A DNA stretch of 32,685 bases from Thermodesulfobacteriota bacterium. GTDB lineage: Bacteria > Desulfobacterota > Desulfuromonadia > Desulfuromonadales > Geopsychrobacteraceae. The stretch covers positions 1 through 32,685 of the forward strand of contig JANQIN010000010.1 in the NCBI GenBank assembly GCA_028282145.1. Direction: 5' to 3'. Below the pieces are notes generated by a model. It was not told where the DNA came from. It did no database searches and saw nothing but the letters and a program-made list of their open reading frames with translations. Positions 1 through 32,685 of the stretch are shown in pieces. Numbering within the stretch: the stretch's first letter is position 1; each line of letters starts with the position of its first letter. A program made the position numbers and the translations under genes.

Positions 1-2
1 CG

Positions 3-248
3 GTTACCGTCCTGATTGCCGTCTTTGCCTGGCAACCGATGACGCCTGTTCCTCACAAAGGCGCGCTTCCCGAAGCCCGGATGGTCGCCACAGAGATGGC
101 TGCCGACGCCCTGGAGGAGGACGCTGCCTTCACCCTGGTTGCCGACCTGGAAATGACCGAACAGGTCAAAGAGGTCACCGAAATCGAACTGTTGCAAAAT
201 CTGGAGTTATTGCAGAATATGGAACTGCTGCAAGAGTTTGAAAGCTGA
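3..248 (+). CDS. C-terminal part of a membrane protein, probably an anti-sigma factor (5' end outside window)
   Basis: The reading frame is open to the left edge. The first visible residues (VTVLIAVFAW) look like the end of a membrane-spanning segment. They are followed by an acidic tail of about 65 residues ending in a leucine-rich near-repeat, IELLQNLELLQNMELLQEF. An internal ATG at 39 falls right after the membrane segment, so the gene almost certainly starts upstream of the window. In Desulfuromonadales a DUF3106 gene, as found just downstream, commonly follows an RpoE-type sigma factor and its membrane anti-sigma partner. A tail with ELLxNLELL-type repeats fits that partner, but the zinc-binding N-terminus cannot be seen. 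Frame and stop are secure; the function is inferred from the neighbour. Confidence 0.6.
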   Translation, partial: VTVLIAVFAWQPMTPVPHKGALPEARMVATEMAADALEEDAAFTLVADLEMTEQVKEVTEIELLQNLELLQNMELLQEFES

Positions 249-307
249 AGCACAGCATAAAAGCATCGGGTGGTCCGGCGCTCGGCCCCCTCACTGGAGG
301 ACATCGT

Positions 308-688
308 ATGAAAACGTTTTGGACCTTTCTTTTGCTGCCGGTTTTTCTGCTGACATTCAGTGCCCCACTGTACGCGGAGACTGAGGCAAATACACGTGTT
401 CAGGACCTCTCTCCCGATGAAAAGCGGCTGCTCAACAACTACCGGCGATACCAGAACCTGTCTCCGACGGAGCAGGAAAGGGTTCGGCAGCAGTACCAAC
501 GTTTTCAACAGCTTCCGCCCGAGCAAAAGCAACAGCTTAAAAAGAAGTACCAGCGCTTCCAGCAACTGAGCCCCGAACAGAAACAACAGCTTCGCCAGGA
601 ACAGAAACGGATTCGTAACCTCCCACCGGAACGTCGCCAGGCCGAAAGAGAGAAACTTCGCAAGCGCTACTTCAACGGGAAAAAATAA
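308..688 (+). CDS. DUF3106 family secreted protein
   Basis: A 126-residue protein with an N-terminal signal peptide (about residues 1-23, ending APLYA) followed by a very hydrophilic, helical region rich in Q, R, K and E. The region is built from near-repeats of about 20 residues with the pattern LSPEQKQQL...YQRFQ. This is the hallmark of DUF3106, a periplasmic family of unknown role. A good ribosome site (ggagg, 7 nt before the ATG) supports the start. It lies 59 nt after the preceding membrane protein on the same strand, so the two probably form one operon. DUF3106 proteins are often encoded beside ECF sigma/anti-sigma pairs, which suggests an envelope-stress link; that is inference. Confidence 0.8.
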   Translation: MKTFWTFLLLPVFLLTFSAPLYAETEANTRVQDLSPDEKRLLNNYRRYQNLSPTEQERVRQQYQRFQQLPPEQKQQLKKKYQRFQQLSPEQKQQLRQEQKRIRNLPPERRQAEREKLRKRYFNGKK

Positions 689-701
689 GTTCCAAGCCAC
701 C

Positions 702-721
702 AGGCTTCCTGCAGCCTTTTT
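702..721 (+). terminator. weak hairpin and T run after the DUF3106 gene
   Basis: A 5-bp stem (aggct/agcct) with a 6-nt loop is followed by five T residues, 14 nt after the DUF3106 stop. The stem is short, so this is only a candidate terminator. Confidence 0.4.
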
Positions 722-844
722 ACCCCTCCTGCTTTACACCAGATTTACACGTGCAGGAAAAGAACGCCTCCGGGCCGCACACGTAGTAAAAAAATAGCCA
801 TTTATAGGCATCCAGGGCTTTGGGGGAGGGTGAAAACGTGAAAA

Positions 845-873
845 AAAGAGGGAGGCTGAATGCCCCCCTCTTT
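845..873 (-). terminator. rho-independent terminator of the FG-GAP gene
   Basis: Stem aaagaggg/ccctcttt with an inner ggc/gcc stem. On the minus strand it is followed by a run of seven T. It sits 19 nt past the stop codon of the 892-2592 gene. Confidence 0.8.
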
Positions 874-891
874 AGAAAAAATTACGATTCT

Positions 892-2592
892 TCAGTTCAC
901 CCCTTCGGGCAACTCATAAGCAACAAATGCATACTCACCGGGACTGATCAGAGTGCTGTTGGAGAACTGCACGACCAGCAGCAAGTTGGGCTTTCCGTCA
1001 CCATCAAAATCGACCACCTCAAAATCAGAAAGATAGCCGTTCTGCTTTTTAGTTCGCCAGATTTCGACCAGTTCTCCACCTTCAATCCGCATGGCTTTAA
1101 GATGTGAACTGTTGTAGCTGCGGATACGAAACAGAGTTTGCCCCAAATTCATCGGGACCAGCAGTTCCCCCCCTGGGGCAACCTTCATGGGGGCCGAAAG
1201 ATAATGATACTCGTCTTCTCCTCTGCGTCTGGAAAGCAGGTAAGCATCAGAGCCACCAAAGCGCTCATCACTGCGCCAGCGAAGGGCGCCGTTACGATTA
1301 TAAAGCTCCAGACGATCGTTAGGTGCAAAATTCGCCGTAAAGACACCTTCCGAATTCGGGTAGAGGGAAAAGCTGTAGATATGGCCCTTCAGCGGCTTTT
1401 TAAGAGCTCCACCCAGCTGAACCTTACCGTTGGAAATACTCGCTACGCGGAAAACGGATCCGCCTCCACGCAGAATCTCATCAGGCCTCTGTGCCGCCAG
1501 AACCCACTTCCCGGGGGAAACCTGAACGCGATTAAACAACCAAGGGAGCCCCGAAGCAACAACCTTACCTGCCCCCCCGGAAAAGTCGATGACGTAGGAA
1601 GATACACGGTCGTCCAGGCGCCCGGAAACGTAGAGCTCAGTCAGGCCGTCTCCATTGAGATCAAAACCCTCTACCGCCAAAGGAGTCACCGAATCCGGTG
1701 TGTCGACAATGGTTCCCGCACCCACGGTCTCTTCAATGGGCAACCGATAAAGCTTGGTTTCCCCCGTCAAAGTGACAGCAAGTGTCTTTTGACCAGGAGA
1801 GAACATCCCGACAGTGATTCCGGCAACAACACCTTTCTGGATGCCGCTTTTCCAGTATTCATCGGTCCTACGTGCTTTGCGAACCCTGACAATCCCCTCG
1901 GGCAGGTTGGAGGTCCCATCGGGGAAAACCAGCTGCTTGGGGCGGGGCTTACTCGGCACAGTATTCGGGCTCTGCACTTGGGCGTCCGCAATATCATCCA
2001 CGACATAACCCCGGAGAGATTTTCCCGCCAGGGTAGTTACTCGAAGATTGGCATTTTGTAAACGGAACAGAGTGCTGAATTCTGCCGTATCCCCTTTCAG
2101 AGGTTGAGCATCGGCCGCAAGTCGCTTCCATTTGAACTGATTCAGCTTGGAGCGCAGTTCGGGGTAAAGGGCATCGGCAAGAGGCCCATCACCCTGGAAA
2201 TAAGCGCGAACGCCTTCAAAACGTCGGACCTTGGCTCCTCGAACCGGTGCTTCGCCCCAGATAAGAACAGCACTGGAAAAACCCGAAGCCACTTTGGTCA
2301 CTTCCAGGTAACCTTTGACTGCCGTCAGTTGGCCAATCACCGCACCTGTAACGGGATGGGTAATCTTCTGCCCCGGGACAACCAGAGCGAGCAGGTCTCC
2401 GAGAGCAACGCGGTGGGACGCATCCAGATCAACCAAGTATTCCCCGTCGGAAGCAAGGAGGATGTAGCCTTCCACGGGTGACATATCGTGAGCGATCTCT
2501 TTAACGGTCGCACACCACGCCTGAACTCCCCATCCTAAAAGCAGACAAAAGGACAAAAAAAGGCCAAAGAAGGCTGATTGTTTGGACGGCAT
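892..2592 (-). CDS. secreted FG-GAP/VCBS repeat protein
   Basis: A 566-residue protein with a signal peptide (residues 1 to about 28, ending near VQAWCA). The segment after it, about residues 45-110, contains a beta-rich motif (VALGDLLALVVPG...HPVTGAVIGQL) resembling the SH3-like domain of flagellar FlgT-type proteins. The second half carries FG-GAP/VCBS-type repeats with calcium-binding DLNGDGLTE and DFDGDGKPN motifs, as in beta-propeller surface proteins. The start is supported by gagagga 5 nt upstream of the ATG. It appears monocistronic: terminators lie on both sides (845-873 and 2661-2684). Homologues in Geobacter relatives are, as far as I recall, annotated only as VCBS-repeat proteins. 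A periplasmic or outer-surface scaffold role is likely; no enzyme motif is visible. Confidence 0.75.
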   Translation of the reverse strand: MPSKQSAFFGLFLSFCLLLGWGVQAWCATVKEIAHDMSPVEGYILLASDGEYLVDLDASHRVALGDLLALVVPGQKITHPVTGAVIGQLTAVKGYLEVTKVASGFSSAVLIWGEAPVRGAKVRRFEGVRAYFQGDGPLADALYPELRSKLNQFKWKRLAADAQPLKGDTAEFSTLFRLQNANLRVTTLAGKSLRGYVVDDIADAQVQSPNTVPSKPRPKQLVFPDGTSNLPEGIVRVRKARRTDEYWKSGIQKGVVAGITVGMFSPGQKTLAVTLTGETKLYRLPIEETVGAGTIVDTPDSVTPLAVEGFDLNGDGLTELYVSGRLDDRVSSYVIDFSGGAGKVVASGLPWLFNRVQVSPGKWVLAAQRPDEILRGGGSVFRVASISNGKVQLGGALKKPLKGHIYSFSLYPNSEGVFTANFAPNDRLELYNRNGALRWRSDERFGGSDAYLLSRRRGEDEYHYLSAPMKVAPGGELLVPMNLGQTLFRIRSYNSSHLKAMRIEGGELVEIWRTKKQNGYLSDFEVVDFDGDGKPNLLLVVQFSNSTLISPGEYAFVAYELPEGVN

Positions 2593-2660
2593 AGAATCCT
2601 CTCTAAAGATGAGAAATTTTTAGCGAGAAAGTACCATAGGCGGGGGATTCGAGCAAGAAA

Positions 2661-2684
2661 AAGGCCCCGGAAATCCGGGGCCTT
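2661..2684 (-). terminator. rho-independent terminator of the 45-residue lipoprotein gene
   Basis: A perfect 10-bp stem (aaggccccgg/ccggggcctt) with a 4-nt loop, followed on the minus strand by a T-rich tract. It isolates the small gene at 2712-2849 from the FG-GAP gene downstream. Confidence 0.85.
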
Positions 2685-2711
2685 GAAAACTTCTAAATCG
2701 CGGCAAAAAAC

Positions 2712-2849
2712 TTAGTCGCCTACCGGAGCCAGGAACTCATAACCGCAAGCGGGGCACTTGACCTTGACTTGCTTGCCGCCGGATTGGGCACAAGCAACCA
2801 GAGAAACAGCAAACAGTGCGATCATTGTGAAAGTAACCAGCTTTTTCAT
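2712..2849 (-). CDS. 45-residue lipoprotein with a CPxCG zinc-ribbon-like pair
   Basis: A short gene found by reading the minus strand: start codon cat at 2847-2849, stop tta at 2712-2714. The product starts MKKLVTFTMIALF, reaches a lipobox (SLVAC, Cys20), and leaves a mature part of about 26 residues containing CPACGYEF (Cys32, Cys35), a one-knuckle zinc-ribbon/rubredoxin-like pair. A strong ribosome site (gggagg, 6 nt before the ATG), a plausible promoter with leader hairpin upstream and a perfect terminator downstream all argue for a real gene. A protein with one CxxC could bind metal as a dimer or act in thiol chemistry; the function is unknown. Confidence 0.85.
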   Translation of the reverse strand: MKKLVTFTMIALFAVSLVACAQSGGKQVKVKCPACGYEFLAPVGD

Positions 2850-2879
2850 GTGTAGCCTCCCTTTTTTGGAATGATATCG

Positions 2880-2898
2880 GGCACCTTTCGAGTGCCCT
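2880..2898 (-). other. leader hairpin before the 45-residue lipoprotein gene
   Basis: gggcac/gtgccc, a 6-bp stem with a 7-nt loop, lies between the predicted promoter and the ribosome site of the 2712-2849 gene. It may stabilise the message. Confidence 0.45.
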
Positions 2899-2906
2899 GT
2901 AAGTCT

Positions 2907-2956
2907 AGTATAGCCTAAGAAATAACCATTTCCAGTGTCAGGTAAAAAATTTTACC
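2907..2956 (-). promoter_or_regulatory. promoter and palindromic operator candidate for the 45-residue lipoprotein gene
   Basis: On the minus strand a -10 TATACT (2907-2912) lies 16 nt from a weak -35 TGGAAA (2929-2934). Just upstream, at 2941-2956, is the perfect palindrome ggtaaaa-aa-ttttacc, in the place where an activator would bind. The -10 is good, the -35 poor, which would fit an activator-dependent promoter. Confidence 0.45.
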
Positions 2957-3051
2957 AAACCAATCTTCTTATTTTGCGCCAGAAAACTCGGGGGCTTGCC
3001 ATATTCTAGTCTCTTACCAACGACCGGTTTTCCTTCTTTTTTTTAAAAAAA

Positions 3052-3077
3052 AAGCGCCCCCCATCCGGAGGGCGCTT
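3052..3077 (-). terminator. rho-independent terminator of porin 1
   Basis: Stem aagcgccc/gggcgctt with a short loop, followed on the minus strand by a run of about nine T. It lies 23 nt past the porin stop codon. Confidence 0.9.
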
Positions 3078-3099
3078 CAAAGACCATATCAACCGCAGA

Positions 3100-4116
3100 T
3101 TACAGGTCGAAACGCCACTGGGCACCAAAATACAGAGTCTGGTCACCGTCGGAGCCGTCTTTTTCATCCAGGTTGTCGTTGAAGGTGATGGTGGGCTTGA
3201 TGGTGAAGCCTTTGGTCACCTTGTAGTGCAGGTCGACATAGTACTGGATCTGGTCGTCGTCGGTCTCACCAGCAACACCGGTGTCGGTGGTCAGATAACC
3301 CACACCACCGGCGATCTTCAGTTTGTCACTGAGCTTGGCAGTAGCAGCAATAAAGCCGGCCAGAGTATCAGCATCATCGTCGGTTGCAGCGGTGTAGGAA
3401 GCATTGGGAGCTGAAACAGAGATTTCTTCCAAGTTCTGACCGTAGTAGATTTTGGCAGCGATAGAAGCGGGACCGACAGGCACTTCACCCTGAGCATAGA
3501 TGAAGTAGGTGTCGGCGTCGTTACCGGCAGTCTTTTCGTAGGAAGCATAACCGACACCGGCACCGACAGAAGCAGCACCGATCTTACCGTCATAACCGGC
3601 GGCGAGGATCGGGTACTCGATGTCGTCAACATCAACGTTGTCGTTACGCTGGTCGATCAGGGAGACGTACAGACCGGCGTCCAGACGCAGAGTCACCTGA
3701 GAAGAGCGAGGAATGGACAGAGCACCGTAGCCGGCACCGTCGTTGTCCTGGCCGGCAACGGAACCGTAACCCCAGTCAAAAGCAGCGTAGTCCTGACCGA
3801 TGGTCAGGGTACCGGGACCGAAATCGTAAACAGCGTAGGCCAGACGCAGGGAAACAGTGTTACCGTTGTCGGAGTCTTTCAGACCCATCTCAACCTGACC
3901 GGAAACCTGGTCGGACACCTTGAACTTCACACCAAGGCGAGTGTTGCCTTGCAGACCGAAGTCCAGATCGGTAGTGTCGCCGGAACCGGCCTTATCGACG
4001 TCGACATACATGGTCTCATAACGGATCGAAGCGTAAGGCTTCGCTTCGGCAAATGCCATCGCGGGGACGGCGGCGGCCACCAACAGGGCAACCAGGGATA
4101 CAATAGACTTCTTCAT
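3100..4116 (-). CDS. outer-membrane porin 1 (Gram-negative porin family)
   Basis: A 338-residue protein. The start MKKSIVSLV at 4116 was chosen because ggagg lies 9 nt upstream; the longer frame to 4161 has no such site. Signal peptide of about 22 residues, cleaved near AFA/EAKPYASIR. The rest is alternating beta-strand sequence with acidic D/G/N-rich loops, ending in WRFDL, as in 16-stranded trimeric porins. The block SRLGVKF-type strand, KVSDQVSG, DSDNGNTV and YDFGPGTLTIGQ is nearly identical in the two porins at 4679 and 5954, so the three are paralogues; this copy is the most diverged. It would form a diffusion channel for small hydrophilic or anionic solutes. A Fur-like site lies about 410 nt upstream. 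Confidence 0.88.
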   Translation of the reverse strand: MKKSIVSLVALLVAAAVPAMAFAEAKPYASIRYETMYVDVDKAGSGDTTDLDFGLQGNTRLGVKFKVSDQVSGQVEMGLKDSDNGNTVSLRLAYAVYDFGPGTLTIGQDYAAFDWGYGSVAGQDNDGAGYGALSIPRSSQVTLRLDAGLYVSLIDQRNDNVDVDDIEYPILAAGYDGKIGAASVGAGVGYASYEKTAGNDADTYFIYAQGEVPVGPASIAAKIYYGQNLEEISVSAPNASYTAATDDDADTLAGFIAATAKLSDKLKIAGGVGYLTTDTGVAGETDDDQIQYYVDLHYKVTKGFTIKPTITFNDNLDEKDGSDGDQTLYFGAQWRFDL

Positions 4117-4524
4117 TTTTTCTCTACCTCCTGAGTAGAAAGAATCCGATGGCCAATCCATCGGCGGAAAACGGAAACATAATCTTCAAGTCGCCCTCAT
4201 AAGGGGCTTACATATCGCCCATCATCATAGGTGATTATGGCGGATGTTTACCATGTGTCCTTCCTGCGGCGCAAGTGTTTTCGGCGCCACGGAAGATCGC
4301 TTTCATGTGGTTCTTATGCAACATTTGAGGACAATATCAAGCCACCTTTGCCCTCCTTTCAAAACACTGCAATCTACTTGCCAACAATTACCAATTCTGC
4401 AAAACCCGCAACAGGACTCTTTTCCTCCAAACCGGCCCGCCATAAAGCCTGGAATTTTTGCATAAATTTTGCCCAGCGCGCCCAAAAAGACGCCCCGGTG
4501 TGAGCCTCTTTAAGGAGTTTTCGT

Positions 4525-4543
4525 GAAAATGGTTGTCATTTTC
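4525..4543. promoter_or_regulatory. Fur-box-like palindrome
   Basis: The 19-mer at 4525-4543 is a perfect inverted repeat, gaaaatg-gttgt-cattttc. It matches the classical Fur consensus (GATAATGATAATCATTATC) at 14 of 19 positions by eye and overlaps the -10 region of the minus-strand promoter next to it. Confidence 0.55.
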
Positions 4544-4568
4544 TATATAATCTCTACTCAGATGTCAA
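4540..4568 (-). promoter_or_regulatory. sigma-70-like promoter, probably for porin 1
   Basis: A perfect -35 TTGACA (4563-4568, minus strand), with either TAGAAA (17-nt spacer) or TATAGA (15-nt spacer) as -10. The overlap with the Fur-like palindrome suggests iron repression. The first supported gene downstream is porin 1. Confidence 0.5.
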
Positions 4569-4626
4569 CAACTATCGTTTCCCGTCCAGGGGCAACGCCT
4601 ACAAGCTTCGCCATCGATGAAAAAAA

Positions 4627-4655
4627 AAGCACCCCGAGAAAATCTCGGGGTGCTT
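4627..4655 (-). terminator. rho-independent terminator of porin 2
   Basis: Stem aagcaccccgaga/tctcggggtgctt, then eight or more T on the minus strand. It closely resembles the terminator of porin 3. Confidence 0.92.
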
Positions 4656-4678
4656 GACTGGCGGGCAGATCAATCACC

Positions 4679-5677
4679 TTACAGGTCAAATTGCCACTTG
4701 GCACCGACCCAAAGGGTATTATCATCATCCCCGGAACCGGCCTTGTCCAGGCCAAGCTGATAGGCTATTTCCGGGACGATGGTAAATCCCTTAGTGAGCT
4801 TGATCGGAGCATTTACAAAGACGAGGGCTTCGTCGTCATCCTGACCGGAAGCCGCCTCGGTTTCGTTGTATGCGCCACCAACGGAGACAGCAAGCAGATC
4901 ACTGGGATAGAAGGTTGCCGACAGGAAAAGCCCCAGAGTGTTCAGATCGCCACCCGTGGAACCCAGCTTGAAACCACCGCCCAGCAGGTTCTTGGTGTCA
5001 TCGCCATAGACAATGCGAGCTTTAAGTTTGGCCATCGCAAGCTTGGCTTCCAAATCACCCATCAGGGCCCAAGATTCCTCGTCGATGGGAGTGGTGTCAT
5101 CAGCAGTCACATAGGCACCGTGCAGACCGAAGGAAACGACACCGGCCTTCCCTTTGTAGCCGACAGCCACCTCAGGAATCTCGACGTCATCGTCAGAGCT
5201 TCCAAGGGTGTTATCGATCAGAGCGACATAAAAACCGTTGTCCAAGACCACACGGATCTGGGCGGCACGGTTAGCCGCAGAACCGTAATCACCACCGGCC
5301 GCATCATTATAGATAACAGGGAAAAAGGTGGTATAAGGAGCCCAGGTTTGCCCGATCAATAGTTTCCCGGGGCCGAAATCATACTGCCCGAACGCATGGC
5401 GCAACCCAACAGCGTTGCCGTTGTCGGAATCCTTCAGAGACAATTCAACCATTCCAGACACTTGGTCCGACACCTTAAACTTCACGCCAACCCGGGACGA
5501 ACCATAAAGGCCGAAAAGAAGGTCCGTGGAATCTCCACCGGAACCATCCTCGTCAGACACATTCTTATAAAAGGTCTGAAAGCGCACCGACGCATAAGGT
5601 TTCGCCTCGGCAAAAGCTGCCACAGACCAGACAGACGCCAATACAACAGCAAAGAGCACAACAGAAATCTTTTTCAT
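4679..5677 (-). CDS. outer-membrane porin 2 (Gram-negative porin family)
   Basis: A 332-residue protein. The start MKKISVVLF at 5677 is supported by gggagg 9 nt upstream. Signal peptide of about 23 residues (cleaved near AFA/EAKPYASVR), then beta-barrel sequence ending in GAKWQFDL. It is closer to porin 3 than to porin 1: both share IGQTW.PY..FFP, the AANRAAQ(I/V)R block, VEIPE(V/I)A(V/I)GYKGKAG and the same C-terminus. Loops rich in D, G and S differ most, as expected for surface-exposed parts. Its own promoter candidate and terminator indicate separate transcription. Substrate preference cannot be read from the sequence. Confidence 0.88.
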   Translation of the reverse strand: MKKISVVLFAVVLASVWSVAAFAEAKPYASVRFQTFYKNVSDEDGSGGDSTDLLFGLYGSSRVGVKFKVSDQVSGMVELSLKDSDNGNAVGLRHAFGQYDFGPGKLLIGQTWAPYTTFFPVIYNDAAGGDYGSAANRAAQIRVVLDNGFYVALIDNTLGSSDDDVEIPEVAVGYKGKAGVVSFGLHGAYVTADDTTPIDEESWALMGDLEAKLAMAKLKARIVYGDDTKNLLGGGFKLGSTGGDLNTLGLFLSATFYPSDLLAVSVGGAYNETEAASGQDDDEALVFVNAPIKLTKGFTIVPEIAYQLGLDKAGSGDDDNTLWVGAKWQFDL

Positions 5678-5778
5678 ACGCTTGTTTCCTCCCAAGAAAA
5701 GTTTGAAAGACCCCGAGACAGACACCAGGGCTTTCATATATATCCGCCAGCCTCAAACAAATGCACATTAACCCCGCA

Positions 5779-5808
5779 TATATAATTATTATGTTTTTAC
5801 AATGCCAA
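5779..5808 (-). promoter_or_regulatory. promoter candidate for porin 2
   Basis: On the minus strand TTGGCA (5803-5808), an 18-nt A/T-rich spacer and TATATA (5779-5784), about 100 nt upstream of the porin 2 start. Confidence 0.4.
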
Positions 5809-5898
5809 AACCCTGAATGCAAGGAATTCCCGGGAGATTACGAGATTTTCTTCTTTTGCCCTTAACGCATGATCAATGTGGATTTACACGGCAAAAAA

Positions 5899-5926
5899 AA
5901 GCGCCCCGGGAAATCCCGGGGCGCTT
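5899..5926 (-). terminator. rho-independent terminator of porin 3
   Basis: A perfect 12-bp stem (aagcgccccggg/cccggggcgctt) with a 4-nt loop, followed on the minus strand by a T run. Confidence 0.93.
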
Positions 5927-5953
5927 GGCTGGCAGACAGAGTGTGAGCGGATC

Positions 5954-6979
5954 TTACAGGTCAAACTGCCACTTGGCGCCGACGAACAGAGCGTTGTCAG
6001 CACCGTTGGTGGTGGAAGCGCCACCGATACCGGCTACGTCGAGAGCGTCAACATAGGCGATTTCGGGAACAATGGTGAAGCCTTTGGTCACTTTGATCGG
6101 AGCGTTCACCCACAGGGTCAGCTCATTGTTGTCGTCGCCGGCAGCAGCTTCGGTTTCGTTGTAAGCACCACCAACGGTCACAGCAATCTTGTCGCTGGGG
6201 TAGAAGGTAGCGGAAGCGATAACGCCATAGGAGTCCAGGTCACCGGAGGTGGTGCCGGTGGACAGAGCGAAACCACCACCGGTCAGGCGGTTAACGTCTT
6301 CGCCGAAGAAAGCGCGGGCCATCAGCTTGACAGCGCCAAGCTTGGCGGTGATGTCACCCATGACAGCGTAACCTTCTTCGTCAGCGCCGGTGTCGTCAAC
6401 GGATACGTAAGCACCGTGGATACCGAAGCCGACGTTGCCGGCCTTGCCTTTGTAACCGATAGCGATTTCGGGAATTTCAACGTCGTCATCGGTGGTACCA
6501 GCAGTGTTGTCGATCAGGGCGATGTACACGCCAGCGTCCAGAGTCAAGCGAACTTGAGCGGCACGGTTGGCAGCGGAACCTTGGCGCAGGCCTGCGGTGT
6601 CATCATACACCTGGGGGAAGAAGACGGAGTAAGGCATCCAGGTCTGACCGATCAGCAGGGTGCCTGCACCGAAGTCGTACTTACCGAAAGCGTGACGCAG
6701 ACCAACAGTGTTGCTGTTGTCGGAGTCAAACAGACGCAGTTCAACCAGGCCGGACACTTCGTCAGAAACCTTGAATTTCACGCCGACACGGGAAGTACCG
6801 GTGTGCAGCAGACCGAAACGGAGATCGCTTACGTCAGCGCTACCGGCAACGGAATCTTCGAAGGAGGTGTACATAGTTTGGAAACGAATAGAAGCATAAG
6901 GCTTAGCTTCAGCAAAAGCAGTGGCGGTCCAAGCAGCGGCCAGAACCAGAGTCAGCAGAACAACGGAAAGCTTTTTCAT
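5954..6979 (-). CDS. outer-membrane porin 3 (Gram-negative porin family)
   Basis: A 341-residue protein. The start MKKLSVVLL at 6979 is supported by caggagg 9 nt upstream; a longer frame to 7039 has none. Signal peptide of about 23 residues, cleaved near AFA/EAKPYASIR, then beta-barrel strands ending GAKWQFDL. Very similar to porin 2 along its length, with a distinct loop near the C-terminus (GIGGASTTNGADN). Codon use is biased and uniform, which together with the strong ribosome site and terminator suggests a highly expressed major outer-membrane protein. It is the first of three tandem copies on this strand, each with its own terminator. Confidence 0.88.
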   Translation of the reverse strand: MKKLSVVLLTLVLAAAWTATAFAEAKPYASIRFQTMYTSFEDSVAGSADVSDLRFGLLHTGTSRVGVKFKVSDEVSGLVELRLFDSDNSNTVGLRHAFGKYDFGAGTLLIGQTWMPYSVFFPQVYDDTAGLRQGSAANRAAQVRLTLDAGVYIALIDNTAGTTDDDVEIPEIAIGYKGKAGNVGFGIHGAYVSVDDTGADEEGYAVMGDITAKLGAVKLMARAFFGEDVNRLTGGGFALSTGTTSGDLDSYGVIASATFYPSDKIAVTVGGAYNETEAAAGDDNNELTLWVNAPIKVTKGFTIVPEIAYVDALDVAGIGGASTTNGADNALFVGAKWQFDL

Positions 6980-7155
6980 GGGATTCTTTCCTCCTGAGAA
7001 AGAAATGAGTTTCGGGTCAGCGAACCACCATGTCCGCATAAACCCAAGGCCTGCCAGCCATTAAACTCGCGAAAAAAACCTAACAGACATCTGCATGATG
7101 CCGTGCCCCTCAGCAAAACAGCGTTTTCCCAGACGGGGCATCAGCGACTCATTAA

Positions 7156-7171
7156 TACAATAAGGGTGCCA
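7156..7171 (-). promoter_or_regulatory. sigma-54-like promoter candidate for porin 3
   Basis: On the minus strand TGGCAC and TTGTA are spaced as in the -24/-12 consensus (TGGCACrnnnnTTGCw), with GT instead of GC at -12. The same stretch could be read as a sigma-70 promoter, TTGCCA-18-TATTAA, so the sigma class is uncertain. Confidence 0.3.
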
Positions 7172-7315
7172 GAGTTGGCAAGAACAAACTTGGAAGACAG
7201 GGATTAAAACGTCAAAAGGGCTGTTTCAAAAAGAACTTATCCGTTCCGACAGGCATCTTCCCGAAATTACTAAAAACTTCTCTGGAGCACAAACAGGCGT
7301 CCCAACCGACAAAAA

Positions 7316-7353
7316 CGTTGCAGGGGAGACACAACTGTGTCTCCCCTGCAACG
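7316..7353 (-). terminator. rho-independent terminator of the TlpA-like gene
   Basis: A perfect 17-bp stem with an aact tetraloop, followed by five T on the minus strand. One of the longest hairpins in the window. Confidence 0.92.
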
Positions 7354-7376
7354 AGTAAAACTTCGTTTATTCGACG

Positions 7377-7859
7377 TCAGCGTTCCAAAAGATGTTCAAT
7401 CAGAATCTGCATATTGGCCGCATCCATCACCCCACCATCACGCGCAACCTGACCTTCTTTATCGATGACAAGCAGTCGGGGGATCAAGTAGACGTTGTAG
7501 GCACCGAAGATATCGCCTTCGTCGGTCATGGCAATCGGTTTGACTTTGCCGGCATGCTTTTTCAGATATTTACGCACAACATTCGCTGACTCCTGGAAAA
7601 AGATCTCCACCACCGGAATCTCATGTGCACTCAGAAAGTCGCCGGCTTTCTGCAACTCCTGCATCTGTTCCTTACAGGTGGGGCACCAGGTGGTGGCCAG
7701 CTTGAGCACCACAATCTTGCCCTTCATACCGGAGAGGGAGACCTTTTCTCCGTCAATCGAAGTCCCTGAAAAGTCGGGTGCGGGATCACCCACATTGAGT
7801 GCCAATACGGGGCTCGCAACAACAAGCCAGGTCACGATAAGTACAAGAATACGGGACAT
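7377..7859 (-). CDS. TlpA/ResA-like periplasmic thioredoxin-fold protein
   Basis: A 160-residue protein with a signal peptide (about 1-20, ending SPVLA) and an AhpC/TSA-Redoxin (TlpA-like) fold. VGDPAPDFSG at 23-32 is the usual entry motif, WCPTC gives the redox-active CxxC pair at Cys59 and Cys62, and LIPRLLVIDKEG holds the cis-proline region. Such proteins reduce or exchange disulfides in the periplasm, often during c-type cytochrome maturation; this genome makes many multiheme proteins, but no ccm gene is next to it, so the partner is unknown. Ribosome site aggaga lies 6 nt before the ATG. The gene is monocistronic, with a 34-nt-arm terminator. Confidence 0.85.
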   Translation of the reverse strand: MSRILVLIVTWLVVASPVLALNVGDPAPDFSGTSIDGEKVSLSGMKGKIVVLKLATTWCPTCKEQMQELQKAGDFLSAHEIPVVEIFFQESANVVRKYLKKHAGKVKPIAMTDEGDIFGAYNVYLIPRLLVIDKEGQVARDGGVMDAANMQILIEHLLER

Positions 7860-8082
7860 GAAGATCTCCTGCGCAGGCCGCCGTAACGGGACAAGTGTGT
7901 CTTGGAGTTTAGAATCCGGGCCAGAATGGCCGATCCGTTTTACACAAATATATCCTTTTCAGTATAGCCAAAGAACACCCATTCGCACACCCCTTGGACC
8001 TATGTCATGGAATCTATGAGGTATTCTGGGAAAAAGGAGCTCTGTTTTATTGACGAGCTCCGCCTGAAAACGCCATAATACA

Positions 8083-9207
8083 TTGCACACAGGTGAACGG
8101 CTCTTGAGCCACACCGGGAGGGACGTTGCTTTGGAAGACCAACACCTGACATTGCCAGCAGGCTTGAAACCGTTCGGATACCCGGCCTTGTTTGATCAGC
8201 TTCGGGAGGGTTTTTTCTACACTCCGCTGGAAGAGAACAAGGACGCGTTCCGGTTTACCGCCCTGGCGGACGCCAACCGGGTTGGCCAGATATTCCAAGC
8301 GTACAGTCGTCTTCTTCCCGAGGAAGCCTTTTTCATTCTTGAATATTACACCTTGGATGTGGCGTCGATTGACTGGTCCCGACAGGAAACCTCCACCCCC
8401 TGCATTACCTACTCGCCCTATCTTCCGACCCCGGTCCTGATGGAGACCTTGCTTCCCGTACTCCCTCGCCTGATCCACGATGGGTTTGTCGGCTTTGGTA
8501 TCGCCAACAGTCGTGAGGGGATGGAATTGTTCTACAGCGAAGAAAAGGTCCTGACCTTTTTCTCCGGGAACCATCTGCAGATCTCCAACTTTCTGCAGCA
8601 ACAGGGGTTACCGTATTCCCCGGAGCTCAATCTTCCGACCGACTATGAACATGAGCATCTGTCGTTGTTGAATCTGAACAGACGCCATCTTCCAGAGGAA
8701 CTGACCAAACTGTCCCCGCGCGATCTGGATTACCGTCACTACTGCAACGAACTTGTCGAACAGCTGGACATGTACCAGGTCAATGAAGGCCCCAGCTTTT
8801 TCCTGACCAAAAAAGAACAGGATCAGATCGAAAATTACATCCGGAGCCAGAGCCATTTCTCCGAATTCTGGGAAGAGGAGTTCGGCAACCTCCTGCTGGA
8901 CTGGATTGACTTTGTGGAAGAATGCCACAGTAGTTTTGACGGAGACCTGTGGGAATACCGACAGGCTCTACGCCTCCGCGACCTGATTCAGGCTGTCGCA
9001 GCTGGTGTCCCCAACAACCTGAGTGATAAATTGCTCGAAATTGTTCGGGAGGCCGACAGTCGGTTTCGATCCCTGCTGATTGATTCTCACAAGCGGTTGG
9101 ATTCGAGTGGCGAAGGGCCGGATCGTTTCTGGCACCAGGGGATGATCCGAAACCCCGGATCCGTTTTACGGCGTGATCTGATTCGCCAGGGCTGGTACAA
9201 ACACTGA
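8083..9207 (+). CDS. unrecognised cytoplasmic protein upstream of mqnB
   Basis: The frame opens after a TGA at 8065 and has no early ATG. TTG at 8083 gives 374 residues; TTG at 8131 is better supported because gggaggg lies about 8 nt upstream, giving 358 residues from LEDQHLTLPAG. No signal peptide and no clear membrane segment. The protein is rich in F, Y, L, E and D, with blocks such as LPEEAFFILEYY and GFVGFGIANSREGMELFYSEEK in the N-terminal half and an acidic, helical C-terminal half. I recognise no family or catalytic motif. It lies 104 nt before mqnB on the same strand, so a shared transcript is possible, but a role in menaquinone synthesis is not shown. Confidence 0.7.
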   Translation: MHTGERLLSHTGRDVALEDQHLTLPAGLKPFGYPALFDQLREGFFYTPLEENKDAFRFTALADANRVGQIFQAYSRLLPEEAFFILEYYTLDVASIDWSRQETSTPCITYSPYLPTPVLMETLLPVLPRLIHDGFVGFGIANSREGMELFYSEEKVLTFFSGNHLQISNFLQQQGLPYSPELNLPTDYEHEHLSLLNLNRRHLPEELTKLSPRDLDYRHYCNELVEQLDMYQVNEGPSFFLTKKEQDQIENYIRSQSHFSEFWEEEFGNLLLDWIDFVEECHSSFDGDLWEYRQALRLRDLIQAVAAGVPNNLSDKLLEIVREADSRFRSLLIDSHKRLDSSGEGPDRFWHQGMIRNPGSVLRRDLIRQGWYKH

Positions 9208-9310
9208 GCCGGCACCGATCCGTTCACAACTGCCTTTTTCGGCGGTTCTGGAGTGCAGTGAAAGAAGAGGCCCGGACCCTTCCCCGGGGTTTCGGAAAAT
9301 GGAGGAAGCC

Positions 9311-10048
9311 ATGATCCTTCTTCTGGCCGCGGTCCCCACGGAAACGGACCGCATCCGGCAGGCAATTACCCATTATGAAGAGATCCAACGCCCTGCATTC
9401 ACCCTGCGCGCCGGTCGTATTGGAGACCAGCACCTGGGTTTGCTTCACACCGGGGTCGGCAAGGTCAATACGGCCATCACCCTGACAAGTTTTCTGGAGC
9501 GTGCGGATGTGTCCGCCGTTGTTCAGTTCGGTGTCGGTGGCGCCTATCCGAACACAGGGTTGAAGGTTGGAGATCTGGCTCTGGCCTCGGCAGAAATCTA
9601 CGGCGATGAGGGCAGCCTCAGCCCGGAAGGTTTCCTGGATCTTCAGGCACTGAGCCTGCCCAGCACCCTGATCGATGGTCGTCCTTTCTTCAATCGCTTC
9701 CCCCTGCGAGACCAATTGGTCAGCACGGCCCAGAGGCTCTTGGGAGACTGGGCGGACACCTGGGGAATTCACCTGAAAGCCGGCCCCTTTGTCACTGTCT
9801 CCTGCTGCTCCGGACTGACCGACAGAGCGGTTGATCTCAGCGAACGGACCGGCGGCATCTGTGAGAGTATGGAAGGGGCCGCTGCAGCCCAGATCTGCGC
9901 CCAGCACAGCATCCCTTTCCTGGAAATCCGCGGGATCTCCAACCTGACGCTTGATCGGGATTTTGACAGCTGGGATATTCCCACCGCAGCGGCACACGCT
10001 CAGGCAGCCCTGCTGCACCTTCTGGAATACTGGACCGAACTGGAGTGA
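9311..10048 (+). CDS. mqnB: futalosine hydrolase
   Basis: A 245-residue member of the nucleoside phosphorylase/MTAN fold. MqnB splits hypoxanthine from futalosine to give dehypoxanthine futalosine in the futalosine route to menaquinone. Seen here: the N-terminal strand MILLLAAVPTE with its acidic residue, the VGGAYPNTGLKVGDL segment with DLALASAEIYGDEG typical of futalosine hydrolases, and ESMEGAAAAQI near the C-terminus with the substrate-binding Met-Glu pair. I start it at ATG 9311 because ggagga lies 4 nt upstream; the ATG at 9299 is part of that ribosome-site region. mqnD follows after 3 nt, which confirms the pathway. Some organisms use adenosylated futalosine instead; the exact substrate is not readable. 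Confidence 0.9.
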   Translation: MILLLAAVPTETDRIRQAITHYEEIQRPAFTLRAGRIGDQHLGLLHTGVGKVNTAITLTSFLERADVSAVVQFGVGGAYPNTGLKVGDLALASAEIYGDEGSLSPEGFLDLQALSLPSTLIDGRPFFNRFPLRDQLVSTAQRLLGDWADTWGIHLKAGPFVTVSCCSGLTDRAVDLSERTGGICESMEGAAAAQICAQHSIPFLEIRGISNLTLDRDFDSWDIPTAAAHAQAALLHLLEYWTELE

Positions 10049-10051
10049 TAA

Positions 10052-10885
10052 ATGAACAACCTGTCTTTGGGCTATTCTCCCTGCCCAAACGATACCTTTA
10101 TCTTCTACGCACTGATCCACGGGCGGCTTCCGGGCTGCCCGTTTTCCTTTGAGGAACGCCTGGAAGATGTGGAAACTCTCAATCGACTGGCCGCTGAGGC
10201 GGTCCTTGACCTGAGTAAGGTCAGCTACCACGCTCTGGGGCACCTGCGCCAGGACTATGCCCTGCTGCACAGCGGCGGTGCTCTGGGAAGGGGCTGTGGC
10301 CCGCTGGTAGTCGCAAAAAATGCCTGTGCTCTGAAGGACCTGAAAGGGAAGACCATCGCCATCCCCGGCCAACGGACAACGGCCAACCTGCTGCTGCAAC
10401 TCTATGATGAGGGGTTGGACCGGATTGAAATTATGCCGTTCCATACCATTATGTCGGCAGTGGCCCAGGAGCGGGTCGCCGCCGGGGTGATTATCCACGA
10501 ATCCCGTTTCACGTACCCACAGCACGGCTTGGAGCTGGTTCAGGATCTGGGCCAGTGGTGGGAAGAGACAACCGGGCACCCCATTCCTCTCGGCGGAATC
10601 CTCGCCAAACGGTCTCTGGGAGAAGAAACAATCAGACAGATCGACCGGCTGCTGCAGCAATCGGTGGACTACGCCTTCGTCCATCCGCAAGAGCCCCGCG
10701 GTTACATCAAGCAGCACTCGCAGGAGTTGACGGACGAGGTGATCGAAAGCCACATCCAGCTCTACGTCAACGACTTCTCCCGGCATCTCGGCGAGGAAGG
10801 CCGCGCCGCCGTCGAATACCTGCTGCAACGGGCCGAAGACCGTGGCTTGATCCCGCCCTCCGACCTACCGTTGTTTTTAAGCTGA
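10052..10885 (+). CDS. mqnD: 1,4-dihydroxy-6-naphthoate synthase
   Basis: A 277-residue protein of the MqnA/MqnD family, with the periplasmic-binding-protein-like fold. It turns cyclic dehypoxanthine futalosine into 1,4-dihydroxy-6-naphthoate, a menaquinone precursor. The N-terminal GYSPCPNDTFIFYALIHG (residues 7-24) is the family signature. DLSKVSYHALGHL and LGRGCGPLVVAK follow in the expected order, and the length is normal. It begins 3 nt after mqnB with ggag 6 nt upstream of the ATG, so the two are translationally close. The operon ends at a strong terminator 30 nt downstream. The other mqn genes are not in this window. Confidence 0.92.
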   Translation: MNNLSLGYSPCPNDTFIFYALIHGRLPGCPFSFEERLEDVETLNRLAAEAVLDLSKVSYHALGHLRQDYALLHSGGALGRGCGPLVVAKNACALKDLKGKTIAIPGQRTTANLLLQLYDEGLDRIEIMPFHTIMSAVAQERVAAGVIIHESRFTYPQHGLELVQDLGQWWEETTGHPIPLGGILAKRSLGEETIRQIDRLLQQSVDYAFVHPQEPRGYIKQHSQELTDEVIESHIQLYVNDFSRHLGEEGRAAVEYLLQRAEDRGLIPPSDLPLFLS

Positions 10886-10915
10886 ATTTGCAGTTTTGCT
10901 TTTTCAGAAATAAAT

Positions 10916-10949
10916 AAGGGGCAGATTCTTTTCAGAATCTGCCCCTTTT
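10916..10949 (+). terminator. rho-independent terminator of the mqn genes (probably bidirectional)
   Basis: A perfect 14-bp stem (aaggggcagattct/agaatctgcccctt) with a 4-nt loop, then a short T run. On the minus strand it is followed by TTATTTATTT, so it could also stop serA read-through. Confidence 0.9.
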
Positions 10950-10969
10950 CCATGATCTGCTTTAGCTTC

Positions 10970-11109
10970 AGGACGCCAGAAAAGCGTCAGCGAGGCGGCG
11001 GATGCAAGGCGGAAAGGGTTGAGAAAGCGCAGTTCACTAAACAGTGAATGAGCATTTTGAAACCCTTTTCAACACCGCAGACGCAACGCAGCTAGCTTTT
11101 ATGCGTCCT
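10970..11109. repeat. 140-nt imperfect palindrome (dispersed-repeat-like element 1)
   Basis: Arms begin aggacgc (10970) and end gcgtcct (11109). The two halves are imperfect inverted copies over about 65 nt each, folding around a perfect central hairpin ttcact-aaac-agtgaa (11034-11049). It lies between the convergent mqnD and serA genes, just past the serA stop. A second element of nearly the same length and layout lies at 20915-21056. No reading frame is evident, so it looks like a dispersed non-coding palindromic repeat. Confidence 0.7.
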
Positions 11110-11114
11110 GCCCA

Positions 11115-12710
11115 TCAGGCTTTTTTGAGATGTACTGCCTTTGCGAAACGCGCTTCCACCGCCTCGCCGATCTGGGCAACGATCTCATCACTCGCCGGAC
11201 TGTCCACCGACAGAACCACCATGGCCTCACCTTCTTTTTCGCGGCGCCCCAGGTTCATGTTGCCGATATTGACGTTGGCTTCACCCAGAATGGTGCCGAT
11301 CTTGCCCAGAGCCCCCGGTTTATCCGGGTAGTTGAGCACAATCATATGTTCCTCGGGAACAAAATCGGTCATGAAGTCGCGCATCATAACGATCTTGGGA
11401 ATACCGTCCCACAGAGTGCCGGCGATGGTCCGTTTGCCGACGGGAGTCTCCATGATCACGGTGATCATGTTGGAGAACGAACCGGGTTCGGCATTACGAA
11501 TTTCCTCGACTTCAATCCCCATGTTGCGAGCCAAAACACGTGCATTGACCAGGTTGGCGTCCTGCTCGGTCTGCTTGTCGAGAATGGCGGCCAGACCGGT
11601 GACGGTCAGGGGGGCACAGTCGTAACGAGCCACCTCACCGTGGAAATCAAAAGTCAGCTTATTGGGATTGGCCGGCGCCAGCTCGCTGATAAATTCGCCC
11701 ATTTTCTCCATCAGGCCCATAAAGGGGCGCATATGCTCGAGCAAATCGGGGTCGAATTTAGGAATATTGACCGCGGTGGACAGCGGCTGACCGTCCATGT
11801 ACTTGATAATCTCTTTACCCACATCAATCGCCACATTCTTCTGGGCTTCGTGGGTGTTGGCCCCCAGGTGCGGAGTCACGATCATCTTGGGGTGCTTGAT
11901 CATGTCCCAGATCACGTCACTTTTGGGCGGCTCCTCACTGAAAACATCGAAGGCACTGCAGGTGATCTTACCGCTGTTAAGAGCATCGAGCATCGCCTGT
12001 TCGTTGATGATCCCGCCGCGAGCCACGTTGATAATGATGACACCGTCCTTCATCTTGTCGAAGTGCTCAGCCATCAGCATATCGCGCGTTTCGTCGTTCA
12101 AAGGACAGTGCAGGGTGATGATGTCGGAGTAGCGGCAGATATCCTCCAGGGAAACCAGCTTGACACCGTGATCTTCGGCCCGCTTTTCGCTGATGTAAGG
12201 ATCACAGGCAATAACGTCCATTTCAAACGCTTTGGCCCGAAGAGCCACGCGGCCACCGACCTTACCCAGGCCGATCACTCCCAGGGTTTTGTGTTTCATC
12301 TCCAAGCCGGTAAACGGAGCCCGGTTCCAGGCGCCGCCCTTGAGGTCGTCGTTGGCCACCGGTACGTTGCGAAGAACCGACAGCATCACCGCCAAGGTAT
12401 GTTCGGCGGCACTGTTGACGTTGCCGAAGGGGGCATTGACGACGATGATGCCATACTCACTGCAGGCGTCCACGTCGACATTGTCGATGCCGACACCCGC
12501 GCGGGCAACCATCTTCAGGTTCTTTGCATGCTCAACCAGCGCACGATCCACCGGGGTGCCGCTCCGGGTAATGACAACCTCATAGTCGCCGATGACCTGA
12601 TGCAGCTCTTTCTTCGGCAACTTCAGCTTGATATCCAGCTCAATCCGGGGGTCTGCCTGCAGAGGGGCCAGACCTTCGGGGGAAATTTCGTCGGTAACCA
12701 AAACCTTCAT
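11115..12710 (-). CDS. serA: D-3-phosphoglycerate dehydrogenase, long form
   Basis: A 531-residue protein that oxidises 3-phosphoglycerate to 3-phosphohydroxypyruvate with NAD, the first step of serine synthesis. Domains in order: substrate/nucleotide domain with the Rossmann motif VIGLGKVGG (145-153), NVARGGIINE with the catalytic arginine, TPHLGANTHEA with the catalytic histidine, an intervening (ASB) domain of about 130 residues, and a C-terminal ACT domain (about 455-531, starting MIVLNYPDKPGALGKIG). This is the long type found in Bacillus and Mycobacterium rather than the short E. coli form. The start at 12710 has agga(g) 6-8 nt upstream. It has its own strong promoter at 12837-12864, and a long hairpin sits in the leader. 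Confidence 0.95.
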   Translation of the reverse strand: MKVLVTDEISPEGLAPLQADPRIELDIKLKLPKKELHQVIGDYEVVITRSGTPVDRALVEHAKNLKMVARAGVGIDNVDVDACSEYGIIVVNAPFGNVNSAAEHTLAVMLSVLRNVPVANDDLKGGAWNRAPFTGLEMKHKTLGVIGLGKVGGRVALRAKAFEMDVIACDPYISEKRAEDHGVKLVSLEDICRYSDIITLHCPLNDETRDMLMAEHFDKMKDGVIIINVARGGIINEQAMLDALNSGKITCSAFDVFSEEPPKSDVIWDMIKHPKMIVTPHLGANTHEAQKNVAIDVGKEIIKYMDGQPLSTAVNIPKFDPDLLEHMRPFMGLMEKMGEFISELAPANPNKLTFDFHGEVARYDCAPLTVTGLAAILDKQTEQDANLVNARVLARNMGIEVEEIRNAEPGSFSNMITVIMETPVGKRTIAGTLWDGIPKIVMMRDFMTDFVPEEHMIVLNYPDKPGALGKIGTILGEANVNIGNMNLGRREKEGEAMVVLSVDSPASDEIVAQIGEAVEARFAKAVHLKKA

Positions 12711-12787
12711 GGGTTCTCCTCGATACGACACGAATCAACCGTGCCTGAGATCTATGTATTCAATATGTAAGGGGAATAAACGACAAT

Positions 12788-12828
12788 GGCCGCCCCCGGA
12801 AGAGGCTCCTCTCCCAAGGGCGGCAGAG
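12788..12828 (-). other. leader hairpin upstream of serA
   Basis: gccgccc (12789-12795) pairs with gggcggc (12818-12824), with an inner agag/ctct stem. On the minus strand it would lie at the very start of the serA transcript. No T run follows it, so it is not an ordinary terminator; it may stabilise or regulate the message. Confidence 0.4.
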
Positions 12829-12836
12829 CCGCAGAT

Positions 12837-12864
12837 ATTATCTCCTGCAACGACCTTCTGTCAA
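12837..12864 (-). promoter_or_regulatory. sigma-70 promoter of serA
   Basis: On the minus strand TTGACA (12859-12864), a 16-nt spacer and GATAAT (12837-12842), about 127 nt upstream of the serA start codon. Eleven of twelve consensus positions match. Confidence 0.7.
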
Positions 12865-12937
12865 TGCCTTAACAGCAAAGGAACGGATTTGACGATGCCG
12901 GGTCCTGACGACGCCCTGTATACGGAAGGCGCCGGAC

Positions 12938-13219
12938 TTATTTAATCACTTTCAGGGTCGGTTTTTCTGATCCTTTCGGAGCCTCTTCTTCCGTTTTCTC
13001 TACCTCTGCAGTAGCCTCCGTAACGCTTTCGGGCTCCCCGACTGTCGGAAGGGTGCCATCGGCCACCATCCGGGAAACAGCATCCGCAATGGTCAGGCAC
13101 TGTTTCATACAGACTTTGCGTACAGGGCAGGAAGAACAGTCCGCTTCACCTCCCGCCATTCGAAGGGCATGGATGACCAACTCAACACTTTCCACCTGAC
13201 TGAGCGGAATCAGAAACAT
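12938..13219 (-). CDS. 93-residue protein with a four-cysteine motif
   Basis: The N-terminal 45 residues carry C-x2-C-x5-C-x3-C (Cys28, 31, 37, 41; CSSCPVRKVCMKQC), a spacing suited to an iron-sulfur cluster or zinc. The second half is a low-complexity acidic tail (TEATAEVEKTEEEAPKGSEK) ending LKVIK. Start supported by ggaggga 3-4 nt before the ATG. It begins 9 nt after the stop of the DAHP synthase gene, so the two are surely cotranscribed. I do not recognise the family. A sensor or accessory role linked to aromatic amino-acid synthesis is only a guess from position. Confidence 0.75.
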   Translation of the reverse strand: MFLIPLSQVESVELVIHALRMAGGEADCSSCPVRKVCMKQCLTIADAVSRMVADGTLPTVGEPESVTEATAEVEKTEEEAPKGSEKPTLKVIK

Positions 13220-13228
13220 TCTTCCCTC

Positions 13229-14248
13229 CTACAGGGTCCGTTCGGCCACGTCGGCATAACGACGCAGTTTGGCCATCATGTTGGCAAAGTCTTGCGGATT
13301 GAGCGACTGCGCCCCATCGCAGTGGGCCTCTTCCGGGCAGGGATGGACTTCGACAATGAGTCCGTCAGCGCCTGCAGCCATCGAAGCGTAACACATGGAA
13401 GGCACATAAGCCGAATGGCCAGTACTGTGGGACGGGTCGATCACCACCGGCAGATGGGTCGCCTGACGCAACACGGGCACCGCCGAAATATCCAGCGTGT
13501 TACGGGTCGCCGTCTCGAAAGTTCGGATTCCGCGCTCGCAGAGAACCACTTTGCGGTTTCCTCCGGAGAGGATATATTCGGCACTCATCAAAAATTCCTG
13601 AATCGTCGAAGCCATTCCACGTTTGAGAAGGATCGGCTTATCCAATTGACCCAACATCCTCAGCAGGGGAAAGTTCTGGGTATTCCGTGCTCCCACCTGC
13701 AGAACATCGGCATATTTGTAGACCAGATCCACATCCCGCGGGTTCACCACCTCGGTCACAATCGGCAGTCCGGTCGCCTGACGGGCGGCATCAAGCAGTT
13801 TGAGACCATCCTCTTCCATCCCTTGGAAAGAGTAAGGGCTGGTCCGCGGCTTGAACGCTCCACCACGTAGCACGGTTGCTCCGGCCGCTTTGACCTTCTG
13901 CGCTGCCTCAACAATCTGCGGTTCGCTTTCTACCGAACAGGGCCCGGCCATCACCACAAAATTGTCGCCGCCGATAGCCACACCGGGAGCCAGCTCGAAG
14001 CTGCTCGGTTCCGGCTGCATTTCCAGGCTCGCCAGCTTGTACGGTTTCTGGATCGGCACAACCGAGTCGACACCCGGCAGGATCTCCAGTGTCTGCAGTA
14101 CGTCCTTGTTTTTTTCGTCACCGACGGCACCGACCACATCGCGGGTGGCGCCATGAATGACATGAGGCTTGTATCCCAGTTCTTTAATCCGGTTCTTGAC
14201 GTCGTCCAGAGCAGCCTTACCCGCTCCTTGCTTCATGACAATAATCAT
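13229..14248 (-). CDS. aroF: 3-deoxy-7-phosphoheptulonate (DAHP) synthase, type I-beta
   Basis: A 339-residue enzyme that condenses phosphoenolpyruvate and erythrose 4-phosphate, the first step of the shikimate pathway. Residues 1-70 ([10 protein letters not shown]...) form the ferredoxin-like regulatory domain known from the Thermotoga enzyme. The TIM barrel follows, with AGPCSVES (101-108), [17 protein letters not shown], the metal/substrate motif DPSHSTGH and [14 protein letters not shown]. The start at 14248 is chosen for its gaggga ribosome site and because it matches the family N-terminus; the frame upstream to 14386 is leader sequence. Feedback inhibition by Tyr or Phe is usual for this architecture but not provable here. 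Confidence 0.93.
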
Positions 14249-14709
14249 CTTTCCCTCCGAGGGTCGCTGTCTGTTGATGTTGTTAGAATACTTTGACCTG
14301 CATTTGTGAATAAATGGCGAACAAAGAGTGCAAATGCTTGGATTGAATAAGTGTGTCAAAAATCTTAGATGCACCCAAAGGTTCATCGGCGATTTTTGAA
14401 GCGCTTAGGCAATTCAATGATTTGTGCTATTTGCCGTCAAGTATCCATAAATTCAGGTCCGAGACAGAAAAGCCGTCTGGTTCCACCGACGGCTTTCTTG
14501 CGACCCTAAAAAAAGAAAACCATGGAAGAACCTTAATTGCCGTTCTGTCCATGGTTTCGATGCTGTAGTGCGCTATCTCTTGCTACAGAGCTTCCCCCGG
14601 GACCAACGGCTGATAAAAGCCGAAGAACCAAAAATAATAAAAGGAAAAGAAGCTCTGAACGTTGATCATGATCCTACACTCTCCGAAAAAAGTTGCAAGT
14701 GAGGGCAAT
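14249..14709. other. 461-nt gap between otsA and the DAHP synthase gene
   Basis: No gene recognised. It contains several stems: aaagccgtc/gacggcttt (14469-14496), aaaccatgg/ccatggttt (14517-14557) and ctgtag/ctacag (14563-14588). On the minus strand this is the otsA 3' end and the leader of the DAHP synthase gene. A leader frame continuous with the DAHP synthase (14249-14386) has no recognisable run of aromatic codons, so I do not call attenuation. Confidence 0.4.
14469..14496 (-). terminator. candidate terminator after otsA
   Basis: A 9-bp stem aaagccgtc/gacggcttt with a 10-nt loop, followed on the minus strand by TTTTCTGTCT. It is over 200 nt past the otsA stop, so the assignment is tentative. 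Confidence 0.5.
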
Positions 14710-16176
14710 TTACACCAAACCGGCGTCGGTTGACAAGGACCTTTTCAAAGCCGGCCAACTCCCCATAAACCACTCCACCCAGCGATGGACATCGGTACGA
14801 CGAATCTGGTGTCGAAGCAGCTTCATCCGGCGCTGTCGCTTCTCCAACGGCATAGTGAAAGCCCGGTAGATCGCGTCGGCGGTCGCTTCGATATCATAAG
14901 GATTCACCAACAGGGCACCGGACCCCAGCTGATCGGCTGCGCCGGCAAATTCGCTCAGGATAAGGACCGAGTTCCCATCAACTGAGCTGGCACAGTACTC
15001 TTTGGCCACCAGGTTCATCCCGTCGCGTAACGGCGAGATCAGAGCAATCTCACAGCTGCGATAATGAGCCAACAGTTGCACCCGGTCCAGGCTGCGAAAA
15101 ACATAATGGATGGGCACCCACCCCTGGTGACTGAAACGAGCATTGATTCGTCCAGCCAGTCCATCCAGCACCTCCTTCAGGTTCTGGTAATCGGGCACCA
15201 GGGTACGGCTCGGCACGACCACCTGCAGCAAAGAGATCTGACGCTGTAGATCGGGGTATTTTTCCAGTGCCCGCTCAAAAGCCAGGAAACGTTCCGGTAT
15301 CCCTTTGGTGTAATCCAGTCGATCGATCCCCAGCATCAGCTGACGTTTGCCCAGATTCTCATGAAGGTACCAAGCCGCTTCAGCCACCTCCTGTGCCCTG
15401 GCCCCTTCATTGAACTCATCGAAATCGATGCTGATCGGGAAATGCCCGACAACGACAGTACGTTCACCCAGTGTCAGCCGGGTGACACGGCGGCGGATAT
15501 CGATATGTACCCCCGGCACCAGCTCCCGCACACACTGAACGAAATTCCGTCGGTCGCGCAGGGTTTGGAAGCCGACCAGATCATACGCCAGAAGCCCCTG
15601 CAGCAGATCCTGCTTCCAAGGCAGCCGGCGAAACAGGTCCAGCGAGGGAAAGGGGATATGGAGAAAGAAAGCCGCCCTTTGCTTTGGACATTTCTGTCGC
15701 AGATAGTGTCCTGTCAGCAACAACTGGTAGTCGTGAATCCAGACAAAATCTTCCTCTTGGGTCTCGCAACAGATGGTTTCGGCAAAACGGGCATTAACCG
15801 ATCGGTAGACCTGCCAGGTCTGACGGCTGAAACGGGTGTTGCCCAGCAGGTCATGGAACAGGGGCCAGAGAGTTTCGTTGGAGAAACCCCGATAATACTG
15901 CTCCACTTCGTCCTCAGACAGAGGGACAGATACCATACGGTATCCCTGTTCCTGCTCCAGGGAGTCGAGTAGATGCTCGACCGGAGCGTCCTCGGTGCAA
16001 CCTGGCCAACCGATCCACAAGCCCTTGTTTTTCTGCACCACCGGGGCCAGGGCTGTGACCAGCCCCCCCGCCCCGGCACGGATGCTCCATTCGTCATCGT
16101 CCTTTTGAATTGTCACCGGAAGCCGGTTGGAAACGATCACCAGCCTCCGATTGTCGGAGTGCAGTGTCTGAATCAT
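14710..16176 (-). CDS. otsA: alpha,alpha-trehalose-phosphate synthase (GT20)
   Basis: A 488-residue enzyme that joins glucose from a nucleotide sugar, normally UDP-glucose, to glucose 6-phosphate to give trehalose 6-phosphate. Motifs in family order: RLVIVSNRLPV (11-21), GLWIGWPG (52-59), VWIHDYQLLL (145-154), GIDRLDYTKGIPERF (283-297) and SPLRDGMNLVAKEY (about 379-392). The start at 16176 is the ATG that overlaps the otsB stop (ATGA) and has ggaggg 8 nt upstream, inside otsB; the ATG at 16191 lies before that site. Its partner phosphatase is immediately upstream, so the pair makes free trehalose, usually for osmotic or desiccation stress. Confidence 0.94.
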   Translation of the reverse strand: MIQTLHSDNRRLVIVSNRLPVTIQKDDDEWSIRAGAGGLVTALAPVVQKNKGLWIGWPGCTEDAPVEHLLDSLEQEQGYRMVSVPLSEDEVEQYYRGFSNETLWPLFHDLLGNTRFSRQTWQVYRSVNARFAETICCETQEEDFVWIHDYQLLLTGHYLRQKCPKQRAAFFLHIPFPSLDLFRRLPWKQDLLQGLLAYDLVGFQTLRDRRNFVQCVRELVPGVHIDIRRRVTRLTLGERTVVVGHFPISIDFDEFNEGARAQEVAEAAWYLHENLGKRQLMLGIDRLDYTKGIPERFLAFERALEKYPDLQRQISLLQVVVPSRTLVPDYQNLKEVLDGLAGRINARFSHQGWVPIHYVFRSLDRVQLLAHYRSCEIALISPLRDGMNLVAKEYCASSVDGNSVLILSEFAGAADQLGSGALLVNPYDIEATADAIYRAFTMPLEKRQRRMKLLRHQIRRTDVHRWVEWFMGSWPALKRSLSTDAGLV

Positions 16177-17000
16177 GAATGGGCCCTCCAACTTTCAAGA
16201 AACAAGGTCAGCTCTCCCGGAGGACGAAGCCAGACACTGGCCGCGGTTTCACGGTATTCCGCACGAACCAACACCGACAGCCCATGCCCTGACAGAGCGT
16301 TAAAGGCATCCTCGTCGGTCATATCGTCCCCCAGGTAAGCCGCAAGCACCCCTTCCGGCTCTTCTTTCAGAAGTTGCCGTACGACATCCCCTTTGGTGCG
16401 CCCCTGACAACGTAACTCAAGACCCCCATCAAACCGATGAACCTCAAGAGCCACACCATCGGTCAACGGCAACCACACCTCCAGAACACGATTACCGAGT
16501 GCTTTCTGCTCGGCCGCCCCCTTTCCCCTCCAGTGAACAGCGACACTGGCAGGTTTAATCTCCAGGGCCGTCCCCAGATCGGACATCTGATCGGCAGCCT
16601 GCTGTAGATTGTTCCGGACCGGCTCTGGCAAAGGGTGGCGTTCGAGAGACTGATTCGGCTTCTGCCGTTCCCAGCCATGCCCTCCCCAGACCTCCAGGGA
16701 GCGGGCCAGAGGCATCAGGGCCTGGATTTCAGAGACTTTCCGACCACTGACAAGGACAAGGCGAGTGTCTTCCTGGCCGGCAAGAGCCTTCAAGGCCGGC
16801 ATGATCTCCGGATAAGGCACCGCCCGGTCCCGGTCCACATGAAATGGGGCCAGGGTCCCGTCATAATCCAGCATCAACAGGCGCCGAGATGCCAGAGGGA
16901 GCTCCTCCAGAAAAATCGTCAATGGCTGCTGCGACAGATGCCAGGGCGGTTCTTTATGGCGATGCAGATGAGGGTGATTCATGATGGTTTTCGGGAACAT
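16173..17000 (-). CDS. otsB: trehalose-6-phosphate phosphatase
   Basis: A 275-residue HAD-superfamily phosphatase that removes phosphate from trehalose 6-phosphate. HAD motif I is LMLDYDGTLAPF (Asp45 nucleophile, Asp47), the second motif lies around VLVSGRK, and the acidic motif IV is GDDMTDEDAF (about 224-233). The stop codon overlaps the otsA start by ATGA, so the two are translationally coupled in the order otsB-otsA. The start is uncertain: ATG 17000 has gagaggg directly against it (no spacing), while ATG 16982 (MNHPHLH) has no clear site. The product is not affected either way. Confidence 0.92.
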   Translation of the reverse strand: MFPKTIMNHPHLHRHKEPPWHLSQQPLTIFLEELPLASRRLLMLDYDGTLAPFHVDRDRAVPYPEIMPALKALAGQEDTRLVLVSGRKVSEIQALMPLARSLEVWGGHGWERQKPNQSLERHPLPEPVRNNLQQAADQMSDLGTALEIKPASVAVHWRGKGAAEQKALGNRVLEVWLPLTDGVALEVHRFDGGLELRCQGRTKGDVVRQLLKEEPEGVLAAYLGDDMTDEDAFNALSGHGLSVLVRAEYRETAASVWLRPPGELTLFLESWRAHS

Positions 17001-17163
17001 CCCTCTCGGTTGAAGGTCATTAAACGGACGCCATAGAAAATCCTTTCACCATCACCTTAGTGTATCAGGCACATTAAAATGCACAACCATCTGATTTTTC
17101 AAGACTATTTACCAAACCAGCTCTAAAGCTGGCCCGGGAATAAAAATGAAGGACAAATACCGC

Positions 17164-17192
17164 TTGACAGAGATGGGCGACTCCGCTATAAA
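17164..17192 (+). promoter_or_regulatory. promoter of tRNA-Phe
   Basis: TTGACA (17164-17169), a 17-nt spacer and TATAAA (17187-17192), placed 11 nt before the mature tRNA 5' end. Near-consensus in sequence and spacing. Confidence 0.85.
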
Positions 17193-17203
17193 TCCCATCT
17201 CGC

Positions 17204-17279
17204 GCCCAGATAGCTCAGTCGGTAGAGCAGTGGATTGAAAATCCACGTGTCGGCAGTTCGATTCTGTCTCTGGGCACCA
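17204..17279 (+). tRNA. tRNA-Phe (anticodon GAA), CCA encoded
   Basis: A 76-nt cloverleaf. Acceptor gcccaga pairs with tctgggc; D arm gctc/gagc; anticodon stem gtgga/tccac around ttGAAaa; T arm ggcag/ctgtc with loop ttcgatt; discriminator A followed by a genomic CCA (17277-17279). It has its own promoter just upstream and a strong terminator just downstream, so it is a single-gene unit. Confidence 0.97.
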
Positions 17280-17288
17280 TTGATTACG

Positions 17289-17323
17289 AAAGCCCCACCA
17301 TCTCAGATGGTGGGGCTTTTTGT
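17289..17323 (+). terminator. terminator of tRNA-Phe
   Basis: A 14-bp stem aaagccccaccatc/gatggtggggcttt with a 3-nt loop, followed by a T run, 10 nt after the tRNA. Confidence 0.93.
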
Positions 17324-17378
17324 TTTCCGACAGACATAAGGCATACTGTTTTCGTCATCTGAACGAAAGGGGAGAACC

Positions 17379-18014
17379 ATGAAAGTTGTAGGTTTTAACG
17401 GAAGCCCACGAAGGGTTGGGAATACCGCATCCTCGATAACAGCGGTTTTCACCGAACTGGAAAAAGCGGGCATCGAAACAGAGATGGTTCATGTTGGCAA
17501 GGAAAGGGTGCAGGGGTGTATCGCCTGTATGGTGTGCGCTAAAAAGCAGGACGAAACCTGTGCTCTGAAAGACGATCCGGTCAACGAATGGGTCCAGAAG
17601 ATCAAAAAAGCTGACGGTATTCTTCTGGGGTCCCCCGTCTATTTTGCCGGTGTCGCCGGGACGATGAAATCGTTTCTTGATCGTGCCTTTTTTGTCTCCA
17701 CCGTCAACGGCAGCCTGTTTCGTCACAAGGTCGGTGCAGCGGTCGCAGCCGTCCGCCGTTCCGGCGGCCTTCCGACCATCAACGGTCTGAATCATTACAT
17801 CAATTACGCAGAGATGATCATGCCGTCCTCCAACTATTGGAATGTGGCTCACGGTCTGATGCCCGGAGAGATCGAACAGGACGAGGAAGGCGTTCAAATC
17901 ATGGAAGTCCTGGGCCGTAACATGGCCTGGGTGATGAAGCTTGTCGAACATGGTAAAGAGGCGGTTCCTGCTCCTGCACCGGTCCGCAAAACCTTAACCA
18001 ACTTCATCCGCTAA
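17379..18014 (+). CDS. iron-sulfur flavoprotein of the NADPH-dependent FMN reductase family
   Basis: A 211-residue flavodoxin-fold protein. The N-terminal GFNGSPRRVGNT (5-16) is the FMN phosphate loop, and GSPVYFAGVAGTMKSFLDR is the second FMN-contact segment. Between them lies C-x2-C-x2-C-x7-C (Cys47, 50, 53, 61), the compact cluster motif of Isf-type iron-sulfur flavoproteins, which bind FMN and one [4Fe-4S] cluster and shuttle electrons in anaerobes. The ribosome site (gggg aga, 4 nt before the ATG) is good. It is monocistronic: the tRNA terminator is upstream and a hairpin at 18075 downstream. Partners (ferredoxin, NAD(P)H, oxidants such as O2 or peroxide) cannot be told from the sequence. 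Confidence 0.88.
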   Translation: MKVVGFNGSPRRVGNTASSITAVFTELEKAGIETEMVHVGKERVQGCIACMVCAKKQDETCALKDDPVNEWVQKIKKADGILLGSPVYFAGVAGTMKSFLDRAFFVSTVNGSLFRHKVGAAVAAVRRSGGLPTINGLNHYINYAEMIMPSSNYWNVAHGLMPGEIEQDEEGVQIMEVLGRNMAWVMKLVEHGKEAVPAPAPVRKTLTNFIR

Positions 18015-18074
18015 CCCTCGGCGGCCCACTCTTTCTACAACCCGAGCCCGAAAACGGGGGCGTCATCGATCAAG

Positions 18075-18100
18075 CGGCTACGGTCTTCCGTAGCCGTTTT
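18075..18100 (+). terminator. terminator of the iron-sulfur flavoprotein gene
   Basis: A perfect 9-bp stem cggctacgg/ccgtagccg with a tctt loop, followed by four T. Confidence 0.88.
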
Positions 18101-18149
18101 CGTTTATCGCCACTGGTCCTCAGGCTCCGAACCCAATAAACTGATCGGT

Positions 18150-18518
18150 ATGAGGATCGGCCTTCACATTGCCGCACCGGCTGAAGCCGTATGGCACACG
18201 CTGTGTTCCTTTCGTCAATGGCCACTGTGGGGGCCCAGTGTAAGAAAGGTTCAATGCGATCAGACACAGCTTCAGAGCGACAGTTCCGGCAGGGTACAGA
18301 CTCTGTTCGGGTTCTGGCTCCCCTTCGAAGTCACCGGTTATTCTCCGGGCCATTACTGGAAATGGAAGGTTGGCGGTATCGATGCCACGGGCCACCGTGT
18401 GATCCCCATGGGCAAAAACAACTGCCGTCTTGAATTTGAGTTCCCTCTCTGGGCCTTCCCTTATGGAATTGTCTGTCACATCGCAGCCCGCCGCATCGCC
18501 CGGCTTTGTCAGAACTGA
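18150..18518 (+). CDS. SRPBCC (START-like) superfamily protein
   Basis: A 122-residue single-domain protein. The opening strand and helix, GLHIAAPAEAVWHTLCSFRQWPLWGPSVRKV, is the classic SRPBCC/polyketide-cyclase pattern (PAEAVW...W.P.V), followed by G-x-V-x-T/F-G-W-L-P-F strands and a C-terminal helix. The fold holds a hydrophobic ligand; members include cyclases and lipid-binding proteins. The frame is open upstream but the family N-terminus aligns with ATG 18150. There is no clear ribosome site, so expression may be low. It is shorter than most members (about 140 residues). Ligand unknown. Confidence 0.65.
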   Translation: MRIGLHIAAPAEAVWHTLCSFRQWPLWGPSVRKVQCDQTQLQSDSSGRVQTLFGFWLPFEVTGYSPGHYWKWKVGGIDATGHRVIPMGKNNCRLEFEFPLWAFPYGIVCHIAARRIARLCQN

Positions 18519-18676
18519 GATGCTGTTTTTCCTTGGGTCGACAAGCCTCTTTCCGGTACACTGCCGACAGAATCCTCCTCCTGTATCCGTGAGCGGATGG
18601 CGAGAAATAGGTGCAAGGGCTTGGGCATGGATTCGTTAATCCACTCACTGATTCAGGATCATGAAAGAAAAGAGCA

Positions 18677-18940
18677 ATGAACGACGATAAGCATCAGAAA
18701 TTGATCCAACAACTGGAAGAAGACGGCTTACTTCAGGTTCGCAACGATTTTGAAGAGGGGAAGTACGGCAAAAACAACGCCAGCCCTGAATACAAGATTG
18801 TGGAAGCCTGGATGGACAAACAGCACCGCCAACAGATCGATAACGCCATGGCGATGAAGGAAGAGCCCAAGCGCCTCATGGCCTTTGTGGGGCTGGTCAT
18901 CGCTTTCATAGGCCTGCTGTACTATATTTTCGCCTACTGA
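18677..18940 (+). CDS. small protein with a single C-terminal membrane segment
   Basis: An 87-residue protein. Residues 1-65 are hydrophilic and helical (QQLEEDGLLQVRNDFEEGKYG...), and residues 68-86 (LMAFVGLVIAFIGLLYYIF) form one membrane helix at the very C-terminus, as in tail-anchored proteins. The ribosome site is weak (a-rich, aagaaaagag). It lies 167 nt before the ACIII operon on the same strand. I do not recognise the family. Codon use and composition look coding, and the frame ends cleanly after the helix. Confidence 0.6.
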   Translation: MNDDKHQKLIQQLEEDGLLQVRNDFEEGKYGKNNASPEYKIVEAWMDKQHRQQIDNAMAMKEEPKRLMAFVGLVIAFIGLLYYIFAY

Positions 18941-19107
18941 GGCAGACCTGTTCGACAAAAGCGACAACAGCATGCAGAATCTTAACCCGTTCGGTTGAAA
19001 TTGACCGGGTCCTATGGTTGACTAACAGCTTAATAGCCATTGGCAATTTTGAGTGTCGTCTCTTTGGCGACTTGAATGTTTGATTCAATCTCTGTAGGGA
19101 CACTGCG

Positions 19108-20358
19108 ATGCTGCTGGAGAACATCCCCCTGCTCCACATCCTCTCAACCCTGGTGTGGTTGCTCCACTTTCCGCTGGCCGCTCTTTTTATCGGGATGGGC
19201 CTTGTCGCCCTGATCTCCCGTCTGTACGGTCAGCTCGATCGCGAACATCATCGATTTCGCCTCAGCGACCTATTGCTGGAACGTCTTCCGGGCTTCAAAT
19301 CCGGCCTGTTGCTTCTGGCGACCCTGGGATTAAACCTCTGGGTACTTCGGCTCCATTATCCGGCCCTGCCGATCCCCTTCCTTTACTGGCTGGTGGTGCT
19401 GGGAGTTCTGGCCTCGGGAGTCTGGCTGATCCATCTGTCCCGTTATTTGTTCCAGCGCCAGTTCAACGATCCGTTCAGCTACCTCATCGGCTTTATCGGG
19501 GTCGCCCAGATTGCCGCTGTCTACTTTCTGATTCTCTGCGGCGCAGGACTTCTTCTCTCCCCCGAGACATGGCCCCTTCTGGGGCAACAGCCTCTTCTTT
19601 ATCTCTCTTGGAACGGCGTGGCCCAATTTGGGCAGTTCATGGCTCTGGTTCCGACTCTGACCGCCGGTATCGTGCTGCTACTGGGGCGTCTGGGGGACAA
19701 CCCCTGTGAAAACTTCCGCCGCTTTACCGAGCGCTGTGCCGTCGTGGTGGCTCTGCCGGCCCTGCTTGCCCTGCCGGCCCTGCTGGTTTTCGGCCTTAAC
19801 ACGGCCCCAACCCTGGCCTGGTCCTGGCCGCTGATCCTCCTGCTGGCTCTGCTGATCGTTCTGGCGGCGCTGGTGGCCTTGGTTCTGGTGCAACCGCTGC
19901 TCGGTGGCGGACCGGCCCGTTCCGGTCTCATTGCATCGATCGGCCTGGCCCTCTTCCCGCTATGGGTCTTTAAAACCATTGCCGGTCAAGCAGTCGTTCT
20001 GACCCCCTATACTTTGGATACCAGCCTTTTGTACCAGAAGGTCCCACTGGAAGCGCGTCTGGGAACCGCCTCTAAGAAGCCTGTCGAGAAAGAGGAAAAG
20101 GCCCCCAAGATCGACCTGGCTCGCGGTGAGAGGGTCTTTAAGTCGATCTGTGCCACCTGCCATGCTTGGGATAAAAAGGTCGTCGGACCGTCCTATGCAT
20201 CGGTGGTACCCAAGTACAAGGGGAATGTGGACAGCTTGAAAGACTTCATCCGCAACCCTGCCAAGATTAATCCGGACTACCCGGCCATGCCCAATCTGGG
20301 ATTGTCGGAGCGTGATATTGATGCAGTGGCCCATTATCTGCTGAGTCAGGTGAACTGA
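19108..20358 (+). CDS. ACIII-associated membrane protein fused to a C-terminal monoheme cytochrome c
   Basis: A 416-residue protein. Residues 1 to about 310 hold roughly eight hydrophobic segments (first about 8-36, last about 275-300). A charged linker (KKPVEKEEKAPK) follows, then a class I cytochrome c domain from about 335: heme site CATCH (Cys348-His352), downstream AMPNLGLSERDIDAVAHYLL with the likely Met axial ligand. The canonical ACIII has a separate lipoprotein cytochrome, ActE; here the cytochrome is attached to a membrane domain. The domain does not look like NrfD to me; a distant bd-oxidase or other heme-membrane relation cannot be excluded. actA follows after 1 nt. Ribosome site aggga 7 nt upstream. 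Confidence 0.8.
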   Translation: MLLENIPLLHILSTLVWLLHFPLAALFIGMGLVALISRLYGQLDREHHRFRLSDLLLERLPGFKSGLLLLATLGLNLWVLRLHYPALPIPFLYWLVVLGVLASGVWLIHLSRYLFQRQFNDPFSYLIGFIGVAQIAAVYFLILCGAGLLLSPETWPLLGQQPLLYLSWNGVAQFGQFMALVPTLTAGIVLLLGRLGDNPCENFRRFTERCAVVVALPALLALPALLVFGLNTAPTLAWSWPLILLLALLIVLAALVALVLVQPLLGGGPARSGLIASIGLALFPLWVFKTIAGQAVVLTPYTLDTSLLYQKVPLEARLGTASKKPVEKEEKAPKIDLARGERVFKSICATCHAWDKKVVGPSYASVVPKYKGNVDSLKDFIRNPAKINPDYPAMPNLGLSERDIDAVAHYLLSQVN

Positions 20359-20359
20359 T

Positions 20360-20893
20360 ATGCGATTGAAAGAGCTCAACTGGACCCGACTGATCATAAC
20401 CGGAATAATTCTGGGGCTTTTCGGCCTTTTTCTGGGAATTCTGGCAGCCCAGACCGGTTGGTGGCAACTGTACGCCCAGACGCCGGAGCAGCCGATCGAT
20501 TTCCCGCACACCAAGCATGCCGGGCAACTGGGCTTGGCCTGCACCTACTGTCATATTCATGTAGAAAAAAGCCGGGAAGCAGGCGCACCGCCTTTGTCAA
20601 TCTGTATGGGCTGTCATCAGAAGATCGCCACCGACAAGCCCGAAATTCAGAAACTGACCCGGTACTACAACGAAAAGAAACCGGTTGAATGGGGGCGAAT
20701 TCATAACCTTCCGTCCTTTATCTACTTTTCGCACAAACGCCACCTGAAAGGAGGCGTTGACTGCAGCAACTGCCATGGCGCCGTCAAACAAATGGCGGAG
20801 GTCAAACAGGTTCGGCCACTGAAAATGGGATGGTGCGTCAGCTGTCATCGCACGTACGACGCCCCCCTGGAATGTTCCACCTGTCATAAATAG
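20360..20893 (+). CDS. actA: ACIII pentaheme cytochrome c subunit (ActA-like)
   Basis: A 177-residue protein with an N-terminal membrane anchor/signal (about 11-30, LIITGIILGLFGLFLGILAA) and five CxxCH heme sites: Cys61-His65, 82-86, 135-139, 159-163 and 172-176. It belongs to the cytochrome c7/c3-like family. ActA of alternative complex III is also a pentaheme protein held by one membrane helix; its hemes carry electrons from the quinol site toward the monoheme cytochrome. It begins 1 nt after the previous stop, with aggtga as ribosome site. The next gene, actB, is 183 nt away across a palindromic element. Confidence 0.88.
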   Translation: MRLKELNWTRLIITGIILGLFGLFLGILAAQTGWWQLYAQTPEQPIDFPHTKHAGQLGLACTYCHIHVEKSREAGAPPLSICMGCHQKIATDKPEIQKLTRYYNEKKPVEWGRIHNLPSFIYFSHKRHLKGGVDCSNCHGAVKQMAEVKQVRPLKMGWCVSCHRTYDAPLECSTCHK

Positions 20894-20914
20894 TGTCTGG
20901 ATGGCACTGAACAT

Positions 20915-21056
20915 GTTTTCAGATCGGTAACGAGGAATTTTTCGTTGTGGCAAGGAAATCAAGAGCTTGCGCGGAGGTGTAGTACTTTTACTCCGCACAA
21001 GCAAGTTCGCAGATTGACACAGCCACAGCGAAAAAGGGCCGTTTCCGAATGAAAAC
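20915..21056. repeat. 142-nt imperfect palindrome inside the ACIII operon (element 2)
   Basis: Arms begin gttttca and end tgaaaac. The halves are inverted copies: aatttttcg-type and cgttgtgg/ccacagcg blocks pair. The centre is an 11-bp near-perfect stem cttgcgcggag/ctccgcacaag (20966-20976 with 20991-21001, one mismatch). The length (142 against 140 nt) matches element 1 at 10970-11109, and the hexamer gcaagg lies at the same offset, 35 nt from the left end, in both. It would form a large RNA hairpin between actA and actB. Confidence 0.75.
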
Positions 21057-21076
21057 TTAAATAGGGTATCGCTTTT

Positions 21077-23812
21077 ATGGAACGACGTTCATTCCTGCAA
21101 ATACTTGGCATGTTTTCCAGTGCTACCGTGCTTTCCAGCTGTGGCTCGGAAAAAGACCAGAAGAAGTTGATTTCCTACCTTGTCCCACCGGAGGACGGTG
21201 TCATCCCCGGTGAGGCAACCTGGTCGTTCAGCAGCTGCCAGGAATGCGCTGGTGAGTGCGGCCTCCTGGTCCGAACACGCGAAGGATATCCGGTCAAGCT
21301 GGAAGGGCTGCCGGGACACCCGGTGAACGATGGCCGACTCTGTATGCGCGGTCAAGCCGCCTTATCCCGCCTGTATCAGAACGAGCGCATTCAGACCCCA
21401 CTGAAGAAAACCGCTTCCGGTTTCGAGCCAGTCCCCTGGGACGAAGCCTTAAATCAGATTCGACAAGCACTCCAGCAGGAAGGGCAACATCTCTACCTGT
21501 CCGGGCATACCAGCGGTAGCCTTCGGAGCCTGATCGACCGGTTTTGCCAGCGTTTCAAGGCCGACTACCTGCCGCAGTTCGAACTCCTGAATCAGGCGTC
21601 AGTCCGTGAAGCCAACGCGCTCCTTTTCCGTCAGAGGGCGCTTCCGGGTGTCCACCTGAAAGAGGCCGATCTTTTGCTGACCCTGGGGGCTGATGTTCTC
21701 GACAGCCACACCAACCCCGTAGACTGGGGACGCCAACTGGTGGAAGCCCACGAAGAGCCGGGATTTCACTGGACTCATATCGAATCTCAGGCCAGCCTGA
21801 CGGGTGTGAATGCCGATCAGCGTCTGACCCTCAAGCCCGGCAGCGAATCTCACCTGCTGACTTTCCTGCTTAATCTGGTCGTTGAGAAGGGCGGAAAACG
21901 GCCCCTGCCAGACGACTTTCTCAAGGTCCTCCCCGACCTTTCGGTAGAAGAGGCAGCGACCGCCACCGGTCTGTCCAGTGGAGATCTGACCCGCCTGGGA
22001 CAGCGCTTCCTCGCAGCCAAACGCCCGGCCCTGGTCGTCGGCGGGACCGCCACCACACGCGAAGAAGGTCTACAGACAGCTCTTCTCGCCGGACTGATCC
22101 AGTGGTGTTGCGGAATGATCGGCACCACCATCGATTTCGGGCTATCCATGGCGACCCGTTGGGGAGATCAACGGGATCTGACCCGTCTACAGACCGATCT
22201 GGAGACAGGAAAGGCCGGCGTCGTCTTTTTGAGCCGCACCGGACTGGCCAGCGGTCTTCCGTCGACCCACCCGGCGCTGACGGCCTTGCCCAAAGCCAAA
22301 CTTCGTGTCGGCCTTGGCCTGACACTTGACGCGACTCTGGAACAGTGCGATCTGATCTTGCCGATTCACCACGGTCTCGAGAACTGGGGTGATACCGAGC
22401 CGCGCCAGGGGAGTTACGGTCTTTTGAAACCGGCTCTGGAGCCTCAGTTTGCTTCCCGCGCCGAAGGCGATATCCTGCTCGATCTGATGCAGAGCCCCAA
22501 GAGCTGGCAGGAGTTCCTGTTTGAACAGTGGGAAGCCCGCTTTAGCCAGGCCGAGCTGAAACGATTCTCCGAACAGGGTTATATCGAAAAACCGGTCAAG
22601 CAGGGCGCCTATCTGGAACGCAAGGCCGCAAAGGCTCTCCAGCCCCTGGCTCCTGTTCCGGAAGAATTGCAGATGCTGCTGGTGCCCTCGGTCCGCGGGG
22701 GTGACGGCCGCAGCTACGAGATGCCATTGCAGCAGGAGATCCCCGACCCGTTGACCACCATCAGCTGGGGCCAGTGGCTGTCGGTCAGCCCCGAACTGGC
22801 TGCAGAAAAAGGATGGCAGGATCGGGACATGGTCCTGGTCAAACTGGACGGCTGGGAAACCACCCTGCCGATCAAAACCCAGCCGGGGCTTCCCAAAGAA
22901 ACCCTCTGTGTCCAACTGGGGCTGCTGGACAGTCTGCCGCCAATAACGGCTAACGCGGCCGGGGAACCGGTTCTCGCTTACGCGGTTCAGTCGCTGACTC
23001 GGGCCAAGGGAGAGGGGCCGTTGCCAATCCTTTCCGGTTCCCCATCTCAGGATGGCCGAGGGATTATTCCCGACCCGGTCCATCACGACGACCACCACAA
23101 ACATTACTCCATCTATGAGGAGCATGACCGCCCCAACTACAACTGGGGGATGGTGATCGACCTGGAGAAATGTGTCGGCTGCTCGGCCTGTGTCGCCGCC
23201 TGCTATGTGGAAAACACGGTACCCATCGTCGGCCCCGAAGACCATCGGGATGGTCGGGAGATGTCCTGGCTGCGGATCGAACCCTATTACGACGATCACG
23301 GCAAGGTCGAGTTCCTGCCGATGATGTGCCAGCAGTGCCTCAAAGCTCCCTGCGAGCCGGTCTGCCCGGTCTACGCCGCGTACAACAGCAAAGAGGGGTT
23401 GAATATTCAGGTCTACAGCCGCTGCGTCGGCACCCGCTACTGCGCCAACAACTGTCCCTACAAGGTGCGCCGCTTCAACTGGTTTGATCACGTCCCCGAA
23501 GGCAACCTGCAACGGATGAAAAACCCGGATCTGGCCGAGCGCACCAAAGGGATGATGGAAAAATGCACCTTCTGTATTCAGCGGATTCGTCAGGCGAAGG
23601 ATACCGCCAAGGATGAGGAACGGCTGGTGCAGGACGGCGAGGTCATTCCGGCCTGTGCCCAGACCTGCCCGTCCGGCGCCATCACCTTCGGCAATCTGTT
23701 GGACAAGGAATCCAAGGTCTACAAGCTGACGAAATCCAAGCGGGCCTACAAGGTCCATGATCTGCTGGGAACCGATTCGTCGGTCACCTATCTGAAACCC
23801 GGCAAACACTAG
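21077..23812 (+). CDS. actB: ACIII molybdopterin-oxidoreductase-like / iron-sulfur subunit (ActB-like), Tat lipoprotein
   Basis: A 911-residue fusion typical of ActB. The N-terminus has a twin-arginine motif (ERRSFLQ, 2-8) and a lipobox (VLSSC, Cys22). Residues about 45-620 form a molybdopterin-oxidoreductase-like domain. The domain carries C-x2-C-x3-C-x27-C (Cys54, 57, 61, 89), the usual [4Fe-4S] site of such enzymes; known ActB structures, as I recall, bind no cofactor in this half. Residues about 685-870 form a four-cluster ferredoxin domain: C-x2-C-x2-C-x3-C from Cys699, then CQQCLKAPCEPVC, CVGTRYCANNC and KCTFC/CAQTC. It relays electrons between the quinol site and ActA. Ribosome site aggg about 10 nt before the ATG. 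Confidence 0.92.
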   Translation: MERRSFLQILGMFSSATVLSSCGSEKDQKKLISYLVPPEDGVIPGEATWSFSSCQECAGECGLLVRTREGYPVKLEGLPGHPVNDGRLCMRGQAALSRLYQNERIQTPLKKTASGFEPVPWDEALNQIRQALQQEGQHLYLSGHTSGSLRSLIDRFCQRFKADYLPQFELLNQASVREANALLFRQRALPGVHLKEADLLLTLGADVLDSHTNPVDWGRQLVEAHEEPGFHWTHIESQASLTGVNADQRLTLKPGSESHLLTFLLNLVVEKGGKRPLPDDFLKVLPDLSVEEAATATGLSSGDLTRLGQRFLAAKRPALVVGGTATTREEGLQTALLAGLIQWCCGMIGTTIDFGLSMATRWGDQRDLTRLQTDLETGKAGVVFLSRTGLASGLPSTHPALTALPKAKLRVGLGLTLDATLEQCDLILPIHHGLENWGDTEPRQGSYGLLKPALEPQFASRAEGDILLDLMQSPKSWQEFLFEQWEARFSQAELKRFSEQGYIEKPVKQGAYLERKAAKALQPLAPVPEELQMLLVPSVRGGDGRSYEMPLQQEIPDPLTTISWGQWLSVSPELAAEKGWQDRDMVLVKLDGWETTLPIKTQPGLPKETLCVQLGLLDSLPPITANAAGEPVLAYAVQSLTRAKGEGPLPILSGSPSQDGRGIIPDPVHHDDHHKHYSIYEEHDRPNYNWGMVIDLEKCVGCSACVAACYVENTVPIVGPEDHRDGREMSWLRIEPYYDDHGKVEFLPMMCQQCLKAPCEPVCPVYAAYNSKEGLNIQVYSRCVGTRYCANNCPYKVRRFNWFDHVPEGNLQRMKNPDLAERTKGMMEKCTFCIQRIRQAKDTAKDEERLVQDGEVIPACAQTCPSGAITFGNLLDKESKVYKLTKSKRAYKVHDLLGTDSSVTYLKPGKH

Positions 23813-23834
23813 CGCCACGAGAGAATTGCTGCCC

Positions 23835-25133
23835 ATGAATTCACTGGATTATCGCAATCAGATCGAAACCGATGTTCTCGCGGCCATGGGGCGTCCTGGC
23901 CTCAAGTATCTCGCGGCCATGGGCTTCTGTGCTCTGCTGGTTCTGGGGCTGCTGGCCTGCTGGGGCTATCAGATCTTTACCGGTCTCGGAGTCGCCGGCA
24001 TCACCCATCCTGTCGGCTGGGGGGTCTATATCACCAACTTTGTCTTCTGGGTCGGGATCGCCCACTCGGGGACACTGATCTCGGCGGTGCTCTACCTGTT
24101 CCGCCAGCCGTTTCGCTCGAGCTTCAACCGGGCGGCCGAAGCGATGACCGTTGTCTCGTTGTTGGTTGCCGGTCTTTTCCCGCTGATTCACCTGGGGCGG
24201 GTCTGGAACTTTTACTACCTCTTCCCCTACCCGAACCAGCGCCTGTTGTGGGTCAACTTCAAGTCGCCCCTGATCTGGGACGTCTTCGCCGTCTCCACCT
24301 ACCTGACCGTCTCCTGCATCTTCTTCTACGTCGGCCTGTTGCCCGATCTGGCAATCGTCCGCCGCCGGGCCACCGGCTTCACCCAGAAGGTGTTCAACAT
24401 CCTGTCTCTTGGATGGCAGGGGACACTGCGCCAGTGGAAGCATTACAATAAGCTCTACCTGTTTCTGGCCGCCTTCGCCACCCCGCTGGTGGCCTCAGTC
24501 CACTCCATCGTGTCCTGGGACTTTGCTGTCTCCATTGTCCCTGGCTGGCATACCACCATCTTCGCTCCCTACTTCGTTGCCGGCGCGATCTTCTCCGGCA
24601 TCGGGATGGTGCTGACACTGATGATCCCGCTGCGTAAAGCGTTGAAGCTGGAACAGTACATCACCCTGGATCATTTCGATTCGATCTGTAAGATCCTGCT
24701 CTTTACCTCGCTGATCATCGGCTTTACCTACGCCTTTGAGTTCGCTCTGGCCTTCTACAGCGGCCACAAATCGGAGATCAGCCAGTATCTCTATCGCGCC
24801 ACCGGTCACTACTGGCCGTTCTACGCCATCATGGTCTTCTGTAACGGGATCTTCCCGCTGGTGTTGTTTAAAAAGTCCCTGCGCCGCAACCTGAAGTTCC
24901 TCTTCGTGCTTTCGATCTTCGTCAATATCGGCATGTGGTTCGAGCGCTTTGTCATCATCGTCGCTTCGCTGGCCAAAGAGTATCAGCCCTATTCCTGGGG
25001 CACCTACACCCCCAGCTGGGTGGAGATGGGTATCACCGCCGGATCGTTCGGCCTGTTCTTCCTGGTCTACCTGGCCTTTATCAAGGCCCTGCCGGTCCTG
25101 TCGATGACGGAGTTGAAGGAGCCCCACCAATGA
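23835..25133 (+). CDS. actC: ACIII NrfD-like quinol-binding membrane subunit (ActC-like)
   Basis: A 432-residue integral membrane protein of the NrfD/PsrC family with about ten hydrophobic segments, for example LAAMGFCALLVLGLLACW and FVFWVGIAHSGTLISAVLYLF. In ACIII this subunit holds the periplasm-side menaquinol site and contacts the [3Fe-4S] end of ActB. I prefer ATG 23835 (MNSLDYRNQ) over the TTG at 23826. It lies 22 nt after actB, and its stop overlaps the actD start (ATGA), so the genes are tightly coupled. Conserved polar residues in helices that could form the proton path cannot be confirmed by eye. Confidence 0.9.
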   Translation: MNSLDYRNQIETDVLAAMGRPGLKYLAAMGFCALLVLGLLACWGYQIFTGLGVAGITHPVGWGVYITNFVFWVGIAHSGTLISAVLYLFRQPFRSSFNRAAEAMTVVSLLVAGLFPLIHLGRVWNFYYLFPYPNQRLLWVNFKSPLIWDVFAVSTYLTVSCIFFYVGLLPDLAIVRRRATGFTQKVFNILSLGWQGTLRQWKHYNKLYLFLAAFATPLVASVHSIVSWDFAVSIVPGWHTTIFAPYFVAGAIFSGIGMVLTLMIPLRKALKLEQYITLDHFDSICKILLFTSLIIGFTYAFEFALAFYSGHKSEISQYLYRATGHYWPFYAIMVFCNGIFPLVLFKKSLRRNLKFLFVLSIFVNIGMWFERFVIIVASLAKEYQPYSWGTYTPSWVEMGITAGSFGLFFLVYLAFIKALPVLSMTELKEPHQ

Positions 25134-25564
25134 GTCAGCGTTTCAGCTTTGAACAGGAACAGGATTTCATGGACAAGCTTCGGGAACTGCTGCACAGCGG
25201 CACCGATCCCAAACAGATCGAGCTCCATATGCCCTACCCGCCCCACGGTATCGAAGAGCTGATGGGTGAAAAGGAGAGCTGGGTCCGGTTCTTCTCCCTC
25301 GGGGGAGCCGTCACCGGTTTTCTTACCGGCCTCGGCTTTGCCAGCTTCACCGCCCTCTGGTGGCCGCTGATCACCGGTGGCAAGCCGATCCTGTCCCTGC
25401 CTCCCTATCTGCTGATCGGGTATATCCTGACCATCCTCTTCGGGGCACTGGCGACCTTCGGCGGCTTCCTGCTTCTGGCCCGGATGCCCAGCGTCAAACG
25501 GATGACCGGCCCGGAGCAGTTCGGCAATGAATTTGTGATTGAGGTGGAAGGAGAGACCCCATGA
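25130..25564 (+). CDS. actD: ACIII small membrane subunit (ActD-like, DUF3341)
   Basis: A 144-residue protein. The start MSQRFSFEQ overlaps the actC stop (ATGA) with aaggag 8 nt upstream; the longer frame to 24935 runs inside actC and is not used. The N-terminal part has the DUF3341 pattern YPPHGIEEL, then two membrane helices (about 50-75 and 87-110) joined by a short loop, ending in a hydrophilic tail. ActD is the two-helix accessory subunit of alternative complex III. Its stop overlaps the next start by ATGA. Confidence 0.9.
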   Translation: MSQRFSFEQEQDFMDKLRELLHSGTDPKQIELHMPYPPHGIEELMGEKESWVRFFSLGGAVTGFLTGLGFASFTALWWPLITGGKPILSLPPYLLIGYILTILFGALATFGGFLLLARMPSVKRMTGPEQFGNEFVIEVEGETP

Positions 25565-26601
25565 CCGTCCGCCTGACCCCGATGAACTACTATGCCACCC
25601 TCGCGACCCTCATCGCTTCGATGGCGCTGATCGAATACGGCGGTATCGCCGGCAATCCCGGCGCACTGCTGGTAACTCTGGTCTGGTGGACCGGCCTGCT
25701 GCAGGGGGCCATTGCTGTGGTTGCCATCAGCGACCTGCTCAACACCAAATGGATCAAGTACCTGCGTCACGAACTACTGTCGATGAGCCGCCTGTTGATC
25801 ATCCCGCCGGCGCTTTTTCTGCTCTTTCTGCCGCAGATGGATAAATACCCCTGGTTTGCCAAACCACCCCATCTGTGGCTCGATCCAAGCTTCTTTTTCT
25901 GGCGCAACCTGATCGTGCTGCTGATCTGCTATGGCCTTGGGCGCGTGTTTGCTCAGAAGTCGATCAACAATGCACCGGACAAGGTCAAATGGGGAATATT
26001 CTACCTCTTCGCCTTCGCCGCCTGCCAGAACCTGGTGGCAGTCGATTGGATCATGTCCCTTGAATGGCCCTGGTTCAGCACCTTGTTCGGGCCGTTCTTT
26101 GCCATCGAATCCATCTATACCGCCTTTATCTTCTCCGCCTTCCTTTTCTGTATCTCGATCAACCAGAAAAAGGAAATCGATCCCATCGACGCCCCCTTAC
26201 GCATGGGAGATATCGGCACCCTGATCTACGGCTTCAGTATCCTCTGGGGCGGCTTCTTCTTCGCCCAGTTTCTGCTGATCTGGTACGGCAACCTCCCCGA
26301 GGAGGTCGGTTATATCGTCACCCGGATCAACGATCCGTTTACTCCGATGGCCTATGCTTTCGTTATCATGGTTTTTGCCCTTCCCTTTGCCTTGCTGACA
26401 CCCGGGGAGAACAAGCGCAAGGCCAAAACCCTGATTCCGGCAGCGATCCTGGTCACCTTTGGTCTCTTTACCGAAAAAACCCTCTATGTGGTTCCCGTGA
26501 TCCCCTTTGATCGTGGTATCCTGATCCTTGAAAATTCACTGTTGGTCGCGGTGCTGATGTTGGTCATCCACAGCCGGGACCTGTTGTTGGTTAAGAAGTA
26601 G
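25561..26601 (+). CDS. actF: ACIII second NrfD-like membrane subunit (ActF-like)
   Basis: A 346-residue integral membrane protein with about ten hydrophobic segments, for example WWTGLLQGAIAVVAISDLL and LIYGFSILWGGFFFAQFLLIWYGNLPEE. It resembles ActF, the second NrfD-like subunit, which packs against ActC. It is somewhat shorter than ActF proteins I know (about 400 residues), which may mean trimmed termini. Start by ATGA overlap with actD, ggagaga as ribosome site. It closes the operon: next comes an unrelated lipoprotein gene. No gene for a terminal oxidase, CbaA-type or copper protein follows. Confidence 0.85.
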   Translation: MTVRLTPMNYYATLATLIASMALIEYGGIAGNPGALLVTLVWWTGLLQGAIAVVAISDLLNTKWIKYLRHELLSMSRLLIIPPALFLLFLPQMDKYPWFAKPPHLWLDPSFFFWRNLIVLLICYGLGRVFAQKSINNAPDKVKWGIFYLFAFAACQNLVAVDWIMSLEWPWFSTLFGPFFAIESIYTAFIFSAFLFCISINQKKEIDPIDAPLRMGDIGTLIYGFSILWGGFFFAQFLLIWYGNLPEEVGYIVTRINDPFTPMAYAFVIMVFALPFALLTPGENKRKAKTLIPAAILVTFGLFTEKTLYVVPVIPFDRGILILENSLLVAVLMLVIHSRDLLLVKK

Positions 26602-26613
26602 CCTGTTACCCTG

Positions 26614-26643
26614 AGGCGCTCTTTCTTGACCGATGGAGCGCCT
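26614..26643 (+). promoter_or_regulatory. hairpin over the ribosome site of the lipoprotein gene
   Basis: A perfect 8-bp stem aggcgctc/gagcgcct with a 14-nt loop. The right arm covers ggag, the only ribosome-site candidate for ATG 26648. It could hide the site until ribosomes from actF or a protein opens it. No T run, so it is not a terminator. Confidence 0.5.
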
Positions 26644-26647
26644 ATAC

Positions 26648-28129
26648 ATGTTCCGCCGAACTGTTATTCTCTGCAGTTTCCTTGCTCTCACCGGATGCAG
26701 CACGACACTTCCCCCTTGGCCAGCGGCCGATTTGCGCGACCCGAACTGTGTTCAGCTCTACCAGGAGATGGACCAAGCTGTCGCCAATGCCGATGTCCGA
26801 AATGCCGCCGGAGAACCGATTGACGGTTTCCCCTACCTGCGGGTGAACCGTTTTCTTGCCGATATGGCCTCCAGACTTGAGACCTCTGAAGATGGTGACC
26901 TCTGGCTGCAGCAGACGTCTCAATTCGATCTGCAGCTTCGATTTCTGGAATATCGCACTCTCCCTCCCAGTTCCGACTTTAAACAGAAATGGGACCATGA
27001 GGGGATCTTCCAGGACCATTTGACGTTGTGTACAGGCCTTCTCGCTGGAACCGATCGCAATCAACCGGACTTCTGGGGTCAGATGGTCTCACGAAGTCGG
27101 GTTCCTGACGATTATATCGGGGCCTATCGGGTGCCTCTTTACCCTCTTACCGTCCTTCCGGTTGCCGTTCTTACGGAAAGGGCACGGGAGACCTTCACCG
27201 ATTGGTTCGCCACTCCCTGGGAACAACAAGCGAACCAGGGGACCCTGATCCGTTACACTCCGGATTATCGGCCTTCCTTGAACCGGCAACAACGGCAGGC
27301 AATCCTTTCTCGATCTGCCAATAACCGACTGGAGTGGCCCCTTCCTTCTCGGGAAGACACCCTCCTTCTGCTAGCCAGTCTGGCGCCGGAACTTTATGTC
27401 GACCAGACAGCCCCCTACGACAAGATTGTCTCTCCAGTCTGGCAGGAGGAAGTACTGGAGTTCGACAACCGAAACACCCCGGTTTACACCTACCTCAGCC
27501 ATACTTGGTGGCAGGGGCGACCGCTCCTTCAGTTGAACTATTCCTTCTGGTACTCGGCGCGAGAGGGTGACAATGCCCCCTGGATCGAAAAGGGGCCGCT
27601 GGACGGGATGACGATCCGCTTGACTCTTTTGCCGGACGGCCGTATCGGCCTGATTGATCTGATGAACAGTTGCGGCTGTTATCATGCCGCCTTTCCCGGG
27701 CCACAGATGAAGGTTAAACCGAGGGAAGAGGGATTGAAACCGGGCCTCTTCTCGCCGATCCCTCTACCGAAAGGCGCGGAGGACGGTTTTCTTCGCCTGA
27801 GGATCAACAGCGGGTGGCATCAGATCACCCAGATCAGCGATCAAAGCCACGCATCCGATCAAACCCGTCCTTACCAACTTCGTCCCTACGAAGAGTTGGA
27901 GGCCCTGCCCGTTCAGAACGGATATCGGAGTCTTTTCCGGCCGGATGGTGTTGCACGGGGATCGGAACGGATCGAATACCTGTTGCTCTTTTCTCTCGGA
28001 GTTCCTGATGTCGGCAGCATGCGGCAACGGGGCAACCACCCCATCAGTCTGATCGGGCGAGACCAATTTGACGACCCGGATTTCCTGGAGCGATATTTCA
28101 TCCCCGAATCGGTCCCTGAAAAGAATTGA
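26648..28129 (+). CDS. unrecognised lipoprotein, 493 residues
   Basis: Signal peptide with lipobox LTGC (Cys17 by my count from MFRRTVILC), so a lipid-anchored envelope protein. The start MFRRT at 26648 is preferred over 26633 because ggag lies 9 nt upstream. The mature part is about 475 residues with no membrane helix. Distinct blocks are HTWWQGRPLLQLNYSFWY near the middle and LPDGRIGLIDLMNSCGCYHAAFP, whose CGCYH might bind metal; it is not a CxxCH heme site. It follows the ACIII genes by 46 nt, but nothing else ties it to them. I recognise no family. Confidence 0.7.
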   Translation: MFRRTVILCSFLALTGCSTTLPPWPAADLRDPNCVQLYQEMDQAVANADVRNAAGEPIDGFPYLRVNRFLADMASRLETSEDGDLWLQQTSQFDLQLRFLEYRTLPPSSDFKQKWDHEGIFQDHLTLCTGLLAGTDRNQPDFWGQMVSRSRVPDDYIGAYRVPLYPLTVLPVAVLTERARETFTDWFATPWEQQANQGTLIRYTPDYRPSLNRQQRQAILSRSANNRLEWPLPSREDTLLLLASLAPELYVDQTAPYDKIVSPVWQEEVLEFDNRNTPVYTYLSHTWWQGRPLLQLNYSFWYSAREGDNAPWIEKGPLDGMTIRLTLLPDGRIGLIDLMNSCGCYHAAFPGPQMKVKPREEGLKPGLFSPIPLPKGAEDGFLRLRINSGWHQITQISDQSHASDQTRPYQLRPYEELEALPVQNGYRSLFRPDGVARGSERIEYLLLFSLGVPDVGSMRQRGNHPISLIGRDQFDDPDFLERYFIPESVPEKN

Positions 28130-28230
28130 TAGACTCTGTCTATTTATCCTTGAAAAAGGTGGCGACCCTGTCTAATATACCGTCTATGGTGTAGCTCCGG
28201 CTAGCCACCACTAGATATGGGGGAGTTGCA

Positions 28231-28305
28231 ATGAAGGAATGCAAGGCATGCGGCAAGGCCTACAGCTCCGCCTGTAGACAGTGTCGCACCAGCAAAAAGA
28301 AATGA
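28231..28305 (+). CDS. 24-residue double-CxxC microprotein
   Basis: A very short gene: ATG 28231, TGA 28303-28305. The product has two CxxC pairs, ECKACGK and SACRQC (Cys4, Cys7, Cys15, Cys18), and ends in a basic tail (RTSKKK), a minimal zinc-ribbon. The ribosome site gggggag is 5-6 nt before the ATG, and a good terminator follows 15 nt after the stop. The isolated promoter-RBS-frame-terminator pattern makes it a plausible gene despite its length. Zinc binding and nucleic-acid contact are inferences. Confidence 0.6.
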   Translation: MKECKACGKAYSSACRQCRTSKKK

Positions 28306-28319
28306 AATCTGCTGGATTC

Positions 28320-28349
28320 AGGCCGCCTACCGTCGAAGGCGGCCTCTTT
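28320..28349 (+). terminator. terminator after the 24-residue microprotein gene
   Basis: A perfect 9-bp stem aggccgcct/aggcggcct with an 8-nt loop, followed by ctttcttt. Confidence 0.8.
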
Positions 28350-28402
28350 CTTTGATTCCACATCCCATCCCTGGGGTGTGAAACGTTTGTTTCGCAAAAA
28401 AA

Positions 28403-28420
28403 AGAGGCCGAGTGGCCTCT
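28403..28420 (-). terminator. bidirectional terminator before the DJ-1 family gene stop
   Basis: A 7-bp stem agaggcc/ggcctct with a gagt loop. T runs follow in both directions (eight T on the minus strand, ccttttttctt on the plus strand), so it can serve both converging genes. Confidence 0.85.
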
Positions 28421-28443
28421 CCTTTTTTCTTATCTCCAATTCT

Positions 28444-29118
28444 TTATAACAACGCCAGTAGTTTTTGAGCGACAGCCACCGACGAGGCCGGGTTCTGACC
28501 AGTCACAAGGCCTTTATCTTCCACGGCCAGTTCGCCCCAGTCTTCTGTCCGGACAAAATTTCCGCCCAACCGGGTCAGTTCATCCTCCAGAGAAAAAGGC
28601 ACAACCTCGGTCAATTCAATCGCCGCTTCTTCGCTGTTGGTAAACCCGGTCACCTTCTTGTCCTCCACCAGTGGATCACCATCGGGTGTTCGAGCCTTTA
28701 AGAACGCGCAGGGTCCGTGACAAACAGCCGCAACCGGTTTACCGGCTGCAATAAAGGCGTTAATCAGCCCGATCGATTGCGGGTCGTTGGCCAGATCCCA
28801 CAGCGGTCCATGCCCTCCGGGGAAGAACAGTGCATCGAAATCTTCCGCATAGACCTCGGTCAGACGGACCGATTGATCAAACTGCCATTGTGCATCTGAA
28901 TCATCGGCAAACTTGCGAGTCGCGTCGGTCTGGACCTCGTCGGCCAGACTCCGGGGATCGATAGGAGGTCGACCTCCTCGAGGAGAAGCCAGCACAACTT
29001 CAGCACCGGCATCAAGGAAGGTGTAGTACGGGGCAGCGAATTCTTCCAGCCAGACCCCGGTTTTATGATCGGTATCCCCAAGCGTGTCGTGGGATGTAAG
29101 TACGATAAGGATGTTCAT
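28444..29118 (-). CDS. DJ-1/PfpI (class I glutamine amidotransferase-like) family protein
   Basis: A 224-residue protein of the Hsp31/YDR533C-like branch. MNILIVLTSHD opens the first strand, then an acidic elbow near WLEEFAAPYYTF (Glu25-26), FFPGGHGPLWDL (98-109) and the nucleophile elbow AVCHGP with Cys133 and His134. Members are stress-related: methylglyoxal glutathione-independent glyoxalase III or chaperone, or deglycase. The exact activity is unsettled in the literature and not readable here. The start at 29118 has ggaggga 4 nt upstream and matches the family; the frame to 29244 is leader. The phosphohexomutase gene ends 86 nt upstream, so cotranscription is possible. Confidence 0.88.
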   Translation of the reverse strand: MNILIVLTSHDTLGDTDHKTGVWLEEFAAPYYTFLDAGAEVVLASPRGGRPPIDPRSLADEVQTDATRKFADDSDAQWQFDQSVRLTEVYAEDFDALFFPGGHGPLWDLANDPQSIGLINAFIAAGKPVAAVCHGPCAFLKARTPDGDPLVEDKKVTGFTNSEEAAIELTEVVPFSLEDELTRLGGNFVRTEDWGELAVEDKGLVTGQNPASSVAVAQKLLALL

Positions 29119-29204
29119 TGTTCCCTCCGAAACGTCGTGTCGTTCACAGGAATCCTGCATCGGACGGTTCCGACAGGTGGAGGGGCCGTCAGGCTGGCTG
29201 CCTC

Positions 29205-30629
29205 CTACCGTAAGGAGTCCAATTTTTGCAAGCTGGCCACACAAAGGGCTTCAGCCTGTGCAGGCGTTCCTGATTCAGTATAGCACCGGAGTTCGGGGGC
29301 GTTGCCGGAGGGACGAAGGTGAACCACATCCTCCCCCTCAAAGGTCACGCGCAGACCGTCGGTGGTATCGATCGACGCGACAATACAGCCAGGGTTCAGA
29401 ACCTCAACCAGCCGCTCTTGATCCGTCTGGAACCGGGCAATAAGCTCTCGGCTTCTTTCAGTGGGGAACTCGGTGAGTCGGTTGCTGGCGGTATATCTCT
29501 GAGGCAACTCTTTTGTAAGCTGGGAAAGAGGCACACCCTTTTCCCGGGCCATAACCAACATGCAGAGCATGGGAAGGACTGCGTCCCGGGTCGGCAGTGC
29601 TCCCAGAGTTTTCCCCTGACGTGTCACATCCGATCCCAACAGGAAGCCGCCGTTGGCTTCGTAGCCCGCCACCACAGAACCGTCCGTCGCTGCGTCTTCC
29701 ATGGCCGAAATCACATAGGGAGATCCGATCCGGGTCCGGCGGACCTCGGAAAACCATTTGCATTTTTCGACGGCCGTATTGCAACTTACAGGGGCTGCTA
29801 TCGTATCTGCACCCAGGAATCTGGCGACCAGAATCCCCACGATATCGCCCCGGAACCATTGCCCTTTTTCATCGCCGATCAATGGGCGATCACTGTCCCC
29901 GTCCGTCGACAGCAGCGCATCGAAACCGATCTCATCGGCCCACAATCTGGCTTGTTCCACATCTTCAGGGCGAACCGCCTCGGTATCAATAGGAACAAAG
30001 GTCTCAGTGCGTCCCAGCGAGACCACCTTGGCCCCCAGTCGCTCCAGGATTGTCCGCAGGACATCGCGGGCTACACTGGAATGCTCGTACACCGCCACCT
30101 TGACCCCAGCGAGGACATCGGGCTCAAAGAAATCGGTGTAGCGCTGCATGTAATAGTCACGAGCCGCCTCATCGACCGAAGGGAGATCGGCCGGATTCAG
30201 ATCGGGCGGAATAGCGATTTCATTGCCGTTGATCTTCTGCTCATCCTCTTTGGAAATCTCGCCTTCGGCCCGATAGAACTTGATGCCGTTTCGGTCAAAG
30301 GGGATATGACTGCCGGTGACCACGACCGAAGGCGCTCCAAGCTTCATGCCGTACCAGGCCACCGCCGGTGTCGGCAGCATCCCGGCATACACCACCTCGC
30401 CTCCTTGGTCGGCCACCGCTGTAGCACACGCCCGGGTAATCTCCGGACTGCTGGGCCGCAGATCATGCCCGATGACCACCTTTCCACCAGAGACACCAAG
30501 CGCTCTCAAAAAAGAGGTCGTGTAGCCAAAGCAGACCTCGTTGGACAGGTCACTCACCAAAGCGCGAAGGCCACTGGTGCCGAATTTGACGTTGGATTGT
30601 TGTGCGAGATCGGAGATTTTCACGGGCAT
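29205..30629 (-). CDS. phosphomannomutase/phosphoglucomutase family protein
   Basis: A 474-residue alpha-D-phosphohexomutase. Four family sites are in order: phosphoserine loop TGSHIP (Ser107 by count; canonical TASHNP), metal loop DGDSDR (243-248), sugar-binding GYEANGG (322-328) and phosphate-binding RPSGNAP (439-445). It should interconvert hexose 1- and 6-phosphates for cell-wall, polysaccharide or glycogen/trehalose supply; which sugar is not decidable from motifs. The start at 30629 (MPVKISDL) has aggga(ga) 7-9 nt upstream. Deviations from consensus in the serine and sugar loops suggest a divergent subfamily, not inactivation, since all key residues are present. Confidence 0.88.
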   Translation of the reverse strand: MPVKISDLAQQSNVKFGTSGLRALVSDLSNEVCFGYTTSFLRALGVSGGKVVIGHDLRPSSPEITRACATAVADQGGEVVYAGMLPTPAVAWYGMKLGAPSVVVTGSHIPFDRNGIKFYRAEGEISKEDEQKINGNEIAIPPDLNPADLPSVDEAARDYYMQRYTDFFEPDVLAGVKVAVYEHSSVARDVLRTILERLGAKVVSLGRTETFVPIDTEAVRPEDVEQARLWADEIGFDALLSTDGDSDRPLIGDEKGQWFRGDIVGILVARFLGADTIAAPVSCNTAVEKCKWFSEVRRTRIGSPYVISAMEDAATDGSVVAGYEANGGFLLGSDVTRQGKTLGALPTRDAVLPMLCMLVMAREKGVPLSQLTKELPQRYTASNRLTEFPTERSRELIARFQTDQERLVEVLNPGCIVASIDTTDGLRVTFEGEDVVHLRPSGNAPELRCYTESGTPAQAEALCVASLQKLDSLR

Positions 30630-31072
30630 TTCAGGTCTCCCTACCAATGGATTGAAGAAACGACTTAAATGAATTGAAACAGGGCCTATCTTAGCAGGTT
30701 TAAGGTGGCTATGGCATCCGGCAGATCATAAGAGTGGGACAAATAAACCCACCCAAACGCGCCTTGTGTGTCCTCTTAAATCCTGTCGGTTCTTCAGGTG
30801 TCTCGGCAAAACGTCTACCACACTAAAACTCTATACTTTTTCTTTTTAATGAGATAGTCTAGCGACTGTCTATTTGATTTTTATATTGATGATTAACAAG
30901 GAGGGGGCCCGTTATCTTCTGTCCAGAAGTAGCTTTTCCCTCAAGTGAAAATCTAAAAATCACTTTCTTGACTGTCCACTACCACATTTGACATTCATCT
31001 TGTTGTTGGATTCTCCGGCCCAAGAGGGGCTCCCATACCAACAATAGAGACCATGGGAGAAAGGTAAAAAGA
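30630..31072. other. 443-nt divergent intergenic region between the phosphohexomutase and PEP-CTERM genes
   Basis: No gene seen. It is A/T-rich around 30830-30900 and holds promoter-like boxes on the plus strand (TTGACT near 30968, TTGACA near 30990) without a convincing -10. A stem ctcccat/atgggag (31030-31036 with 31053-31059) ends against the ribosome site of the PEP-CTERM gene. I looked for a c-di-GMP (GEMM) riboswitch and did not find one. Confidence 0.4.
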
Positions 31073-31690
31073 ATGAAACTCAAAACATGTATTGTAATTC
31101 TGGCACTGCTCGCTTTCGCTGCACCGGCCCTGGCAGCGCCGATAACCTTCTTTGAGATGCAGAGCAATGGATCGTATGTCGTTCCCAAAGGGAATTATTA
31201 TTACGATCTGACCAATTCATCCATTACCGGCAGGAACAGCTACTCCTCCAACAGCACCTACTACCAGAATTCGCCGACCTTCAACATCAACTACCCGACA
31301 GGTTACTGGACTCTGAACTTCTCCACCCACGAACTGGGCGGCCCGATGACCGTTGGTCTGTATGACGACGCGACCCGTTTCCCCTTTGAAAAAAATGGGG
31401 TTCCCGGTCTGAACCTCTACGGCAACGGCCGCGGCAACAACACCCTGACCGGCTCCTTTGAGGTTTTCGACATCCTTTATGCCGGCAACACCCTGCTGAG
31501 ATTCGCTGCTACCTTTGAGCAGAACGACCTTATTTTCGGCCGAATCTCCTATAATTCGGAAGCCTTCTCCACCGCTCCTGTCCCGGAACCGGCAACGATT
31601 CTGCTGCTGGGCTCCGGCCTCGGTGGTCTGGTCTGGTTCCGCCGGAGAGCACAACAAAGCAGAGTTCCGCTGAAAAGAACATCCAAATAA
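31073..31690 (+). CDS. PEP-CTERM sorting-domain exported protein
   Basis: A 205-residue exported protein. Signal peptide about 1-22 (LLAFAAPALA), a mature region rich in N, S, T, Y and G (for example TGRNSYSSNSTYYQNS), and a C-terminal sorting signal: VPEPATILLLGSGLGGLVWFRRR, that is a PEP motif (about residues 170-172), a hydrophobic helix and a basic end. Such proteins are processed by exosortase (EpsH-type) and usually linked to exopolysaccharide or biofilm. No exosortase gene is in this window, so it is an orphan target. Ribosome site agaaagg about 9 nt upstream of the ATG; a strong terminator follows at once. Confidence 0.88.
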   Translation: MKLKTCIVILALLAFAAPALAAPITFFEMQSNGSYVVPKGNYYYDLTNSSITGRNSYSSNSTYYQNSPTFNINYPTGYWTLNFSTHELGGPMTVGLYDDATRFPFEKNGVPGLNLYGNGRGNNTLTGSFEVFDILYAGNTLLRFAATFEQNDLIFGRISYNSEAFSTAPVPEPATILLLGSGLGGLVWFRRRAQQSRVPLKRTSK

Positions 31691-31720
31691 AAAGCCGCGT
31701 CCCTGTTGGGGCGCGGCTTT
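31691..31720 (+). terminator. terminator of the PEP-CTERM gene
   Basis: Stem aaagccgcgtccc/ggggcgcggcttt (13 pairs, one G-T) with a tgtt loop, starting directly at the stop codon, followed by ctttat. Confidence 0.88.
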
Positions 31721-31725
31721 CTTTA

Positions 31726-31872
31726 TGGCGGAGAGGGTGCTCTTGGGATTCTCCTACTACGTCGAAGACATCACGTCTTCTCCTGCGTAGGCTCCCCTCG
31801 CCTTGCTTCCGCCGCCATCCATGGCGGCTCTTCTGACATTAAGTCAGCGCAGCAGCTCCCTTCGAATCCCAC
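31726..31872. repeat. structured element bounded by copies of the tRNA-Ser 3' end
   Basis: The left end (31726-31739, tggcggagagggtg) is an exact copy of 31919-31932, the CCA end, acceptor stem and first T-stem bases of tRNA-Ser (minus orientation). The right end (31861-31872, ttcgaatcccac) copies its T-loop and T-stem in the opposite orientation. Between them are three hairpins: gaagac/gtcttc (31764-31780) inside ctacg/cgtag, gccgccat/atggcggc (31811-31828) and ctgac/gtcag (31833-31847). No reading frame. It looks like a dispersed tRNA-tail-derived repeat or the remnant of a tRNA-targeted insertion. Confidence 0.65.
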
Positions 31873-31881
31873 TACAACAAA

Positions 31882-32006
<125 letters not shown>

Positions 32007-32008
32007 AT

Positions 32009-32509
32009 TTATTCGGTTTTTTCAGCCTTTTTCGCGGCCTTACGAACTTTGTTCCGTTCCCGCAATCCTTCGAAAAAGTCCCTTAGCAAGCCAGAGCACT
32101 CGTCATGCAGTACCCCTTCGGTCACATCCACCTTGTGGTTGAACCGGTCATCCTGCGAAAAGTCGTAGATCGAGCCGACGGCACCAACCCGGGGATCGCG
32201 GCAGGCATAGACCAGCCGGGGAATCCGGGCCAGGATGATCGCCCCCATGCACATCACGCAGGGTTCCAGGGTGACGTACAGGGTGGTGTCGAGAAGCCGC
32301 CAGCTGCCGAGTTTCTCGGCTGCCTGTTTGATCGCGATCATCTCGGCATGGGTAGTGGGGTCCTGCGATGTCTCCCGCAGATTGTGCCCCCGCCCGACGA
32401 CCTCACCGTCGTAAACGACAACGGCCCCGATGGGAACCTCGCCCAGCTGTTGAGCAGCTTGGGCCTCCACCAGGGCCTGTTGCATAAAACCCTTGTCCTG
32501 CTCGTTCAC
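32009..32509 (-). CDS. tadA: tRNA-specific adenosine-34 deaminase
   Basis: A 166-residue zinc deaminase that turns A34 of tRNA-Arg(ACG) to inosine. Catalytic motifs: THAEM (His54, Glu56) and PCVMC (Cys84, Cys87), the zinc ligands, plus the TadA-type RDPRVGAVGSIYDF. I start it at the GTG at 32507-32509 (gagg 5 nt upstream), which gives the usual N-terminus; the first ATG is internal at MQQALVEA. Length 166 is normal (E. coli 167). The gene runs straight into tRNA-Ser on the same strand. Confidence 0.93.
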   Translation of the reverse strand: MNEQDKGFMQQALVEAQAAQQLGEVPIGAVVVYDGEVVGRGHNLRETSQDPTTHAEMIAIKQAAEKLGSWRLLDTTLYVTLEPCVMCMGAIILARIPRLVYACRDPRVGAVGSIYDFSQDDRFNHKVDVTEGVLHDECSGLLRDFFEGLRERNKVRKAAKKAEKTE

Positions 32510-32685
32510 AAAAGCCTCGGGGTCGCTGTGTCAGTAACGCGCCGGGAACAACGCCCTTCCCGGTCATTTATAAACGTGAACACGCTAACACTCCCTGTAT
32601 CATTTGCGACGGCGATCCTAACATATCGTCGAAAAAGAGCAAATAGAAAACCGTGAAGAGTGGCGCATTATACCACTGTCGAAAG

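Follow-up and report, generated by a model that had tools for sequence, protein, structure and literature searches.

Does a frame of only 24 codons with two CxxC pairs encode a protein and, if so, what would such a protein do? This question is raised by an ORF on the forward strand of the stretch of DNA analysed here (the window; 32,685 nucleotides), which comprises a complete contig of a genome of 3.24 Mb in 278 contigs. The initial annotation had described a gene shorter than usual annotation limits, with a strong ribosome site, a compact frame and a terminator, and with two CxxC pairs 7 residues apart followed by a lysine tail. These features can all be read directly or predicted at the locus:

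28150–28178, plus strand: predicted sigma70-like promoter TTGAAA-17-TAATAT (consensus scan, 9 of 12 positions)
28219–28225, plus strand: Shine-Dalgarno (SD) site GGGGGAG, 5 nt upstream of the ATG (direct sequence reading)
28231–28305, plus strand, stop included: 24-codon gene of a C4 (CxxC-x7-CxxC) microprotein (reading frame, relatives, purifying selection, and conservation that does not extend beyond the ORF)
28320–28355, plus strand: predicted intrinsic terminator, 9-pair stem and T-rich tail (consensus scan)

Translation of the ORF yields MKECKACGKAYSSACRQCRTSKKK, i.e., 24 residues and then a stop, with CxxC pairs at residues 4–7 and 15–18, a spacer of seven residues and a KKK tail. The stem of the terminator occupies 28320–28345 and is followed by CTTTCTTTGA. 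It should be noted that the consensus scan returned two promoter-like sites in 28000–28500, that at 28150–28178 included, against a shuffle mean of 0.4, and three terminator-like sites, 28320–28345 included, against a shuffle mean of 0.7. The chance control for the ORF itself consisted of 60 first-order Markov copies of the window, so that its scope is the window rather than the whole genome. These copies contained a mean of 0.08 ORFs of 15–50 aa with CxxC-x5..12-CxxC, and the combination of an ATG, an SD-like site and two CxxC pairs in an ORF of this size, which occurs once in the window, was found in none of them. The only other matches to the two-CxxC pattern in the window are two start codons in the frame of a 177-aa ORF (20360–20893), without an SD-like site. 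We infer that the ORF is transcribed and translated.

The distribution of relatives is narrow. A single-sequence search of 195 relatives returned 68 genomes at E ≤ 1, mostly as weak matches; the returned loci were read individually, and 15 readable microprotein genes were counted, namely the window gene and 14 others (E 5.0e-7 to 8.3e-4). The carriers are the window genome (G000, family f1), three genomes of family f5 (G047, G086, G093) and those of family f12 (G054, G079, G096, G101, G105, G114, G120, G126, G129, G130, G132), all within one order, judged to be Desulfuromonadales. Of 44 genomes in f1, the family of the window, one has the gene, as do 3 of 5 in f5 and 11 of 22 in f12. At E ≤ 0.01, a profile made from the 15 genes, which matches those 15 by construction, picked out 20 of the order's 136 genomes: the 15 carriers, a decayed copy in G134, and G107, G113, G013 and G057. 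The last four were left out of the count as longer, phage-like or weak matches; the match of G013, a member of f1, spans 15 residues at E 0.0087. At the level of the class, matches at E ≤ 0.01 occurred in 23 of 277 genomes, but those of three genomes outside the order are short and partial and were not counted (E 0.0017–0.0074), and an even draw of 395 genomes of the phylum gave two matches at E ≤ 0.001, the window and G047, both in the order. A scan of the genomes passed 11 of 75 pattern stretches, several loci lying on contigs that are visibly the same by length.

Two further ORFs resemble the family and stand outside the 15. One is a short ORF of G113 (L071:382–534, minus strand) with RCKRCGNAYTGRCRQC, of uncertain kinship to the family, on a stretch that also has an endolysin-family gene. 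The other is a second ORF of G096 (L072, near 5972–6060, minus strand) with CKQCGRHYSGRCRQC, found at E 9.2e-7 and without a clear SD site.

Evidence for a protein product comes from the alignment of the 15 members, which are 23–40 aa in length (24 aa in the window). Residues K5, C7, G8, K9, Y11, C15, Q17 and C18 are invariant, and C4 and A14 nearly so. The four cysteines are kept in 14 of the 15 readable relatives, window included, the exception being G130, with an arginine in place of the first cysteine. Across codons 4–18, pS is 0.81 and pN 0.11 (uncorrected and partly saturated; 91 pairs from 14 genomes, G130 and G134 excluded), and variation at codon positions 1, 2 and 3 amounts to 0.10, 0.06 and 0.37, respectively. 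In the same 14 genomes, mean pairwise identity is 0.73–0.75 over codons 1–15 and 0.59 over codons 16–20, compared with 0.24–0.37 in the 135 nt upstream and 0.24–0.29 in the 90 nt downstream, the flank values being underestimates because the comparison is ungapped and the f12 promoters can be aligned with gaps. In the sequences compared, conservation is confined to the ORF, and the substitution pattern is that of purifying selection. The initial annotation had proposed a search for conservation and synonymous bias, and had set beforehand that unconserved cysteine codons would count against the gene; the outcome on both points is in its favor. Because the relatives keep the protein sequence while the surrounding DNA drifts, the ORF is very probably a real small-protein gene, absent from family libraries; that it is coding is, in our opinion, close to certain.

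The window protein had no family match at E ≤ 0.1 in Pfam, NCBIfam or PHROGs, and a single Pfam match at E ≤ 1, Zn_ribbon_PRDM4, with E 0.33 and below its cut-off. The best PHROGs match among the 15 members reached E 0.035, and NCBIfam gave none. Nine of the 15 weakly match the Pfam double zinc ribbon DZR (PF12773; best E 0.0023), and five match DUF5363 similarly weakly (best E 0.0093). The window protein itself does not match DZR and, unlike a double ribbon, the microprotein has a single set of four ligands. The microprotein family is real and unlisted, and lies within the known class of small zinc-finger proteins.

A structured RNA element at the locus is not supported. The eight Rfam matches at E ≤ 5 all fall below their gathering scores and were rejected. 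The 111 nt of 28130–28240 show slightly stronger folding than shuffled copies (z −1.85, with 9 of 200 copies doing as well), and the 231 nt of 28130–28360, inside which both the ORF and the terminator lie, reach z −3.24 (1 of 200 shuffles), to which the terminator stem contributes. Folding of the window leader did not differ significantly from shuffles (p 0.43); among 16 trimmed leaders, only those of G105 (p 0.007) and G054 (p 0.047) beat shuffles at p < 0.05, and the predicted leader structures vary between genomes. By eye, 28179–28225 (plus strand) and the leaders of the carriers share short stretches of similar sequence behind the −10 box and ahead of the SD site, in part inverted relative to one another.

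The gene neighborhood bears on whether the ORF acts through its product or only in cis. In the window, the microprotein gene lies after a gene run (19108–26601, plus strand), which we take to resemble an alternative complex III (Act) operon, and after a 498-aa ORF. Of the three genes of the run that were tested against Pfam, two had matches, a 911-aa molybdopterin/4Fe-4S protein and a 416-aa cytochrome c protein. The 498-aa neighbor was considered as a linked gene and rejected: of 134 genomes in the order, 11 have a relative of it, window included, and just one of the remaining ten, G086, carries the microprotein gene, which lies on a different contig there. Elsewhere in the window, three successive ORFs of about 350 aa (3100–7039, minus strand) look paralogous by eye, with similar starts and KPYAS motifs, and are perhaps porins; the C-terminal tail of the ORF at 31073–31690 (plus strand) resembles what we take to be a PEP-CTERM sorting signal; and a 74-aa ORF (31918–32142, plus strand) lies across a minus-strand tRNA-Ser gene (31919–32006) and is probably spurious.

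A short cysteine-rich ORF could be a leader peptide, that is, an attenuator or upstream ORF controlling the downstream gene in cis, of which only the codons or the nascent chain matter. Several arrangements suit this explanation. In five f12 loci (L052, L053, L066, L068 and L069, the last with the decayed ORF of G134), a c-type cytochrome gene follows on the same strand, and in the three f5 carriers the ORF precedes a methyltransferase gene (PF10672 in G047, with relatives 59% identical in G086 and 56% identical over 52 residues, up to a contig end, in G093). The window has a terminator after the ORF, and G108, which lacks the ORF, retains a promoter and leader ahead of its cytochrome gene. 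However, the next gene downstream of the window ORF, a DJ-1/PfpI gene (28444–29118), is convergent, as is the next gene in L058, and the downstream genes differ between families, so that the window and the relatives' loci have no constant, regulated same-strand gene directly downstream. Upstream, the three f5 carriers share a related divergent gene (53% and 82% identical to that of G093). Neighbors vary from family to family while the protein persists, with no partner gene common to all contexts seen, and one constant cis target is therefore unlikely. The invariance of the non-cysteine residues K5, G8, K9, Y11 and Q17 and a pN far below pS also speak for a selected protein. Varied neighbors and the convergent downstream gene in the window together argue against a leader peptide, which we consider quite improbable.

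Decay or loss of the gene is seen at the f12 locus in three further genomes. G108 has 17 nt where G132 has 96 nt of the ORF region, its promoter and leader being 92% identical to those of G132 over 112 nt and its cytochrome frame open. G071 has a stop at codon 2 and a tyrosine in place of the third cysteine, while in G134 the start codon is gone and an aspartate replaces the same cysteine; the decay in these two, with its shared changes, may stem from a single event. Some lineages can therefore do without the gene. Nine f12 stretches were fetched downstream of the rubrerythrin gene, which lies near the microprotein gene in several f12 genomes: G071 and G108 have the broken locus there, and G089, G128, G131, G117, G135, G111 and G105 have neither the cytochrome gene nor the microprotein gene at that place, G105 carrying its microprotein gene on a different contig.

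Regarding the product, its conserved cysteine pairs make binding of zinc or another metal likely. A strict need for four ligands is weakened, because G130 lacks the first cysteine. An AlphaFold2 model of the 33-aa G105 member (14 rows) is of low confidence, with a mean pLDDT of 65.8 and a pTM of 0.26; it has two short strands in a β-hairpin and then a helix (residues 15–21) that holds the second CxxC, which hints at a knuckle-plus-helix fold. A profile search of solved structures gave 22 chains at E values of up to 5; most are C2H2 zinc-finger proteins, aligned over 8–12 residues at CxECGK. The earlier interpretation as a microprotein with a minimal zinc ribbon is supported in part: the microprotein gene is strongly supported, and the low-confidence model is not clearly a ribbon.

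Metal binding could also serve another purpose, with the microprotein being a metal buffer, a thiol redox sensor or a minimal rubredoxin-like peptide that serves neighboring ferritin-like (rubrerythrin-family) and cytochrome proteins. Of the 11 f12 genomes in which the microprotein gene is readable, 7 have a rubrerythrin-family gene (PF02915) on the same contig, no more than about 1 kb upstream, as does G134, and the CxxCGxxY of the microprotein presumably resembles the first knuckle of rubredoxin. Against this association, the microprotein and rubrerythrin genes are on separate contigs in G129, G132, G126 and G105 (the microprotein gene of the first three lies near the end of its contig). Moreover, a close rubrerythrin relative (73–100% identity) is present in 20 of the 22 f12 genomes, the other two having distant ones only, whereas 11 of the 22 have no readable microprotein gene, and a motif scan of the three f5 loci found no rubrerythrin-family gene. 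Rubredoxin is a fold of about 50 residues with two widely spaced cysteine pairs; the window protein has 24 residues and a seven-residue spacing, and no rubredoxin was among the 22 solved-structure chains up to E 5. We therefore regard a redox or metal-buffering role beside rubrerythrin as unlikely.

The sparse distribution of the gene, with a single carrier among the 44 genomes of the window's family, suits a phage-derived zinc-finger gene carried between hosts by temperate phages and acting on the expression of host or phage genes. G107 has, in a region resembling a prophage, a 48-aa relative (E 2.3e-8) with the module behind a second cysteine cluster and a Phage_integrase gene about 650 bp away, and a viral contig has a copy of 43 aa that is 79% identical to the G107 relative. 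The G107 protein is 46–50% identical to three aligned cellular members and 38% to the second G096 ORF. These phage-type proteins of 43–48 aa (L070:5928–6071 and L062 near 5001–5066, both plus strand) have the second cysteine cluster before the CxxC-x7-CxxC module; the gene adjoining the viral copy matches metallo-phosphoesterase families, and a gene near the G107 copy matches an endolysin family. A scan of viral contigs passed 4 of 15 candidates, of which L062 is credible; L063, L064 and L065 were dropped, as glycine replaces their fourth cysteine. The scan with the phage type passed 1 of 57, on the same contig as L062. Among the cellular copies, that of G054 has a Phage_integrase gene about 1.2 kb downstream, which may be a later arrival, because in the sister genomes G101 and G114 the microprotein gene occupies a locus of the same type. 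The integrase and an AIPR-family gene (PF10592) downstream of the G054 microprotein gene (L053:7273–9981) probably belong to a mobile element, and we assume that the AIPR-family gene is possibly a defence gene.

Other searches weigh against a phage origin. At E ≤ 1, tblastn found no match in 50,697 phage records, and none to the cellular type in 72,556 plasmid records. For the four ORFs beside the window gene, PHROGs gave no integrase or structural family, two of them matching families of unknown function, and about 20 residues are too few to settle the direction of any transfer. Carriage by temperate phages as the basis of the family is, in our view, rather unlikely.

The reading that we favor, and hold to be reasonably probable, is a trans-acting, zinc-binding C4 microprotein that is probably a small regulator or accessory binding nucleic acid or a partner protein. 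The gene would be separately transcribed to give a product of 24 residues (23–40 in relatives), and the four cysteines of the two CxxC pairs would most likely hold one zinc ion and thereby fold the peptide. The invariant K5, G8, K9, Y11 and Q17, together with the lysine/arginine-rich tail, would form the binding surface, through which the microprotein would dock in trans on a larger protein or a nucleic acid. Its fold, its partner and its part in regulation are what we infer here, and regulation through nucleic-acid or partner binding, taken by itself, is a tentative proposal, perhaps somewhat short of an even chance. A bolder version, improbable as a whole, would place the microprotein among the smallest stand-alone bacterial metal-folded proteins: with about 20 residues in one C4 knuckle, it would regulate its host in trans, and temperate phages of related bacteria would carry it too, with another cysteine cluster in front of it and their integrase nearby, which would let it pass from host to host and alter gene expression there. 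A family that combines clear selection, cysteine conservation and natural losses offers a clean test of the minimum size of an independently folding, functional metal protein, and the family suggests that more such microproteins occur in these bacteria and their phages.

A limited literature search found no paper on this microprotein family. The initial annotation had called stand-alone proteins of this kind rarely described, which is only partly borne out: small CPxCG-type proteins are a described class (PMC2253796; PMC10716476), while those under 70 aa have hardly been studied, according to one account (PMC6562870), and a preprint that deals with bacterial microproteins refers to one predicted zinc-binding fold (PMC11188072). 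Annotation usually misses genes of this size, and the window gene is also under the 30-aa floor of the six-frame survey that defined the class.

As given in that survey, small CPxCG-related zinc-finger proteins have fewer than 100 aa and two cysteine pairs 7–40 residues apart, at least one pair being CPxCG-like, with CxxCG allowed (PMC2253796). The microproteins (24 aa in the window, 23–40 aa among members) are well below the upper length limit, and the window protein has CKACG, followed after seven residues, the lower limit of spacing, by CRQC; CxxCG occurs in 14 of the 15 members and is absent in G130. The docking role suggested above is one that has been proposed for the haloarchaeal small CPxCG-related zinc-finger proteins. 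Among these, the studied case is Brz of Halobacterium salinarum, whose gene lies directly upstream of bop and in whose absence bop mRNA is reduced (PMC2253796). The microprotein is like Brz and its class in being short, with two cysteine pairs and a stand-alone gene, and unlike the class as surveyed in its length of 24 aa, in its finding here within one bacterial order and in a regulatory role that is so far only proposed (PMC2253796). A second counterpart, likened here from sequence features and not by homology, is HVO_0758 of Haloferax volcanii, which differs in its 56 aa and extra N-terminal helix, and for which zinc binding, a structure solved by NMR and phenotypes upon deletion have been demonstrated (PMC10716476). 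Like the microprotein, HVO_0758 is a stand-alone four-cysteine microprotein, rich in lysine and arginine and conserved within one taxonomic group (PMC10716476; PMC6562870).
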